NCBI RefSeq assembly: GCF_001466665.1
Contig: NZ_KQ758903.1
Coordinates: 1,361,684 to 1,425,683 of the forward strand
Direction: 5' to 3'
Source: Dehalogenimonas alkenigignens
GTDB taxonomy: Bacteria; Chloroflexota; Dehalococcoidia; Dehalococcoidales; Dehalococcoidaceae
Length of the DNA stretch: 64,000 nucleotides
Translations under genes and position numbers: made by a program
Shown: positions 1 to 64,000 of the stretch, piece after piece
Numbering within the stretch: position 1 is the stretch's first letter
Layout of the letters: each line of letters begins with the position of its first letter
Notes under the pieces: generated by a model
Database searches by the model: none
Seen by the model: only the letters and a program-made list of their open reading frames with translations
What the model was told of the DNA's origin: nothing

Positions 1-252
1 GGTGAAACGTTCACCGACTTTGCTACCAGGGTGGTGAGTTTCATTCCGACACTTCGTCGCCATAGTAGCGACGAGACGATCATGTTAGTCGGTCATGGCG
101 GACCTTACAAGGTACTGGTAAGCAGCTTGTTAGGACTGCCTTTGGAACACTACTGGAAGTTCAGGTTCGACATGGCATCGGTCAGTATCATAGATATCTA
201 TCCGACAGGGGCTGTACTTGGCAAACTAAGTGACACCTCCCATCTGGTTTAA
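1..252 (+). CDS. cobC: Histidine phosphatase family protein, C-terminal part (probable alpha-ribazole phosphatase)
   Basis: The reading frame is open from base 1, so the gene begins before the window and only its last 83 codons are seen. It reads GETFTDFATRV near the left edge and has VGHGGPYKVL around residues 38-47 of the visible part, which carries the second catalytic histidine of the phosphoglycerate-mutase-like phosphatases. The gene stops 15 bases before cobU. That neighbour suggests removal of the phosphate from alpha-ribazole-5'-phosphate (or adenosylcobalamin-5'-phosphate) in nucleotide-loop assembly of cobamides. The family call is firm from the motif; the exact substrate is inferred from context, because the RHG motif at the N-terminus is outside the window. 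Confidence 0.75.
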   Translation, partial: GETFTDFATRVVSFIPTLRRHSSDETIMLVGHGGPYKVLVSSLLGLPLEHYWKFRFDMASVSIIDIYPTGAVLGKLSDTSHLV

Positions 253-267
253 TGGAAAAGGTGAGTG

Positions 268-852
268 ATGAAGAAAAGATCTGTTTTGCTTATAGGCGGG
301 GCGCGCAGCGGCAAAAGCAGCTTTGCTGAGGAAATGGCGCGGCAGGTAGGTGGTGAAGTACTATTCGTAGCTACTGCCGAAGCCAGAGACGAGGAGATGC
401 GACGTCGCATCGAAGTCCACCAAAAGTCGCGGCCGGCGCATTGGTACACCTTAGAGGCACCATGCCGGGTGGGTAGCTGTATCTCCCAGGACGGCCACAA
501 TCTGAGTGTGGTGGTTTTAGATTGCATCACCCTACTGGTGAACAACATTCTCTGCCAACATATGGCGGTTCACGGCGAAGACGTGGATGAAAAGGCGGTA
601 GAAAATGATGTGAAAACAGAGATTTCGGCCATAATCGATTGCATTCACCAAAGTTCGGCGACCTATATCCTGGTCACCAATGAAGTCGGCGAGGGCATTA
701 TACCGCTTGGAGCAAGCACCCGCATCTACCGCGATGTACTTGGAAGAGCAAACCAGATGCTGGCGCGAGCTGTCGATGAGGTATATTTGATGGTGGCGGG
801 GATACCGCTGCGAGTGAAACCCCAAGGTCAGTCCTATTTCGACAATCGATGA
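268..852 (+). CDS. cobU: Adenosylcobinamide kinase / adenosylcobinamide-phosphate guanylyltransferase
   Basis: A cytoplasmic bifunctional enzyme of cobamide salvage: it phosphorylates adenosylcobinamide and then transfers GMP from GTP to give adenosylcobinamide-GDP. The 194-residue protein has the P-loop GGARSGKSSF at residues 8-17, a VFVATAEARDEEM segment, the VVVLDCITLLV segment and the VTNEVGEGIIP motif near residue 132, in the order and length usual for CobU. A purine-rich AAAAGGTGA lies just upstream, so I start at the ATG at 268 and not at the GTG at 265, which would touch the ribosome binding site. It follows the phosphatase gene in one operon, and a strong hairpin follows. Corrinoid salvage fits an organism that depends on corrinoid enzymes, including the acs cluster in this window. 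Confidence 0.93.
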   Translation: MKKRSVLLIGGARSGKSSFAEEMARQVGGEVLFVATAEARDEEMRRRIEVHQKSRPAHWYTLEAPCRVGSCISQDGHNLSVVVLDCITLLVNNILCQHMAVHGEDVDEKAVENDVKTEISAIIDCIHQSSATYILVTNEVGEGIIPLGASTRIYRDVLGRANQMLARAVDEVYLMVAGIPLRVKPQGQSYFDNR

Positions 853-920
853 TAACTAAATCACAAAGAGTCTCGGCGTTGCATTAGATCCCTCGATACA
901 TTAAGATGACATAAAACGAT

Positions 921-954
921 AAGAGGCGGCTCGAATGAGCCGCCTCTTATTTTT
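921..954 (+). terminator. Rho-independent terminator after cobU, between convergent genes
   Basis: A perfect 12-bp stem (AAGAGGCGGCTC / GAGCCGCCTCTT) with a four-base loop is followed by ATTTTT. It ends the cobC-cobU transcript. The stem begins after an A-rich stretch, so it may also act on the convergent thioredoxin transcript. Confidence 0.9.
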
Positions 955-965
955 CAATATCTTGG

Positions 966-1283
966 TTAGATCAATTTATCGATCTTGGTCTGGAGCGAAC
1001 TCTCCGGCACGGCGCCGACGACTGTCTCGGCGACTTTGCCTTCTTTGAAGAACATCAGGGTGGGGATGGACATAACCCGGTACTGGCCGGCGGTCTTCTG
1101 GTTCTGATCCACGTTGATCTTACAAAACTTGAACTTTTCCTTATGCTTCTCTTCCAGCTTGTCGATAACGGGAGCTACCATGCGGCAAGGACCGCACCAG
1201 GGAGCCCAAAAGTCCACCAGCACCGGCAGCTTGGATTTCATCACTTCGGCATCAAATGTATCGTCAGAAACTTCCAGTGGCAT
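966..1283 (-). CDS. trxA: Thioredoxin
   Basis: A 105-residue cytoplasmic disulfide reductase with the active site WCGPC (Cys30 and Cys33), the preceding VLVDFWAP strand and the conserved cis-proline segment SIPTLMFFK near residue 72. The frame stays open for 10 codons upstream, but I start at the ATG at 1283: it has AAGGAG seven bases upstream, and the longer N-terminus overlaps the predicted promoter and leader. It is transcribed alone from a consensus promoter. No thioredoxin reductase is adjacent, so the reducing partner is not shown here. Confidence 0.95.
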   Translation of the reverse strand: MPLEVSDDTFDAEVMKSKLPVLVDFWAPWCGPCRMVAPVIDKLEEKHKEKFKFCKINVDQNQKTAGQYRVMSIPTLMFFKEGKVAETVVGAVPESSLQTKIDKLI

Positions 1284-1312
1284 GTTTAACTCCTTCTGAA
1301 AACTATACTCCA

Positions 1313-1341
1313 AGTGTAACCTGTTGCCAGGGATAGGTCAA
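1313..1341 (-). promoter_or_regulatory. Housekeeping promoter of thioredoxin
   Basis: On the minus strand TTGACC and TACACT are separated by 17 bases. Transcription would begin near 1306, giving a leader of about 23 bases that carries the AAGGAG ribosome binding site. Confidence 0.75.
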
Positions 1342-1369
1342 TAGAAAACCAGCCGGTCTACATCACGCG

Positions 1370-1389
1370 TTCGTGGTGAGCTTGTCGAA
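1370..1389. repeat. Single copy of a TTCG...CGAA dispersed-repeat-like sequence
   Basis: TTCGTGGTGAGCTTGTCGAA, lying between the end of the HdrA gene and the thioredoxin promoter, resembles short inverted sequences seen scattered in many bacterial genomes. Only one copy was noticed in this window, so its repeat nature rests on resemblance alone. Confidence 0.3.
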
Positions 1390-1409
1390 TGAAGACGGTT
1401 TTCATCAAC

Positions 1410-4400
1410 TCAAACACAACCAATCAAAGCGTCGACCATGGCCCGCAACTGATCTGGGGTGAAGCCCTTGACGACAATGCCGGCTTTGGGGCAGGTAGCC
1501 ATGCAGACGCCGCAGCCGCGGCATTTAACCGGGTTCGATTCGACCAGCTTTTTCAGTTCGCCGTCCTTCATGAACTCGACCAGAGTCAGGGCGCTGAAGG
1601 GACAAGGTTCGACGCAGTAGGCGCAGCCGTCACAGTTCGTCTCGATGACCTCGGAAACTCGTGGCTCCAGGTCGATGCGGCCCTTAGCGATGGTGGCCAG
1701 GACGCGCGCCGCCGCGGCCTGTGCCTGGGCAACGGTCTGGGGGATGTCCTTGGGTCCCTGGGCGCATCCGGCAATGAAAACACCATCGTTCATGGTTGCC
1801 ACCGGATCCAGCTTGGGATGACGCTCCAAGAAGAAGCCATCGGCGCTGCGTGACAGGCCGAAGAGCCGTCCGACGGCCTCGGTGTCCTTTTGGGGCTCGG
1901 CAGCCACTGCCAGCACTACCATGTCCACCGGCACCCGCAGCACGGCGCCCTGGAGGGTATCCTCGACGATGACGATGAGCTTGCCGGGAGTTTCCTCACC
2001 CGTGGTCTTGTCGGTGATCTCGGCTACCTTGCCGCGGACGAAATTGACCCCTTCATCGCCGACGCGCTTGTAGAACTCCTCATAGCCCTTACCGGCGCAA
2101 CGCAGGTCGATATACATCTGGTAGACGCTGGCGCCGGTGCGTTCCTGGATCAGATGGGCTTGTTTCAGGGAATACATGCAACAGATCTGGGAGCAGTACT
2201 CGTGGTAGTTTTTATCTCGGCTGCCGACGCAGTGGACGATGGCCACAGATTCCGGCTTGCGGCCGTCCGTGAGCCTGATCTCGCCGCTGGTGGGGCCGGA
2301 GGCGCTGGCCAGCCGTTCGAGTTCAAGGCTGGTGATGACATTTTCAAATCTACCGTAGCCATAGTGCGATATCGTTGACGGGTCGAAAGTATCATAACCG
2401 GTGGCTACAATGATGTTACCGACTTCGATCTCAACGCTTTCAGCTTTTTGATTAAAGTCGATGCATTTCGCATCACAGGCTTCGACGCACTGCCGGCAGT
2501 CCGAGCAGCCGGCGCAGTTGAGACAGCGAGCCGCCTCTGCCATGGCCTGAGCCTGGCTGAACGTGAGTTCAGTCTCGGAGAACGAACCGGTGTCGATGGC
2601 AGCGTGAGGTGGCTCTACCCTTTGCGCCCTGGCGACGCCCTTCAGCGACGGCTGGACCACATTGAGCCGCGGCTTGCGGTCGATTGCAAGATCCTTTCCG
2701 TTCAGGTAGCGGTCGATGGAAACGGCGGCTTCTTTGCCCGCGGCGATGGCTTCGATGACGGTGGCCGGGCCGGTAATGGCGTCGCCGCCGGAGAAAACGC
2801 CCTCGATGCCGGTCGCCAGGGTAACAGGGTCGGCAGTGATGGTGCTGTTGGTCCGCCGCGGCAGTTCGGTGAAGCTACTTGCAGCAACGGACTGGCCGAC
2901 GGCGACGATGACGTTATCGGTCTGGATGTCGAACTCGCTGCCAGCGATAGGCACGGGCCGACGGCGTCCGGAGGCGTCCGGTTCGCCCAGTTCCATACGG
3001 ATGCAGCGCAGCCCGGCAGACTTGCCATTTTTTTCGATGACGGCCACCGGCGCGGCGAGTAGGGTGAGCCTGACGCCCTCGGACTCGGCGGCAGCGACTT
3101 CTTCAGCGATAGCTGGCATTTCCGCCCGGGAGCGGCGGTAGACAATAGTCACATCTTGAGCGCCGAGGCGGACAGCGGTCCGGGCGGCGTCGATGGCGGC
3201 GTTGCCGCCGCCGATGACGGCCACTTTTTCGCCCACCGGCGGCGAATCCCCTTGCCTCACCTGCTTGAGAAAGCCAAGCGCGTCGTACACGCCTTCGGCT
3301 GTTTCGCCGGTGATGCCGAGCTTCAGGCTTTGCCAGGCGCCGCAGGCGACGAAGACCGAGCGGTAACCGGCGTCTTTGAGTTGCTCAATAGAATCGGCAC
3401 GGATGCCGGTCTTGATATCAGCACCGAGTTCCTCGAGATAGGCGATATCGTTGTCCAGGGCTGCTTCCGGCAGCCGGTAGACGGGTATGCCGTAGCGCAG
3501 CATGCCGCCGGCCTTTTCATCGGCCTCGAACACGGTCACCGGGTAGCCGAGTTTCAGCAGGTCATAAGCGCAGGCCAGGCCAGACGGACCGGAACCGACT
3601 ACCGCCACTTTCTCGGCGCGGCTGATCGACGGCGTCCCCGGTGTGCGGCCGTTCTCGATTTCATATTCAGCAATAAAGCGCTTCAGGGCACGGATAGAGA
3701 CAGCTTCATCGACATCGCTGCGGCCGCATTCGGCCTCACAGGGGTGGGTGCAGACCCGGCCGCAAACGGCGGCGAAGGGCATTGTCCGTCGTACCACCTC
3801 GAGGGCCTCGGTGAATTTGCCCTGGGCGATGAGGGCGATATATCCTTGAGCGTTGACCCCGGCGGGACAGGCGGCGCGGCATGGCGGCGTACCGCGTCGG
3901 TCGATAGTGTAGGTGTTGGGCACGGACTGGGGGAATGGGCGGTATGCAGCTTTGCGATCAACCAGTCCCAGGTCGAACTCCGATGAGATCGACACCGGGC
4001 AGACGGCGGCGCAGTCGCCGCAACCTTTGCAGTCTTTCTCTCGGATGTATCGTGCCTTGCAGTTGACCGTCACCTTGAAGTTACCGGCGTGCCCGGATAC
4101 CGTTGAAACCTCGCTGTAAGATAATAGCTCTATGTTGGGGTGCTGGCCGGCCTGACTCATCCGGGGCGTGGAGATGCAGGCGGCGCAGTCCAGGGTGGGG
4201 AAGGTCTTGTCCAGTTGCGCCATGTGGCCGCCGATGGTGGGGCTTTTTTCGACCAGGTAGACCTTACGGCCGGACTCGGCGATCTCCAGGGCGGCGGTGA
4301 TGCCCGCGATGCCACCGCCGACGACCAGGGTCGACGGATTGACCTCGATGCTGCGGGGCTCGATCGGTTCCTGAAGGCCGACGCGGCGTAGGGCAGCGCG

Positions 4401-4769
4401 TACGGCGTCTTTAGCCTTTTGAGTGGCGGCGGCCGGGTTCTCGCGGTTGACCCAGGCGCAGTGCTCCCGGATGTTGGCGATCTCCAAGAGGTAAGGGTTC
4501 AGACCGGCGTTTTGTAGCACGCGGCGGTAGGTCTTTTCGTGCATGGTCGGGGAGCAGGCAGCGACGACGATACGGTTAAGACCAAACTCGGCGATGTCTT
4601 TCTTAATGATGTCCTGGCCGGGATCGGAGCAGGTGTACTTGTTGGCGCGGGCGATGACCACGGCGGGCAGAGTCCCGGCGTACTCGGCGACGGCGGCGAC
4701 ATCGACGACGCTGGCGATGTTGATGCCGCAGTGGCAGACATAGACGCCGGTCCTGATTTCTTCGGCCAT
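1410..4769 (-). CDS. HdrA-like iron-sulfur flavoprotein with an inserted GltD-type NAD(P)H oxidoreductase module
   Basis: A 1,119-residue cytoplasmic redox protein. Residues 1-260 look like HdrA of heterodisulfide reductase: an N-terminal VYVCHCG segment, an FAD-binding VVGGGIAGITAAL at about 149-161, the cysteine motif PTLDCAACISTPRM at about 191 and a CKGCGDCAAVCPV cluster at about 247. From about 290 to 735 a complete glutamate-synthase small-subunit-like module is inserted, with its cysteine-rich N-terminus, a second dinucleotide fold (VAVVGSGPSGLACAY) and a third (VAVIGGGNAAIDAAR). HdrA sequence then resumes, including CVGSRD, and ends with two 4Fe-4S motifs near 1025-1085. AGGAGG precedes the ATG. 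The next gene upstream encodes an HdrBC-like partner. By analogy with HdrA complexes and NfnB-type modules it may couple NAD(P)H and ferredoxin through flavin-based bifurcation; that is inference. Confidence 0.85.
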   Translation of the reverse strand: MAEEIRTGVYVCHCGINIASVVDVAAVAEYAGTLPAVVIARANKYTCSDPGQDIIKKDIAEFGLNRIVVAACSPTMHEKTYRRVLQNAGLNPYLLEIANIREHCAWVNRENPAAATQKAKDAVRAALRRVGLQEPIEPRSIEVNPSTLVVGGGIAGITAALEIAESGRKVYLVEKSPTIGGHMAQLDKTFPTLDCAACISTPRMSQAGQHPNIELLSYSEVSTVSGHAGNFKVTVNCKARYIREKDCKGCGDCAAVCPVSISSEFDLGLVDRKAAYRPFPQSVPNTYTIDRRGTPPCRAACPAGVNAQGYIALIAQGKFTEALEVVRRTMPFAAVCGRVCTHPCEAECGRSDVDEAVSIRALKRFIAEYEIENGRTPGTPSISRAEKVAVVGSGPSGLACAYDLLKLGYPVTVFEADEKAGGMLRYGIPVYRLPEAALDNDIAYLEELGADIKTGIRADSIEQLKDAGYRSVFVACGAWQSLKLGITGETAEGVYDALGFLKQVRQGDSPPVGEKVAVIGGGNAAIDAARTAVRLGAQDVTIVYRRSRAEMPAIAEEVAAAESEGVRLTLLAAPVAVIEKNGKSAGLRCIRMELGEPDASGRRRPVPIAGSEFDIQTDNVIVAVGQSVAASSFTELPRRTNSTITADPVTLATGIEGVFSGGDAITGPATVIEAIAAGKEAAVSIDRYLNGKDLAIDRKPRLNVVQPSLKGVARAQRVEPPHAAIDTGSFSETELTFSQAQAMAEAARCLNCAGCSDCRQCVEACDAKCIDFNQKAESVEIEVGNIIVATGYDTFDPSTISHYGYGRFENVITSLELERLASASGPTSGEIRLTDGRKPESVAIVHCVGSRDKNYHEYCSQICCMYSLKQAHLIQERTGASVYQMYIDLRCAGKGYEEFYKRVGDEGVNFVRGKVAEITDKTTGEETPGKLIVIVEDTLQGAVLRVPVDMVVLAVAAEPQKDTEAVGRLFGLSRSADGFFLERHPKLDPVATMNDGVFIAGCAQGPKDIPQTVAQAQAAAARVLATIAKGRIDLEPRVSEVIETNCDGCAYCVEPCPFSALTLVEFMKDGELKKLVESNPVKCRGCGVCMATCPKAGIVVKGFTPDQLRAMVDALIGCV

Positions 4770-4786
4770 GAGAGCCTCCTAAAGTT

Positions 4787-5929
4787 TTAAAGAGCGCGGG
4801 CTATCAGCTCGCTTATATCGATTACCGAGAATTTTTCGGATAAGGACTGATTGAGGGCGGTGTCCCGGAAATTGGATAGGCAATAGGGACAGGCGGTGAC
4901 CAGGGTGTCGGCGCCTGTAGCCGCGGCCTGCCTCAGGCGCTCCTCGCAGAAGCGTTCGCTCCGAGGCGTTTCCATCCAGATGCGCCCGCCGCCGCCGCCG
5001 CAGCACAGGCTGTCGGCTCTGGCGGGTTCCATCTCGACGAGTTCGGCGCCGGAGGCGGCGATCAACCGCCGCGGCTCATCATACATACCGCTGTGGCGGC
5101 CGAGGTAGCAGGGATCATGGTAGGTGGTTTTCCCTGTGATGGCTGAGGGGAGGGGCAATCGTCCCTGGTCGACGAGTTGGGCCATGAGCTGGCTGGTATG
5201 AACAATTTCGAAACGTCCGTCGAGTTCGGGGTACTCGTTCACCAGCGTGTGATAACAGTGGGGTGAGTTGACGACAATCTTGCGGACGCCGCACTCCTTG
5301 AAAAGTTGGATATTGACCCCGGCAAGCTGTTTGAAAAGTTCTTCGTCGCCGGCCTTGCGCACCGATTCGCCACAGCAGGAAATACCTTCCAGAATGCCGA
5401 AATCGACGCCCGCGGCGGAAAGAACCCCGGCAGTGGAACGGCCGACGTTTTTCATCGCCGGGTCGAATGCGGTATAGCAGCAGGGGAACAAGAGGTATTC
5501 GGTCGACGCGTTAAAAGCCTTGACGCCGAGGCCTTCCGCCCAGGCGTTGCGGTTCTCGCCGGCTTCACCCATGGGGTTGCCGGCGGCGGACAGGTTGCGC
5601 AGGGCGCCGGACAGCGCGGTGGGGGCCTCAGCGATGCCCATGCCGATAACCGAACGCCGCAGGGCGCGCATCAGCTCGATGATGGGTACGCCCCGGGGGC
5701 AGCGCTGGACGCACTTGTTGCAGGTGACACAGCGCCACGTGGCGTCGGATTCGAAATCGGTCAGGCCCATCCGGGCTTCCTGGAACATTTTCCTGGGCAA
5801 GAATGAAAAGTGGTCCCGCCACGGGCAGGTGGCGGAGCAAGTGCCGCACTGAAAGCATTCGGCGAGGGCGGCTCCACCGCTTTCCTTGATCAGTTCTACC
5901 ACCTCTTGGAACGGCGCCTTGGCAGTCAA
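4787..5929 (-). CDS. HdrC-HdrB fused iron-sulfur protein (dicluster ferredoxin plus two CCG domains)
   Basis: A 380-residue cytoplasmic protein. The N-terminal part has two 4Fe-4S motifs, CFQCGTCSATCP (about residues 25-36) and CVTCNKCVQRCP (about 68-79), as in HdrC. The rest has two cysteine-rich CCG domains, seen as FPCCYTAF...GISCCGES and YHDPCYLGRH...DSLCCGGGGG...CPYCLSNF, as in HdrB and in the related GlpC and LutA proteins. It starts on TTG with GGAGG six bases upstream, and no ATG competes. It is the first gene of a two-gene operon with the HdrA-GltD protein, so it is probably the substrate-reducing or electron-transfer subunit of the same complex. The true electron acceptor cannot be read from sequence, since coenzyme M/B is not expected in this lineage. 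Confidence 0.85.
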   Translation of the reverse strand: MTAKAPFQEVVELIKESGGAALAECFQCGTCSATCPWRDHFSFLPRKMFQEARMGLTDFESDATWRCVTCNKCVQRCPRGVPIIELMRALRRSVIGMGIAEAPTALSGALRNLSAAGNPMGEAGENRNAWAEGLGVKAFNASTEYLLFPCCYTAFDPAMKNVGRSTAGVLSAAGVDFGILEGISCCGESVRKAGDEELFKQLAGVNIQLFKECGVRKIVVNSPHCYHTLVNEYPELDGRFEIVHTSQLMAQLVDQGRLPLPSAITGKTTYHDPCYLGRHSGMYDEPRRLIAASGAELVEMEPARADSLCCGGGGGRIWMETPRSERFCEERLRQAAATGADTLVTACPYCLSNFRDTALNQSLSEKFSVIDISELIARAL

Positions 5930-5947
5930 TAGACACCTCCCTAGATA

Positions 5948-5965
5948 ATTGAACGTTCATTCAAT
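5948..5965. promoter_or_regulatory. Palindromic operator-like site in the leader of the hdr operon
   Basis: ATTGAA-CGTTCA-TTCAAT is an inverted repeat with a perfect inner palindrome TGAACGTTCA at 5950-5959. Its form resembles operators of TetR-family repressors. It sits from about +2 to +19 of the predicted transcript, a position suited to repression. No TetR gene is present in the window. Confidence 0.5.
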
Positions 5966-5973
5966 GTTTCCGG

Positions 5974-5982
5974 ATTATATCA
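5974..5982 (-). promoter_or_regulatory. Extended -10 promoter of the hdr operon
   Basis: On the minus strand TGATATAAT is an extended -10 element (TGnTATAAT). No good -35 is seen at 17 bases, as is common for this promoter type. Transcription would begin near 5967 and read the TTG start at 5929. Confidence 0.6.
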
Positions 5983-6121
5983 CACGATGTGGCAGGAATA
6001 AAACAAGTCATGGAGAGAATAAGCTAACTCGAGAGCGAACAAATTCTACACAGCCTGATCAACAGCCACGTCATCCCACCAACCGCGTCAAGTTAAAACC
6101 AAGCATCAACGATCACGCCGG

Positions 6122-7315
6122 TTAATAGGAATGTTCGGGTTGCTCGGTGGTGGTAGGCACCTCAACAGTCACTGTTGTTCCCTCGCCAGGGTTAGACTTT
6201 ATAGAAAGCCTAGCGCCTATAAGCTGGGCTCGCTCCTGCATACCGGTAAGGCCTAGCTTCCCGCTGACCGCCAAATCACCGATGCGATCCGGGGGATGGA
6301 AACCGCGGCCGTTATCTTTGATGATGACAACAGTAATTTCCGGAGTAAAATCAACAGTAACCACGGCCCGACTTGCCATGGCGTGCTTTCCGATATTACG
6401 CAGTGATTCCTGAACAATGCGGAAAAGAACGAGTTCTACCTCCGGTGCGAACCTACGCGGCTCACCATTTACATGAAGCTCTATCTTGAGTTTGTAGTGT
6501 TTAGCCAGTTCCGGGACGAGCCAGTCTATTGCGGGAATGAGTCACAAATCATCGAGAACGGATGGTCTAAGGTCCTGACTGAAACGGCGGACGCCGGATA
6601 AGGTGCGGTTGACATGTTGGTGCATATCCTCGAGGTAAGCTTCATCGCCTGACGCTAACGCGGGGTGGAGAGACATGAATCCGTCGATCTTGCGGGAAAT
6701 AGCGATCAAGTCCTGGGCTGTTTCATCGTGAAGTTCTTGAGCAATTCGGCGGCGTTCTTCTTCTTGAGCGATAGTGATCTGCTTAAGATAAAACCGTAAG
6801 TTTTGCTGCATCCGTTGCAGTTCGCGCTGGGCATTCTCCAGTCGCAGATAGGCAACCTGGCGGTGTTTCTTATCCGTTTCGTAGCTCTCCAGCCACAAAT
6901 TGACTACCAAACCGATAATAACTATGCCGACAACCTCTATGATCTCATCGGGATATGAAGTTACTTCACCGATGAAAATATTTGGCACGATAATCGCCAC
7001 AGCGATTAGCAGTGCCAGCAACCCGACGCGCATACCGAATACTAGGGCAGCATAAGTTACCGGCAGCAGCATGATCAGCCGGCCGAACGAGTGTCGGGTT
7101 AACGACAGAAAAGAATCAGGATCAAGAATATCAATAAAGGGAATTAATTGCGGGTACTGCAATAAAAAGCCGCCGGTGAATAGCAAGACTAGCAGCCAGA
7201 AATGGAAATTCAGGAATATCCTGGGCAAGCGGCGGCGCCGTTTACCGGATTTATCAACGGTCTCCGTCACCCGGGTGAAAGTGGCGCTTACGGCAACTCC
7301 TCCATATAGAACCAA
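6122..7315 (-). pseudogene. NarL/DegS-type sensor histidine kinase interrupted by one in-frame TGA
   Basis: The frame encodes a membrane sensor with four predicted hydrophobic segments (about residues 38-54, 78-96, 98-115, 128-142), a coiled region and the HisKA_3 phosphoacceptor motif RRRIAQELHDETAQD (His196). After SVLDDL a TGA at 6544-6542 stops translation where relatives have a glycine (DDLGL). The same frame then continues without another stop as LIPAIDWL, FRIVQESLRNIGKHA and DNGRGF, a complete HATPase domain ending at 6122. A single G-to-T change (GGA to TGA) explains it. As read, a 257-residue protein without its ATPase domain is made. Its start is uncertain: the TTG at 7315 overlaps the response regulator gene by 28 bases. 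Sequencing error, fresh nonsense mutation or readthrough are all possible. Confidence 0.85.
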
Positions 7316-7962
7316 CCCCGTTTAAGACCGTAAAGGATTGCTTCGGTTCGGGATGCTACGGCTAACTTCTTGAAGATATTGGATAGGTGGGTCTGCACTG
7401 TCCGGTTGCTTACGAAAAGCTGCTCAGCGATATCACGATTACTGACACCCTTTGCGGCCAATTTCAACACTTCCATCTCACGCTCGGTCAGAGTACTGGC
7501 TGGCGATTCCTCATCTAATTTGACAGCTTTGGTTTTTAGATGGTCAATGACACGGCGGGTAGTTGACGGCTGTAAAATCGATTCGCCTGAGAAGACGGCT
7601 CTAATAGCGTCAATAAGCTGATTACCGCGGACATTTTTAAGAAGATAACCCGCTGCGCCAGCTTCAAGCAAGGCCATAATGTATTGGTCGCTGTCATAGG
7701 CGGTCAGGATCAGTACTGCGGTGGTCGGCAGAAATTTCTTTATTTGCTTGGTGGCCTCGATGCCATTCATATTGGGCATAGCTATATCCATGACTATGAC
7801 GTCAGGCCGGTAGATGCGGGCTAACTCCACAGCCTCAACTCCGTCGGAAGCTTCGGCCACCACCTTCATGTCCGGCTGGCGCTCCACCATCTCCTTGGTA
7901 CCCTCCCGGACAATGACGTGATCATCGGCTAGGAGGACCTTGATCTTTTCAATACTTTCCAT
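7288..7962 (-). CDS. NarL/LuxR-family response regulator
   Basis: A 224-residue DNA-binding regulator. The receiver domain has the acidic pair LLADDH, the phosphoacceptor Asp59 in VIVMDIAMPNMNG, the conserved threonine in LILTAYD and lysine in GYLLKN. The C-terminal LuxR-type helix-turn-helix has LTEREMEVLKLAAKGVSNRDIA and the recognition segment NRTVQTHLSNIFKKL. I prefer the ATG at 7962 to the one at 7974, because the predicted transcription start falls at about 7971, after the first ATG. The gene overlaps the start of its partner kinase. The kinase is broken, so the regulator may be unphosphorylated, or served by another kinase. Its targets are unknown; it lies directly behind the acs cluster. 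Confidence 0.92.
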   Translation of the reverse strand: MESIEKIKVLLADDHVIVREGTKEMVERQPDMKVVAEASDGVEAVELARIYRPDVIVMDIAMPNMNGIEATKQIKKFLPTTAVLILTAYDSDQYIMALLEAGAAGYLLKNVRGNQLIDAIRAVFSGESILQPSTTRRVIDHLKTKAVKLDEESPASTLTEREMEVLKLAAKGVSNRDIAEQLFVSNRTVQTHLSNIFKKLAVASRTEAILYGLKRGWFYMEELP

Positions 7963-7977
7963 AATATCTGCCATATT

Positions 7978-8006
7978 ATTATATTCCGGGATCAGATCGA
8001 TGTCTA
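7978..8006 (-). promoter_or_regulatory. Promoter of the two-component pair
   Basis: On the minus strand TAGACA and TATAAT are separated by 17 bases. It overlaps the last codon of the DUF3786 gene, so the regulator and kinase can be transcribed independently of the acs cluster. Confidence 0.6.
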
Positions 8007-8645
8007 TCGTTTAACATGCTGGCAGGCTGACAAGAAGGCAGCTATAGATTGGCATAAGACGGCGATGTCTTCGGTGGGCAAGTAGTGAGAAATTGAACTA
8101 TCGAACAATACTGAGCCTTCGGTCTCGAAGTCACCGTCGCCAATCCATAGTACCCAAAACATAACCACCCGAGGTAAAGCTTGGATAGACACCGCAGCGT
8201 CCCCGAAGACGGCCGGTTCGCCTCCTAAAGCCTCGGCCGAAACAAAAAGGTTCTCTGGCTTATCTCCGTATCGGGCGAGAACCGGGGCGACGGCCCGTTT
8301 GTCAAAGTTAGGGGAGTAAGCAAGGCCGCCCGGCAGTTCTTTGAATGATAACAGGTTGCCGGTAGCTGTGGTACCGTCAGCAGTCACCAGGTAGTGCAAA
8401 ATGACTAGTTTATCGGTCATGGACAAAGTCCGCTCACCTGATTCAACTGTTCGGTGTTGGAGATCAATGGCTACATCAGTACCGATGAAAGTAAGTTGCA
8501 AAGTCAGATCACCGTTTCTGATTGCTCCGGCGCTGCGGCAGACGCCATCTAAGTCCAGCTGTGATAGTCTGTCGAAAGCCAAACGGTAGGACTGATCATA
8601 TGCTCGTTCGTAACCGCCGGGAGAAGGTAGCGAGGGAACATCCAT
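8004..8645 (-). CDS. DUF3786 domain protein
   Basis: A 213-residue soluble protein without signal peptide or membrane segment. Several stretches fit the DUF3786 family: LLSFKELPGGLAYSPNFDKRAV in the middle, the GGEPAVFGDAAVSIQALPRV segment, WVLWIGDGDFETEGSVLFD and the C-terminal SHYLPTEDIAVLCQ. The family is known mainly from anaerobes; its function is not established. It begins seven bases after acsE, in the same direction, which suggests a role linked to corrinoid methyl transfer or its regulation. That link rests on position only. Confidence 0.75.
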   Translation of the reverse strand: MDVPSLPSPGGYERAYDQSYRLAFDRLSQLDLDGVCRSAGAIRNGDLTLQLTFIGTDVAIDLQHRTVESGERTLSMTDKLVILHYLVTADGTTATGNLLSFKELPGGLAYSPNFDKRAVAPVLARYGDKPENLFVSAEALGGEPAVFGDAAVSIQALPRVVMFWVLWIGDGDFETEGSVLFDSSISHYLPTEDIAVLCQSIAAFLSACQHVKR

Positions 8646-8652
8646 CCGGCGA

Positions 8653-9534
8653 CTATACCTCGAGCCAAGAGTGAGAGTAAAGCGTGCGCCCGGTAAGGAC
8701 TTTCACTGTCTTGACATAATCCTGCTGCCATTTAGCTAAATAAGACAAGTTGAAAACTTCACCATCTAATGTTCTATGAACGAGATCGACAATATCCGGC
8801 CGTCGGCCTCGAGCGATGTCGAGAAGTTCCTTATCGAAGGAATCGACGATGGCAGCATAGAGGCCACGGCGCATCAGCATTACCAAGTAGGTGCGGTTAA
8901 GGATCGACCGCAGAGGTGTCGGCGTGCCGTTTGAGATATTAGACAGGCCGACGACTGATTTGCAACCGGGGCAGATCTCTGGCAATACGGCCAGAAATTC
9001 TGTACAGGTGTTAATTTGCGCGATATCCCCGGAGATAGGTGTGACAATAGGGTCGATCCAAATATCTTCGTTGGGTATGCCATGTTCGTTAGCTTTGTAA
9101 ACGAGATCGACGGCCAGCAAGCAGCGCTCATCGACATCCCGCGGCATACCCTCAATACCCCAGAGCAGGCCGATCATTTCGGCGCTGTATTGTTTGACTA
9201 ATGGCAAAAGCGTTTTTAGGCGCTCAGGCTGAAGCGACACTGAGTTGACCAAGGCGCGCTGGCGACACAATCTGAGTCCTTCTTCGATAGCAATTGAATT
9301 AGTGGTGTCTAACGACAACGGCAGGCAGGAAACCTCCTGAACGATGTTTACCAGCCATGACATCAGCTCGACTCCGGTCTTTTTGGCCGGACCGATATTC
9401 AAGTCGAGCATATCCATCCCGGCTCTGGTCTCGAAAGCGACTAATGACTCTATGGGCTCTTTTCGACGCTCTTTTAACGCCGGCCCGATGGTCTGCGACA
9501 TGACATTGATATTCTCGCCGATGAGAATTACCAT
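8653..9534 (-). CDS. acsE: Methyltetrahydrofolate:corrinoid/iron-sulfur protein methyltransferase
   Basis: A 293-residue TIM-barrel enzyme of the pterin-binding family. It moves the methyl group between 5-methyl-THF and the cobalt of the corrinoid iron-sulfur protein (AcsCD). Family features are the N-terminal ILIGENINVM, DMLDLNIGPAKK, LPLSLDTTNS, WIDPIVTPIS and VVGLSNISNGTP. The frame runs 56 codons further upstream, but that part lies inside acsC; the ATG at 9534, with AAGGGA upstream and 10 bases after the acsC stop, is the sensible start. It is one of four acs genes in a row. The reaction is reversible, and without a visible metF or CODH gene the direction may be acetyl-CoA to methyl-THF, as argued for Dehalococcoides. 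Confidence 0.95.
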   Translation of the reverse strand: MVILIGENINVMSQTIGPALKERRKEPIESLVAFETRAGMDMLDLNIGPAKKTGVELMSWLVNIVQEVSCLPLSLDTTNSIAIEEGLRLCRQRALVNSVSLQPERLKTLLPLVKQYSAEMIGLLWGIEGMPRDVDERCLLAVDLVYKANEHGIPNEDIWIDPIVTPISGDIAQINTCTEFLAVLPEICPGCKSVVGLSNISNGTPTPLRSILNRTYLVMLMRRGLYAAIVDSFDKELLDIARGRRPDIVDLVHRTLDGEVFNLSYLAKWQQDYVKTVKVLTGRTLYSHSWLEV

Positions 9535-9544
9535 CGCCGATCCC

Positions 9545-10894
9545 TTAGCTCTTCCAATTGGTCTTGAGATAAGACAGCAGATGGGCGGCTTCCCTGGGAC
9601 CGACCATGATCTCCCAGCCGGGAAGTTCCTCTTCCAAACCACCGCTCTCCATTGCGATGTACCCAGGGATGATGATCTTTCGGTGTTTGACTTTGGCGGC
9701 AATCCCTGATTTTTTGATGAAACCGGCGATGTTGTCGGCGCCGAATTTGCCCGCCGCCCAAGCGGTCATAACCGATAACCCCTCGGTGTCTTTAATCAAC
9801 AAATGGGCTGGGACTCGAGTGTTTTCAATCTCACCCGAGACAATGAAATAGGTCAGCGAGAAATTGCAGGTGACGGCTACCGGTGAATTCTCGTCCGGCC
9901 CGTTGATTTCGTAGATCCCTTCAGCGGTGGTTTGCGGCCGCTGGGGATCAGCGTAAAGGTTCATCCGAGCGACCATAAGGGGGAACAAAGTTTCGCCCTT
10001 GAAATCAGACAGAACGATGATACCAGCGTATTTGGCGACCATGACCGAAGCTATCAGCGCCTCTTTGAGCGGGTCATCGGTCATCTCACACGGGAAAGCG
10101 ATGGCAGGATAGCCCAGCAAACGAAATTTCTTCATCAACGCCAGACGTCGGATAGCCACCTGATCGGCCAGGGCTTGTTTAAGGTTTCTTGCGCCTGAAT
10201 CCAGAATGATATCCCTGACGCCCAATTTGACCAGCCGGTCGGTCAATTCCGCTAGGCCGTCAAAGTCGTTGCTCCGCGCCACAACCGGCAATGCCATGTC
10301 AATGGCGATCGGAGCGACTAAATCGAAGTTGGCGGCTGTAACGGCACACAAAACCGGCTTGCGTTCAGCACAGGCTTCGGCCGCGGCAAGGCAGCCGTCT
10401 ACATCCTCACACTGTAATATGATGCCGGCATCGGACTCGGTCCGAGCGCGCCGGGCAAGTGCGGCATAGGTCTCCGGGTTGCCTGATTGGTATTTTAAGA
10501 CCACCAGTTCTGGTCGTAGAGTAGCGCCAACCCGATTGAAGACATACTCCTCCAAACTTTTCAGCCGACGCCCGATCTCGATATCGGACATGGTATCGCT
10601 TATAACCACGGCCAGTCCCGGAGGGTTTTCGAATCGCTTCTCATGGCGGTAAAGTACCGTCTCGCCCCCGATCTTCAGTGGTTTGCCGCCGGTGGCGATA
10701 GAGATTGGCCGGATGGGCGGCGCCGAAGCCTCTTCCAGCTTACCCTTGGATTCGGCGCTGACGAAGGGGCAGGCGGCAAGTTCAGCCTTGCCAGCCGCCA
10801 GACTCATGGCGAAAGCCAGACAGGTAGGCACGCCGCACTTACCGCAATTGGTTTTGGGTAGATACTTAAATATCTCGATACCGGACAAGGCCAT
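9545..10894 (-). CDS. acsC: Corrinoid/iron-sulfur protein large (gamma) subunit
   Basis: A 449-residue subunit that carries the 4Fe-4S cluster and holds the cobamide together with AcsD. The N-terminal cluster motif has Cys17, Cys20, Cys25 and Cys42 (TNCGKCGVPTC followed by AACPF), as in the family. A TIM-barrel region follows (VVISDTMSD, GIILQCEDVDGCL), and the C-terminal B12-binding part ends with LSYLKTNWKS. AAAGGAG precedes the ATG. It follows acsB by 16 bases and precedes acsE by 10. The methyl group passes via its cobalt between methyl-THF and the A-cluster of AcsB. Confidence 0.96.
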   Translation of the reverse strand: MALSGIEIFKYLPKTNCGKCGVPTCLAFAMSLAAGKAELAACPFVSAESKGKLEEASAPPIRPISIATGGKPLKIGGETVLYRHEKRFENPPGLAVVISDTMSDIEIGRRLKSLEEYVFNRVGATLRPELVVLKYQSGNPETYAALARRARTESDAGIILQCEDVDGCLAAAEACAERKPVLCAVTAANFDLVAPIAIDMALPVVARSNDFDGLAELTDRLVKLGVRDIILDSGARNLKQALADQVAIRRLALMKKFRLLGYPAIAFPCEMTDDPLKEALIASVMVAKYAGIIVLSDFKGETLFPLMVARMNLYADPQRPQTTAEGIYEINGPDENSPVAVTCNFSLTYFIVSGEIENTRVPAHLLIKDTEGLSVMTAWAAGKFGADNIAGFIKKSGIAAKVKHRKIIIPGYIAMESGGLEEELPGWEIMVGPREAAHLLSYLKTNWKS

Positions 10895-10910
10895 CAGGTG
10901 TCTCCTTTGG

Positions 10911-13094
10911 TTATATCAAGGGTTCAAGTGACAGGGCCGGGTGGTTCTTTGCGGTCAAGAACGGCAGGATTTCTTCTTCGGTAGTGCCGACTGTTTCGTC
11001 AGCGATGCGATCGAGGAGGTCCGGAATGCCAATCTCTTCCGCCCTTTCGTTGAAGAGTTCGGCGATTTCCTCTTTCAACGACCGGGGCATCCATACAAGC
11101 CGTTTGATGCCGCCTTCAGCGGCTAAATATTTACGCTGGGTAATATTGTATTTGGAATGCCCGACGAAGCCAGGAGTGGTGACGCCGCCGCCGATAGTAC
11201 CGGCCAAGGTTGTAAATTTCATGCCGCAGGGCGTCATGTCGTTGAACTCCCGGTTGACGGTCATCACCCCATTGCACATCGGCAGAATAGAAGAAATACA
11301 TTCCATACAGCCGCATGCGGTCATAGGGTCAGAGATGATTGAGTAGAAATTATAATGGTCAATCTTACCGCGCGATGCCTTGAACACATATTCGTTGACA
11401 CCCTTCCATTGGCCGAGCCGGGCGTCGATAGTCTGGCCTTTTGGCACAGGTTGATTTGGGCCGGTTGGAGCTATGTCGAACGAGGCTTTGCAGTCCATCC
11501 AATTATAGGAGCCACACAATCCGGTGCGCTCCGGGCTGATAACGCAGACGTGTGACGGGGCGAAGGACTGGCATAACAGACAAGAGTAGAAAGTATCGGT
11601 TGTTTCATCGGTCATGCCCTCGATGCGAGCATCGCGCGCAGCATAGATCTCCCTAGCCTTGGCGGCTACAGCCGACACATCGTCTTTATTGGTGTATATC
11701 TTGACCTGGACTTTATCGAATATGCGGCCAAAGTCCTGGTGCAGTTTCGCGTGGAGCAACTTGCCTATGTGGGCCAATCGGAAGCCTTTCTCTACGGCTG
11801 CTTTACTGACGCGTAGCCAGGCGATGTCACGCTGGCCAAGGTGCATCACCCCCTGGGCGTAGTTTATAAGATGGTGTATCTGGCGTTCGAGAATAGGTTC
11901 GTAGTCTTCTTGCATCTGCCGTCCGGCCACCTCAATTACGATAGCTAAGGGCAGCCTGCTGCCGGCCGGGACATCAGTTATTTCTGGGCCAATAACTTCC
12001 ACAAAACCGTCAATGACTTCATCTATCGGTTTAGAAGTGACCCATTCCACCATTGATGTCCGGCCCCCACCGCACTCCAGATATACGCCTTCTCCCCTGA
12101 CTCGTTCGCCCTCGAAAGCCGGCCCATAGGCCACCGGCACAGGAACCTGCGTGACGACAACTTTAACGCCGCGAACGTCGGCAGCACGAGCCACGATAGT
12201 GTCATGCCGAACTCCAGAAATTATGCTGGGCAGAATCTCAGGTATCGGTGTGTCGGCGATAATTGGAAAACCAAAGTTAAGTGCGCCAGCGGCAGTGGCG
12301 TACCATTCGTCGCTAACGTCACCGAGGGCAATGACAAATGCCGCAACCCGGTTCCTGCAATACTCAAACAATTTGCGGTAATCACCGGGAGCAACACCAC
12401 CAAACGAGAGAGCAACACGGACGGCGAAGCCAATGGCAAATATTGTCGCGGATACCTCCGGACCAAATGGTACCAGCCGGGTCGACCAGCCGATCTGCGT
12501 ACCAGCGCTGACCAGTTGCTCAGACAAACATCGGCCATCATTTGAGGCACTCATGAAAGAGTAGAAATTGCGTTGTTGCAAATCTGCGGCGATGGAAGCA
12601 GCGATTTTTTCATCAGGCGCCGAGCCGAGAATAGCGGCGAAACCCGGAACACTTCCATCCACGAACTCTACGCCGCGTTTTCGGAGGATAACATCATCAG
12701 CAGCGCCAAGCCAGAGCGTGTCGTGTGTCGGATCTTCGCTTTGTGTATAAATATGAGGTGTCTCCAAATACCGGATAGCTTCAATCAATTCTTCGGCGAA
12801 CAATGCCGCCAGTCCGGCGTCAAGAGTCGGGCCAAGATACGCCAACGGGTTATTTCCCCCTGCCTTAGGCGGCAATAAGGCTCGACTGCGAATAAGGACT
12901 GTCTCCATGTCAGCGAGGGTCTCGACTTTTAGTCCCGTGGCAGCGTAGATAACCGGTAGAAAATAGGCGGTGTTGGGGAAACCGACTTGTCTAACAGCCC
13001 CCCAACGCTTTTTCGCATGTTGCCAGGCGTTTTCGGCGTCTTCAACAAGCTTGTAAGCCCCGCGGATGACGGCAAGATATATTATCTTCGACAT
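10911..13094 (-). CDS. acsB: Acetyl-CoA synthase (CODH/ACS alpha subunit)
   Basis: A 727-residue full-length acetyl-CoA synthase that joins methyl, CO and CoA, or cleaves acetyl-CoA, at a nickel-iron A-cluster. All six cluster ligands are visible: Cys505, Cys508, Cys517 and Cys527 in SCLLCQSFAPSHVC...GLCG, and Cys594 and Cys596 in ACGCMECI. This is one residue off the numbering of the Moorella enzyme. The N-terminal domain that docks CO dehydrogenase in Moorella is present (residues 1 to about 310), although no CO dehydrogenase gene is found here. The ribosome binding site is weak (GGAATAG), so translation may be coupled to acsD, 24 bases upstream. Confidence 0.97.
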   Translation of the reverse strand: MSKIIYLAVIRGAYKLVEDAENAWQHAKKRWGAVRQVGFPNTAYFLPVIYAATGLKVETLADMETVLIRSRALLPPKAGGNNPLAYLGPTLDAGLAALFAEELIEAIRYLETPHIYTQSEDPTHDTLWLGAADDVILRKRGVEFVDGSVPGFAAILGSAPDEKIAASIAADLQQRNFYSFMSASNDGRCLSEQLVSAGTQIGWSTRLVPFGPEVSATIFAIGFAVRVALSFGGVAPGDYRKLFEYCRNRVAAFVIALGDVSDEWYATAAGALNFGFPIIADTPIPEILPSIISGVRHDTIVARAADVRGVKVVVTQVPVPVAYGPAFEGERVRGEGVYLECGGGRTSMVEWVTSKPIDEVIDGFVEVIGPEITDVPAGSRLPLAIVIEVAGRQMQEDYEPILERQIHHLINYAQGVMHLGQRDIAWLRVSKAAVEKGFRLAHIGKLLHAKLHQDFGRIFDKVQVKIYTNKDDVSAVAAKAREIYAARDARIEGMTDETTDTFYSCLLCQSFAPSHVCVISPERTGLCGSYNWMDCKASFDIAPTGPNQPVPKGQTIDARLGQWKGVNEYVFKASRGKIDHYNFYSIISDPMTACGCMECISSILPMCNGVMTVNREFNDMTPCGMKFTTLAGTIGGGVTTPGFVGHSKYNITQRKYLAAEGGIKRLVWMPRSLKEEIAELFNERAEEIGIPDLLDRIADETVGTTEEEILPFLTAKNHPALSLEPLI

Positions 13095-13118
13095 GTGGCT
13101 GTTCTATTCCAATTCCAG

Positions 13119-14063
13119 TTAGATACTGAGGTCACTTATCAATTCCTTGATCAGCTTGATGGCTTCCGGATGGCGCATGATCAAAATATCGGCCCCGGCT
13201 AGCAGCAGGATGGTAGCACTCATTGCTTCCAGGGTGATGCCGCGCCTGCTCGGGTCACCCAAGCGCGGATCCTCCGTTTCTGAGACTTTAGCTTCTTTAG
13301 ATTTCCATGTCTCGCGAGCGATGTTGCAGATTAGGGGGAACTGCAGCTTGTCGTCCTGCTGAGTAAGCGCTGCCATGCGGATACGCTCCATCACAGAATA
13401 GGCATATTCGATTCCATAGCCGATTGCACTGACCGTGGGGTCCATGATCATGTTACCGGGATTGACCCCCAGGTTGCCCATCAGAATATTGAGTTGCTTG
13501 GCCAGGTTGATATCTATCGGGCTCGAAGCGATAACGGTGTGCCCGTAAGCCATCGCCGCGGCGCTTATCTTCTTGTAGTCACCTTCTTCGACTGGCCCAA
13601 GGACTAAGCGGCGGTTCTGGGTCGTTTCGGCTACTACCCTCAGCACTTCGGTGTCTTTATCATGGTTGGCGGTGCCCCAGACGATCAACGGCACATCGAC
13701 GGCAGCGGCGACTTTTTGGACCACCCGAGCAGCTTCCTCACTGCTGCGGTTACTGCCGTTGGGATCGGTGCTCTCGAGTTGAAGGCAGATCATTTCTGCG
13801 CCGTAGACTTCAACGCATTTCCCTGCCCATGCCACTGGATCGTCCAGTACATCAGCAAATGGGAAGACCGCCGCTTCAGGCCAATCAACAGGGCGTTCAT
13901 CGTAAACTTCCATAGCGATTCTGGGGTGGTTAGGCATGGCTCCTTCGAAGGTGTAAAAGGGGAAGCAGGTTTCACCCCCGACGGTAACGGTATTGTCGCT
14001 CCCTCCCAACGATACAGAGCGAATGCTGCCAGTGTAATTGAGCTTTGGGATTTCGACGGCCAT
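13119..14063 (-). CDS. acsD: Corrinoid/iron-sulfur protein small (delta) subunit
   Basis: A 314-residue TIM-barrel partner of AcsC. Typical segments are VTVGGETCFPFYTFEG, MICLQLESTDPNG, PLIVWGTANHDKD, VIASSPIDINLAKQLN and the late DPRLGDPSRRGITLEAM. It lacks iron-sulfur cysteines, as expected, because the cluster sits in AcsC. It is the first of the compact acsD-acsB-acsC-acsE run and is separated from folD by 186 bases, in which I found no convincing promoter or terminator. Confidence 0.95.
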   Translation of the reverse strand: MAVEIPKLNYTGSIRSVSLGGSDNTVTVGGETCFPFYTFEGAMPNHPRIAMEVYDERPVDWPEAAVFPFADVLDDPVAWAGKCVEVYGAEMICLQLESTDPNGSNRSSEEAARVVQKVAAAVDVPLIVWGTANHDKDTEVLRVVAETTQNRRLVLGPVEEGDYKKISAAAMAYGHTVIASSPIDINLAKQLNILMGNLGVNPGNMIMDPTVSAIGYGIEYAYSVMERIRMAALTQQDDKLQFPLICNIARETWKSKEAKVSETEDPRLGDPSRRGITLEAMSATILLLAGADILIMRHPEAIKLIKELISDLSI

Positions 14064-14249
14064 GTTACCTCGCTTGTATTCCAGTACAGTATTTGCGGAG
14101 TCTTAAGGGTTGCCTCGGATAGACAACTGAAGTATTAGATTCCGGTACCAGCTTAAACAGAGTACGTACTCGCAGGCGGTAAATACCAACTGTCAAATAC
14201 AGTTCGAAGCCGAGCCCGCTTGATCTGCCATCAACATTAAGCCGCGCTG

Positions 14250-15137
14250 CTACGAAATTCCGTGGGCTAGCTTGGCCGCCTTTACCGTATTGGCCATCAG
14301 CATAACGATAGTCATCGGTCCGACACCGCCCGGAACCGGGGTAATGGCGCCTGCTACAGCCTTAACATTATCAAAATCGACATCGCCGCACAAGATACGC
14401 TTCCCCTCAGCCGTTTTGCCAATTTCGTTGGTGCCGACATCGATAACCGTGGCACCCGGTTTAACCATATCGGCGGTAATGAAACGCGGTTGGCCGATGG
14501 CGGCGATGAGAATGTCAGCGCGACGGGTGTGGGCGGCGATATCGCGGGTGGCGGAGTGGCAGATAGTTACAGTGGCATTAGCTCCTTGTGCCTTTTGCAT
14601 TAGTATATTTGCCACCGGCTTGCCGACAATGTTTGAGCGGCCGACGATAACCACCTCGGAGCCGGATGTTTTAATACCGCTGCGTAAAAGTAATTGTTGG
14701 ATGCCGGCCGGAGTGCAGGACAGGAAAGTAGGCTGCCCGATAACCATGCGGCCGACGCTGACAGGATGAAAACCATCGACGTCCTTTTCTGGACTTATGG
14801 CTACCAGCACCTTGCTCTCATCGATATGTTCCGGTAAGGGCACCTGGACCAGAATACCGCTGATGCGGTGGTCGCAATTCAAAGTATCAACCAACGCCAG
14901 CAAATCAGACTCCAAGGTCGATCCCGGCAATGGATGGTTTAGTGAAAATATTCCGAGCGCCTGGCATGCCTTAACCTTCGAATTGACGTAAGATTGAGAC
15001 GCCGGGTCTTCGCCTACAATGATAGTAGCCAGTCCCGGCACGATCCCATGTCGCTCTTTCAACTCGGCGATCTCTGTTTTCAGTTCTTCGCGTATTCGAC
15101 CGGCGATAGCGGCGCCGCTGATGATTCTAGCTGTCAT
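14250..15137 (-). CDS. folD: Methylenetetrahydrofolate dehydrogenase / methenyltetrahydrofolate cyclohydrolase
   Basis: A 295-residue cytoplasmic bifunctional enzyme that interconverts methylene-, methenyl- and formyl-THF. It has the active-site segment SQSYVNSKVKACQALGI with the catalytic lysine, LVQVPLPEHID, the nucleotide-binding loop GRSNIVGKPVANIL and the C-terminal TPVPGGVGPMT. The frame is open 36 codons further upstream inside the cooC-like gene; the ATG at 15137, overlapping that gene's stop by four bases and with CGGAGA upstream, is the true start. Together with Fhs it forms the folate part of the pathway. Confidence 0.96.
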   Translation of the reverse strand: MTARIISGAAIAGRIREELKTEIAELKERHGIVPGLATIIVGEDPASQSYVNSKVKACQALGIFSLNHPLPGSTLESDLLALVDTLNCDHRISGILVQVPLPEHIDESKVLVAISPEKDVDGFHPVSVGRMVIGQPTFLSCTPAGIQQLLLRSGIKTSGSEVVIVGRSNIVGKPVANILMQKAQGANATVTICHSATRDIAAHTRRADILIAAIGQPRFITADMVKPGATVIDVGTNEIGKTAEGKRILCGDVDFDNVKAVAGAITPVPGGVGPMTIVMLMANTVKAAKLAHGIS

Positions 15138-15913
15138 GCCTTTTCTCCGGTAAAACGATTTGAACCGATCTTTCTCATGAGCCCATTGACCGCAGCGACA
15201 GCAGGGGAATCGTCCGGCATTTCCAGTAGGGAACGACGATGCCAATCGAACTCCACCACCATGCGGTCCTCGGGAATAGCGGCGTCAACCCCGATCCCAA
15301 GCCTGTCGATTTCTGCGGCCACCAAAGGATCGACCACGGCAGGGCACTGATTCAATATCACCCATTTCCGTTTTACGTTAAGCTTGAGTTCATCGACCAA
15401 GCTGATGATGGTACCGACAGTGCGTATTCCTTTGATAGAATGGTTAGACATTAGAATCAATTCGTCCACACATTCTGTCGTTCCACGGCTTAGATGCTCT
15501 AACCCGGCTTCATTGTCCATGACAAGGTGACTGTAGTTGGGCAAGAGTTGGTCAATAAAGTTCTTAAGAACGTTATTTGGGAAGCAATAGCAGCCTGCAC
15601 CCTCGCCGCGGCCCATTGTGATTAGATCGACACACCTGCTCTCAACGATGGTTTCGTTGAGTCTGATGCTGAGAGAAGCCTCTTTAGATAGCCCGGGTGG
15701 TATCAACAGCTTGTTCTCGTTAAAACCGGCAAGTACCTGGCCGACCGTTTTTCCGACTTCTAAACCGAGTCCCAAGCCCAGGTTGGCTGCAGGGTCGGCG
15801 TCTACCGCCAGCACCGGAGCACCGCCGTGCCGCACCAGGTAGCGAATAATAAGGCAGGCAACCGAGGTTTTTCCCGTGCCGCCTTTGCCCGCCATGGCAA
15901 TCGAGACCGTCAT
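15134..15913 (-). CDS. CooC/AcsF-type nickel-insertion ATPase
   Basis: A 259-residue ParA/MinD-like ATPase. The deviant Walker A motif GKGGTGKT is at residues 9-16, the switch region has VDADPAANLG, and the CxC pair Cys108-Cys110 (GAGCYC) matches the metal-binding site of CooC proteins, which dimerise around one nickel. With no CO dehydrogenase gene in sight but acsB four genes downstream, its likely client is the A-cluster of acetyl-CoA synthase, the role given to AcsF. It overlaps the neighbouring genes by four bases on both sides, so the three genes are translationally coupled. Confidence 0.9.
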   Translation of the reverse strand: MTVSIAMAGKGGTGKTSVACLIIRYLVRHGGAPVLAVDADPAANLGLGLGLEVGKTVGQVLAGFNENKLLIPPGLSKEASLSIRLNETIVESRCVDLITMGRGEGAGCYCFPNNVLKNFIDQLLPNYSHLVMDNEAGLEHLSRGTTECVDELILMSNHSIKGIRTVGTIISLVDELKLNVKRKWVILNQCPAVVDPLVAAEIDRLGIGVDAAIPEDRMVVEFDWHRRSLLEMPDDSPAVAAVNGLMRKIGSNRFTGEKA

Positions 15914-17838
15914 CGGGTCGCCTCATCGGCAGACGTTTCCAACCGTTGAGCAACGTTGGGAAAGAGTCGGGCGTCGGTGTGGGGCAGGAACATCGAGGCG
16001 GTGTAATTCTCCATGAAATCGGCATTCTCGGAAAGTTCGATATTGGTCACCAGCCGGGCGACACGCTTGCCAGCCTCGATAAGTTCTGTCGAAAAGGATG
16101 ACAGCCTTGTGCCCAAGAGCGAGCTGTTACCGACAAAGACGAATTTCTCCCGGTCAATATCCGGTAAGAGGCCGACGGTTACCGCGTCTTCGACATCCAA
16201 GTGGCTGCCGAAGGTGCCGGCGACGATGACCTTATCCAACTTATCGAAAGAAAGGTCAACACTCTGTAGGAGCGTCTGATATCCGGCATACATTGCCGCT
16301 TTTGCCCGAATTAGATTGTCGATATCGATTTCGGTCAGGACAATGTCCCGACTGATACCGGTTTCCTGAGCGGGGGTCAGCAGATACTCCAAGCCATCGC
16401 TGCCGGTACGAATCCTGTAGGACGTGCCGATATTGAACTTGCCTTTTTGATTGATGACGCCACTAAGGAGCAGTCCGGCGACGACGCTGATGAGTCCGGC
16501 CCCGCAGATCCCACGCGGTTTTTCGCCGCCGATTGTGATAACCTCAGACTGTCCGGTGGAAGGATCGAGCCGGTAACTCTCTATGGCGCCGCCTGTTGCC
16601 AGCATCCCGTGACGGATGCCGCCACCTTCGAAAGCCGGACCGGCGGAGCAGGCGGCGGACACCATCCATTCCTTATTGCCGACCACCGTCTCGCCATTGG
16701 TTCCGATGTCGATATAAAGCACCGTTTCCGAGCGCTGAAAGATGCCGGTGCCGACGAGTCCCGAGACAATATCGCCGCCGACGTAACTAGCGACCGAGGG
16801 GATAACGGAGAGGGGAGTAGCCTTACCGACATCGAGACCGATATCTCCGGCGCGCACTACAGGCAGCGCCGCTGCGGTGGGCACGTAGGGTGACAAACGA
16901 AGATGTTTCGGGTCGAGACCGAGCAGAAGCTGGACCATCGTGGTATTACCGGCGACCATTATGTGGGCGATGTCTGATTTTGTAATACCGGCATGCCGGG
17001 ACATCTCACCGGTGAGTTTGTTGAGTGTCGAAACCACAGCCTGCTGAAGGGTGTCCAGACCGTCGGGCTTGCTGGAGTAAGCAATGCGGCTGACGACGTC
17101 ATCTCCATAGGAGCGCTGGGAGTTGTATTCTACACCTTGCGTCAGCACTCTGCCTTCGGTCAGGTCAAGGAGTTCGCCGCGAATGCCGGTAGTGCCTATA
17201 TCGAACGCCAATCCGAACAGGGAGTCTCGGGTGTCGCCTGGCTCGACATTGGTCAGGCGCAGTCCGTCTGGTTCCTTCAAAAAGCTGAGAGTGATCTTCC
17301 AGCCGCAGTCGCGGAGTGATGCCGCCAGTTTTTTCAACAGACCAACATCACAATGCGGATTTTCGATGCCGTGTTTCTCCAAAGCGCGCTCGAGTCGGGT
17401 CAGGTCGCTGGAGTTGTCCTGAAGGGTAGGCGGCGGCAACTCCAGGTAGAGTTTAAATACCGGAGGGGCAAAACGCCAGCCGGCAGCCGCCATTATTTCC
17501 TCGCGGGTCACCAGCGACCGCAGGTGACCTGTTGAAGCCGGAACGCGTGCCTCTAAAACGACTGAAACGACTAGATCGCTCATTACCCGGCAGCGACAGG
17601 CGAGCCGGACGCCCGTGGCGATTTCTTCACTGCACAGTTGGGTGGCAGGCGGACTTTCGATCTCGCCTTGTTCAATAACCACCCTGCAGGTGCCGCAGAC
17701 ACCGTCGCCGCCGCAAGAAGCAGCGATACCTACACCAGCTCGCCGGGCGACGTCCAGCAGGTTGTCGCCACGGGCGGCAGCGGTGATGATGCCGTCTGGC
17801 TCGAATCGAACTCGATATGGTGCTTCAGTGGGCATCAT
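15910..17838 (-). CDS. Reductive activator of the corrinoid/iron-sulfur protein (RACo-type ASKHA protein)
   Basis: A 642-residue protein with an N-terminal 2Fe-2S ferredoxin domain (Cys42, Cys48, Cys51 in CGGDGVCGTC and Cys81 near RLACRC), a linker region and a C-terminal ASKHA-fold ATPase domain. The latter shows FGLAFDIGTTGIRGELLD, MVAGNTTM, YIDIGTNGETV, SAGPAFEGGGI and VIVAGTFGSHLD. RACo proteins use ATP to return inactive Co(II) corrinoid protein to Co(I). The gene lies between fhs (19 bases) and the cooC-like gene (4-base overlap), which fits that role. No clear ribosome binding site precedes the two tandem ATG codons at 17838 and 17835. Confidence 0.93.
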   Translation of the reverse strand: MMPTEAPYRVRFEPDGIITAAARGDNLLDVARRAGVGIAASCGGDGVCGTCRVVIEQGEIESPPATQLCSEEIATGVRLACRCRVMSDLVVSVVLEARVPASTGHLRSLVTREEIMAAAGWRFAPPVFKLYLELPPPTLQDNSSDLTRLERALEKHGIENPHCDVGLLKKLAASLRDCGWKITLSFLKEPDGLRLTNVEPGDTRDSLFGLAFDIGTTGIRGELLDLTEGRVLTQGVEYNSQRSYGDDVVSRIAYSSKPDGLDTLQQAVVSTLNKLTGEMSRHAGITKSDIAHIMVAGNTTMVQLLLGLDPKHLRLSPYVPTAAALPVVRAGDIGLDVGKATPLSVIPSVASYVGGDIVSGLVGTGIFQRSETVLYIDIGTNGETVVGNKEWMVSAACSAGPAFEGGGIRHGMLATGGAIESYRLDPSTGQSEVITIGGEKPRGICGAGLISVVAGLLLSGVINQKGKFNIGTSYRIRTGSDGLEYLLTPAQETGISRDIVLTEIDIDNLIRAKAAMYAGYQTLLQSVDLSFDKLDKVIVAGTFGSHLDVEDAVTVGLLPDIDREKFVFVGNSSLLGTRLSSFSTELIEAGKRVARLVTNIELSENADFMENYTASMFLPHTDARLFPNVAQRLETSADEATR

Positions 17839-17857
17839 GATCTAATCATAAAAACAA

Positions 17858-19618
17858 TTAAAATAACCCTTTAACCCGACCAGTATCTACATCGACATCA
17901 ATACGGCGGAAGGCCGGGTCGGACGATGTCCCCGGCATCAGTTTGATGTCGCCGGCCACGGGCACGATAAACCCGGCGCCGCTATAGACCAAGATGTCGC
18001 GGATGGGCAGCGCCCAGCCTGAAGGCCGCCCCTTGAGACTGGGGTCGTGGGACAGGCTGAGGTGAGTCTTGACCATGCAGGTGGCGAATTGCTGCATCGA
18101 CGGGTCTGTCTCGATGGCTTCTGCCTTGGCTTTGGCTTCGGGAGTATAACTGACGCCATCGGCGCCGTAAACTTCGTGAGCGACCTTTTCGATACGCGCT
18201 CTAACGGGTAGGGAGTCTTCGTAGAGCAATTTGAAATCGGAAGGCTCGTCGCAGGCGTCGATGACAGCGTCGGCAAGTTCCAATGCGCCTTCTCCACCTT
18301 TAAGCCAGTGCTGGGACACCGCCACTCTAGCCCCCGCGGCCTCGGCAGCGCGCCGCACGATAGCGATTTCCTCGGGGGAGTCGGTATGGAAGTGATTGAT
18401 GCAGACCACCGGATTTATGCCGGATTTCTTGACGGTCTCAATGTGAGCCAATAAATTAACAATACCTTTTTCAACCAGCGCTGGATTGGGCTCGGTGTAA
18501 GCCACGTCCAGCGGTTTTCCCGGTACTACCCTTGGACCGCCGCCGTGCATCTTGAGCGCCCGCACCGTTGCGACGATGACGGCGCAGTTGGGTTTCAAGC
18601 CACTCACCCGGCACTTGATATTCCAGAATTTTTCGAAGCCGATGTCGGCGCCAAAGCCACTTTCGGTCACGTGGTAATTAGACAGCTTCAGAGCTACCTG
18701 GTCGGCGACGATGGAGGACTGCCCGACGGCGATGTTAGCAAATGGCCCGGCGTGGACCATCACCGGCTGGCCTTCCATAGTCTGCAGCAGATTTGGGTTA
18801 CTTGCCCTCATCAGCCAAGCGGTCATTGCACCATCGACCTCGAGGTCCCTTGTTGTTACCGGCTTCCCCTGGCGATCATATGCCACAACAATACGTCCGA
18901 TGCGCTCTCGCAGGTCGCGTAAACTGGTAAAAACGGCCAAGATAGCCATAACTTCAGAAGATACCGAGATGGCGAAACCCGAGCGCATCATGAATCCGTC
19001 GGTCTTGCCGCCCAGGCCGATGATGGTGTCCCGCAGAGATTGGGCGCAGAAGTCGATAACCCAGCGCATTGAGACGTTGGTAGGATCAATATTTAACCGA
19101 TGAAGTCCCCGTTTAGCTAAAAACTCATCGGTGTTGATAGCTTCGTGCTGCAACCGAGCGGTGACGGCCACCATAGCGAGATTATGCGCGTTGGTCACCG
19201 CGTCAATGTCGCCGGTTAGTCCCAGAGAAAAAGGCGTCAGCGGGATGCACTGTGACAGGCCGCCGCCAGCGGCTGAACCCTTGATGTTAAATGTAGGACC
19301 GCCTGAAGGCTGGCGGATAGCGCCGGAGACTCCGCCCTTCCTCTTAGCCAAGCCTTGAACCAAGCCCATCGTCGTCGTGCTTTTGCCCTCGCCAAGAGGC
19401 GTCGGCGTGATGGCGGTGACATCGATGTACTTGCCGTTAGGCCGTTCTTTGAGCCGATCCAGCACCGAAGCGTAGTCTATCTTGCCCAAATGATGGCCGT
19501 AGGGCAAAAGTTCCGCATCCAAAATACCCCAATCGGCGGCCAACCGGGATACCGATTTCATCGATCTCTCGGCTTCTTCAGCGATCTGCCAGTCGGCAAG
19601 CTTGGTCGGGTCAAGCAT
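17858..19618 (-). CDS. fhs: Formate-tetrahydrofolate ligase
   Basis: A 586-residue cytoplasmic enzyme that makes 10-formyl-THF from formate, THF and ATP. It has the P-loop [18 protein letters not shown], the long conserved run around [19 protein letters not shown], the NAHNLAMVA and [16 protein letters not shown] motifs, and a C-terminal [11 protein letters not shown]. The frame extends 31 codons upstream, but the ATG at 19618 has AGAGGT at proper distance and matches the usual start of the family. It is the promoter-proximal gene of the one-carbon cluster, with two candidate promoters upstream and a leader of about 90 bases from the nearer one. Confidence 0.97.
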
Positions 19619-19714
19619 AATTACCTCTTCCTGTCGCCTCGTCTTCTGAGAATATAAGAATAAAGGAATAAAACTACCCGTATGACTGGAAGAATCGATA
19701 TCGAAGGGCAATCC

Positions 19715-19743
19715 AGTATAATTTGGTCCCCTTGGTGAGTCAA
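19715..19743 (-). promoter_or_regulatory. Main promoter of the fhs/acs cluster
   Basis: On the minus strand TTGACT and TATACT are 17 bases apart. Transcription would begin near 19708 and give a leader of about 90 bases before fhs. I saw no known riboswitch fold in that leader. Confidence 0.7.
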
Positions 19744-19754
19744 GGAATATGGGT

Positions 19755-19786
19755 ATTATAGCACACTAGTACTTATATTCTGTCAA
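19755..19786 (-). promoter_or_regulatory. Second, upstream promoter of the fhs/acs cluster
   Basis: On the minus strand TGCTATAAT is an extended -10 element. TTGACA lies 20 bases upstream, which is too far to be a normal -35, so this promoter would rely on the extended -10. It starts about 40 bases upstream of the first promoter. Confidence 0.45.
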
Positions 19787-19874
19787 TCGGGTGTTGTCGT
19801 TTTATATTGACATAAAATAATATATATCAGCGAACAAAGCGACAATAGTGGACATAATTCGGGAGTATTAGGAC

Positions 19875-19903
19875 TTGACCCCTAAAAAGACTTCTGCTAT
19901 GCT
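19875..19903 (+). promoter_or_regulatory. Promoter of the ATP synthase operon
   Basis: TTGACC and TATGCT are separated by exactly 17 bases, and TGC precedes the -10 to make it an extended type. Transcription would start near 19910, leaving a short leader with GAGGCAGGG before the first gene. Confidence 0.8.
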
Positions 19904-19926
19904 TTGGCGGGTTTTTTGAGGCAGGG

Positions 19927-20136
19927 ATGAACCGATGGCAAACCGGCCTGCAGTTCATCGGCATCGGCTGGTATATCAGCCTGACTATCCTTGGAGGAAT
20001 CCTCCTGGGGCGGTGGCTTGATACCAAGTTCGAGACCGAACCTCTGCTCCTGATATTGGGTCTTTTTCTAGGCCTCTTCATAGCGTTTTACGGCGCCTAC
20101 CGGATGATGCCGAGGCCGTCCGATAAAACCAAATAG
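19927..20136 (+). CDS. AtpZ/AtpI-like small membrane protein
   Basis: A 69-residue protein with two hydrophobic segments (about residues 10-32 and 39-57) joined by GRWLDTKFETEP, the usual form of the short AtpZ/AtpI proteins encoded first in ATP synthase operons. These assist assembly of the c-ring or cation transport into the membrane sector; the exact role here is unproven. Its ATG follows GAGGCAGGG, directly after the operon promoter, and atpB starts 17 bases later. Confidence 0.8.
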   Translation: MNRWQTGLQFIGIGWYISLTILGGILLGRWLDTKFETEPLLLILGLFLGLFIAFYGAYRMMPRPSDKTK

Positions 20137-20153
20137 AATAAGGAAAACCGATA

Positions 20154-21176
20154 GTGCTTGACGCAGCGCCAAAAAAGAAGATAATCGGGTTATCCAAACC
20201 GGTCTTCATCGCTTTTATCCTCGTGGTGCTGGCACTGTCTATCGTTAGCATGCTAGCCGGCGCAATCGGCCGGGCTATTATCGGCGACGTCGGGCTGCCG
20301 GACTGGATCATCGTCGACCAACCGCACCCGGAACTACCCGCCGAAGCAATCGCTCATGTCGGCAGCATCCCGATTACCAACACCATGCTTACCGCCTGGA
20401 TCAGCATAGCCGTGCTTGGCATCTTCTTCTTCCTGGCCACCCGTAAGATGAAGCTCATTCCCAACCGGCTGCAGGCAATGGCCGAGTCTATAATCAACTA
20501 CCTCTTTGGCTTCTGCACCGACATCGCCGGCGAAAAACACGGCCGGAAATTCTTCCCACTGATGGCTACTATATTTCTCTTTGTCATCACCAACGCCTGG
20601 ATGAACCTCATTCCAGGTTACGGCTCGATCCTCATCGACTCCGAACACGGGATGGTCCACCTGCTCCGCGGCGCCAACACCGACATCAACTTCCCGTTGG
20701 TGCTTGCGGTAGTTTCCTTCGTCATGGTGGAGTATTGGGGTCTCAAAGCCCTGGGCGTCTTCCACTACCTAGGCAAATTTTTTAACTTCAAGAAGTTTTT
20801 CCGCGGCTGGAAGGAACTTTTTACCGGCAGAGCTAAGGCTGGAATCACCAATATCTTCATGGGAGCAATCGACATCTTCATAGGCCTCATCGAGCTGATG
20901 TCCGAGTTCATTCGCCTGCTCTCCTTTACCTTCCGTCTTTTCGGCAACATGACCGGCGGCGAAATCCTGCTCATCTCGATGCTCTTCCTGGCACCGTTCA
21001 TAGTGGCCATTCCGTTTTACATCCTGGAAATCTTTGTAGGCTACATCCAGGCGCTTATCTTCGCCGGCCTGACCCTGGTCTTCGCCTTCATGGCAGTGAC
21101 ACCGCATGCGGCTGAGGATGAATCTCATGCCTCGACGACCCACCATGAGGCGCTGGCCGAAGGTGCCCATCACTAA
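20154..21176 (+). CDS. atpB: ATP synthase F0 subunit a
   Basis: A 340-residue integral membrane subunit that forms the proton half-channels beside the c-ring. The key arginine is in SFTFRLFGNMTGGE (about residues 259-272), and at least six hydrophobic segments are visible. It is longer than the usual 240-270 residues because of an N-terminal stretch with its own hydrophobic helix and a central hydrophilic insert (FKKFFRGWKELFTGRAKAG). It starts on GTG with AAGGAA upstream. The C-terminal tail is histidine-rich (PHAAEDESHASTTHHEA). Confidence 0.95.
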   Translation: MLDAAPKKKIIGLSKPVFIAFILVVLALSIVSMLAGAIGRAIIGDVGLPDWIIVDQPHPELPAEAIAHVGSIPITNTMLTAWISIAVLGIFFFLATRKMKLIPNRLQAMAESIINYLFGFCTDIAGEKHGRKFFPLMATIFLFVITNAWMNLIPGYGSILIDSEHGMVHLLRGANTDINFPLVLAVVSFVMVEYWGLKALGVFHYLGKFFNFKKFFRGWKELFTGRAKAGITNIFMGAIDIFIGLIELMSEFIRLLSFTFRLFGNMTGGEILLISMLFLAPFIVAIPFYILEIFVGYIQALIFAGLTLVFAFMAVTPHAAEDESHASTTHHEALAEGAHH

Positions 21177-21226
21177 CTGCGTTCAAGTAAACACGATAAA
21201 CGGAAAACCAAGAAAGGGGAATATCA

Positions 21227-21457
21227 ATGGAACCTGAGGCGGTAAAACTCCTGGCAGCTGGTCTGGCAATGGGTCTGGGCGCAATCGGTCCCGGCGTCGG
21301 CCTGGGCATCCTGGGCATGGGCGCGGTCAACGCGGTCAGCCGCAATCCCGAGGCTAAGGGCACCATCTTCACCAACTTCCTTTTCGCCCTGGCTCTGACC
21401 GAAGCCGTCGCCATCTACGCCCTGGTCGTAGCCATTATCCTGATCTTCGTCGCCTAG
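21227..21457 (+). CDS. atpE: ATP synthase F0 subunit c
   Basis: A 76-residue hairpin of two membrane helices joined by the polar loop SRNPEAKG. The ion-binding glutamate is in ALTEAVAIY in the second helix. The first helix has GPGVGLG where sodium-binding c subunits have GPGVGQG, and an alanine follows the glutamate where they have serine, so the ring is predicted to carry protons. AAAGGGGA precedes the ATG. Confidence 0.96.
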   Translation: MEPEAVKLLAAGLAMGLGAIGPGVGLGILGMGAVNAVSRNPEAKGTIFTNFLFALALTEAVAIYALVVAIILIFVA

Positions 21458-21480
21458 CGCTACCAAGGAGGATTGGACCC

Positions 21481-21981
21481 ATGGGAGAACTAGGCATTAA
21501 TCTGCCTTCTTTCATCGCGCAGCTAGTTAATTTCGGTATTCTGTTCCTGCTGCTTTCGGTACTGGCATACAAGCCCATCCTCAAGATGATGGATGAGCGA
21601 AGCCGCCGTATAAAAGAAAGCCTTGAACAGGCCGAGGTCATGAAGGCGCAGGCGGAGAAGGCCCAAGAAGAGTTCAAACGGCAGATCGCCGAGGCATCCA
21701 AGCAGGGGCAGCTGGTCATCGAGCGCGCCGCCAAGACCGGCGACGAGATCCGCGAGAAAGCCAAGGTGGAAGCCCAGGCCGAAGCCGAGGCGCTGCTGCA
21801 GCGGGCCAAGGCCGACATCCGGCGCGAGCGCGACGAGGTCATCGACGAGCTGCGCAAGGAGTTCGCCGACCTGACCATCCTGGCGGCGGGCAAGGTTATC
21901 GGTAAATCCCTGGACAAAACGGCTCACCGTGAAATGATCAACCAGGTGCTAGAAGAAAGCGCCGGGCTGAGAAAGAACTAG
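21481..21981 (+). CDS. atpF: ATP synthase F0 subunit b
   Basis: A 166-residue peripheral stalk subunit: one N-terminal membrane helix (about residues 12-28), then a long charged coiled coil rich in Glu, Lys, Ala and Gln, ending in FADLTILAAGKVIGKSLD. AAGGAGG lies upstream of the ATG. It sits between atpE and atpH as usual. Only one b-type gene is present, so the stalk is predicted to be a homodimer. Confidence 0.95.
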   Translation: MGELGINLPSFIAQLVNFGILFLLLSVLAYKPILKMMDERSRRIKESLEQAEVMKAQAEKAQEEFKRQIAEASKQGQLVIERAAKTGDEIREKAKVEAQAEAEALLQRAKADIRRERDEVIDELRKEFADLTILAAGKVIGKSLDKTAHREMINQVLEESAGLRKN

Positions 21982-21990
21982 GGGAACGAG

Positions 21991-22536
21991 TTGGCAAAGA
22001 GCGCCTACGCGCTGGCCCTGCGGTACGGCCAGGCAGTCTTTGAGATAGCCGCTGAGCACCAGAACTTCAACACATGGCGTGACAACCTGGAAACGCTGGT
22101 GCGCATGGTACAGGACCGCGACGTTCTTGCGTTCCTCGAAAACCCCAGGATCTCCATCTCTAAGAAACGCCAGGTGCTGGAAGCCAAGCTCAAGGGCGTC
22201 AACCCCATGGCGGTCAACTTACTCTACCTGCTAGCCGAGCGCAACGGCTTGGGAATGATGCCGTACGTCTTCGCCGACTACAACCGCCGGTTGGACGACC
22301 TACGCGGCGTGGCTCACGCCACGGTGACAGCGGCAGTGCCGCTGTCCGACGCCGAAACGGCTGATATCCGCGAGAAGTTGGGAAAGATGTTTGGCAAGCA
22401 CATCGAACTAAGCGCCAGACTTGACCCATCGCTTCTGGGCGGCATCGTCGCCCGGGTAGGCGATAAAGTCATAGATGGCAGCGTATCGCGCCGCCTGCAA
22501 AACCTCAAACGAGAAATTAACCAGGCCAGGTTATAA
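21991..22536 (+). CDS. atpH: ATP synthase F1 subunit delta
   Basis: A 181-residue subunit that joins the peripheral stalk to the top of F1. It shows the N-terminal YALALRYGQAVFEIA helix, the VLAFLENPRIS segment and the C-terminal LDPSLLGGIVARVGDKVIDGSV motif. It starts on TTG with AGGGGAA just upstream; no ATG is available at the conserved start. Nine bases separate it from atpF. Confidence 0.95.
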   Translation: MAKSAYALALRYGQAVFEIAAEHQNFNTWRDNLETLVRMVQDRDVLAFLENPRISISKKRQVLEAKLKGVNPMAVNLLYLLAERNGLGMMPYVFADYNRRLDDLRGVAHATVTAAVPLSDAETADIREKLGKMFGKHIELSARLDPSLLGGIVARVGDKVIDGSVSRRLQNLKREINQARL

Positions 22537-22571
22537 TACCGCGGCCAGGCTCCCGGAAGGAGATATAAGTC

Positions 22572-24083
22572 ATGGCTCAACAGGGACTGGACATCGTCGC
22601 AGTCATTAAGGAACAAATCGAAAGCTTCGGTGCCGAGGTAGCGGTCACCGATGTCGGTACCGTCATCGAGGTCGGCGACGGCATCGCCCGCATCCACGGC
22701 CTGGCCACCGCCGAATATAACGAACTGCTGGAGTTTCCAAACGGAGTCATGGGCATTGCCATGAACCTCGAAGAGGATTCTGTAGCCGCTATCCTGCTGG
22801 GCGAAGACACTCTGATCAAAGAGGGCGACGAAGTCAGGCGCACCAATCGCATCGTCGAAGTGCCGGTCGGTCCCGAGATGATCGGCCGGGTGGTCAACCC
22901 GCTGGGTCAGCCTGTTGACGGCAAGGGTCCGATCAAAACCTCCCGCCAACGCGCCGTGGAGCGTGTGGCGCCCAACGTGGTCACCCGTAAAGGCGTCGAC
23001 ACCCCGGTACAGACCGGCATTAAAGCTATCGACTCCATGATTCCGGTCGGCCGCGGCCAGCGCGAACTCATCATCGGCGACCGCTCCACCGGCAAGACCG
23101 CCGTGGCTCTCGACACCATCATCAACCAGAAGGGCGGCGACCTCATCTGCATCTACGTAGCCATCGGCCAGAAGACCTCCAAGATCGCCCAGATAGTGGG
23201 CACTCTGGAGAAGTACGGCGCCATGGCCCATACAATCGTGGTAGCCGCTTCGGCTTCCGATCCAGCCGCTTTCCAGTACCTGGCTCCATTCTCCGGCTGC
23301 GCTATGGGCGAGGAGTTCATGGACAACGGTAAAGAGGCGCTCATCGTTTACGACGACCTAACCAAGCACGCCTGGGCTTACCGCCAGCTTTCACTGCTGC
23401 TGCGCCGCCCGCCAGGCCGTGAGGCTTACCCCGGCGACGTATTTTACCTGCACTCCAGGCTATTGGAGCGCGCCGCCAAGCTCAACAAAGAAAATGGCGG
23501 CGGTTCATTGACGGCTCTGCCGATTATCGAGACCCAGGCTCAGGACGTTTCGGCCTATATCCCCACCAACGTCATCTCCATTACCGACGGCCAGATCTAT
23601 CTGGAGCCGGACCTGTTCAACGCTGGCATCCGCCCGGCCTTGAACGTAGGTATTTCCGTCTCCCGCGTCGGCTCGGCAGCCCAGACCAAAGCGATGAAGA
23701 AGGTTGCTGGCCGACTCAAGTTGGAAATGTCCCAGTACCAGGCGCTGGCTGCCTTTGCTCAATTCGGTACGTCTGAACTGGACAAAGCCACCCGCGCCCA
23801 GATAGACCGCGGTCAACGCATCACCGAGGTTCTGAAGCAGCTCCAATACAAGCCGGTGGCTATGGAAAACCAGGTCATCATCTTTTTTGCCTTGCTGAAC
23901 GGTTTTCTGGATGATGTCCCGGTAGCTGCCTGCTCCAAATTTGAAACCGACCTCTACCAGTTCCTGGCTGCCAACTACCCGAACATCGGCAAAACCATCG
24001 CCGAGACCAAAAACTTCACCCCGGAGACTGAGACCGCCTTGAAAGCCGCCCTGACGGAGTTCAAGAAGAGTTTTGTGGCTTAA
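22572..24083 (+). CDS. atpA: ATP synthase F1 subunit alpha
   Basis: A 503-residue non-catalytic nucleotide-binding subunit of F1. The P-loop GDRSTGKTA is at about residues 170-178, followed by [54 protein letters not shown] and [15 protein letters not shown], all close to the family consensus. It starts on ATG with GGAAGGAG upstream and is of normal length. Confidence 0.98.
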
Positions 24084-24101
24084 GGAAGGATCTGACGATA
24101 A

Positions 24102-24959
24102 ATGGCTAATTTAAGAGCCATCCGGCTGCGCATCCGCGGCGTCAAAAACATCGCCAAGATCACCCGGGCCATGGAGATGATAGCCGCCTCGAAGATGCGC
24201 AAAGCGCAGGACCGCGGCTTGGCTGGACGGCCTTATTCAGAAAAAATAACCGCGGTCATCGCCGCTCTGTCAGCTCTTACGGCAGGCAAGGGGGGAGACC
24301 CATTGTTGGCGCAGAGGCCAGTTAAGAAGATCGCGCTGCTGCAGATCACCCCGGACCGCGGACTGTCCGGCGGCCTGGTGGGCAACATCAACCGCGCCGC
24401 TCTAAATTTTGCCGTTGAGCACCGCGAGACGCCGCTGCAGATGGTCGTCGTCGGTAAAAAAGGCCTTGACGCCATGCGCCGTGCGCAGCGGAATATCGTC
24501 GCCGAATTCACCGGCCTGGGCGACAAGCCCGGTCTCTATGACACACTGCCCATCTCCCGCATAATCATGGACGATTTCAAGTCCGGCGTGGTCGACGAAG
24601 TTTATGTGGCTTACACCCAGTTTGTTTCCACCATGGTACAGAAGCCGGTCATCATCAAGTTGCTGCCGGTTGAGCCGGCTGAGATACCCCCGACGCAGAA
24701 TGTTGAATACATCTTCGAACCGGACGCCGCCGCGGTGCTGGGTTCGCTCCTGCCGCGCTATGTCGAGATGAAGATCTACCATCTAATACTGGAATCCATT
24801 GCCTCGGAGCAGTCGGCGCGGATGGTTGCGATGAGGAGCGCCACCCAGAACGCCAACGAACTGATCGGCGAACTTACCCTGGAATACAACAAAGCCCGGC
24901 AGGAGTCCATCACCGCCGAACTCCTCGATATCGTCGGCGGCGTGGCGGCGCTGGCTTAA
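24102..24959 (+). CDS. atpG: ATP synthase F1 subunit gamma
   Basis: A 285-residue central rotor shaft. The N-terminal RIRGVKNIAKITRAMEMIAASKMRKAQ helix and the C-terminal ARMVAMRSATQNANELIGELTLEYNKARQESITAEL helix form the coiled coil; the middle has TPDRGLSGGLVGNINR and VVVGKKG. Length and order are normal, with AAGGAAGGA before the ATG. Confidence 0.97.
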   Translation: MANLRAIRLRIRGVKNIAKITRAMEMIAASKMRKAQDRGLAGRPYSEKITAVIAALSALTAGKGGDPLLAQRPVKKIALLQITPDRGLSGGLVGNINRAALNFAVEHRETPLQMVVVGKKGLDAMRRAQRNIVAEFTGLGDKPGLYDTLPISRIIMDDFKSGVVDEVYVAYTQFVSTMVQKPVIIKLLPVEPAEIPPTQNVEYIFEPDAAAVLGSLLPRYVEMKIYHLILESIASEQSARMVAMRSATQNANELIGELTLEYNKARQESITAELLDIVGGVAALA

Positions 24960-24962
24960 TAA

Positions 24963-26366
<1,404 letters not shown>

Positions 26367-26412
26367 CGCCATTATCGAGCGTGCGATAGAATAGATAGCA
26401 TCGGAGTCGATC

Positions 26413-26856
26413 TTGGCAACGATAAGACTTGAGGTAGTCACCCCTGAGCGCAGTGTTTTTTCCGACGATGTCGATATTGTAGTAGCGCCGGGCATCGAGG
26501 GTGAGCTTGGCATACTGCCGCACCATACGCCGTTGATGACAGCTTTAAAAACCGGCGAACTCCGGGCGCGCAAGGGCAGTGAGGAATTCCTGCTGTGTGT
26601 AGCAGGAGGTTTCATGGAGGTCAGACCTGACCGGGTCATCGTTCTGGCTGATACTTGCGAGCGTGCCGAGGAGATCGACCTGGCGCGGGCGGAAGAAGCA
26701 CGGCGTAAGGCCGAACAGCGTATGGCCGAAAAATACCAACCCGGCTTCGACGCCGCTGAGAGCGAAGCAGCCCTCCACCGGGCTATGGCGAGGTTGGCCA
26801 TTGCCGAGAAGTCGAAACGACGCAAGGGTTCGCTTCGACCGCCGCCAGCGAACTAA
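26413..26856 (+). CDS. atpC: ATP synthase F1 subunit epsilon
   Basis: A 147-residue subunit made of an N-terminal beta sandwich ([40 protein letters not shown]) and a C-terminal helical hairpin ([17 protein letters not shown]...[13 protein letters not shown]) that can inhibit ATP hydrolysis. It starts on TTG with GGAG six bases upstream. It is last in the operon and is followed by a strong terminator. Confidence 0.95.
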
Positions 26857-26881
26857 ATTCTTAGTTGGAAGAGAATATACG

Positions 26882-26916
26882 ACAGGCTCCGGGCATCCGG
26901 AGCCTGTTTTGTTTTT
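26882..26916 (+). terminator. Rho-independent terminator of the ATP synthase operon
   Basis: An 11-bp perfect stem (ACAGGCTCCGG / CCGGAGCCTGT) with loop GCAT is followed by TTTGTTTTT. It lies 26 bases after the atpC stop. Confidence 0.93.
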
Positions 26917-27007
26917 AAGGTGTTTATTCTCACAGCGAATCGTTGGTTGTAGGTTGCCTGCGGCGGGTCCATAATTCACTCAATAATCTGATGAGGTAGA
27001 AAGTACC

Positions 27008-27193
27008 ATGACTGCCATTACAGTCTCGGACAAGTCACGGCTGGCGATAAGCCTATGAACTTTTTTGGGGGTATTCGGAGCGCACCGCCGGTGTCTGGGC
27101 AAAGCGGGTACGGGTTTTCTGATGCTATTGACGTTGGGAAGTTTCGGTATCTGGGCACTGGTCGATATTATCAGGCGGTATCAGGCCAGATGA
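27008..27193 (+). pseudogene. Decayed TM2-domain membrane protein with in-frame TGA
   Basis: Read from the ATG at 27008 the frame gives a short N-terminus, a TGA at 27056-27058, and then TFLGVFGAHRRCLGKAGTG and FLMLLTLGSFGIWALVDII before a second TGA at 27191. This matches the TM2 domain pattern (FLGxxGxHRFYxGK, then GIWxLxD). Besides the stop, the family's HRFY is HRRC here, so more than one position has drifted. It is too short and interrupted to be a normal gene. It sits in an otherwise empty stretch of about 470 bases (26917-27390) between two terminators; I see nothing else there. Confidence 0.7.
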
Positions 27194-27326
27194 AAGACAT
27201 AAAAGGATGGGTGATAGCCAAATGGTAGCGAACCCGGGTTGAGATTCACCTGTTAAATCCTAGTAATACCCTTTTCACACTTGGGAAATCTCATGACGTA
27301 CCGTTAGGCGAATATTGCGGAAAAGC

Positions 27327-27357
27327 AAAAGGGGTGCGTAATAACGCACCCCTTTTT
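27327..27357 (-). terminator. Bidirectional-looking terminator after khpA
   Basis: A 13-bp stem with AAAA at one end and TTTT at the other (AAAAGGGGTGCGT / ACGCACCCCTTTT, loop AATA) lies 33 bases past the end of khpA. Its A and T tracts allow termination from both directions. Confidence 0.88.
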
Positions 27358-27390
27358 GAATTATTATCGATAGTAAGAGCCGGGGAAATG

Positions 27391-27618
27391 CTAGAGGATC
27401 TCTAGGCGGGCTTTGGTGCCGGCTTTGGCCGCTTTCACCCGAATGAGGGTGCGCATAGCCTGGGCGATGCGGCCTTGCTTGCCGATGATGCGACCCTTGT
27501 CTACATCATCCACCTGTAGGGTTAGTTTGAGGCCTTCCTCTTCCTGTTCTTCGGTGACCACCACCGCGTCCGGTTTGTCCGCCAATGATTTGGCGATGTA
27601 CTCCACTAGCTCTTTCAT
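27391..27618 (-). CDS. khpA: KH-domain RNA-binding protein KhpA
   Basis: A 75-residue cytoplasmic RNA-binding protein that is a single KH domain. The GxxG loop is in GRIIGKQGRIAQAMRTLIR (about residues 42-60). In other bacteria KhpA pairs with KhpB (Jag) and binds many RNAs. Its place directly after rpsP, 26 bases away, is widely conserved and supports the call. AAGGAG precedes the ATG. Confidence 0.92.
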   Translation of the reverse strand: MKELVEYIAKSLADKPDAVVVTEEQEEEGLKLTLQVDDVDKGRIIGKQGRIAQAMRTLIRVKAAKAGTKARLEIL

Positions 27619-27644
27619 GGTGGGCTCCTTGTCTGGGTTAGAGT

Positions 27645-27884
27645 CTATAGAACCCCGACTTTTTTGAGCAGTCGGTTAACGGTGTCAGTGGGCTGGGCGC
27701 CTTTACTGATCCAGTTCTTGGCTTTCTCGACCTCAACTTTAACAGTTTCAGGCTCGGTCATTGGATCGTAGAGACCTATAATCTCCAGAAACGCGCCGCC
27801 ACGGGAAGTCCGGGAATCGGCGACGACCATCCGGTAGCTCGGTTTTTTCGGGGCACCCATTCTGCGCAGTTTAATTTTCAGCAT
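27645..27884 (-). CDS. rpsP: 30S ribosomal protein S16
   Basis: A 79-residue ribosomal protein with the family N-terminus MLKIKLRRMGAPKKPSYRMVVADSR and the GGAFLEIIGLYDPM segment, of normal bacterial length. It is the first gene of a two-gene operon with khpA. The frequent neighbours ffh, rimM and trmD are absent here. Confidence 0.97.
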   Translation of the reverse strand: MLKIKLRRMGAPKKPSYRMVVADSRTSRGGAFLEIIGLYDPMTEPETVKVEVEKAKNWISKGAQPTDTVNRLLKKVGVL

Positions 27885-27919
27885 GCTGATTCTGGAATAC
27901 TCGCTTCTCTTTTTGGGCT

Positions 27920-27948
27920 ATTATCCAATATGCGGATAGCAGTGTCAA
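27920..27948 (-). promoter_or_regulatory. Promoter of rpsP-khpA
   Basis: On the minus strand TTGACA and GATAAT are 17 bases apart, a near-consensus pair. Transcription would begin about 29 bases before the rpsP start. Confidence 0.85.
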
Positions 27949-28111
27949 ATACAAAAAGACTATATCGAAAGTACAATTCACAAACTACACATTTGTTCTC
28001 TGTTCTGGTTCGACCCAAAGGATAGACGCAGAAGTTGAAGATGTATCCTCTTTCAGATGACTCGCAAAGGAATTAAAGTGAGTATCAGCCGTTTTTAATA
28101 AATCCAGCGGC

Positions 28112-28140
28112 TTGGCAAGGTAGTGTACGACAGGTATAAT
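28112..28140 (+). promoter_or_regulatory. Promoter of the endonuclease V gene, placed for a leaderless mRNA
   Basis: TTGGCA and TATAAT are 17 bases apart. The -10 ends at 28140, so transcription should begin at about 28147, only two bases before the GTG start of the gene. Confidence 0.8.
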
Positions 28141-28148
28141 TACATAAA

Positions 28149-28829
28149 GTGAACATTAATAAACTACATCGCTTCGACCTAACACGAGCCAACGCGATAA
28201 AACTTCAGGCTGAGTTGGCGCCGGCGATCAAAACAGTCGATCAACCGGAAGGCAATATTTTTCTCATCGCCGGGGTTGATGTTTCCATCGGCAGACAGGG
28301 GAGTACCGGGAGGGCCGCAGTGGTAGTCATTAACTACCCTGCGCTCGAAATCATCGCGGAATCCATTCACGAAGGTCCGGCGGCAATGCCTTATATTCCG
28401 GGACTGCTTTCGTTCCGTGAACTTCCATTGATTTTGCCTGCCCTGGAGAAACTCGATTTTGAACCCGACCTGTTCATTGTCGACGGCCACGGCGTAGCTC
28501 ACCCGCGAAGGCTGGGAATCGCAGCCCACCTGGGGCTATTTATCGACAAGCCCACCATCGGCTGTGCCAAGTCAAGGTTGTGCGGCAAACATGATGAGGT
28601 CGGCTGGAGCCGGGGCAGCAGCGCCGACTTATACGAGGGCGACGAGGTCATCGGCCGTGTTATCCGCACCCGCGAAGGCAGCAAGCCGGTATATATTTCG
28701 GTCGGTCACCGCATCGGCCTTGAATTCGCAGCGTCTTGGGTGCTTAAATTAACCAGCCGCTTCCGACTGCCGGAACCGGTGCGACGAGCGCACTTAACCG
28801 CCGGCCGCAGCGCTAACCTTAAAGTGTAA
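28149..28829 (+). CDS. nfi: Endonuclease V (deoxyinosine 3'-endonuclease)
   Basis: A 226-residue DNA repair enzyme that nicks DNA one bond past deoxyinosine. Family motifs are GVDVSIG (metal-binding Asp), MPYIPGLLSFRELP, VDGHGVAHPRRLGIAAHLGL and IGCAKSRLCGK, in the expected order. It starts on GTG with no ribosome binding site, and the predicted transcription start is immediately upstream, so the mRNA is likely leaderless. prfB follows after 25 bases in the same direction. Confidence 0.95.
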   Translation: MNINKLHRFDLTRANAIKLQAELAPAIKTVDQPEGNIFLIAGVDVSIGRQGSTGRAAVVVINYPALEIIAESIHEGPAAMPYIPGLLSFRELPLILPALEKLDFEPDLFIVDGHGVAHPRRLGIAAHLGLFIDKPTIGCAKSRLCGKHDEVGWSRGSSADLYEGDEVIGRVIRTREGSKPVYISVGHRIGLEFAASWVLKLTSRFRLPEPVRRAHLTAGRSANLKV

Positions 28830-28854
28830 CCGGGCGTTATATATTGGAGATACG

Positions 28855-29953
28855 ATGGCAGAATTGACTGACCGATTTTCCGAGCTATCCAAACGGATTT
28901 CCCATGACATGGTGCGTCTTTGACATCTCGGCTAAAGAAACAGAAATAGTGGAGTTTGAGAAACTGACCGGCCAGGCTGAGTTCTGGCAGGATTCAACGA
29001 AAGCCCAGGGGATCATGCGACGCCTGACCGAACTTAAAAAATCGGTCGAGCAGTGGCGAGGCTTGGAAAAGCGGTTAGCTGACCTGACCGAACTTGAATC
29101 GCTGGCGGAGGAAGACCCGGCATTGTCCGGCCAAGTAGCGGAGGAAATGGATGCTCTGGCTGGCGAATTGGACAAACTGGAATTTGAACTAGCCTACGGC
29201 GGGGAGTATGACGAGCGCAACGCCATTTTGTCCATCCACGCTGGGGCCGGTGGAGTGGAAAGCCAGGACTGGGCCGAGATGCTGCTCAGCATGTACCTGC
29301 GCTGGGCCGAGAGGCGCGATTACATTACTGAGGTATTGGAGACCTCGGCTGGTGATGAGGCCGGTATAAAAAGCGTCACCGTCATCTTCCGGGGCCGCTA
29401 CGCTTATGGCAATCTCAAGAGCGAGCACGGCGTCCATCGGCTGATTCGGCTGTCGCCATTCGATTCCGACCATGCCCGGCATACCTCATTTGCCTTAGTT
29501 GAGGTCATGCCCGAAGCCGAAGCCGACGCTGATATCGAAATCGATCCGGAGGACATCAAACTGGAAGCATACCGTTCCAGTGGCGCCGGCGGGCAGAACG
29601 TGCAGAAAGTATCTTCAGCGGTGCGTCTAACCCACATTCCAACCGGGACGGTAGTCACTGCCCAGACGGAACGTTCACAACACCAAAACCGGGAGATAGC
29701 TATGGGGCTGCTCAAAGCGCGGCTGCTTAAGCTCAAGATCGCCGAACAGGAAGCCGAGAGGGCCAGGCTCAAAGGCGAGCGTATCTCAGCGGAGTGGGGC
29801 AGTCAGATACGGAGCTACGTACTACACCCGTATAAAATGGTCAAGGACCACCGCACCGGTTACGAGACCGGCAATACCGCAGCGGTGCTGGAGGAAGGTG
29901 ACATCGACGGTTTTATCGGCGCTTACTTGAAAGAGATTCTCACCGATGGTTAA
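28855..29953 (+). CDS. prfB: Peptide chain release factor 2, with programmed +1 frameshift
   Basis: RF2 releases peptides at UGA and UAA. The gene starts at the ATG at 28855 (GGAGA upstream) and reads 22 codons to CTT-TGA-C at 28918-28924. A +1 shift there joins it to the long frame that continues as DISAKETEIVEFEKL, giving 365 residues. The tripeptide anticodon-like motif is in LSPFDSDHARHTSF and the catalytic GGQ in SSGAGGQNVQKVSSAVRL. The spacing and length match RF2 and not RF1. Low RF2 favours frameshifting, so the gene regulates itself. It overlaps the next gene by eight bases. Confidence 0.97.
28910..28924 (+). promoter_or_regulatory. Programmed +1 ribosomal frameshift site of prfB
   Basis: The slippery CUU codon (28918-28920), the UGA stop (28921-28923) and the following C match the classical RF2 site. 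A GGTG sequence three bases before the CTT can act as the internal Shine-Dalgarno-like stimulator, though it is weaker than the AGGGGG of E. coli. Confidence 0.92.
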
Positions 29954-31178
29954 ACGGTCCTGGTCGGCGTTGCTAGTCTCAGTACTGTTATGGATATGTT
30001 TGTGTCCACCTGTGTTCATCGAGGCCGATTCAATTCAGATCACCAAATCAGCAAACTTCGGCCAGTTTCCTACCAACATCAGTTTTAATCTTTCTGCGTC
30101 AAGCGATTATGAGATTACAGGCGCTCGGCTGCATTATCGAGTTCACCGCCAGAGCTATGCTATTGTAGTGAGCGAGGCTTTGGTACGCTTCACTCCAAGT
30201 AAAAATGTTGACCTCGGATACACCATCGATCTCAGACGAGCTGGCGGTTTACCGCCTGGCACCCTCATAGATTACTGGTGGACAATCACCGATGCAAACG
30301 GGTCTGTCACGCAGAGCCAGGTAACAACCATAAGATTCGATGATAATCGTTACTCATGGAAAGCCCTGTCTCAGGGTCTGGTCACCCTGAATTGGTATTC
30401 AGGTTCGGATTCATTTGCGAAAACGCTCATGGATACCGCGCAGCAAGCTCTTATCAAGCTCCACGAAGATACGGGCGCTGCTTTGGTCCAGCCGGTTTCG
30501 ATCTATATCTATGAAAACGCTCAAGCCTTACAAGGTTCTATGGTGTTCCCCCAGGAATGGACGGGCGGCGTAGCTTTTACTGATTTTAATACGATTTGTA
30601 TCGGGATTGAACCGGCAAACGTTTCCTGGGGGAAGCGGGCTATCGTCCACGAACTGGCGCACCTGGTGACCAGCCAGATGACCGATAATCCTTACGGAGG
30701 AATACCAACCTGGTTAAACGAAGGGCTGTCGATGTATGCCGAAGGGCCGCTGGATGCGGTTTATGTTGCCTTCATGAATGCGGCATTGGATCAACAAACC
30801 CTGTTTTCCGTTGCTTCCCTGGCGAGTCCGTTTTCAGCCTTCGCGAATCTCTCGTATTTATCGTATGCCCAGAGCTATCACATAGTCAAATACCTTATCG
30901 AACAATATGGTCAGGACAAAATGCTTCAACTACTTAACACTTTCGCCTCTGGCGCAACGACAGATGATGCACTACTTGCAGTCTACGGATTTGACACTGA
31001 AGGTCTTAATAAGGATTGGCAAACCTTCATCGTAAACACTGTTCCCGAGAGAGTTAACTCAGATATAATCTGGACACCGTGGCTGGTGGTTCTCATGGTG
31101 ATGGTCGCCGGCGCCACATCGATTATAGGAGTTTGGTTATTCTATCCCGCATCGTTTACCGACAGGAAAAAATCATGA
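29946..31178 (+). CDS. Membrane-anchored zinc metallopeptidase, peptidase MA family
   Basis: A 410-residue exported protein: an N-terminal signal peptide (hydrophobic residues about 7-25), a beta-rich extracytoplasmic part, and the gluzincin motif HELAH with a downstream glutamate in NEGLSMYAEG, the zinc site of the peptidase MA family. A C-terminal hydrophobic segment (WLVVLMVMVAGATSIIGVWL) anchors it. It overlaps the end of prfB by eight bases and the next lipoprotein gene by four, so it is translationally coupled to both. The natural substrate is unknown. Confidence 0.82.
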   Translation: MVKRSWSALLVSVLLWICLCPPVFIEADSIQITKSANFGQFPTNISFNLSASSDYEITGARLHYRVHRQSYAIVVSEALVRFTPSKNVDLGYTIDLRRAGGLPPGTLIDYWWTITDANGSVTQSQVTTIRFDDNRYSWKALSQGLVTLNWYSGSDSFAKTLMDTAQQALIKLHEDTGAALVQPVSIYIYENAQALQGSMVFPQEWTGGVAFTDFNTICIGIEPANVSWGKRAIVHELAHLVTSQMTDNPYGGIPTWLNEGLSMYAEGPLDAVYVAFMNAALDQQTLFSVASLASPFSAFANLSYLSYAQSYHIVKYLIEQYGQDKMLQLLNTFASGATTDDALLAVYGFDTEGLNKDWQTFIVNTVPERVNSDIIWTPWLVVLMVMVAGATSIIGVWLFYPASFTDRKKS

Positions 31179-32803
31179 CCGGTTTTCGTATCGGGGCTTC
31201 TTTTATAATTCTTTTAGCCGCGTTCAGCCTGTTGATTACATCTTCGTGCACACCTGCGGCAATAGTTCCTTCTCCCACGAGTTCAGGCGGGCGTCTGACA
31301 TTGACTACCGCCGAACCATTCACCCTTGACCCGGCCATGGTAGGGGACGCGGGCGCCCTCACTTTTGTCACCCAGATATTTAGCGGTCTTGTTAAAATTA
31401 CCGACACTGGCGTGATGCCAGACATCGCTGAAAGTTGGACTATCAGCGCCGACGGGACAACGTACACTTTCAAGCTGCGAAAAGATGTCAAGTTTCATGA
31501 TGGCCGGCCAGTCACCTCGGCGGATATCAAATATTCATTTGAAAGGGCACTTACTCCTTCCACAGGTTCCACTACCGCTAGAACATACCTCGGGGATATC
31601 GTGGGCGCAGTTCAAATGCTGTCAGGCGCCTCAATAAGTCTGGAAGGTCTACATATTATCGATGATTACACGCTGTCAATTGGGATAGACAAGCCGAGGT
31701 CCTATTTCTTGGCAAAACTGACTTATGCCACAGCATACGTCGTCGACAGAAACAGCGTCGGTGGCGCTCAGTGGTGGCGCAGCCCTATAGGTACCGGCCC
31801 GTTTAAATTAGCGGAGTGGAGTTCCAATTCATTCATCCGCTTGGACCGTAACTCGGACTATTATGGCGGTGCACCGAAACTTGAGAGTGTCGTTTTCCGT
31901 TTTCTTGCCGGCCGCCCAATGGACCTTTACGAGACGGGGCAGGTAGATGTCGCCGTCGTCGATCGAGCATATATCGACCGAGCTCTCGACGTAAATGGAC
32001 CTTTCGCCAGTGAAGCGCAGGTCGTCTCTGAACTCAGCTTCTATTTTTTAGGGTTTAGTTGCAACTCACCTCCATTTAATGACCCGCTCATCAGGCAGGC
32101 GTTTTGCCTGGCGCTAGATCGCGAGACAATCGTCAGGCTTGTATTCAACGATATTCCCCAAGCAGCCCAAGGCATAGTACCGCCGGGGATACCTGGGCAC
32201 AATTCTACCATGAGCGGATTGGGATTCGACCTTCGTCTTGCAGACGCCCTAATATCACAATCTAGTTATGGGAGTATCGAAAATATACCTCAGATTGTTC
32301 TAACGACGCTGGGATATGGAGGAACGATCACACCAGAGCTTGAAGCGATAATCTTTCAGTGGAAAACGAACTTAGGAATTGACGTCAGTATTCGGCAGCT
32401 GGAACCTGAAAGGTTCTTGTACAACTTAAAGCAGGAGAAGGATCAAATTTACTACCAGGGTTGGATTGCAGACTATCCTCATCAACAGAATTTTCTTGAG
32501 GTACTTTTTCAAACCGGAGCCGATAACAATTGGGGAGAGTACTCAAACGAAGAGGTTGACAGCCTTCTTGATCAAGCTGCGGGTTTATCCGATACTGCTA
32601 TGAGTCAGGCATTATACCGTCAAGCTGAAGACCTGATTGTGCAGGACGCGGCTGTGTGGCCGATTTTATTCGGTCGAAACTATATTTTAATAAAGCCTTA
32701 TGTTATCGGGTACGAGCTCAATCCGTTGGGCGTGCCAGTACTCCAGAATGTAACTATTGAACGGTCAGACATCCCCTCACCGATAAGTCTAAGCGTTCAT
32801 TGA
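31175..32803 (+). CDS. ABC-type peptide/nickel family substrate-binding lipoprotein
   Basis: A 542-residue family-5 solute-binding protein (OppA/DppA/NikA type). The mature part has the family entry segment LTTAEPFTLDPAM, LVKITDTGVMPDIAESWTIS, YTFKLRKDVKFHDGRPVTSADIKYSFERAL and GTGPFKLAEW. Cys25 after a hydrophobic run is the probable lipid attachment site, although TSSC is an imperfect lipobox. The true start is the ATG at 31175 inside ATGA; the longer frame lies within the peptidase gene. No permease or ATPase genes are nearby, so its transporter must be elsewhere, or it acts as a free binding protein. Confidence 0.9.
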   Translation: MTGFRIGASFIILLAAFSLLITSSCTPAAIVPSPTSSGGRLTLTTAEPFTLDPAMVGDAGALTFVTQIFSGLVKITDTGVMPDIAESWTISADGTTYTFKLRKDVKFHDGRPVTSADIKYSFERALTPSTGSTTARTYLGDIVGAVQMLSGASISLEGLHIIDDYTLSIGIDKPRSYFLAKLTYATAYVVDRNSVGGAQWWRSPIGTGPFKLAEWSSNSFIRLDRNSDYYGGAPKLESVVFRFLAGRPMDLYETGQVDVAVVDRAYIDRALDVNGPFASEAQVVSELSFYFLGFSCNSPPFNDPLIRQAFCLALDRETIVRLVFNDIPQAAQGIVPPGIPGHNSTMSGLGFDLRLADALISQSSYGSIENIPQIVLTTLGYGGTITPELEAIIFQWKTNLGIDVSIRQLEPERFLYNLKQEKDQIYYQGWIADYPHQQNFLEVLFQTGADNNWGEYSNEEVDSLLDQAAGLSDTAMSQALYRQAEDLIVQDAAVWPILFGRNYILIKPYVIGYELNPLGVPVLQNVTIERSDIPSPISLSVH

Positions 32804-32862
32804 AAAATCTTATCGTTTGAAGAATGTCGACCGTTTTCGCCTTTAAGCCTGTCTAGCAACTT

Positions 32863-32892
32863 TGTACAAATGATATACCTGTACAAATGATA
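32863..32892. repeat. Two direct copies of TGTACAAATGATA
   Basis: The 13-base sequence occurs at 32863-32875 and 32880-32892, a 17-base period, just beyond the 3' end of tRNA-Ser. Each copy starts with the palindrome TGTACA. Function unknown. Confidence 0.6.
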
Positions 32893-32899
32893 AAAATGA

Positions 32900-32989
32900 T
32901 GGCGGAGGGTGTGGGATTCGAACCCACGGCTCTCTTGCGAGAGCAACGGTTTTCAAGACCGTCACCATAGGCCGCTCGGACAACCCTCC
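32900..32989 (-). tRNA. tRNA-Ser (anticodon TGA)
   Basis: The minus strand folds as a class II tRNA: acceptor GGAGGGT/ACCCTCC with discriminator G and an encoded CCA, anticodon loop CTTGAAA with TGA, a long variable arm (GCTCTCGCAAGAGAGC) and the T loop GGTTCGAATCC. It reads UCA and related serine codons. Confidence 0.96.
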
Positions 32990-33096
32990 GTTAAAGCGGG
33001 GAGCATTTTAACATGAAACCAGGGAAAACGCATTCGAGTCTGAGAAGGATAACTATCGTTCTGGTTTAGAATTTTGATTTAACCCAAATTGAACAA

Positions 33097-33426
33097 TCAG
33101 GGGCAGAATATATGCTGTCTCATGTCGGTAATGCCGCCGATAGCTTCAATGATAATGTCACTGGTCTTTTCAAAATCGGCTAAAGGTTGTACAGAAAACT
33201 TGCTCAGGTGGATCAACGGAAAGCTCAGCATTATACTTGTAAGTTCTTCATGAGAGGTGGCATCTATGATGAATATACCTCCGCCATCCGGGAAACTATA
33301 GGCCCCGCAAAGCTTTTTCTCGTCACGAAGGCGCTGAACCCACTCTTTGCTCGATTCAAGATAGTTTAGTTGGGACCGATGCTCCGCGGCGGCCAGAGTC
33401 TGATGACCGGATACCAAGAACTTCAT
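33097..33426 (-). CDS. Small muconolactone-isomerase/YciI-like protein
   Basis: A 109-residue soluble protein of ferredoxin-like alpha/beta appearance, with KFLVSGHQTL at the start, CGAYSFPDGGGIFIIDATSHEELTSIMLSFPL in the middle and a C-terminal helix. This resembles the muconolactone isomerase/YciI superfamily, whose members often have no known substrate. The frame extends 48 codons upstream, but the ATG at 33426 has GGAGG at good spacing and lies downstream of the promoter. It is transcribed alone and divergently from thrS. Confidence 0.65.
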   Translation of the reverse strand: MKFLVSGHQTLAAAEHRSQLNYLESSKEWVQRLRDEKKLCGAYSFPDGGGIFIIDATSHEELTSIMLSFPLIHLSKFSVQPLADFEKTSDIIIEAIGGITDMRQHIFCP

Positions 33427-33471
33427 AACCGCCTCCGATTCGGATATTCTCAACAAATGGTTTGTGTTTGA

Positions 33472-33500
33472 ATTGTAGATTGAGGTTAGTGCCATGTCAA
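33472..33500 (-). promoter_or_regulatory. Promoter of the small YciI-like gene
   Basis: On the minus strand TTGACA and TACAAT are 17 bases apart, close to consensus. It confirms the shorter start of the gene. Confidence 0.82.
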
Positions 33501-33523
33501 GAAAGCATGAATGGTATGTATCG

Positions 33524-33552
33524 TTGCGTCCTTCCGAGGGTGGGGCTATAAT
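33524..33552 (+). promoter_or_regulatory. Promoter of thrS
   Basis: TTGCGT and TATAAT are 17 bases apart. The leader would be about 54 bases, too short for a T-box, and none is seen. Confidence 0.7.
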
Positions 33553-33612
33553 GGCCGGAATTGCCATCAAATAAACTGTGATTATAACGAATCGATTTCA
33601 GAGGTAATGCAA

Positions 33613-35361
33613 ATGGTACACGGTACGCCAAGTGAAGCACTTGACATAATGCGTCATTCCGCCGCTCATATCCTGGCTTATGCGGTATCGCAGCTATTCC
33701 CGGGAACCAAGTTGGGGATAGGACCAGCAATTGAAAATGGTTTTTATTACGATTTTGAGCTTTCTCGAGCACTGTCTCAGGATGACCTGCCTCTGATAGA
33801 AGCTAAAATGAACGACATCGTCAAACAAAACCTTCCCTTCATGCGAGAAGCAGTAGGGCGAATGGAGGCTGAAATAACCTTTGCCGATCAGCCGTATAAA
33901 TTGGAATTGTTGTCGGAGTTGCCTGCCGATGAAGATGCAATACTTTACCGAAACGGTGACTTTGTTGATCTGTGCAAAGGTCCGCACGTCTCCCATACCG
34001 CCAGGGTGAAGGCTTTCAAGTTATTGTCCATCGCCGGTGCCTACTGGAGAGGAAATGAAAAACGACCGATGCTACAGCGCATTTACGGAGCGGCTTTCCA
34101 AACCAAGTCCGAACTGGATGAATATTTAAAGCGACTGGCTGAACTTGAAGCGCGTGATCACCGCAGGATTAATAAACAGTTGAACCTTTTCGCGACCCCA
34201 GATGAAATCGGAGGCGGTCTTGTCATTTACGGGCCAAAAGCAGGCCGTATCAGAACCACAATCGAAGAATTCTGGCGCCGCGAACATTATGACAACGGCT
34301 ATGAAATCCTTTACAGCCCACACATCGGGCGGAGCACGCTGTGGGAGATCTCAGGTCACCTGGCCAATTATAAAGATATTATGTACTCCCCAATGGATAT
34401 CGACGGGCAAGATTATTATGTGAAACCGATGAATTGCCCGTTCCACATCCTGTACTATAAATCTCAGGCTCGGTCCTACCGCGACCTGCCGCTACGTTGG
34501 GCCGAACTGGGGACAGTCTACCGGTACGAGCGCAGCGGTGTCTTGACCGGTCTTCTACGGGTTCGGGGCTTCACTCAAGATGATGCTCATATTATATGTA
34601 CTCCGGAACAGATTGAAAGCGAGATATCCGAAGTTATAAATTTCTCTTTTAAAATGTGGAACACTTTTGGATTCAAAGAACATCAGCTGTACCTGGCAAC
34701 CCGGCCGGAAAAAGCCATCGGCACAGAAGAGCAGTGGCAAAAAGCATCGGATGCGTTGAAACGGGTGTTGGACGCTCAGGGATTAGACTACAAAATTGAT
34801 GAGGGCGGCGGCGCGTTTTACGGCCCTAAAATAGATCTTAAGGTAAAAGATGCTTTAGGGCGCGAATGGCAGATGACGACCATTCAGTTTGACTTTAATC
34901 TGCCAGAGCGCTTTGAGATGGTTTATACAGGCGCAGATGGGCAGGAGCATCGACCATATATGGTACATCGGGCTTTATTAGGTTCATGGGAACGATTCTT
35001 CGGGCTACTCATTGAACACTATGCGGGAGCTTTCCCTGTCTGGTTGCACCCGGTGCAGGCTGCCGTGCTGCCGATCTCAGACAGGCACATTGAATATGCA
35101 CGTAAATTGGCGGAAAACCTTAAATTACAGGGCATCCGGGTATATCTTGATCAAAGGTCGGAGACCATCAACCAAAAAATAAGGCAGGCACAACTTGAGA
35201 AAATCCCATGTATGCTGGTCATCGGCGATAAGGAGATTGACAACCGTACCGTCGCCGTTCGTCTGCGTACAGGGGAGCAAAAATTTGGGGTCGGCCTCGA
35301 AGAGTTTAAGGAATCAATCAACACAGCGATTCGTGACCGACTGCCAAATGTCGTCGTCTAA
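33613..35361 (+). CDS. thrS: Threonine-tRNA ligase lacking the N-terminal TGS domain
   Basis: A 582-residue class II synthetase. It begins almost directly with the editing domain (MRHSAAHILAYAV and later VDLCKGPHV), so the TGS domain of about 60 residues found in most bacterial enzymes is absent. The catalytic core has the zinc ligands in MNCPFHI, DDAHIIC and, later, HRALLGSWERF, with motif 2 at RYERSGVLTGLLRVRGFTQ. The anticodon-binding domain begins near LHPVQAAVLPISDRH. The ATG at 33613 has GAGG eight bases upstream and follows the predicted transcription start. Other in-frame ATG codons upstream lie within the promoter. Confidence 0.96.
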   Translation: MVHGTPSEALDIMRHSAAHILAYAVSQLFPGTKLGIGPAIENGFYYDFELSRALSQDDLPLIEAKMNDIVKQNLPFMREAVGRMEAEITFADQPYKLELLSELPADEDAILYRNGDFVDLCKGPHVSHTARVKAFKLLSIAGAYWRGNEKRPMLQRIYGAAFQTKSELDEYLKRLAELEARDHRRINKQLNLFATPDEIGGGLVIYGPKAGRIRTTIEEFWRREHYDNGYEILYSPHIGRSTLWEISGHLANYKDIMYSPMDIDGQDYYVKPMNCPFHILYYKSQARSYRDLPLRWAELGTVYRYERSGVLTGLLRVRGFTQDDAHIICTPEQIESEISEVINFSFKMWNTFGFKEHQLYLATRPEKAIGTEEQWQKASDALKRVLDAQGLDYKIDEGGGAFYGPKIDLKVKDALGREWQMTTIQFDFNLPERFEMVYTGADGQEHRPYMVHRALLGSWERFFGLLIEHYAGAFPVWLHPVQAAVLPISDRHIEYARKLAENLKLQGIRVYLDQRSETINQKIRQAQLEKIPCMLVIGDKEIDNRTVAVRLRTGEQKFGVGLEEFKESINTAIRDRLPNVVV

Positions 35362-35362
35362 C

Positions 35363-35392
35363 TTGCCCGGGAGCTTTGGTAAGTGATACAAT
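35363..35392 (+). promoter_or_regulatory. Promoter of the FmdB-like gene
   Basis: TTGCCC and TACAAT are 18 bases apart. It begins just behind the thrS stop codon. Confidence 0.55.
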
Positions 35393-35427
35393 TTAACGTA
35401 AAATAAACGTCTCGGGGGTTTGGTTTA

Positions 35428-36102
35428 ATGCCGATTTATGAATACATCTGTCCGCAGTGCCGGAAGACATTTGAACTGCGGCGTCCATTCAGTGAATGTG
35501 ACGCGATAACCCCATGTCCAACCTGTAACGTTGAATGTGATCGGATTCTGTCATCAAATTTCTCTCAGGTAATGGCTACTCCGGCGGACAGTTACCTGCT
35601 GACCCAGGATAAAGCCAAGGAGAAGATGTGGTTATCACAAAGGCGGGTTGAAGATGACAAAATAAAGGATCCAGATCCTCTAGCCCGCTGGCGAAAAGAG
35701 CGCGAGCAGGCTTGCGGTAAGGGTCCTGAAGCTTGGGTGGAATGGGCTAAAGAAGAGCTGGTTAAACAGGAGAAAGAAAAAGACGAGAAGCGGATGAAGG
35801 AAACCGCTGAGAAGGATTATGCCGCTTGGGCGCTCAAATCTTCCAAAGTGGATCCGCTGGAAAAGACGCGGTATGAAGCCCTGAAAGAACTTCAAAAAAT
35901 TGATGCTGCTGAACAAGCCTACAAAGAAAAAATGAAGTGGAATCCTGCCACCGAAACCTGGGAAGAGGATAAGCCGGCTTTTGATTACCCGCCGGTCATC
36001 AAACCGACCGGACAGAAAAAAGAAAGCAAATTTGACCGAAAAAAGACGGTTACAGAGGAAGAATCGGAAAACGAGATACCTGAAGACGAGCAATATCTCT
36101 AA
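35428..36102 (+). CDS. FmdB-family zinc ribbon protein with a charged tail
   Basis: A 224-residue protein. Residues 1-42 are an FmdB-type zinc ribbon (MPIYEYICPQCRKTFE and later CPTCNVECDR, two CxxC knuckles). The remaining 180 residues are rich in Lys and Glu, probably helical or coiled, with no recognised domain. FmdB-like ribbons are widespread and mostly uncharacterised. The long tail is unusual, as most relatives are about 60-110 residues. The gene ends seven bases before tRNA-Ile. Confidence 0.8.
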   Translation: MPIYEYICPQCRKTFELRRPFSECDAITPCPTCNVECDRILSSNFSQVMATPADSYLLTQDKAKEKMWLSQRRVEDDKIKDPDPLARWRKEREQACGKGPEAWVEWAKEELVKQEKEKDEKRMKETAEKDYAAWALKSSKVDPLEKTRYEALKELQKIDAAEQAYKEKMKWNPATETWEEDKPAFDYPPVIKPTGQKKESKFDRKKTVTEEESENEIPEDEQYL

Positions 36103-36109
36103 AGCTACC

Positions 36110-36185
36110 GGGCTCGTAGCTCAGTGGTTAGAGCGGGCGGCTCATAACCGCTTGGTCGCAGGTTCGAAACCTGCCGAGCCCACCA
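36110..36185 (+). tRNA. tRNA-Ile2 (anticodon CAT, predicted lysidine-modified)
   Basis: Acceptor GGGCTCG/CGAGCCC, discriminator A and encoded CCA; the anticodon loop CTCATAA has CAT. The body TAGCTCAGTGGTTAGAGC and the stretch CGCTTGGTCGC resemble bacterial minor tRNA-Ile (ileX type) more than elongator tRNA-Met, so it should read AUA after TilS modification. The identity between Ile2 and Met is inferred by resemblance. Confidence 0.85.
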
Positions 36186-36200
36186 AATCAAACCTTTCAC

Positions 36201-36240
36201 AGAACGAGGAAGAGGATTTTCTTCCCCGTTCTTATTTTTT
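36201..36240 (+). terminator. Hairpin with T-tract between tRNA-Ile and hflX
   Basis: GAACGAGGAAGA pairs imperfectly with TCTTCCCCGTTC around a short loop and is followed by TTATTTTTT. The hflX ribosome binding site GGAGG starts at the very next base, so hflX needs readthrough of this hairpin or an unseen promoter; it may be an attenuator. Confidence 0.7.
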
Positions 36241-36251
36241 GGAGGAACTGG

Positions 36252-37436
36252 ATCATCGTTAAAAAACTGTTTGAGACGGTTGAAAAACCCGAAAAAACGA
36301 TACTTGTAGCCGTAGATACGGGGTCGCAAGCGATACAGTCGGGATGGACGGTCCAGGACTCACTCAACGAACTTGAGCAGTTATTAACAACAGCTGGTGG
36401 AGTATCAGTTGGCCGCCTCATTCAAAAACTGAGCCAGCCGAATAAATCGACTTATTTGGGTAAGGGGAAATTAGAAGAGTTATTATCTTTACAAAATACA
36501 CTTCAATATTCAATGGCGATCTTCGATGATGAACTCACGCCTGCTCAACAGAGAACACTTGAGGATTTCCTTAAAGTTAAGGTGATAGATCGTGCTGCTC
36601 TTATTCTGGATATTTTTGCTCGGCACGCCAAAACGATGGAAGGCAAACTTCAGGTGGAATTGGCGCAATACCAGTATCTGTTACCGCGCCTGGCGGGACA
36701 GTGGAGTCACCTTGAAAGACTTGGCGGCGGCATTGGTACCAGAGGACCTGGCGAGTCCCAACTCGAATCTGACAAACGGCTGTTACAACAAAGAATATCT
36801 AAGCTTAAAGATAATATCGATCGCGTGAGTCGGCAACGTAATCTGTATCGAAATACGAGACGCGCCCGCGGCATTCCAGTTATCGCCATCGTAGGATATA
36901 CAAACAGCGGGAAAAGCAGTTTGTTAAACGCGCTTACCAAGTCAAATGTTCAAGCAGAAAATAAACTATTCGCGACTTTAGACCCCACTACCAGGCGGAT
37001 AGGTCTGCCTGACAACCGTCAATTCTTACTAACCGATACAGTTGGTTTCATTAAAAAACTACCTCCAACAATCATAAAGGCGTTCCGGGCAACCCTTGAG
37101 GAAATCGTTGATTCAACCCTTCTAATACATGTCATCGATATCAATTCACCTAACGCCGTCGAGCAGTGTCAAACGGTGGAACAAATTCTAAATGACTTAG
37201 GCTTAGGAGAGAAACCCCGGATCACAGTATTTAACAAGATAGACCTTTTACCTGAGTTGAAGGGGAGAGTGAATGAACCTAACAGACTTTCCATGCTTGA
37301 CGACTTTCTGCAATTTCAACCTTCAAATACTGTCCTGACATCGGCAACTCGCAGATGGGGTCTAAAGAATCTACTAGAAACAATAGGCAGGTATCTGCCA
37401 GAACCATATCGATCAGAAGAAGGAAGCGTATCTTAA
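36252..37436 (+). CDS. hflX: GTPase HflX, apparently starting on ATC
   Basis: A ribosome-associated GTPase that splits stalled 70S ribosomes. The G-domain has VAIVGYTNSGKSSLLNAL, the DPTTRRI switch, LTDTVGFI and NKIDLL, and the N-terminal HflX domain includes RTLEDFLKVKVIDRAALILDIFA and GGGIGTRGPGESQLE. No ATG, GTG or TTG occurs in frame until the TTG at 36456, yet homologous sequence (ILVAVDTG, SLNELEQLLTTAGG, YLGKGKLEEL) is encoded from about 36297. GGAGG at 36241-36245 lies six or nine bases before two ATC codons (36252, 36255). Initiation on ATC gives about 394 residues, the normal length. Starting at 36456 would cut off half of the N-terminal domain. Confidence 0.85.
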   Translation: MIVKKLFETVEKPEKTILVAVDTGSQAIQSGWTVQDSLNELEQLLTTAGGVSVGRLIQKLSQPNKSTYLGKGKLEELLSLQNTLQYSMAIFDDELTPAQQRTLEDFLKVKVIDRAALILDIFARHAKTMEGKLQVELAQYQYLLPRLAGQWSHLERLGGGIGTRGPGESQLESDKRLLQQRISKLKDNIDRVSRQRNLYRNTRRARGIPVIAIVGYTNSGKSSLLNALTKSNVQAENKLFATLDPTTRRIGLPDNRQFLLTDTVGFIKKLPPTIIKAFRATLEEIVDSTLLIHVIDINSPNAVEQCQTVEQILNDLGLGEKPRITVFNKIDLLPELKGRVNEPNRLSMLDDFLQFQPSNTVLTSATRRWGLKNLLETIGRYLPEPYRSEEGSVS

Positions 37437-37476
37437 TCGAGAAGACTTAGGGATCGAATAAGGTTCGCACTATATA

Positions 37477-37492
37477 TGTTATGTAGTGTTAA
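37477..37492. repeat. 16-base sequence repeated inside dapL
   Basis: TGTTATGTAGTGTTAA is found here, between hflX and dapL, and again at 37848-37863 within dapL. The flanks are not alike. The rest of this 109-base gap between convergent genes holds no clear hairpin. Confidence 0.55.
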
Positions 37493-37545
37493 ACGATCCG
37501 CTATCATGGTAATTTGACATAATATTACTTGTTTCGTCAAACATT

Positions 37546-38730
37546 TTATCTGTTTTTTGAACGTCCGAGTGTACCTTTCCACGCTGATAGACGTGATAAA
37601 CCCTTCACAAGGCTGGCATCAGGGATAGTCAGAGACAACCTAACATAGCCTTCGCCTGCCTTGCCGTAACCGGTCCCTGGAGTTACCACAACCCCAACCT
37701 GTTCTAACAGTTCTGAAGCGAATCCAGCGGAATCGTACCCTGGAGGTACTTTAGCCCACACATAGAGACTTGCCTTGGGAAGCAAAACCTCCAGTCCCAT
37801 ATCGCGAAGAGTTTCAACCATTAGATCGCGACGTCTCTGATAAATATTGTTATGTAGTGTTAATTCATCCTGGGGACCAGTCAATGCCTCGACTGCCGCA
37901 AGTTGTATTGCCTGGGGGATCCCCGAATCCAAATTAGATTTAAACCGTTTGAGCGCGTCGATAACCTGAGAATTACCAACAACCATGCCAACGCGCCATC
38001 CAGTCATATTGTAACTCTTGGATAATGAATGGAACTCAACGCCGACTTCTTTCGCACCAACCGCCTGCAAGAAACTCGGCGGGCGGTAACCATCATAGGC
38101 AACTTCGGTATAAGGTCCGTCATGGCACACGATTATGTCATGTTGTTTGGCGAAAGCGACAACGCGGTCAAAAAAGGCCGTATCTGCCACCGCTCCAGTT
38201 GGATTGTTAGGATAACAGATCCATAATATCTTGGCTCTATCCAAGATGGTTTGAGGGACAGCACCCAGGTCAGGCAGATATCCATTCTCCGGGCGAAGAG
38301 GCAAATAGTACGGTTCTGCATCAGCAAGTGTAGTACTGATACTATAAACAGGATAAGCTGGATCAGGGACCAAAGCAACATCTCCGGGATTCAACAAACA
38401 CCAGGCAAGGTGCCCGATGCCTTCCTTTGAGCCGATTAGAGGCAACACCTCCGCGTTAGGGTCTAGACCAACATCAAATCTCTGCTGATACCATTGAGCG
38501 ATAGCCTGCCGTAATTCCGGCAACCCTTCGGATTCAGGATAACGGTGATTGGCCGGATCTTTGGCCGCCTGGCATAGGCGCTCGATAATATGCGATGGTG
38601 TTGCCAGGTCAGGATCGCCTATCCCAAAACTGATTACTTCTTCACCACGGGCTCGCTTCTCGGCGATTTTTCTACTGATGGTGACAAACAGATATGGCGG
38701 AAGATTTTCGATCCGTTTGGCGATTTGCAT
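37546..38730 (-). CDS. dapL: LL-diaminopimelate aminotransferase
   Basis: A 394-residue PLP enzyme that turns tetrahydrodipicolinate and glutamate into LL-diaminopimelate in one step, for lysine synthesis. The PLP lysine is in HSLSKSYNMTGWRVG, with ICYPNNPTGAV and HDGPYTEVAYDGY as further family marks; it ends on TIPDASLVKGLSRL. Its place next to dapF supports DapL over a general class I aminotransferase. The ATG at 38730 (AAAGG upstream) is preferred to a start 30 codons earlier, which would overlap dapF. It is the last gene of a seven-gene operon. Confidence 0.92.
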   Translation of the reverse strand: MQIAKRIENLPPYLFVTISRKIAEKRARGEEVISFGIGDPDLATPSHIIERLCQAAKDPANHRYPESEGLPELRQAIAQWYQQRFDVGLDPNAEVLPLIGSKEGIGHLAWCLLNPGDVALVPDPAYPVYSISTTLADAEPYYLPLRPENGYLPDLGAVPQTILDRAKILWICYPNNPTGAVADTAFFDRVVAFAKQHDIIVCHDGPYTEVAYDGYRPPSFLQAVGAKEVGVEFHSLSKSYNMTGWRVGMVVGNSQVIDALKRFKSNLDSGIPQAIQLAAVEALTGPQDELTLHNNIYQRRRDLMVETLRDMGLEVLLPKASLYVWAKVPPGYDSAGFASELLEQVGVVVTPGTGYGKAGEGYVRLSLTIPDASLVKGLSRLSAWKGTLGRSKNR

Positions 38731-38750
38731 CCTCAAGCCTTTCAAACCCT

Positions 38751-39599
38751 CTATTTTAACCAGCTGCCGTTGAATACGGTTTCGGCCCGACCCGATAAGT
38801 AAACCTCCCCTTGCCCGCACCAGTCCGCAGTTAACTGGCCACCTGGAAGTTTTATGTCAACTCTATTTCCGGTGCGTCCCAAAATCCAACCGGCTACGGC
38901 GACGGCACAGGCTCCAGTACCGCATGCGAGGGTCTCCCCTACTCCGCGCTCCCACACTCTCATCTCGACGGTTCCGTGATTAATAACTCTGACGACTTCA
39001 AGATTTGTTCTTTTAGGAAACATTGAGTTGCGCTCAATCATCGGGCCGATGATATTTAAAGGGAAATCGGCGACTGCATCGTCTATGAAACACACCGCAT
39101 GTGGATTTCCCATGGATACGAAATTGAGATTTAGTTGTTTCCCGTTTGCCTCAACGGGATAATTGGATATCATGCCGCAAATGCGGTCTCCAAGATCGGA
39201 ATCGATTTCTACGGGAATTTCATCCGGTTCGAGAATGGGTACGCCCATACCAATTTTGATATTGGGAGAGCCGTTTATCAGGGTCACCTGTGCTATCCGA
39301 ATACCCCCATAAGTCTCGATGGAGAGCATTTCACCAGGCGCCATTCCGGTGGTTATAAGATGATGCACCAGGCAGCGAAGGCCGTTGCCACACGCTTCGG
39401 CTTCGGATCCATCTGCATTGAAGATCCTCATACGGAAATCAGCTTTTAAAGATGGCAACAGAACCAGTAATCCATCTGAACCCACGCCATAATGACGGTC
39501 ACATATTGCCAGGGCAAGGCTTTTCCAATCGAAAGCGTCCTCTCGAGACTCAACGAGGACGAAGTCATTGCCGACACTCTGTACTTTAGTAAAATCCAT
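38751..39599 (-). CDS. dapF: Diaminopimelate epimerase
   Basis: A 282-residue cofactor-free racemase that makes meso-diaminopimelate from the LL form. The two catalytic cysteines are in EACGNGLRCLV and LACGTGACAVAVA. It has the opening KVQSVGNDFVLVE and the MGNPHAVCF segment. I start at the ATG at 39599 (AAGGTG at good spacing); a GTG three codons upstream is possible. It overlaps the end of miaA by 14 bases. Confidence 0.95.
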   Translation of the reverse strand: MDFTKVQSVGNDFVLVESREDAFDWKSLALAICDRHYGVGSDGLLVLLPSLKADFRMRIFNADGSEAEACGNGLRCLVHHLITTGMAPGEMLSIETYGGIRIAQVTLINGSPNIKIGMGVPILEPDEIPVEIDSDLGDRICGMISNYPVEANGKQLNLNFVSMGNPHAVCFIDDAVADFPLNIIGPMIERNSMFPKRTNLEVVRVINHGTVEMRVWERGVGETLACGTGACAVAVAGWILGRTGNRVDIKLPGGQLTADWCGQGEVYLSGRAETVFNGSWLK

Positions 39600-40521
39600 T
39601 TCCGACACCTTCTCCCCTTATGAACGCCAGAACCAGGTTATTAACATCGGGCTTGTATTCGCTGGCTGTGATATCAAACCAGTGGATTCTATCGTCACTC
39701 AGCCGAAACCAATTGTATTGCTGTCGTACCAATCTGTGGGTTTCTGCTTTAATACGCTCACTTAAACCTTCATAATCCAGCTCGCCTCGAAGGTACTTAA
39801 TAACTTCCTTATAACCAACGCTTTTGAATCCGGGTGTTTCTGAAGAAAATCCCCTGGTCAGGAGACTTTCAACCTCCTCGACAAAGCCTTTACACAGCAT
39901 TTTATCAACTCGCTGGTCAATCCGTCGATAAAGCTCAGTCCTGCTGCATGTAAGCCCGATAACTAGAATTCTGTATGGCGGAGGTATCTTTTTTGATTTG
40001 TTGGGATCCTGCTGATGTGTACTTAACTGTATCTCGAGAGCCCGGATAACTCTGCGGATGTTACGCGGGTCTATTGATAAAGCCCTTTTCTCATCAAGCT
40101 GCCGATAAAGGGCTTCGGGGCCTTCTTTTCTGGCGCGGTTCTCAAGAACTCGACGTAAGGTCTGATCCGGCGGCACTTTGGATATCTGCCAGCCCTCGAG
40201 CAAAGACCATACGTATAGACCGCTACCGCCCACCAAAATGGGTATACATTTTCGAGATTGGACCTCTCCAATGATCGCGTTCGCCGCCTGTTGAAATTCC
40301 GCGATGTTATAGTCTTCACTCGGCTCGATGATATCTATCAGATAATGCGGGACGTTATCTCTTTCCTCAACAGACAATTTTGCTGTGCCAATATCCAGGT
40401 GCCGGGAAAACTGACGGCTATCGGCATTAATAATCGCTCCGCCAAATATTTTTGCTAGTTCAACAGCCAGAGCGCTTTTACCAGTACCTGTCGGGCCCAC
40501 AACAGCTATCAATCGGTTCAC
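39586..40521 (-). CDS. miaA: tRNA dimethylallyltransferase
   Basis: A 311-residue enzyme that adds the dimethylallyl group to A37 of tRNAs reading U-initial codons. It has the P-loop VVGPTGTGKSALAVELA, the INADSRQ motif, GTAKLS, and VGGSGLYVWSL. The isoprenoid donor comes from the methylerythritol phosphate pathway, whose first gene, dxs, starts this same operon. Confidence 0.96.
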   Translation of the reverse strand: MNRLIAVVGPTGTGKSALAVELAKIFGGAIINADSRQFSRHLDIGTAKLSVEERDNVPHYLIDIIEPSEDYNIAEFQQAANAIIGEVQSRKCIPILVGGSGLYVWSLLEGWQISKVPPDQTLRRVLENRARKEGPEALYRQLDEKRALSIDPRNIRRVIRALEIQLSTHQQDPNKSKKIPPPYRILVIGLTCSRTELYRRIDQRVDKMLCKGFVEEVESLLTRGFSSETPGFKSVGYKEVIKYLRGELDYEGLSERIKAETHRLVRQQYNWFRLSDDRIHWFDITASEYKPDVNNLVLAFIRGEGVGNGFY

Positions 40522-40545
40522 GATGTAGCTTTCCGTAGATACAAC

Positions 40546-41307
40546 TTAACAGCTACTTTTCGCAGCTTGCCGGACGATTGACAAAAACAATCCGGGCTTG
40601 AGGCTGGCTCCGCCGACTAAAGCCCCGTCGATATCCGGCTCAGCTAGCATTTCAAGGATATTTTCTGGGTTAACACTGCCCCCGTAAAGGATCGGAAGCT
40701 CGTTTGCCGCAGTTTCAGTGAATATCTCAGCAATCTGGCGCCGGATAAATGCCATCATTTTTTGAGCATACGTTCCGGTCGCAGCTTTTCCGGTACCTAT
40801 CGCCCACACCGGTTCATAGGCAACCATAAGATTAGAGGAAGTTAACCCGCTCAAGCCGACCCGGAGTTGTTCACTGATAACAGACTCTGAAGTACCGGAT
40901 TCATTTTGCTTAAGATTTTCGCCGACACACATGATCGGCTTGAGTCCATGCCGGAGTGCCGCTTTCATTTTCCGATTTACGATCTCATCTACTTCGTTAA
41001 AATATGCTCTTCGCTCGGAGTGCCCGACAATCACATACTGGCAAAGGTCACTCAGCATTGACCCCGATATCTCACCTGTGTAAGCCCCTTTATCCTCGTA
41101 AAATAAATCTTGGGCGCCTAACCTAATCGAGGTGCCTTGGAGCAATTCCTTTATCTTTGCGAGCGAAATGAACGGCGGACAGATAATTTTCTCAACGGTG
41201 TCAATTTCGTCGAGTTCGTATCGTAGTCCATTCACTAACTCTACAGCTTCATCCAAAACTGTGTTCATCTTCCAGTTACCGGCAATGACCCGAATACGTT
41301 GCGACAT
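40546..41307 (-). CDS. tpiA: Triosephosphate isomerase
   Basis: A 253-residue TIM-barrel enzyme interconverting dihydroxyacetone phosphate and glyceraldehyde-3-phosphate. Catalytic residues are visible in AGNWKMN (Lys), IVGHSERR (His) and AYEPVWAIGTG (Glu). The phosphate loop is LYGGSVNPEN and GGASLKPG. The ATG at 41307 matches the family N-terminus; ATG at 41322 is an alternative. Both lie near the apgM stop, so translation may be coupled. Confidence 0.96.
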   Translation of the reverse strand: MSQRIRVIAGNWKMNTVLDEAVELVNGLRYELDEIDTVEKIICPPFISLAKIKELLQGTSIRLGAQDLFYEDKGAYTGEISGSMLSDLCQYVIVGHSERRAYFNEVDEIVNRKMKAALRHGLKPIMCVGENLKQNESGTSESVISEQLRVGLSGLTSSNLMVAYEPVWAIGTGKAATGTYAQKMMAFIRRQIAEIFTETAANELPILYGGSVNPENILEMLAEPDIDGALVGGASLKPGLFLSIVRQAAKSSC

Positions 41308-41311
41308 TATT

Positions 41312-42541
41312 TCAAGCACCATATTTCCCAAGTTTTAAAGCATTGGCCATGACTAGCGGCATCAAATGGTATGCTGGCAACCTGCCGAGACCGCCCTGAC
41401 AGCAAGCGGTTTCATTGAACTCCCGAACCGTATCTGGTCGGCAGTAGCGGCCAGATACCATCACCGGTACCGGGTGCCAACTGTGGCTTCCCATCATTGC
41501 CGGAGTCGAGTGATCGCCCGTCACTAAAATAACTTCTGGATTCAGTTCGGTGATCAACGGCAAGCACCGATCAAACTCTTCGATGGCGCTGACTTTACGC
41601 TGAAAGTTGCCATCCTCCCCTGCCGCATCCGTAGCCTTTATATGGAAAAAGAAGAAGTCGAATTGGCGATAATTGGCTTTCAGGATTTCCAACTGTCCAC
41701 TCAACGAGGTTCCGCTCTTCAACACGGTCATACCCACAACTTTAGCCAATCCTCGATACATTGGATACCCGGCGATAGCGCATGCGTTTAATTTGTAGAC
41801 CTCTTTGAAACTCAAAAAGGACGGCTTTTTCGAGAAGCCCCGAAGTAACAAACCATTAGCAGGATGAAAATCGCTGATAATCTCCGCTGCGGTCTCAAGA
41901 AAACGGTTGACAATGGAAGCGGTTCGGTTTGCTGAAGACTGCGATGGAAAAACTGCTAACGGACGAGAACCGGTACGTTGGGGATCGGAATCACTGAGGG
42001 CATCTGAAAGCCCTCCACCACGGAAAACCGCAACTAACCTATGATCCTTAACTGGCTCCACAAGAACTTGGACACCGTCAATCTCGATGTTATTTAACAG
42101 CGCGGCGATCTGCTGACTTTTTTCGGTGTTTATTCTCCCGGCTCTCCGGTCAACGATGACACCATTATCATCCAGAGTGCATAAATTGACTCGGGCAGCC
42201 ACGTCACCTTCTTCCAGCTCAAAATCGATACCCAAAGCTTCGAGAATACCGCGGCCGATTATAAACTTTAGCGGGTCATATCCAAATAAGCCCAAATGCC
42301 CCGGCCCGCTTCCCGGAGTGATACCCGGCATAACCGGGTCAGATAAACCGCAAACACATTTAGCAGCAAGGGCGTTAAGATTAGGCACCGCAGCGCTTTC
42401 CAGTTCGGTACGTCCGGTTTCAGGACTTGGTAATCCCCCGAGACCATCCAGTACGATCATAACAATTTTGCTGGGAGTTTCCAGCGATAATTCACGCATC
42501 AATGAAATCTGGTCAACCGAATTCATTATGTTAGAGCTCAT
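41312..42541 (-). CDS. apgM: Archaeal-type 2,3-bisphosphoglycerate-independent phosphoglycerate mutase
   Basis: A 409-residue alkaline-phosphatase-fold enzyme that interconverts 3- and 2-phosphoglycerate. Family marks are VMIVLDGLGGLPSP with the metal-binding aspartate, the PGITPGSGPGHLGLFGYDP motif with the nucleophilic serine, FFFFHIKATDAAGEDG and LVTGDHSTPAMMGSHSWHPVP. This is the ApgM type and not the GpmI type usual in bacteria. It overlaps pgk by four bases (ATGA). Confidence 0.94.
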   Translation of the reverse strand: MSSNIMNSVDQISLMRELSLETPSKIVMIVLDGLGGLPSPETGRTELESAAVPNLNALAAKCVCGLSDPVMPGITPGSGPGHLGLFGYDPLKFIIGRGILEALGIDFELEEGDVAARVNLCTLDDNGVIVDRRAGRINTEKSQQIAALLNNIEIDGVQVLVEPVKDHRLVAVFRGGGLSDALSDSDPQRTGSRPLAVFPSQSSANRTASIVNRFLETAAEIISDFHPANGLLLRGFSKKPSFLSFKEVYKLNACAIAGYPMYRGLAKVVGMTVLKSGTSLSGQLEILKANYRQFDFFFFHIKATDAAGEDGNFQRKVSAIEEFDRCLPLITELNPEVILVTGDHSTPAMMGSHSWHPVPVMVSGRYCRPDTVREFNETACCQGGLGRLPAYHLMPLVMANALKLGKYGA

Positions 42542-43725
42542 AGCTTTCTCATCAATGCTTCGACACCGGGAAGGTTTTCACCGGACAAATACTGCATCGA
42601 TGCTCCGCCCCCAGTGGAAACGAAACTCATTTTATCGGCAAGTTTAAGTTCCGCCACAATTTCAGCGGTCGAACCGCCACCGATAATGGTAGTTGCGTGT
42701 AATCGGCTGATGACATCTGCCATGCACTTGGTGCCTTCTGAGAATTGCGGCATTTCATATATTCCCATTGGACCATTCCAAAAAACGGTTCGGCAGCGTT
42801 CAAGTTCCCGGGTGAATTGGTTTATTGTCAGCAAGCCTATATCAACGATCTTCCCCAGTGGAGGGATATTCTCAACCTGAACGCAAATCCCGCGGGCTTC
42901 AGGTGTTAGATCACCGGTCACAACCACATCTCTGGGTAAGAGTAATCGAATATTATGTTGTGCAGCTTTGGCCATGATTTTCGCTGCCAGCTCAAGGCCC
43001 TTTTCGTCAACAATGGACTTCCCAACGATGTAATTATTCGCTTTGAGAAAAGTCGCCGCCATACCACCGCCGACAAGGATTACATCCACCTTATCCATGA
43101 CGTTTTCAAGTAGCTTCACCTTATCCGCTATCTTTGCGCCGCCGAACAGCACACAGAAAGGCCGCACCGGTTTTTCAAGAATATGACCTAATGAATTCAG
43201 CTCTTTCTCCAGAAGCAAGCCGGCGACTGATGGCAGGTGCCGTGTGATGCCCACGATTGAGGCATGCTTGCGATGAGCAGTGCCGAAGGCATCATCGACA
43301 AAGATGTCGGCAAAACGAGCAAGTCTCGCCGAAAATTCAGGATCGTTAGTTTCTTCCTCTGAATGGAACCGCAGGTTTTCTAGGAGCAGGATATCTCCAT
43401 CCGCCATGCTGTTTACGCCACTCTCGACTTCTGGCCCAATGCATTTATCAATGAATCTCACCGGGTGCCGAATCAATTCCGATAGACGTTCTCCCGTTAC
43501 TTCAAGAGACATCGAGGGAATGGATTTACCATCGGGCCTCCCGAGATGGGATACAATGATTACCTTTGCCCCTTGCTCAACCAGATATTCCAGCGTTGGT
43601 ATTGCGGCACGGATGCGGCCATCGTCTGAAATGCTCCCGTTTGGGTTCAACGGCACATTGAAATCTACCCGAACGAGAACACGCTTGCCTTTGACATCAA
43701 CGTCACGCACCGTCATTCGATCCAT
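42538..43725 (-). CDS. pgk: Phosphoglycerate kinase
   Basis: A 395-residue glycolytic/gluconeogenic kinase. The N-terminal half has VRVDFNVPLN, SHLGRPDG and the basic patch at HRKHASIVG; the C-terminal half has GGAKIADKV, FWNGPMGIYE and the nucleotide loop GGGSTAEIV. AGGAG precedes the ATG at 43725. In this lineage it probably works in the gluconeogenic direction. Confidence 0.98.
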   Translation of the reverse strand: MDRMTVRDVDVKGKRVLVRVDFNVPLNPNGSISDDGRIRAAIPTLEYLVEQGAKVIIVSHLGRPDGKSIPSMSLEVTGERLSELIRHPVRFIDKCIGPEVESGVNSMADGDILLLENLRFHSEEETNDPEFSARLARFADIFVDDAFGTAHRKHASIVGITRHLPSVAGLLLEKELNSLGHILEKPVRPFCVLFGGAKIADKVKLLENVMDKVDVILVGGGMAATFLKANNYIVGKSIVDEKGLELAAKIMAKAAQHNIRLLLPRDVVVTGDLTPEARGICVQVENIPPLGKIVDIGLLTINQFTRELERCRTVFWNGPMGIYEMPQFSEGTKCMADVISRLHATTIIGGGSTAEIVAELKLADKMSFVSTGGGASMQYLSGENLPGVEALMRKL

Positions 43726-43785
43726 GATGGCTCCTGATGCTTCGTTCGGGACAATTCCAGATAATTTAATCTTGCCGGTAAACCT

Positions 43786-45696
43786 TTAAACGTGGGAAGA
43801 AATCAAGTCGAGTTTCATCAATCGGTTGGCTTCAATGAAGCGCTGCACTTCCGTTTGAATCCCGTTCGCATCCAGATGATAGAGGGAGCGTAATTCCGCC
43901 TGTGTTCCATGGCTGACAAACTCATCCGGAATGCCAAGACATTTAAGGTGAACCCCTCTAACATCAGATCGATGCAGCAAGGAGGCTATCTGGCTCCCAA
44001 GACCGCCTGAAAGAACATTCTCCTCAACCGAGATAATGTTTTTAGTTTCTCGGGCCACATCTAGTATTAATTGTTCATCCAGGGGTTTTACAAACCTCAT
44101 ATTGATTACCGCAACCCGGTAGCCTCGTTCACTTAATCGTTCTGATGCGGCTAGCGCGGCGGAAACCGATGGCCCAGTAGCTAAAATCGCTGCATTGTCG
44201 CCGGTCCGAAGGGTTTCGGCTGAACCAATTGGGATCTCTTTCAATTCATGTTCGAGCTCGACCCCAATACCAGTTCCTCTTGGATATCTCACCGCCATTG
44301 GGCTTCCGCATAACGTCGCGGTGTAAAGAAGATGCTGAAGTTCATTTTCATCCTTTGGCGAAGCAACAATCATGTTGGGAATCAATGATAAATATGATAG
44401 GTCGAAAATCCCCTGATGTGTTTTCCCGTCTTCACCTACAATTCCGCCCCTGTCCAGAGCGAAAACCACAGGCAACTTCGGCAGCGCAACGTCATGAATT
44501 ATCTGATCGAATGCCCGCTGCAGGAATGTGGAATATATCGCTACAATGGGCGTCATTCCCTGTGCTGCTAACCCTGCCGCAAACGTCACAGCATGTTGTT
44601 CGCAAATGCCCACATCAAAGATACGATCTGGCATAACTGATTGCATATGGCCCAGACCATAGCCGTCCGGCATTGCCGCAGTGATGACGGCTATCTTTGG
44701 ATTACCTTTCGCCATCATTTCAACAGTTTCGGCAAACACCTGGCTGTAGGACGGTACTTTCTGCCCGCTGCCGTTTTTCTTTGGGCTTCCCTTTGGAGAG
44801 ATCCCATGGAAATTTACTGCGTCTATTTCGGCTGGAGCATATCCCTTCCCTTTGGTCGTCACCAAATGAATAAGCGCAGGTTTATGTGTGTAATTCTTTG
44901 CTTTTTCGAGCGCTTGAATGATTTCGTTGATATTATGACCGTCTATTGGCCCGGAATACGCAAAACCGAATTCCTCCCACAGAGTGGTCGGCATAATTAT
45001 CTTTTTTAAACTACCTTTTATCTTCTGCCCGAAATTCCAGAAATGCTTTCCCATACTAAACCGGGATAAGAGACGCTTACTCTTTTCGGATGCCTGGTAG
45101 TATCGTCGATCAAACCGGACACGGGAGAACAATCGCGACATCGCGCCTACAGTCGGTGAAATTGACATGCCATTGTCGTTCAAAATAACGATCAGTCGTT
45201 TGCCAAGATGGCCTGCATGGTTAAGGGCTTCGAGAGCCATTCCTCCGGTGATCGCGCCGTCTCCGATAACCGCAATCACATGGAAACTCTCTTCGGCAAT
45301 ATCCCGGGCAGAAGCCATCCCAATTGCTGCTGAAATTGAAGTGCTGGCATGCCCGGTAGTAAAAGCGTCATAAGGACTCTCATCACGGCAGGTGAAACCG
45401 GACAGACCCCCATATTGCCTCAGTGTTGAAAATTGTTCACGCCGGCCGGTAATAAGTTTATGGGCATATGATTGATGGCCTACGTCCCAAACGATTTTGT
45501 CTTTCGGGCAATCAAATACGCGGTGAAGGGCGATCGTCAACTCGACGACCCCAAGACTTGATGCCAGATGCCCGCCATTTGCGGTAACCCGACTAACCAT
45601 TTCTTCGCGGATTTCGGCAGCAAGTTCGGATAGCGAAGAGCCATCGATTGATTTTAAATCGGAGGGTGAGTTGATACTATCTAGAATTTTGGGCAT
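43786..45696 (-). CDS. dxs: 1-deoxy-D-xylulose-5-phosphate synthase
   Basis: A 636-residue thiamine-diphosphate enzyme that joins pyruvate and glyceraldehyde-3-phosphate in the first step of the methylerythritol phosphate route to isoprenoids. The ThDP motif GDGAITGGMALEALN and later NDN are present, together with HQSYAHKLITGR, TKGKGYAPAE and the C-terminal FALDRGGIVGEDGKTHQG. AAAGGCGG precedes the ATG. It is the first gene of the operon that also makes its substrate via TpiA. Confidence 0.97.
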   Translation of the reverse strand: MPKILDSINSPSDLKSIDGSSLSELAAEIREEMVSRVTANGGHLASSLGVVELTIALHRVFDCPKDKIVWDVGHQSYAHKLITGRREQFSTLRQYGGLSGFTCRDESPYDAFTTGHASTSISAAIGMASARDIAEESFHVIAVIGDGAITGGMALEALNHAGHLGKRLIVILNDNGMSISPTVGAMSRLFSRVRFDRRYYQASEKSKRLLSRFSMGKHFWNFGQKIKGSLKKIIMPTTLWEEFGFAYSGPIDGHNINEIIQALEKAKNYTHKPALIHLVTTKGKGYAPAEIDAVNFHGISPKGSPKKNGSGQKVPSYSQVFAETVEMMAKGNPKIAVITAAMPDGYGLGHMQSVMPDRIFDVGICEQHAVTFAAGLAAQGMTPIVAIYSTFLQRAFDQIIHDVALPKLPVVFALDRGGIVGEDGKTHQGIFDLSYLSLIPNMIVASPKDENELQHLLYTATLCGSPMAVRYPRGTGIGVELEHELKEIPIGSAETLRTGDNAAILATGPSVSAALAASERLSERGYRVAVINMRFVKPLDEQLILDVARETKNIISVEENVLSGGLGSQIASLLHRSDVRGVHLKCLGIPDEFVSHGTQAELRSLYHLDANGIQTEVQRFIEANRLMKLDLISSHV

Positions 45697-45732
45697 GGAC
45701 CGCCTTTATATTGAGGTTCAGGCTTACTTTTA

Positions 45733-45762
45733 ATACTAACAGCGGTTCGACTGCCATGTCAA
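45733..45762 (-). promoter_or_regulatory. Promoter of the dxs-pgk-apgM-tpiA-miaA-dapF-dapL operon
   Basis: On the minus strand TTGACA and TAGTAT are 18 bases apart. No other convincing promoter was found before dapL, and gene gaps are 60 bases or less. Confidence 0.78.
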
Positions 45763-45777
45763 GCTAATTTGTTCGTA

Positions 45778-45807
45778 TTGACGTTTAATGAATGGCTCTG
45801 ATACACT
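45778..45807 (+). promoter_or_regulatory. Promoter of the COG2426 gene, placed for a leaderless mRNA
   Basis: TTGACG and TACACT are 18 bases apart. The -10 ends at 45807 and the ATG of the gene is at 45815, so transcription should start on or next to the A of that ATG. Confidence 0.75.
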
Positions 45808-45814
45808 CGCCGCC

Positions 45815-46366
45815 ATGAGCCTCGAGCAGACCTTGGCTGACTTTGGGTTGCCCCCGTCATTCATCGTTTTCCTCATCGCAACTCTACCGATCATTGAATT
45901 GCGCGGCGCGATCCCCATAGGAATCAACTATTTTAATCTTGAATGGTTTCCAACTTTAGCCATTGCAGTCGCTGGAAATATGCTGCCCGTTCCCGTAATA
46001 CTTGGGCTTCTTAGAAGAGCCGAAATAATTCTCTCGCAATACCCCATTTTCAAGCGTTTTTTCGCCTGGTTATTTTGGCGCACCCGATCCCGCAGTACAA
46101 CTATCCAAAAATACGGCATGCTCGGGCTCGTCATTTTTATCGCGATACCGCTGCCAGTGACCGGCGCCTGGACTGGATCTGTCGCCGCCGTCCTGATGGG
46201 ATTCCCATTTCGCCAGGCATTATTGCACATTTTCTATGGCGTATTAGCTGCGGGTCTGATTGTGACCATGCTGTCCTTAATAGGTTGGCTTGGAGCGATT
46301 GTTGCGGGAGCATCAGTTCTAACGCTTTTGTTAGTAACCTCTTCTCGCTCAACACTCAAGCCTTGA
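45815..46366 (+). CDS. Small multidrug export family membrane protein (COG2426)
   Basis: A 183-residue membrane protein with four or five hydrophobic segments. The family segments LPIIELRGAIPIGI, AGNMLPVPVIL, KYGMLGLVIFIAIPLPVTGAWTGS and the ALLIFYG-like region LLHIFYGVLAAGLIV are present. The annotation as an exporter comes from the family name; real substrates are not established. I start at the ATG at 45815, because the ATG at 45788 lies inside the promoter. No ribosome binding site precedes either start. Confidence 0.8.
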   Translation: MSLEQTLADFGLPPSFIVFLIATLPIIELRGAIPIGINYFNLEWFPTLAIAVAGNMLPVPVILGLLRRAEIILSQYPIFKRFFAWLFWRTRSRSTTIQKYGMLGLVIFIAIPLPVTGAWTGSVAAVLMGFPFRQALLHIFYGVLAAGLIVTMLSLIGWLGAIVAGASVLTLLLVTSSRSTLKP

Positions 46367-46399
46367 CCGTGTTTAAACCTGGTGTTAGTATAGCGGCGT

Positions 46400-46473
46400 G
46401 TCCCAGTAGCTCAGCTGGATAGAGCGGCTGCCTTCTAAGCAGCGGGCCGTGGGTTCGAATCCCGCCTGGGACG
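46400..46473 (+). tRNA. tRNA-Arg (anticodon TCT)
   Basis: Acceptor GTCCCAG/CTGGGAC with discriminator G, D arm AGCTCAGCTGGATAGAGC, anticodon arm CTGCC-TTCTAA-GCAG with TCT, and T arm GTGGGTTCGAATCCCGC. The CCA is not encoded, unlike the other tRNAs in this window. Confidence 0.95.
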
Positions 46474-46493
46474 TTTTCAAGTCGCTTTAATAC

Positions 46494-46526
46494 AAAGCCA
46501 CACATTGTAATTGTGTGGCTTTTTTA
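46494..46526 (+). terminator. Terminator after tRNA-Arg
   Basis: An 11-bp stem (AAAGCCACACA / TGTGTGGCTTT) with a short loop is followed by TTTT. Confidence 0.9.
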
Positions 46527-46575
46527 CTGTCAGCGAAGTTGACCAGAGGATCAACTCCCCAGAGTCCTTCGAATT

Positions 46576-46662
46576 CTATTGTGAACCGCGGCGTTTAAAT
46601 ATGAAAAATAGAACCCCTATAATCACTAGAATGATGATGATTTCAACCGGCCCGATGCGCAC
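46576..46662 (-). CDS. 28-residue single-helix membrane peptide, TatA-like start
   Basis: A GTG at 46662 with GAGG eight bases upstream opens a frame for MRIGPVEIIIILVIIGVL followed by FFIFKRRGSQ. It is one hydrophobic helix with a basic end. The IGPxEIIIILVI run resembles the membrane helix of TatA/TatE proteins, but there is no amphipathic helix after it. A TATAAT at 46695-46700 could be its -10. It lies alone between the tRNA-Arg terminator and the rplT operon. Small size makes the call uncertain. Confidence 0.5.
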   Translation of the reverse strand: MRIGPVEIIIILVIIGVLFFIFKRRGSQ

Positions 46663-46702
46663 TACTGTTACCTCGCTGACTTAATGACTTTTCCATTATA
46701 TA

Positions 46703-46740
46703 CCAAACACCCTCTACCGTATAGCAGAGGGTGTTTGGTA
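46703..46740 (-). terminator. Hairpin after the infC-rpmI-rplT operon
   Basis: A perfect stem of 14 bp (ACCAAACACCCTCT / AGAGGGTGTTTGGT) lies 15 bases past the rplT stop. The sequence after it on the minus strand is TATATAATGG, without a long T-tract, so termination strength is uncertain. Confidence 0.65.
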
Positions 46741-46754
46741 ATAGCACCGAATTT

Positions 46755-47102
46755 CTAACCCTGCGAATTTTTCGCCAATGTTGCAAATGCCTCAGGATTG
46801 TTCACAGCCAGGTCGGCTAAGGCCTTTCTGTTAAGAGCTATGCCGGATTTCTGCAATCCTTCGATAAACCTGCCGTATGTTAGGCCGTTAATACGTGCGG
46901 CGGCGTTGATGCGTGCAATCCAAAGCTTCCGGAAATCGCCTTTCCTATCACGGCGGTGAGCGAATGCGTAGGCCAATGCGTGTGTTGCACTCTCATGAGC
47001 CCGCTTCCAAATATGATTGCGCTGGCCCCGATGACCTTTGGTTAGCGCCAGAATATTCTTATGTCTTTTGTGGGTTGAGACTCCACCTTTAATTCTAGCC
47101 AT
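46755..47102 (-). CDS. rplT: 50S ribosomal protein L20
   Basis: A 115-residue ribosomal assembly protein, with the basic N-terminal extension [22 protein letters not shown]-like and the globular part beginning [20 protein letters not shown]. It is the last gene of infC-rpmI-rplT; in E. coli and Bacillus the encoded L20 represses this operon. Length is normal. Confidence 0.98.
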
Positions 47103-47125
47103 CTGATGTTATCCTTTTATATTTT

Positions 47126-47329
47126 TTACGCGGATCCGTAGGGTATCAAACGCCCCAAGCGTTGAACATCTACCTTGGCAACCGGAATCATTTCGTCGAA
47201 TTGACGTCGAGCTCTCTTTGACTTGTTGCGGCGCAGATGACTTTTTAAACCCTTCATCCGCATCATTTTCCCAGTGCCAGTGATCTTAAACCGGTTTTGT
47301 GCGCCTTTATGCGTTTTTAGTTTCGGCAT
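47126..47329 (-). CDS. rpmI: 50S ribosomal protein L35
   Basis: A 67-residue very basic ribosomal protein: MPKLKTHKGAQNRFKITGTG, then GLKSHLRRNKSKRARRQF and a C-terminal RLGRLIPYG. It overlaps the end of infC by 23 bases, which implies coupling. Confidence 0.97.
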   Translation of the reverse strand: MPKLKTHKGAQNRFKITGTGKMMRMKGLKSHLRRNKSKRARRQFDEMIPVAKVDVQRLGRLIPYGSA

Positions 47330-47873
47330 CTTCTAATGAACCTTCTTTATTTTTGTTACCTTTATTGGTAGTTTTTGGTAGCAACATCAGGTGGATTCGC
47401 GATCCCAGGAGTGTCGGTTGTCCTTCAACCGTTGAAATGTCGGTTAAATCTTCAGCAGCACGTTTCAGGATTTTAATACCCAGTTCCGAGTGTGTGATTT
47501 CACGCCCCCGGAACATAATGGTTAGTTTTACTTTATCGCCGTCTTCGAGTTGTTTCCTAACACTTCGAACTTTTGCTTCGTAATCATGCTCTCCAATTTT
47601 GGGCCGTAGCCTGACTTCTTTCAATAGTGAAAGCTTCTGACCCTTTTTGGCTTCCCGTTCTTTTTTTGTCTGTTCGTAACGGTACTTGCCATAATCCATC
47701 AACCGGCAAACTGGAGGTATCGATGTAGGTGCAACTTCCACGAGATCGACATTCGCCCGGCGCGCCATATCTTTTGCCTGGGCGACTGTCATCACCCCGA
47801 GTTGTTCTCCATTCTCCCCGACCACCCTGACTTCTCTTCCAAGTATCTTTTCGTTGATTCGAAGTTCCTTAAT
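47307..47873 (-). CDS. infC: Translation initiation factor IF-3, starting on ATT or ATA
   Basis: A 188-residue factor that checks the start codon and keeps the subunits apart. Family marks are ELRINEKILGREVRVVGENGEQLG, ARRANVDLVEVAPTSIPPVCRLMDYGKYRYEQ, EVRLRPKIGEHDYEAK and KVKLTIMFRGREITH. In-frame ATG or TTG codons upstream fall in the predicted promoter or its first transcribed bases. GGGAGG at 47892-47887 precedes ATA (47876) by 10 and ATT (47873) by 13 bases, and homology begins right there. An AUU start is the classical autoregulated start of infC. The acidic C-terminal tail EGSLEDAETKNA overlaps rpmI. Confidence 0.93.
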   Translation of the reverse strand: MKELRINEKILGREVRVVGENGEQLGVMTVAQAKDMARRANVDLVEVAPTSIPPVCRLMDYGKYRYEQTKKEREAKKGQKLSLLKEVRLRPKIGEHDYEAKVRSVRKQLEDGDKVKLTIMFRGREITHSELGIKILKRAAEDLTDISTVEGQPTLLGSRIHLMLLPKTTNKGNKNKEGSLEDAETKNA

Positions 47874-47912
47874 TATATGCCGGCTACCTCCCGTAAGAAT
47901 AAAGCAAAGGTA

Positions 47913-47942
47913 AATATAACACAGCATCAGTGTTTCATTCAA
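47913..47942 (-). promoter_or_regulatory. Promoter of infC-rpmI-rplT
   Basis: On the minus strand TTGAAT is followed after 18 bases by TATATT (or after 17 by TTATAT). Transcription would begin close to 47906, leaving a leader of about 30 bases before the ATT start. Confidence 0.6.
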
Positions 47943-48025
47943 GTTGTTGTATCAACTTGTGTAGAACCAGGAATACGAATCCACATTGTTTCACTTTACT
48001 ACTTCTTTACGCTAAAATACCCCCC

Positions 48026-48117
<92 letters not shown>

Positions 48118-48270
48118 AAAACTAGTTACTTTTTCTAAGTTAACGCTCGAGCTTAACTACTGGTTCGGGAGTATGCTCTTGCCTCCGCGGTCATGAATCG
48201 CTATCCTATAGCAGAAGGAACCCGTTACTCTTCAGGTTTTTCAAAGATTGAAAGTCAACATACTGGACAA

Positions 48271-48300
48271 TTGTTTCCAGGCCTCGAGTTAATGTATAAT
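48271..48300 (+). promoter_or_regulatory. Promoter of the nuo operon
   Basis: TTGTTT and TATAAT are 18 bases apart. The leader of about 40 bases has CCGGAGG before nuoA. Confidence 0.65.
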
Positions 48301-48347
48301 GTACTAATACTTTCGTCCTAGTACCGATATCCGGAGGCTGACAAACT

Positions 48348-48722
48348 ATGCTCTCTCAATTCGGCTATATCGGGCTTTTCCTCATTTTCGGTTGCACGTT
48401 TATCCTCATAACCCTTGGAATACCGGCGGTGCTTTCACGGCTGACGCGGATCGTGCCCAGAAAACCCACTAAGATCAAGCTGGAAACCTATGAATGCGGC
48501 ATGGAGACCACCGGCCGCAGTTGGGTGCAATTCAACTTCCGCTACTATATCTACGCCCTGATGCTCATCGTCATGGATGTTCTGGCGGTTTTTCTATACC
48601 CCTGGGCATCGAGTTTAGGTGACTTGGGGATGACCGGTTTTTTCATCATCGCCTTCTTCTTGATTATCGTCACCGTCGGCTACCTTTACGCCTGGAAAAA
48701 GGGAGCCCTGGAATGGCAATAG
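48348..48722 (+). CDS. nuoA: NADH-quinone oxidoreductase-type complex subunit A
   Basis: A 124-residue membrane subunit with three hydrophobic helices and the conserved loop [24 protein letters not shown] between the first two, which helps form the quinone cavity. It is the first gene of an eleven-gene operon in the order A, B, C, D, H, I, J, K, L, M, N. GGAGG lies 11 bases upstream of the ATG. Confidence 0.96.
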
Positions 48723-49327
48723 AAAACCTGAGACCATCGGCCTACTCCGACATCGAGCTAGACGCTCGAGAGGGCGCCATCGTCGAGAGTTTTTTCACCG
48801 AGCACCAGACCGCTATCCCCGATCCGGCCGACTGGATCGGCGCGCCGCCACTGCCGGGTAATATCTTACTAACCACCGTTGATAAAGTCATTAACTGGTC
48901 CCGCCATTACTCTCTGTGGCCTGTGACTTTCGGTCTGGCTTGCTGCGCTATTGAAATGATGTGCACCGCAGCTTCGCGTTTCGATATCGCGCGCTTCGGC
49001 ATGGAAGTTTTCCGAGCCTCTCCGCGCCAGGCGGACCTGATGATCATAGCCGGCACACTGACCTGGAAAATGGCACCGTGGCTGAAGCGTATCTACGAAC
49101 AAATGCCGGAGCCCAAGTGGGTGCTGGCGATGGGCGCCTGCGGCACCTCCGGGGGTATCTTTAAGGGTTCGTACTCCGTGGTGCCGGGATTCAATAGGGT
49201 CGTGCCCATTGATGTCTACGTTCCCGGCTGTCCACCGAGGCCGGAAGCCCTGCTACAAGCCATCATGGAGATCCACAACAAGATCGAAAAGATGAGCCCC
49301 ACCAGAAAGGCACCCGGCGTTTTATGA
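48713..49327 (+). CDS. nuoB: Complex I subunit B (N2 cluster protein)
   Basis: A 204-residue peripheral subunit that holds the terminal 4Fe-4S cluster N2. The ligands are in [21 protein letters not shown] and [15 protein letters not shown]. It overlaps nuoA by 10 bases and nuoC by four. The N-terminal 45 residues are longer than average and not conserved. Confidence 0.97.
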
Positions 49328-49773
49328 AAGACATCGCTTTCATCGAGATCGCCGCCCTCATCCGTGAGCGATTCGGCGACGGTGTTGCGGCGGCCGATGA
49401 TAAACGGCTCATCGTCGAGCCGCCTCGCCTGGCCGAGGTTGCCGCGTTTCTACGCGACGACCCTAATTTAAACTTGGATTATCTGAGTTCGGTCACCGCC
49501 ATCGATCACAAGACCGATTTCACTTTGATCTACCACCTCTATTCTCTAACTAAAAACCAACGGCTCACCATGAGGGTGCCTGTAGTAGACAGGGTTAGTC
49601 CGGCTGTGCCCTCTGTCACACCCATCTGGCGGGGTGCCGATCTCCAGGAGCGAGAGATCTTTGATCTGTTCGGCATCGAATTTTCCGGCCACCCCAACCT
49701 CAAGCGGTTGTTCATGTGGGAAGGGTTTCCGGGCTTTCCGCTGCGAAAGGACTGGGTGAATCGTGGTCCTTAA
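49324..49773 (+). CDS. nuoC: Complex I subunit C
   Basis: A 149-residue peripheral-arm subunit of the 30-kDa family. Key segments are [68 protein letters not shown] and the end GFPLRKDW. It overlaps nuoB by four and nuoD by 11 bases. Confidence 0.96.
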
Positions 49774-50866
49774 AACCGAGCATTATGTCATCAACGTCGG
49801 CCCACAGCACCCTTCCACCCACGGCGTCTTCCGGCTGCGGTTGACCCTCGACGGTGAAGTTATCGTCGATGTCGAGCCCATTTTCGGTTACCTCCACCGA
49901 GGCATGGAGAAAATCGCCGAGGGACGAAACTACACCAAGAACATCCCGCTGACCGACCGGCTGGACTACCTGTCCTCCATGATCAACAACCAGGCCTATT
50001 GCATGGCTGTCGAGAATCTCCTCAACATCACCGTCCCGGAGCGGGCGCAATATATCCGGGTCATAATGGCCGAACTACAACGGATGGCCTCTCACCTGGC
50101 TGGTATCGGCTTTTTCATGAACGATATCGGCGCTTTCTCGACGCCTCTTTTGTATATGTTCCGTGAGCGCGAGAAGATCGTCGAGCTTTTCGACATGGCC
50201 TGCGGCCAACGTCTGAATTACAACTACATGCGCTTCGGCGGTGTCTCCATGGACTTACCGGAGGAGTTCCTGCCAGCGCTTAAGAAACTGCTGGACGGTA
50301 TGCCCGGCTTCATCAATGAATACGACAAGCTGATCTCCACCAACGAAATCGTGTTGGTTCGGGCTAAGGGCGTAGGTATCTTGCCGAAGGAACTGGCTGT
50401 TAACGCCTCGGCAGCCGGACCTGTGCTTCGGGGTTCGGGCATAAAGTGGGACCTGCGCAAGAACCAACCTTATTCCATCTACGATCGGTTCGAGTTCGAT
50501 ATCCCGACTGGCGAGATAGGTGACACCTACGACCGCTATGCAGTACGACTGGAAGAGATCCGACAGAGCGTCCGGATTCTAAAGCAAGCGATTGCACAAT
50601 TGCCCGCCGGCGAGACCATGGCTAAGGTGTCGAAACTCATACGGCCACCGGCCAGCGAGACCTACACTGCAGTCGAGGGACCAAAGGGCGAACTCGGCTT
50701 CTTCGTTGTCGCTGATGGATCTGAAAACCCTTACCGCTGGCACGTACGGGCGCCTAGCCTGATCAACCTCACGGCACTTAAAGAAATGCTCTTGGGTTGG
50801 AAGGTGGCGGATTTGATGGCCATCTTTGGTTCCATCGACATCGTCATGGGCGAGGTGGACCGCTGA
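49763..50866 (+). CDS. nuoD: Complex I subunit D (49-kDa family)
   Basis: A 367-residue subunit related to NiFe-hydrogenase large subunits that lines the quinone-binding site. It has INVGPQHPSTHGVFRLRLTLDGE, GYLHRGMEKI, the YTKNIPLTDRLDY segment and ETYTAVEGPKGELGFFVV. It lacks the hydrogenase cysteine pairs, as expected. GTG start; it ends one base into nuoH. Confidence 0.97.
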   Translation: MVLKTEHYVINVGPQHPSTHGVFRLRLTLDGEVIVDVEPIFGYLHRGMEKIAEGRNYTKNIPLTDRLDYLSSMINNQAYCMAVENLLNITVPERAQYIRVIMAELQRMASHLAGIGFFMNDIGAFSTPLLYMFREREKIVELFDMACGQRLNYNYMRFGGVSMDLPEEFLPALKKLLDGMPGFINEYDKLISTNEIVLVRAKGVGILPKELAVNASAAGPVLRGSGIKWDLRKNQPYSIYDRFEFDIPTGEIGDTYDRYAVRLEEIRQSVRILKQAIAQLPAGETMAKVSKLIRPPASETYTAVEGPKGELGFFVVADGSENPYRWHVRAPSLINLTALKEMLLGWKVADLMAIFGSIDIVMGEVDR

Positions 50867-51918
50867 TGGACTGGCTGCACTTCGCCCTCTTCACCCTGAT
50901 CGTCTTCGTCTTCGTTATTACCGGCGTCCTCTTTTTTATCTGGTACGAGCGCCGCGGCCTGGGGCGTTTTCAGTTGCGCCCCGGCCCGAACCGCGCCGGG
51001 CCTTTCGGCCTGCTGCAGCCGCTGGCCGATGCCGTCAAGGTGCTACTCAAAGAGGACATTGTGCCGGCGCTAGCCGACAAGCCGGTGCATTTCCTGGCGC
51101 CGATGGTGGCTTTCGTGCCGGCGCTGGCCGTTTTTGCCGTCGTCCCCTTCGGCGATGGCGCGATGCTGGCCGATCTAAACATCGGCATCCTTTACATCAT
51201 GGCTGTCAGTTCCATAGTGGTCATCGGTATTTTCATGGCCGGCTGGTCTTCTTCCAACAAGTACTCCCTACTCGGCGCCATGCGCACAATCGCCCAGGAG
51301 GTCAGCTATGAAATACCTCTGGTGCTGTCCATCCTCGGTACCGTCATGCTGGCCGGATCGCTGTCTTTGAACGATATTGTCAAAGCCCAGCAGGTGCCGT
51401 TCATCCTTATCCAACCCCTCGGCTTCCTCATATATATGACAGCCGCCATGGCCGAGATCAACCGCACCCCGTTCGATCTATTGGAGGCCGACTCGGAGAT
51501 TATCGCCGGTTTCCAGACAGAATACTCCGGCATGAAGTTCGGACTGTTTTACCTCACGGAGTATGCTGAGACGTTATCAGTCTCCGCCGTAGCCAGCACC
51601 TTGTTCCTGGGCGGTTGGGCTGGGCCGATATTGCCTGGATTCATTTGGCTTATTATCAAGATCGTGGCTGTGTTCTCGTTCATCATGTGGGTGCGGGCGA
51701 CCTTCCCGCGCCTAAGGATCGATCAAGTCATGGCTTTCTGCTGGAAGTTCCTGCTGCCGCTGTCGGTAGCAAACCTCCTCATCACCGCCGGGTTGGTGCT
51801 CACCGGCTTCAACGAACAGATATGGCTGGCTGTTCCGCTGAACCTCGGTCTGGCTGCAGTGCTAGTAGTGCTAGCCAGCCGTCAATTCCGCACCGGAGGC
51901 GGCCATGCCGTCACTTAA
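50866..51918 (+). CDS. nuoH: Complex I subunit H
   Basis: A 350-residue membrane subunit with about eight helices that joins the quinone site to the proton pumps. Segments RRGLGRFQLRPGPNRAGPFGLLQPLADAVKVLLKED, QEVSYEIPL, MAEINRTPFDLLEADSEIIAGF and EYSGMKFGLFYLTEYAE are diagnostic. The frame runs further upstream inside nuoD, but the ATG at 50866 in TGATG is the true start. Confidence 0.97.
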   Translation: MDWLHFALFTLIVFVFVITGVLFFIWYERRGLGRFQLRPGPNRAGPFGLLQPLADAVKVLLKEDIVPALADKPVHFLAPMVAFVPALAVFAVVPFGDGAMLADLNIGILYIMAVSSIVVIGIFMAGWSSSNKYSLLGAMRTIAQEVSYEIPLVLSILGTVMLAGSLSLNDIVKAQQVPFILIQPLGFLIYMTAAMAEINRTPFDLLEADSEIIAGFQTEYSGMKFGLFYLTEYAETLSVSAVASTLFLGGWAGPILPGFIWLIIKIVAVFSFIMWVRATFPRLRIDQVMAFCWKFLLPLSVANLLITAGLVLTGFNEQIWLAVPLNLGLAAVLVVLASRQFRTGGGHAVT

Positions 51919-52483
51919 TAATTTCGGCGAGGGACTGCTGCGCGGTCTAAAGGTAACGTTAAATCATATCGGCCGAAAATGGATTACAGTGCAGTACCCG
52001 GAGCAGAGACTCAATATGTCGAGGCGTATTCGAGGCACCGACATCATTTGGGACCGGGAGTCCTGCATCTCCTGCCGTGCCTGCGAACGCGCTTGCCCGG
52101 TGCAATGCATCTCAATGGCCGTGTCGCGAGGAGAAGATAAAAAACTAAAAACCGATGATATTACCGTAGACTTGGGACTGTGTATTTTTTGCGGTTTATG
52201 CATTGAGTCATGCCCGACCGGCATCTCCATCTACCTGGGGTACAACTATACCAACACTACACACCGCTGCTCCACCTTCAGCGGCGCCAAGACGGGGAAT
52301 ACTCCCTCAGACGGTCGTTGCCGTGAGATAGTGCGGTCCAATGACGAACTGCTCGTAGACGATGCGGCGCGGCCCCGCTCCGGCTACTACCGCCCGGAGA
52401 TCAGCTCCGCTCTGCCGCCGCAGACGCTCTTAATCGACCAGACGACCTATCTTGAAGATCTCAGGAAGCGAGGGTTAAAGTAA
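51905..52483 (+). CDS. nuoI: Complex I subunit I (2[4Fe-4S] ferredoxin-like)
   Basis: A 192-residue peripheral subunit with two cluster motifs, CISCRACERACPV and CIFCGLCIESCPTG. With NuoE, NuoF and NuoG missing, it may be the point where electrons enter. The C-terminal 60 residues (GYNYTNTTHRCSTFSG onward) are longer than in many NuoI proteins. It overlaps nuoH by 14 bases and shares one base with nuoJ. Confidence 0.95.
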   Translation: MPSLNNFGEGLLRGLKVTLNHIGRKWITVQYPEQRLNMSRRIRGTDIIWDRESCISCRACERACPVQCISMAVSRGEDKKLKTDDITVDLGLCIFCGLCIESCPTGISIYLGYNYTNTTHRCSTFSGAKTGNTPSDGRCREIVRSNDELLVDDAARPRSGYYRPEISSALPPQTLLIDQTTYLEDLRKRGLK

Positions 52484-52965
52484 TGGCTCTCGCATTCTTG
52501 ATCTTTTCAGCGGGTATCATCATAAGCGCACTGGCGGTAGTGCTGCTCAAGAACATCTTCCGCGCCTCCTTAATGCTGGTGCTGTGCTTCTTCCTGGTAG
52601 CCGGGCTATTTGCCAGCCTCTCGGCGGATTTCCTGGCCGCCATCCAGGTACTCATTTATGTAGGCGCTATCTCGGTGCTCATCATCCTGGCCATCATGCT
52701 GACCCGGGAGATCACCCTAGGCAGTCTAACCAACAAACAGGCCATGCCGGCGCTCCTGGGCAGCGGCTTTGTCGCCGCGGCTCTCGTTTTCTCGATGCTG
52801 GCCACCGACTGGAACATCTCTACTGCCGAACCGGCCGAACCGACTACGCCGATACTGGCCAACCTGCTGTTTACCCCGGATAACTTCATGCTGCCGCTGG
52901 AGATGGCCGCGGTGCTGATGCTCACCGCCATAATCGGCGCCATCATTCTGGTGAGGGACAAGTGA
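52483..52965 (+). CDS. nuoJ: Complex I subunit J
   Basis: A 160-residue membrane subunit with five helices. The conserved pi-bulge helix region is LIYVGAISVLIILAIML, and the end reads MAAVLMLTAIIGAIILVRDK. It starts one base inside the nuoI stop region. Confidence 0.95.
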   Translation: MALAFLIFSAGIIISALAVVLLKNIFRASLMLVLCFFLVAGLFASLSADFLAAIQVLIYVGAISVLIILAIMLTREITLGSLTNKQAMPALLGSGFVAAALVFSMLATDWNISTAEPAEPTTPILANLLFTPDNFMLPLEMAAVLMLTAIIGAIILVRDK

Positions 52966-53276
52966 TGGAAGTCGGTCTGGACCACTATCTCATCCTTTCG
53001 GCGGTGCTCTTCGGTATCGGCTTATGGGGCGCGCTATCCAAAAAGAGCGCCGTGGTGATATTGATGTGCATCGAACTAATGCTCAACGCCGCGGCCATCG
53101 CCATGGTCGCCTTTTCCCGTTTCGTCGTGCCGGGACTCCTGACCGGGCAGGTATTCGCCATTTTCATCATCGTCGTGGCCGCCGCCGAGGCCACCGTAGC
53201 TCTGGCCATCATCATGTCCATCTACCGCTCCCGCGACACCATCGACGCCACCAAGATCGACCTGATGAAATGGTAA
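52962..53276 (+). CDS. nuoK: Complex I subunit K
   Basis: A 104-residue subunit of three helices, related to MrpC. It carries the membrane glutamates in VVILMCIELMLNAA and AAAEATVALAIIMSIYR that belong to the proton path. It overlaps nuoJ by four bases. Confidence 0.96.
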   Translation: MMEVGLDHYLILSAVLFGIGLWGALSKKSAVVILMCIELMLNAAAIAMVAFSRFVVPGLLTGQVFAIFIIVVAAAEATVALAIIMSIYRSRDTIDATKIDLMKW

Positions 53277-53292
53277 CCATGGAGCGAATGAC

Positions 53293-55257
53293 TTGATAAC
53301 GCAACCGTTTGTTTGGGCGATCTTCCTGCTTCCGCTGGGCGCCTTCGCCTTGATTTCTCTGGTCGTCAAGCCGGTACTGAAGCTGCGGGCTGAGGTCTCC
53401 GGCTATATCGGTATCGGCGCCATCGGTCTTGCCATGGCCCTGGCGCTGTGGGCGCTTGCCGCCGTTCTGGGCGCCGAGGAGCACGAAATCTTTATCGCCC
53501 CTCTGGAATGGTTGTCCGTCGGCAGCCTCAATATCGAGATGAGCATCATCCTCGACGGTCTGACGTCGGTGATGCTGGTGGTAATCTGCGCCGTGGCACT
53601 TATGGTCAACATCTACTCCATGGGCTACATGCACGGGGATCCCGGCTTCGAGCGCTATTATGCAGTACTGTCGCTATTCTCCGCCTCCATGATCGGGCTG
53701 GTGCTTTCAGGCAACCTGTTCATTACCTTCGCCTTTTGGGAACTGGTAGGCTTGTGCTCCTATCTGCTCATCGGCTTCTGGTTCCAACGCCCGGCGGCGG
53801 CCAGTGCCGCCAAGAAGGCCTTTATCATCACTCGCGTCGGCGATTTCGGCTTTTTGGCGGCGATCCTAGTACTGTTCGCTGCGACCGGAACCCTCAATAT
53901 CCACGAACTCAACGAACTGGCCGTAGCTGGCGTCCTGGCCGGTGGCGTGCTGACATGGGCGGCGCTGGGCATCTTCATGGGGGCGGTGGGCAAGAGCGCC
54001 CAGTTCCCGTTGCACGTCTGGCTGCCCGACGCCATGGAAGGCCCGACGCCGGTCTCGGCCCTCATCCACGCGGCGACCATGGTCGCCGCCGGTGTCTTCC
54101 TGGTGGCCCGCACCTTCCCTATGTTCGAGCACTCAACGACGGCGCTGACCATGGTGGCCGTCATCGGCGGCGTCACCGCCATTTTTGCCGCCTCGATGGG
54201 ACTGGTGATGCACGACATGAAGCGTGTCCTAGCGTACTCCACCATTTCCCAACTCGGCTATATGATGCTGGGCTTGGGCACCGGCGGCGTGGCCGTAGCC
54301 ATGTTCCACCTGGTGAACCACGCCTTCTTCAAGAGCCTGCTGTTTCTTGGTTCCGGTTCGGTCAACCACGCCACCGGCACCTTCGACCTGCGGCAGATGG
54401 GCGGGCTGAAACAACACATGCCCAAAACCTACTGGACCATGCTCATCGCTTCGGTTTCGATGGCTGGAATCTGGCCGCTGTCCGGTTTCTTCAGCAAGGA
54501 CGAGATCATCGCCGGCTCTTCGTCCCAGCCATTACTCATGGCGCTGGCGCTGGCCACCGTCTTCATCACCGCTTTCTACATGTTCCGGCTGATGTTCCTG
54601 GGTTTCCACGGGCATTACCGCGGCCACAGCCACCCACACGAATCGCCCTGGGTAATGACCGCACCACTGCTTTTACTGGCAGTGCCGGCCGCATTCTCCG
54701 GCTTCCTCAACCTGACCGGCGGCTTCGGAGGCTTGCTAGGCCATGGCGAGGAGACGAGCGTCATCGAAGGGCTTTTCGGCGCCTTCGCTCACCCCCTGAC
54801 CTGGCTGTCGCTGGGGCTAGCCGCGGCAGGTATCTTTTTGGCTTATGCCATCTATTTGAAGGGTTGGCTGTCGGCCGAATCCATCAGCCGCCGTTTCGGC
54901 GTCTTCTACGAACTGGTCAAGCGTAAATATTTCTTCGACGAGCTGTACGAGAAGGTAATCGGCGAGATACTGTTATTGCGCGGCGTATTCTCCGGCCTGC
55001 AATTCTTCGATTCCCGTGTGCTGGACAACGGCTTGAACACCGTGATCGTCGAAAACGCCGTCACCAGGAAACTTTTCGGCAAGTTCAAGTACTTCGATGA
55101 GAAGGCGGTCGACGGCACCGTTGACGCGATGGCTGAAAATACTATCGCCGCCGGCTCTTTGCTGCGGCGTGCCCAGACCGGTCAGCTTCAGAACTACGGC
55201 CTGTTCATCGCCTTCGGCATCCTGGCCGTGGCCGTGATCGTCTTTCTTGCCGGCTAA
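53293..55257 (+). CDS. nuoL: Complex I subunit L
   Basis: A 654-residue antiporter-like proton-pumping subunit with about 16 helices and a C-terminal lateral helix. It has FWELVGLCSYLLIGFW, VGKSAQFPLHVWLPDAMEGPTPVSALIHAATMVAAGVFLVAR and HAFFKSLLFLGSGSVNHATG. It starts on TTG with GGAG nine bases upstream. Confidence 0.97.
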   Translation: MITQPFVWAIFLLPLGAFALISLVVKPVLKLRAEVSGYIGIGAIGLAMALALWALAAVLGAEEHEIFIAPLEWLSVGSLNIEMSIILDGLTSVMLVVICAVALMVNIYSMGYMHGDPGFERYYAVLSLFSASMIGLVLSGNLFITFAFWELVGLCSYLLIGFWFQRPAAASAAKKAFIITRVGDFGFLAAILVLFAATGTLNIHELNELAVAGVLAGGVLTWAALGIFMGAVGKSAQFPLHVWLPDAMEGPTPVSALIHAATMVAAGVFLVARTFPMFEHSTTALTMVAVIGGVTAIFAASMGLVMHDMKRVLAYSTISQLGYMMLGLGTGGVAVAMFHLVNHAFFKSLLFLGSGSVNHATGTFDLRQMGGLKQHMPKTYWTMLIASVSMAGIWPLSGFFSKDEIIAGSSSQPLLMALALATVFITAFYMFRLMFLGFHGHYRGHSHPHESPWVMTAPLLLLAVPAAFSGFLNLTGGFGGLLGHGEETSVIEGLFGAFAHPLTWLSLGLAAAGIFLAYAIYLKGWLSAESISRRFGVFYELVKRKYFFDELYEKVIGEILLLRGVFSGLQFFDSRVLDNGLNTVIVENAVTRKLFGKFKYFDEKAVDGTVDAMAENTIAAGSLLRRAQTGQLQNYGLFIAFGILAVAVIVFLAG

Positions 55258-55269
55258 TAGGAGGTAGAT

Positions 55270-56760
55270 TTGGAGATACCCTATTTGACGCTCACCATCG
55301 CCATCCCTATCGCGGCGGCGATACTTATAGCCTTCTGGCCGCGGCTTCCGGCTTCGGGCATCAAGGTTCTTTCGCTCCTGGCGACCATTGTACCGTTCAT
55401 CCTTTCGGTGATCGTTTTCGCCGGCTTCGACCGTACTGCCGGCGGCTCTATGCAGTACGCCGAGAAAGTCTCCTGGATACCCCTCATCAACGCCAATTAT
55501 GCACTTGGTGTCGACGGCCTTTCGCTGCCCTTCTTGTTACTGACCACCTTCATCGGCTTCCTGGTCATCCTCATCTCATGGAAGATCAACCTCCGGGTTC
55601 GCGAATACTTCGCCTGGGTGCTGCTGCTCCAGGCTTCCATCACTGGAGTCTTCCTGGCCACCGATTTCTTACTCTTTTTCATCTTTTGGGAGCTGGAACT
55701 CATCCCGATGTACTTCCTCATCTCCATATGGGGCGCCGGCCGCCGCGAATACTCGGCACTTAAATACGTCCTCTACACCCTTCTTGGCGGTGCTTTCATA
55801 CTGGCTGGCATCCTTATCCTGTACTTTGCCACCGGTTCGCTGGACATCGTCAACCTTATCAACACCGACCTGACCGAAGTCTTGAAGACCAGTTCGCTGG
55901 CCCTAACCTTCGTCTTCTTCTTCCTGGGTTTCGCCATCAAACTGCCGGTATTCCCCTTCCACACCTGGCTACCGGACGCCCACACCGACGCCCCCACCGC
56001 GGTCTCTGTCATCCTTGCCGGTACTCTTCTTAAAATGGGCGGCTACGCCATGATCCGCATCAATGCCGCCGTGTTCCCCGAGGAGGCCCTGAAGTTCGCC
56101 CCTTTTATTCTCGTGCTGGCGGTGATCAACGTCGTTTACGGCGGCGCCATTACCTTGAAGCAGACTGATATCAAACGCCTCATCGCCTACTCCTCCATCA
56201 GCCATATGGGCTTCGTCCTGTTGGGTATCTTCGCCCTGGGCCAGGTATCGCTGGTCGGTGCATCGCTTCAGATGGTATCCCACGGCGTCATTACCGGCCT
56301 GCTCTTTGCCATCGTCGGTGTCGTGATGCATAATACGCATGAGCGGTCCATTCCCAAACTCGGCGGCTTGGCGCAGCAGACGCCGCGCACTGCCGTAATC
56401 TTCATCCTTGGCGGTCTTGGCGCCATGGCCGTACCGGCGACTTCCGGTTTTATTGCAGAAGTCATGGTGTTCCTTGGCGCCTATTCCAGTGGCGTAGTCG
56501 AGGGCATTCAGGTCTTCACTCTCATCTGCCTTTTGGGCATCCTCCTGGCCGCGGCTTACATCCTGTGGACGGTCCAGCGCGTCTTCTTCGGCCAACCGCT
56601 GCCGCGCTTCGAGGGCGTCCATGACGCCGACCGGGTGGAGCAAGCCTTCTCCGTCATCTTCATCGCCGCCATGTTCGTCATCGGCCTGTACCCGCGCATC
56701 ATCACCGACGTTCTTGACAGCGGCCTGAAGCCTATCGCCGCCCTGTTCGGAGGCTCATAG
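55270..56760 (+). CDS. nuoM: Complex I subunit M
   Basis: A 496-residue antiporter-like subunit. The glutamate and lysine residues of the pump are in FFIFWELELIPMYFLI and GFAIKLPVFPFHTWLPDAHTDAPTAVSVILAGTLLKMGGYA. TTG start with GGAGG upstream. Confidence 0.97.
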   Translation: MEIPYLTLTIAIPIAAAILIAFWPRLPASGIKVLSLLATIVPFILSVIVFAGFDRTAGGSMQYAEKVSWIPLINANYALGVDGLSLPFLLLTTFIGFLVILISWKINLRVREYFAWVLLLQASITGVFLATDFLLFFIFWELELIPMYFLISIWGAGRREYSALKYVLYTLLGGAFILAGILILYFATGSLDIVNLINTDLTEVLKTSSLALTFVFFFLGFAIKLPVFPFHTWLPDAHTDAPTAVSVILAGTLLKMGGYAMIRINAAVFPEEALKFAPFILVLAVINVVYGGAITLKQTDIKRLIAYSSISHMGFVLLGIFALGQVSLVGASLQMVSHGVITGLLFAIVGVVMHNTHERSIPKLGGLAQQTPRTAVIFILGGLGAMAVPATSGFIAEVMVFLGAYSSGVVEGIQVFTLICLLGILLAAAYILWTVQRVFFGQPLPRFEGVHDADRVEQAFSVIFIAAMFVIGLYPRIITDVLDSGLKPIAALFGGS

Positions 56761-58221
56761 TTGGACTACAGCCTCCTCCTGCCGGAACTCATCGTCCTGG
56801 GCACTGCCCTGGCCGTCATCCTGGCCGACCTGTTCATTACCCGGAAGAAGGTTTTGGTCGGCCTGGCTTTAGCCGGCCTTGCCACCGCCATCGGGATGGC
56901 GATTATCCAGTGGCCCGACGCGCCGCAGACTTTATTCGGCGGCATGGTGGCCCACGATCCCTTTGCTTCGTTCTTCAAGGTCTTCTTCCCATTGATGGCC
57001 GGATTGGTCATCCTGGCCTCGGAAGACTACGTCGATAAGTTCCGCAAATACCACGGCGAATACCACGCCCTGGTGCTGCTGGCTGCTCTGGGCATGATGC
57101 TTATCGCCCAGGCATCGAACCTGATCACCCTCTACCTGTCGCTGGAGATCACCGCCGTGGCCTTCTATGTCCTCGTGGGCATTCAGAAGGATAAGAAGTC
57201 CACCGAGTCGGCATTAAAGTACGTGCTGCTATCCGGCGTGGCCTCGGCAGTGCTGGTCTACGGCATGGCCCTGGTCTTCGGCTTCACTGGCTCCACCGGC
57301 CTCGCCGATATCGCCGCGGCCATCCAATCGATGCCTCCGGCCGAGATCCTTAACAGCCCCGGCCTGCTCATGGGTCTGGTGCTGGTTATCGCCGGGCTGG
57401 GCTTCAAGATTGCCGCCGTGCCTTTCCAGTTCTGGGTGCCTGACGTCTATGAAGGCGCGCCGACGCCCATCACTATGTACCTCTCGGTCGCTTCCAAGGC
57501 GGCCGGTTTCGCCCTCATCCTGAGGGTCTTGGGCTCCGCCTTCGTCGAGCCCGGGGCGCTAGCCCAGCAGTGGGCGCCGGTCGTCGCCATCGTCTCGGCT
57601 ATCGGCATGACGCTGGGCAATCTGATGGCTATCCCCCAGCAGAACATCAAGCGCCTGCTGGGCTTCTCCACCGTGGCCCACGCCGGCTATATCCTGGTCG
57701 GCTTGGCCGCCCTGGGCAACGCGCCGGACCTTTCGACGCTGGCGGTCAGCTCAGTCCTCTTCTACCTCATTGCCTTCGCCGTCTCCGACCTGGCTGCCTT
57801 CATCGCCGTCATCGCCATCTCCCGGCGGCTGGGATCGGACAACTTCGCCGATTACGCCGGGCTGGCCCGCACCTCGCCGGTCATGGCCGGAGCGCTGACC
57901 CTGGCGCTCCTGTCACTCATCGGCTTCCCGCCGACTGCCGGCTTCCTGGCCAAGTTCTATATCTTTAACGCCGGCGTCCAGGCCGACTTGCTGTGGCTGG
58001 TGGTGCTGGCGGCCATCAACACCGTCATCTCCGCCTACTATTACTTCGGTGTTATCAAGTTGCTGTGGCTGCGTGAACCGGCGGAGCGTATCGACGTACC
58101 GGCTTCCGGTGCGTTGAAGACCGCCCTGGCTCTGTCGCTCATCGGCATTCTCCTTTTCGGCATCGTCCCGGCGGCGGCGCTGGAACTATCCGAGGCCGCG
58201 GCGGCGATGTTCGGCCCCTAA
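56761..58221 (+). CDS. nuoN: Complex I subunit N
   Basis: A 486-residue antiporter-like subunit, with YLSLEITAVAFYVLVGIQK, GFKIAAVPFQFWVPDVYEGAPTPITMYLSV and LLSLIGFPPTAGFLAKFYIF. It begins on TTG right after the nuoM stop, with no gap, and has no separate ribosome binding site beyond GGAGG inside the end of nuoM. It is the last complex I gene; no nuoE, nuoF or nuoG follows. Confidence 0.97.
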   Translation: MDYSLLLPELIVLGTALAVILADLFITRKKVLVGLALAGLATAIGMAIIQWPDAPQTLFGGMVAHDPFASFFKVFFPLMAGLVILASEDYVDKFRKYHGEYHALVLLAALGMMLIAQASNLITLYLSLEITAVAFYVLVGIQKDKKSTESALKYVLLSGVASAVLVYGMALVFGFTGSTGLADIAAAIQSMPPAEILNSPGLLMGLVLVIAGLGFKIAAVPFQFWVPDVYEGAPTPITMYLSVASKAAGFALILRVLGSAFVEPGALAQQWAPVVAIVSAIGMTLGNLMAIPQQNIKRLLGFSTVAHAGYILVGLAALGNAPDLSTLAVSSVLFYLIAFAVSDLAAFIAVIAISRRLGSDNFADYAGLARTSPVMAGALTLALLSLIGFPPTAGFLAKFYIFNAGVQADLLWLVVLAAINTVISAYYYFGVIKLLWLREPAERIDVPASGALKTALALSLIGILLFGIVPAAALELSEAAAAMFGP

Positions 58222-59016
58222 ATGTCCCTCGACCTGATCGACAGCCACGCACACCTCGACCTGCCGGACTTTGCCCCGGATCTCGACGATGTGCTGATAC
58301 GGGCGGATGATGCCGGTGTAAACACCATCATCACCATCGGAATTGACATTCCTTCGAGCAAGAAAGCCATCGGATTGGCCGCAGCACACGACAATATCTA
58401 CGCCACCGTCGGCATCCACCCATGCGACTCTGCGGCAGCCACCGATGAAACGCTAGCGGATTTGGCGAAATTAGCGGCCAGTCCAAAGGTCGTCGCCATC
58501 GGTGAAACCGGCCTGGATTTCTACCACAAACCGTTCTCCGAGGCAGTCCAATTTAAGGCCCTGACATTCCAGCTAGACCTGGCGGTACAAACTGGTAAAC
58601 CTGTCGTCATCCACAACCGAGCCGCCGATGCAGCTATCGTACCACTGCTCGAAGATTGGGCCGCGGCTAACCCGGGGCATCAACAGGGTGTCATCCACTG
58701 CTTCGGTGGCGACATCGAAACGGCGGACAGATACCTCAAAGCCGGCTTCCACATCTCGCTCGGCAGTTATGTCACCTACCCATCATCACGCAAGAGCCAC
58801 GACATTTACCGTTACATCCCGCTAGAGCGTTTGCTACTTGAGACAGATTGCCCCTTCCTGCCGCCCCAGGGACAACGTGGCAAGCGCAACGAGCCGTCGT
58901 ACCTAGTTCAGACGGTACAAGCGCTGGCCGACATTAGAGAGATCCCAGTTGAGGAACTGGCCCGGGCGACTGCGCAAAACGCCCGCAGACTGTTTGGCCT
59001 ACCCGAAATCAGCTAG
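58222..59016 (+). CDS. TatD-family metal-dependent hydrolase / deoxyribonuclease
   Basis: A 264-residue TIM-barrel metallohydrolase. Metal ligands are in LIDSHAHLDLPDF, IGETGLDFYH, VIHNRAA, IHCFGG and LLLETDCPFLPPQ. Relatives are 3'-5' DNases acting in repair. The ATG follows the nuoN stop directly, so it is probably cotranscribed with nuo. It ends four bases inside the convergent nth gene. Confidence 0.93.
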   Translation: MSLDLIDSHAHLDLPDFAPDLDDVLIRADDAGVNTIITIGIDIPSSKKAIGLAAAHDNIYATVGIHPCDSAAATDETLADLAKLAASPKVVAIGETGLDFYHKPFSEAVQFKALTFQLDLAVQTGKPVVIHNRAADAAIVPLLEDWAAANPGHQQGVIHCFGGDIETADRYLKAGFHISLGSYVTYPSSRKSHDIYRYIPLERLLLETDCPFLPPQGQRGKRNEPSYLVQTVQALADIREIPVEELARATAQNARRLFGLPEIS

Positions 59017-59651
59017 ACCTTGAACGCCGAGGGGCAGATGTCGTTCAAAAAGCAGACGGCGCAGTTGGGCTTGCGCGCCGTGCAGACGGCTCGACCGTGG
59101 TCTTGGAGCAGGTGGGCGACACGTCCCCACTCGTCGTAAGGGACGATTTTCATCAGGTCTTTCTCTATCTTCACCGGGTCTTCCTGTTGTGTGTAGCCGA
59201 GCCTCTTTGACAACCGGGCGACGTGGGTATCTACTGCGATGCCCTCAATCTTGCCGAAGGCATTCCACAGCACAATGTTGGCCGACTTTCGCGCCGCCCC
59301 GGGTATCTGCACCAGTTCTTCCATGGTCTGCGGTACTTTACCCCCGAACTTATCAATAAGGGTATTTCCCATGCCGATGAGGCTCTTGGCTTTCTGATGG
59401 TAGAATCCTGATTTCTTGATTAGAGCCTCGAGTTCTTCGACGTCGGCGGTGGCATAGTCCTCGGCAGTCTTGTATTTGGCAAAAAGCGCCGGTGTCAGGG
59501 AGTTGATAGCGACGTCGGTCGTTTGCGCCGAAAGAATGACAGCCGTGAGCAGTTGGAGGGGATCGGTGAAATTCAAAGCGATATGAGACTTGGGGTAAGC
59601 CTTTTTCAAGCGGTTGATGGTCTCGGAGATATCGGCCGGTCTGTCGATCAT
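59013..59651 (-). CDS. nth: Endonuclease III
   Basis: A 212-residue base-excision repair glycosylase/lyase for oxidised pyrimidines. It has the helix-hairpin-helix VQIPGAARKSANIVLWNAFG with the catalytic lysine, the catalytic aspartate in VDTHVARLSKRLG, and the 4Fe-4S motif CTARKPNCAVCFLNDIC. The usual PGVGRKTA is PGAARKSA here. The predicted transcription start coincides with the ATG, so the mRNA should be leaderless. Confidence 0.95.
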   Translation of the reverse strand: MIDRPADISETINRLKKAYPKSHIALNFTDPLQLLTAVILSAQTTDVAINSLTPALFAKYKTAEDYATADVEELEALIKKSGFYHQKAKSLIGMGNTLIDKFGGKVPQTMEELVQIPGAARKSANIVLWNAFGKIEGIAVDTHVARLSKRLGYTQQEDPVKIEKDLMKIVPYDEWGRVAHLLQDHGRAVCTARKPNCAVCFLNDICPSAFKV

Positions 59652-59657
59652 GATTTA

Positions 59658-59686
59658 AGTGTAAACGTCAGGCGGGGGTTTGACAA
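59658..59686 (-). promoter_or_regulatory. Promoter of nth, placed for a leaderless mRNA
   Basis: On the minus strand TTGTCA and TACACT are 17 bases apart. The -10 is followed by TAAATC and then the ATG, so transcription is expected at the A of the start codon. Confidence 0.78.
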
Positions 59687-59698
59687 GGGAATTGGGGT

Positions 59699-60715
59699 GT
59701 GAGTGGTGAGCCGCACAGGCTTCGAACCTGTAACCTGCTGATTAAGAGTCAGCGAAACACGAATAAACTGCTTAACAAGTTGACTGTGACCGAACTTGCC
59801 TTGTTAAGCGGATTGAGCAAATCCTATATCTCCCAAGTAAAAAGCAGTAAACGCCCTCCCAGTGAGAAATTACTTCGACGTTTGAATCACAAGACTACCT
59901 CTAATGCTCGTCAGGAAGATTATGTTGCTCTGTTCATATCATCAAGAACGTCAATGGGTGTCAGCCCCAAAACACTTAGATTCTATCTTGACAGACTTGG
60001 GCAGTTTGAAAGAAAAGTTTCCTATCTCAAAGCAAATAAACTTGATATAGAGCTTTACCTGAACACTATTCCACCTAATAAGAATGGATTGGCAACTCGT
60101 CATGCCTCATACCGAGCAATAAAGGCTTTTTATGCATGGTTAGAATCAACATTTGAAATCAAAAATCCAATAAGCAATCTCACTGCCCCAATACTTTCAA
60201 AGGTGATTATGCCCAGCCTCACGAAGGAACAGGTACAACATCTAATTGAAGTGGCAGATAATCAAAGAGATAAGGCAATTATTGCCCTTTTTGTTGAGAG
60301 TGGTCTTCGACTAAGCGAACTATCAAACATTCAAGCCCAGCACATAGACTGGAGCAACCGAACCATACAAGTACTTGGAAAGGGCAGGAAAGAGGCTCTA
60401 GCGCCCTTTGGCGAACTCTCAGAAGGTTATATAAGAGAACTGTTATCCAAGGAGCGTAAAGGTCAAAATATTTGGGGAATAAATCACTGGGGAATCGTAA
60501 TGATGCTCAGACGACTAGAAGAGCGCACTGGTCTGCCCTGCAACCCCCATACTTTTAGAAGGACATTCGCTTGCTTGCTAAGGAAAGCTGGGGTGGATAC
60601 AATGACCATCAAAGATCTTGGCCGTTGGGAAAGCATCGAAATGGTTCAGAGATATACCAGGTCGATTCGATTCCAAGATAGCTTGAAGTTCTACTCAGGT
60701 CCGCTAAGCGTTTGA
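59699..60715 (+). CDS. int: Tyrosine recombinase / integrase with N-terminal helix-turn-helix
   Basis: A phage-type integrase of up to 338 residues. Catalytic residues are in VESGLRLSELSNI (Arg), LGKGRKE (Lys), HTFRRTFACLLRKAG (His and Arg) and GRWESIEMVQRYTR (Tyr); the N-terminal core-binding domain is around SPKTLRFYLDRLGQFERK. Before it, LTVTELALLSGLSKSYISQV looks like a small helix-turn-helix. The first 19 codons from the GTG at 59699 read antisense through the tRNA-Lys fragment, so the real start may be later, for example TTG at 59780 or GTG at 59786. In the excised circle the upstream sequence would differ. Confidence 0.92.
   Translation: MSGEPHRLRTCNLLIKSQRNTNKLLNKLTVTELALLSGLSKSYISQVKSSKRPPSEKLLRRLNHKTTSNARQEDYVALFISSRTSMGVSPKTLRFYLDRLGQFERKVSYLKANKLDIELYLNTIPPNKNGLATRHASYRAIKAFYAWLESTFEIKNPISNLTAPILSKVIMPSLTKEQVQHLIEVADNQRDKAIIALFVESGLRLSELSNIQAQHIDWSNRTIQVLGKGRKEALAPFGELSEGYIRELLSKERKGQNIWGINHWGIVMMLRRLEERTGLPCNPHTFRRTFACLLRKAGVDTMTIKDLGRWESIEMVQRYTRSIRFQDSLKFYSGPLSV
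59704..59753 (-). pseudogene. 3' fragment of tRNA-Lys (CTT), attachment site of the integrated element
   Basis: On the minus strand the anticodon arm GCTGA-CTCTTAA-TCAGC, variable loop AGGTT, T arm ACAGG-TTCGAAG-CCTGT, acceptor 3' strand GCGGCTC, A and CCA are all intact. The D arm and the acceptor 5' strand are missing: to the right of 59753 the sequence no longer resembles tRNA-Lys. This is the usual trace of a tyrosine integrase that recombines at the anticodon arm. Confidence 0.9.
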
Positions 60716-60724
60716 GTAAATAGA

Positions 60725-61516
60725 ATGAACAATCTCACTGCTAAAAGGGAAAAGCCCGCAACCCGACCACCATCCCTTCATTATCCTGGCCAGTCTCTTG
60801 ATTATGAGATTGAAAACATCCGTTTGCTCAGAGCACGCAACTTCATAGTTGTAATGATACTATTGACAGTTGCGGTATATTCTTGGATGCCTTATCTGGG
60901 AATTCCACCTCAACCGTATGTCGCCACAGCGATTCTCATTGGGTATGCGGTTTATTTTATTACCGAGGATAGTAAACTTAGCCAGCGCTTACGCAATGCC
61001 CAGCTAGGAAGTGATGGAGAAAAACAAGTTGGAGAAGTACTCGACGGGCTCAAGCGTAAGGGCTACGCGGTATTTCACGATATAGTGTCTATCACGCCCG
61101 ACTTCAATATAGACCATGTGGTAGTCTCTGAGCACGGAATCTTTGCCATTGAAACTAAAAACCATACGAAGCCTAATCCGCATGACAAGGTTGTATATGA
61201 TGGAAAGAATATTGTTGTCGGTAGTTTGAAGCCCACAAGTGATCCCATTGTACAAGTGAATCGAAACGCAAAATGGCTTACTGAGAATCTCTACAAGAGT
61301 ACTGGTAAAAGCTTCCCTGTCAAGCCAGTCGTTGTTTATCCTTATTGGATGGTAGACAACCTCGTAAAAGACAATTCTCGAGGAACTTGGGTATTAAATC
61401 CTAAGCAACTTTCGGGATATATCGAGCGTGCCCCAATGAGTCTTAGCCAGGAAGAAGTGCAACAAGTCAGCTATTATCTGACATTTTTAATTCGCGTGAA
61501 CGAAACGAAAAAATGA
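60725..61516 (+). CDS. Membrane protein with a NERD (nuclease-related) domain
   Basis: A 263-residue protein with two hydrophobic segments (about residues 38-56 and 62-78) followed by a NERD domain: GSDGEKQVGEVLDGL, the acidic site in FNIDHVVVSEHGIFAIETKNH, and a later VNRNAKWLTENL. NERD domains resemble nucleases of the restriction-endonuclease fold and are frequent in mobile or defence-related loci; its activity is unproven. It follows the integrase by nine bases. Confidence 0.82.
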   Translation: MNNLTAKREKPATRPPSLHYPGQSLDYEIENIRLLRARNFIVVMILLTVAVYSWMPYLGIPPQPYVATAILIGYAVYFITEDSKLSQRLRNAQLGSDGEKQVGEVLDGLKRKGYAVFHDIVSITPDFNIDHVVVSEHGIFAIETKNHTKPNPHDKVVYDGKNIVVGSLKPTSDPIVQVNRNAKWLTENLYKSTGKSFPVKPVVVYPYWMVDNLVKDNSRGTWVLNPKQLSGYIERAPMSLSQEEVQQVSYYLTFLIRVNETKK

Positions 61517-61624
61517 ATAGCAATATAGTCAACCCAGACACGCCATTTTCTATGTAAGAAGGAATTTTCGTCTAATTAGAAAATACAATAAAGGCTAGCA
61601 ATTAGAGAGAGGAATAACCTAAAA

Positions 61625-62227
61625 ATGCGTTGCGTCTCTTGCGGTGCTGAAATTGGAAAATCTAATACTCTGTTTTGTTCCAACTGCATGCAAATTCAGA
61701 ATGCACCAAAAACAGGAAGTCAGACCTATAATCCAGTGCATCAACAACCAGCGATCGATTGTCCGAATGAGGTTAAAAGAATCTTGGCGCCAGGTGAGCA
61801 GATAATGGCTGTCGTACAGCAGTCAAGATTAAAAGCAACTATTACCCCAGATTCAATTGTTGTCACGCACGAAAGAATCATCTTGTGTAAACCCTCAACG
61901 CTTGGTCTCAAGAAACAGGTCGAAGATTTTCGCTACCATGACATGGCAAATTTTAAAGTGGAAAAGGGAATCCTTTGTGGCTCGATCATTATTAGGCAAA
62001 ATTTTATGAGCGATGATGTTGTGATCGACAACTTGCCTAAAGACCAGTTAGATAAGGTGATGAAAATTGTGCAGGAAAAAATCAGACTCGCCCGTACCCC
62101 ACACCCAATCACTCAAACATCTGCTTCATCTCAGTCTCAGGATCCTCTTACGTTGTTGAAGACCAGGTTCGTTAAGGGCGAAATCACGCAAGACCAATTC
62201 GAGGAAATGAAAAGGTTGTTAGAGTAA
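61625..62227 (+). CDS. Zinc ribbon, PH-like and SHOCT domain protein
   Basis: A 200-residue soluble protein in three parts: a zinc ribbon at residues 1-22 (CVSCGAEIGK...CSNCMQ), a bacterial PH-like domain at about 45-155 (ILAPGEQIMAVV, ITPDSIVVTHERIILC, DFRYHDMANFKVEKG), and a C-terminal SHOCT motif (LKTRFVKGEITQDQFEEMKRLL). Such proteins bind lipid or other proteins in unknown ways. GAGAGGAA precedes the ATG. Confidence 0.75.
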   Translation: MRCVSCGAEIGKSNTLFCSNCMQIQNAPKTGSQTYNPVHQQPAIDCPNEVKRILAPGEQIMAVVQQSRLKATITPDSIVVTHERIILCKPSTLGLKKQVEDFRYHDMANFKVEKGILCGSIIIRQNFMSDDVVIDNLPKDQLDKVMKIVQEKIRLARTPHPITQTSASSQSQDPLTLLKTRFVKGEITQDQFEEMKRLLE

Positions 62228-62295
62228 AATTGCGCTGTTAATAATGTGTCGCGGTTTAGTGATCTGCATTCATTTTTTCATTGGATTGTTGAAAA

Positions 62296-62709
62296 ATGAT
62301 AAAAGTAATCAACAATAATATTCAGCGACATACTCGCCATGCCTTTAGTTTAATTTTATCTGCAGTCGTCCTATTTTGCCCCGCTTGTGATAGAGATACA
62401 CCAGAAACCAATCATACTCCTGAGATTTCTCAAGCCTATGGAGTTGATTTTAATTCAACCTGGGGCGATTTAATCCAGGTAAACGGTGGTAAATTGCCTT
62501 GGGATACTCTTACAGAGTACCAACAAAGCCTTGTACATTACCCCAAATTTGATTCCAGTTGTGTTTATTGGGTTGACGGGGGCTATGCCTATCATTCGGT
62601 CGATTGGTGCTATACATTGTCCAAATCATCCAATATTAGACACGGGACACTGGAAGAAGCCAAAGCCGCAAGGAAAACAGATCCCTGCAGCAAATGTGTC
62701 GGCAACTGA
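62296..62709 (+). CDS. Exported protein with an Ada-like metal-binding tail
   Basis: A 137-residue protein with a basic N-terminus and hydrophobic segment (about residues 17-30), ending in FCPACDRD, where Cys31 could be a lipid attachment site. The C-terminal part reads YHSVDWCYTLSKSSNI and then GTLEEAKAARKTDPCSKC, which follows the CxxL...EEA...PCxxC pattern of the small Ada-type zinc-binding modules seen at the ends of nucleases and cell-surface proteins. No closer identity is claimed. Confidence 0.55.
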   Translation: MIKVINNNIQRHTRHAFSLILSAVVLFCPACDRDTPETNHTPEISQAYGVDFNSTWGDLIQVNGGKLPWDTLTEYQQSLVHYPKFDSSCVYWVDGGYAYHSVDWCYTLSKSSNIRHGTLEEAKAARKTDPCSKCVGN

Positions 62710-62812
62710 AAACATTTAACTGCTGAATTGCAGAAACAAGCGATATGGTCAAAAAACTAAGCCGAAACCTAATGGGAAATCCATTTATCATTCTCCTGAA
62801 ATAGTCAATGGA

Positions 62813-63112
62813 TTATTGCTCATCTATACTTTTAGTTTTTATCCCCCATTGAGCCGCAGTAAGGACGATAGCAATCATTGACACGATCACGATACTCTCG
62901 GAATGATTCTGGAAGAACTGAACCCAAATTGGATTGCTCTTAGGCGAAGGCAATCTTTCGTAATCTGGCACAACCTGCCTACCATCATATAGTTCAATAT
63001 ATTCTCCGCTCCAATATGATTCACCCATTGGATATGAGTTGTTGGCTATGCCAGTAACAGCGCAGAGAATAAGCCCTATAGTAATAACCAAGATTCGTAA
63101 TATGTTCCTCAT
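62813..63112 (-). CDS. Small exported membrane protein, unknown
   Basis: A 99-residue protein: an N-terminal signal-like hydrophobic run (ILRILVITIGLILCAVTGIA), a short polar middle (SYWSGEYIELYDGRQVVPDYERLP) and a C-terminal membrane helix (SIVIVSMIAIVLTAAQWG). I do not recognise a family. The strand is opposite to the preceding cargo genes. Confidence 0.5.
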   Translation of the reverse strand: MRNILRILVITIGLILCAVTGIANNSYPMGESYWSGEYIELYDGRQVVPDYERLPSPKSNPIWVQFFQNHSESIVIVSMIAIVLTAAQWGIKTKSIDEQ

Positions 63113-63178
63113 CGCATCAATGTGTCGGTCAATCCTACTGTTCTAAAACTGAAGGTTGATTAGACTCACAAGATCAAT

Positions 63179-63988
63179 TTATTTCCTAAAGGCCATGATA
63201 ATACCCCAAATAATCGCCGAAGCTACAATTCCGACCATAAGGCTAATTACTACTGCCATCGCGATATTATCAGGTTCTGGACTCGGTTTAATAAAGAAAA
63301 ATCCCAAAGCGACCAATAGTATCGTCAAGATCGCTGGAATGAAATATTTCCCATAATACCTTTTAAACCCGCCGAGAGCCGCTACACCACCCAATCCAAT
63401 CGCTACACCAAAAAGAATTATTACTGACGAGGTTCCCAAAGCGATACCAACTCCTTGAGAAAGATTATCGAAGAATGTAGGCAAAGCAAGTAGAATCCCT
63501 ACAGCAAATCCGATGAATAACCCCCATTTTGTGTTATTCACTACAATGGAACCGTAATTGTTGACCTCACTGTGTTCGATTCTATTATTCTGACTCTTTG
63601 GTATTGTGGAAGGTCGTAACATTGTGGAAGGTCTTAACGGTTGTTCGGCTGTAAGTGATTCGCCCAGTCTTACCGATGCTCCACACCTGGAACAAAAAAC
63701 GTCTTCACTTTCCAATTTTTTCCCGCAAGCGACGCAGTAAATAAATTTAGTTTTTTGGTTGAGATTGTGCAGAGTCGTTCCGCATTTTGCACAGTACTCT
63801 CCTCCCTGTCTAAACACAGTGCCGCAACTTGGGCAATAAGGCATACCAATATTAGGACTGCGCTCATTTGGATGATTGAAGGAGGCACGTGTTTTGTTAG
63901 AAGCCAAATATAGCCTTTCCCTATATGGCCAATCTATCAACCAGCACGCGCCGACAATTAATAAGATACCAGGAACGCCAAAAAGCAT
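63179..63988 (-). CDS. Membrane protein with two zinc ribbons, possibly cut by the window end
   Basis: A 269-residue frame with an N-terminal hydrophobic helix, two zinc ribbons (YCPSCGTVFRQGGEYCAKCG at about 51-70 and YCVACGKKLESEDVFCSRCG at about 84-103), a polar linker and four C-terminal hydrophobic helices, ending in IIMAFRK. The frame is open to the right edge, so the ATG at 63988 may be internal. Double zinc ribbons on membrane proteins are common but unexplained. Confidence 0.6.
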   Translation of the reverse strand: MLFGVPGILLIVGACWLIDWPYRERLYLASNKTRASFNHPNERSPNIGMPYCPSCGTVFRQGGEYCAKCGTTLHNLNQKTKFIYCVACGKKLESEDVFCSRCGASVRLGESLTAEQPLRPSTMLRPSTIPKSQNNRIEHSEVNNYGSIVVNNTKWGLFIGFAVGILLALPTFFDNLSQGVGIALGTSSVIILFGVAIGLGGVAALGGFKRYYGKYFIPAILTILLVALGFFFIKPSPEPDNIAMAVVISLMVGIVASAIIWGIIMAFRK

Positions 63989-64000
63989 GAAATTGAAGCC

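Follow-up and report, generated by a model that had tools for sequence, protein, structure and literature searches.

The hflX gene in the window analysed here (a stretch of 64,000 nucleotides from a complete chromosome of 1.85 Mb) raises the question of where translation begins in a reading frame that offers no conventional start codon. The frame is open for 40 codons 5' of position 36252, back to an in-frame stop, and from that stop until the TTG at 36456 it contains no ATG, GTG or TTG. The initial annotation had reported this gap and had singled out GGAGG at 36241-36245 as the only good ribosome-binding site, followed six and nine bases later by two in-frame ATC codons (36252 and 36255); both statements agree with the sequence, which continues from GGAGG as AACTGG ATC ATC GTT AAA AAA. 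TTG 36456 lies 67-68 codons into HflX and inside its N-terminal domain, PF13167 (residues 36-123, numbered from 36252), so whole HflX could not be made from it. PF13167, PF16360 and PF01926 all score above cut-off in one protein, which identifies it as an HflX GTPase. In the sister species (87% identical), CTC ATC stands where the window has ATC ATC, and the CTC at the first position makes 36255 a likelier start than 36252. The features of the region are collected in Table 1.

The CAT-anticodon tRNA directly in front of hflX has a G1-C72 pair and a CTCATAA loop, which suggest a tRNA-Ile2 that reads AUA and not an initiator. In the sister species the tRNA in front of hflX (L003, 1359-1434) likewise has a CAT anticodon and is tRNA-Ile2-like. 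Because the tRNA terminator comes directly before the hflX Shine-Dalgarno sequence, the tRNA promoter may also serve hflX.

Table 1. Sequence features of the hflX region and of infC in the window
Feature	Position	Strand	Basis or remark
tRNA, anticodon CAT	36110..36185	+	ARAGORN; directly upstream of the hflX region
Terminator-like hairpin and T run, between tRNA and hflX	36201..36240	+	RNA fold, sequence
hflX Shine-Dalgarno GGAGG	36241..36245	+	Sequence; sister species L003 has GGAGGAGG
First ATC, possible but less likely start	36252..36254	+	CTC in sister species
Second ATC, most likely start codon	36255..36257	+	Column is AUH or ATG in relatives
hflX coding sequence (predicted)	36255..37436	+	Pfam PF13167, PF16360, PF01926; relatives
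HflX N-terminal domain PF13167; a start at TTG 36456 would cut it	36357..36620	+	Pfam
TTG, first canonical start codon in frame; not the start	36456..36458	+	Inside the N-terminal domain
infC (IF3), start ATA 47876-47874 or ATT 47873-47871, after GGGAGGT	47307..47876	-	

Related hflX loci were collected from the window's order (106), the rest of the class (53) and the rest of the phylum (53), and their starts were judged against a fixed protein anchor, the ILVAV motif, from which columns were counted. Of the 159 loci from the order and class, 94 have no canonical start in the interval that separates a true in-frame stop from the anchor, and 91 of these 94 carry an AUH codon (AUU 29, AUC 38, AUA 24), which is located at column -15 in 66 loci and within two codons in 83; 79 of the 91 have a Shine-Dalgarno match 4 nt or longer. 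Read without any choice of codon, column -15 holds AUH in 96, ATG in 8 and GTG in 1 of 158 loci; AUH occurs at 0-17% in most columns nearby, the exceptions being -16, where tandem AUH codons fall, and -10. The ATG found in this column of eight other loci marks it as the start column. The in-frame stop often precedes AUH by only 0-5 codons, as in TAA CGG TTA ATA AAA (L008) and TAG AGG GAT ATC ATA (L027), too short a distance for a start further upstream. AUC as the hflX start, which the initial annotation had proposed, is corroborated by this comparison of start-codon positions in related genomes, where AUH recurs near the same column. An AUH codon is kept at the predicted start across the order and much of the class, a recurrence far beyond chance. 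The gene in the window has no usable in-frame ATG, GTG or TTG before the conserved protein, and its AUH follows a well-spaced Shine-Dalgarno sequence and is conserved among relatives; we call genes with these features AUH-start genes. That its predicted start is an AUC, most likely at 36255 and possibly at 36252, is strongly supported. Two loci of the neighbouring genus (L010, L012) have an in-frame ATG at -20, which was rejected as a start: it overlaps the Shine-Dalgarno sequence, it is CTG in L014, and ATT/ATC is retained.

The state of the hflX start is inherited but can change. A quick tree of 127 labelled loci, built by a fast method, gave at least 14 state changes as against 18 or more in 50 shuffles. 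Plausible canonical starts are present in ten loci of the order and 18 other class loci, and therefore the AUH start can be lost. Outside the class, starts are mixed, and most of the loci there are canonical or unclear; in one family (f56), six loci (L056, L057, L060, L063, L064, L066) have a Shine-Dalgarno sequence followed by ATT, ATA or ATC at column -22 and no well-placed canonical start. Two loci, L136 and L137, have ACG AAG after GGGAGG where close relatives have ATA or ATC AAG, and ACG may be the start there. Two genomes (G133, G144) have two hflX copies each, on separate contigs, which may be paralogues or contamination. A scan of genome contigs gave only two distant loci.

Further genes with unusual starts were sought by coding-potential scans of 464 kb of the window's genome and 400 kb of the sister genome, which brought up purM, rplU and hisA as genes without canonical starts. 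The starts of these three, of infC and of pgk and dxs were then compared across 30 relatives per gene. For rplU the start is ATT in 30/30 (L379-L408), mostly as GGAGG or GGAGGTG followed by ATT TAC GC, and hisA carries AUH in 28/30 (ATA 17, ATC 11, ATG 2; L409-L438). About 25/30 purM loci (L349-L378) have ATC or ATT; every one of the eight genomes of the genus has ATC, and elsewhere the start is mostly ATT or ATC one codon later, with TAG directly before it in L357 and L373. ATG, GTG, TTG or CTG stands at or beside the purM start in L361, L364, L367, L377 and L378, so AUH has been lost in places. The non-AUG start that had been ascribed to the window's infC is confirmed: a canonical start is absent, GGGAGGT on the minus strand is followed by ATA ATT AAG GAA, and at least 27/30 relatives have ATA at one column. 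In pgk and dxs a canonical start is available in every case (60/60 loci). The rule that AUH should have the better Shine-Dalgarno sequence is crude and noisy in these controls (5/30 pgk, 11/30 dxs), and what our conclusions depend on is therefore that no canonical codon is present. Homology scans of the available sequence gave no further clear AUH-start gene. A codon-usage scan, of such low sensitivity that it missed hflX and infC and run alongside the homology scans, gave no clear excess of AUH after Shine-Dalgarno sequences over other codons (16/270). The predicted AUH starts are tied to particular genes, at least four besides hflX (infC, rplU, hisA and purM). The initial annotation had treated the AUC of hflX as a peculiarity of one gene beside infC, which does not stand: hflX joins infC as a further AUH-start gene, one whose start is conserved through the order and in a large part of the class, and from these comparisons the finding extends beyond one gene. 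No report of AUH starts in hflX, rplU, hisA or purM was found in the open-licence literature searched.

How such a codon might be read is indicated by the initiation apparatus. The genome contains 45 tRNA matches with a single initiator-type tRNA, recognised by a 1-72 mismatch, a GGG/CCC anticodon stem and the anticodon CAU; among the 45 there is no initiator-like tRNA for AUU, AUC or AUA. A special initiator tRNA for isoleucine codons is ruled out by the ordinary CAU anticodon of the sole initiator, and the IF3 of the genome looks ordinary as well. With this one initiator, fMet-tRNA must read AUH with a third-base mismatch. IF3 in vitro requires Watson-Crick pairs at bases 1 and 2 and tolerates weaker base-3 pairs in part, and AUU/CAU initiation is lowered by IF3 (PMC10158994). 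The AUU start of infC provides autocontrol of IF3, and the Streptomyces sigR GTC start is repressed by IF3 (PMC5472188). HflX is a known ribosome-splitting factor (PMC4770234). We propose that GGAGG, just after the tRNA terminator, would set initiation at AUC 36255 or possibly 36252; that the ordinary CAU initiator fMet-tRNA would read this AUC despite the third-base mismatch, so that HflX would begin with Met; and that initiation would be inefficient. The initiation site is well supported by the comparison, and we infer its weakness from general knowledge. The weak start would be held by selection, with relatives exchanging AUU, AUC and AUA for one another and more rarely turning to AUG. Third-base-mismatched complexes are removed by IF3, so HflX synthesis would probably vary inversely with free IF3, as that of IF3 itself does. 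The step taken in the initial annotation, from an AUC start to dependence on IF3, follows by analogy with infC and sigR and is reasonable; HflX output is likely to be controlled by IF3, and we think that little HflX is made and that its amount increases as free IF3 declines. We hold it probable overall that hflX is translated from a weak, selected AUC through a mismatched fMet-tRNA, with HflX probably inverse to free IF3.

Readings that place the start elsewhere would invoke the near-cognate CTG at 36267 or a short protein begun at TTG 36456, or else a frameshift or an error in the sequence. The CTG is in frame, and in a few relatives (L136 and L137 among them) the site is occupied by ACG or some other codon, but there is no Shine-Dalgarno sequence at usable spacing for CTG 36267, the short stop-to-AUH distances leave little space for a frameshift, and a TTG start would remove part of the N-terminal domain. 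The agreement of about 90 related hflX loci rules out a sequencing error or a single-lineage accident, and we give this group of readings next to no credence. It is hardly more probable that the weak start works through coupling with ribosomes finishing the preceding gene. hflX lies within a few tens of bases 3' of dapL in most of the class, but in the window and its nearest relatives it stands behind a tRNA and a terminator with AUC still present, and dapL coupling is ruled out as a general reason.

Two further readings accept the AUH start and differ over its meaning. A lineage-wide relaxation of initiation fidelity, through altered IF3, tRNA or ribosome, would let AUH drift in and out of many genes, and the use of AUH by at least five genes, compared with two known in E. 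coli (PMC1780047), is in its favour; we nevertheless consider it improbable, because AUH stays with the same genes throughout the order, canonical starts are retained in every pgk and dxs locus, the homology scans added no clear case, and the initiator tRNA and IF3 are ordinary-looking. That the hflX start is real but amounts to a weak constitutive dosage setting without IF3 regulation is unlikely, though it deserves more weight: rplU, hisA and purM share the AUH start, yet no reason why all three should need IF3 control is obvious. Against a purely constitutive setting, starts at AUU, AUC and AUA are generally subject to IF3 (PMC10158994, PMC5472188), and the infC gene of this genome begins in the same way.

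Known systems resemble hflX in part. E. coli infC (Butler et al. 1987, cited in PMC5472188) likewise combines a conserved AUH with a good Shine-Dalgarno sequence and a product that acts on ribosomal subunit joining; unlike infC, hflX does not encode IF3, so its putative control by IF3 would be exerted in trans. Streptomyces sigR, too, encodes something other than IF3 and combines a conserved noncanonical start with a strong Shine-Dalgarno sequence and a history of misannotation in genomes, but its codon is GTC/GTT and not AUH, it concerns one gene in one genus, and its repression by IF3 has been shown experimentally (PMC5472188). The AUU of E. coli pcnB keeps expression low (Binns and Masters 2002, cited in PMC1780047) and is an AUH start as in hflX; it belongs to another gene, and deep conservation is shown for hflX and not in that source. 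A known ribosomal GTPase gene requires an AUU start for its full length, as hflX would require AUH; it was described in single genomes, and conservation was not shown there.

What sets the present case apart is that, throughout an entire order, the genes concerned have retained AUH at one and the same codon. Because of this conservation, standard gene callers are likely to truncate or overlook hflX, rplU, hisA and purM in these genomes. The sharing of an AUH start by a few genes suggests a common way of setting their output. rplU, hisA and purM would follow the same IF3 rule as hflX, and the output of all four is predicted to rise as IF3 falls. If control by IF3 is true, HflX and IF3, two factors that keep ribosomal subunits apart, would be under one control. 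A broader and more tentative proposal, which we think possible but would not presume, is a deeply conserved regulon defined by start codon that comprises infC, hflX, rplU, hisA, purM and probably more, co-ordinated by IF3 through one rule; ribosome splitting, a ribosomal protein and purine and histidine synthesis would then share a rule missed by standard annotation.

A 9-mer, TTGACATAA or TTTACATAA, is present slightly upstream of the hflX Shine-Dalgarno sequence in 67/106 order and 11/53 class loci, where about 0.2 would be expected. No copy precedes purM, rplU, hisA, infC, pgk or dxs, and the 9-mer has no Rfam match and shows no clear enrichment elsewhere. The element lies mostly right after the dapL stop (loci L002-L178, e.g., L149, L154, L024), in up to four copies upstream of hflX that may be tandem (L149). 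The window's hflX has no upstream copy, and the 9-mer is thus not needed for an AUH start. The copies in the window are located at 37514-37522 (+) and 38852-38860 (-).
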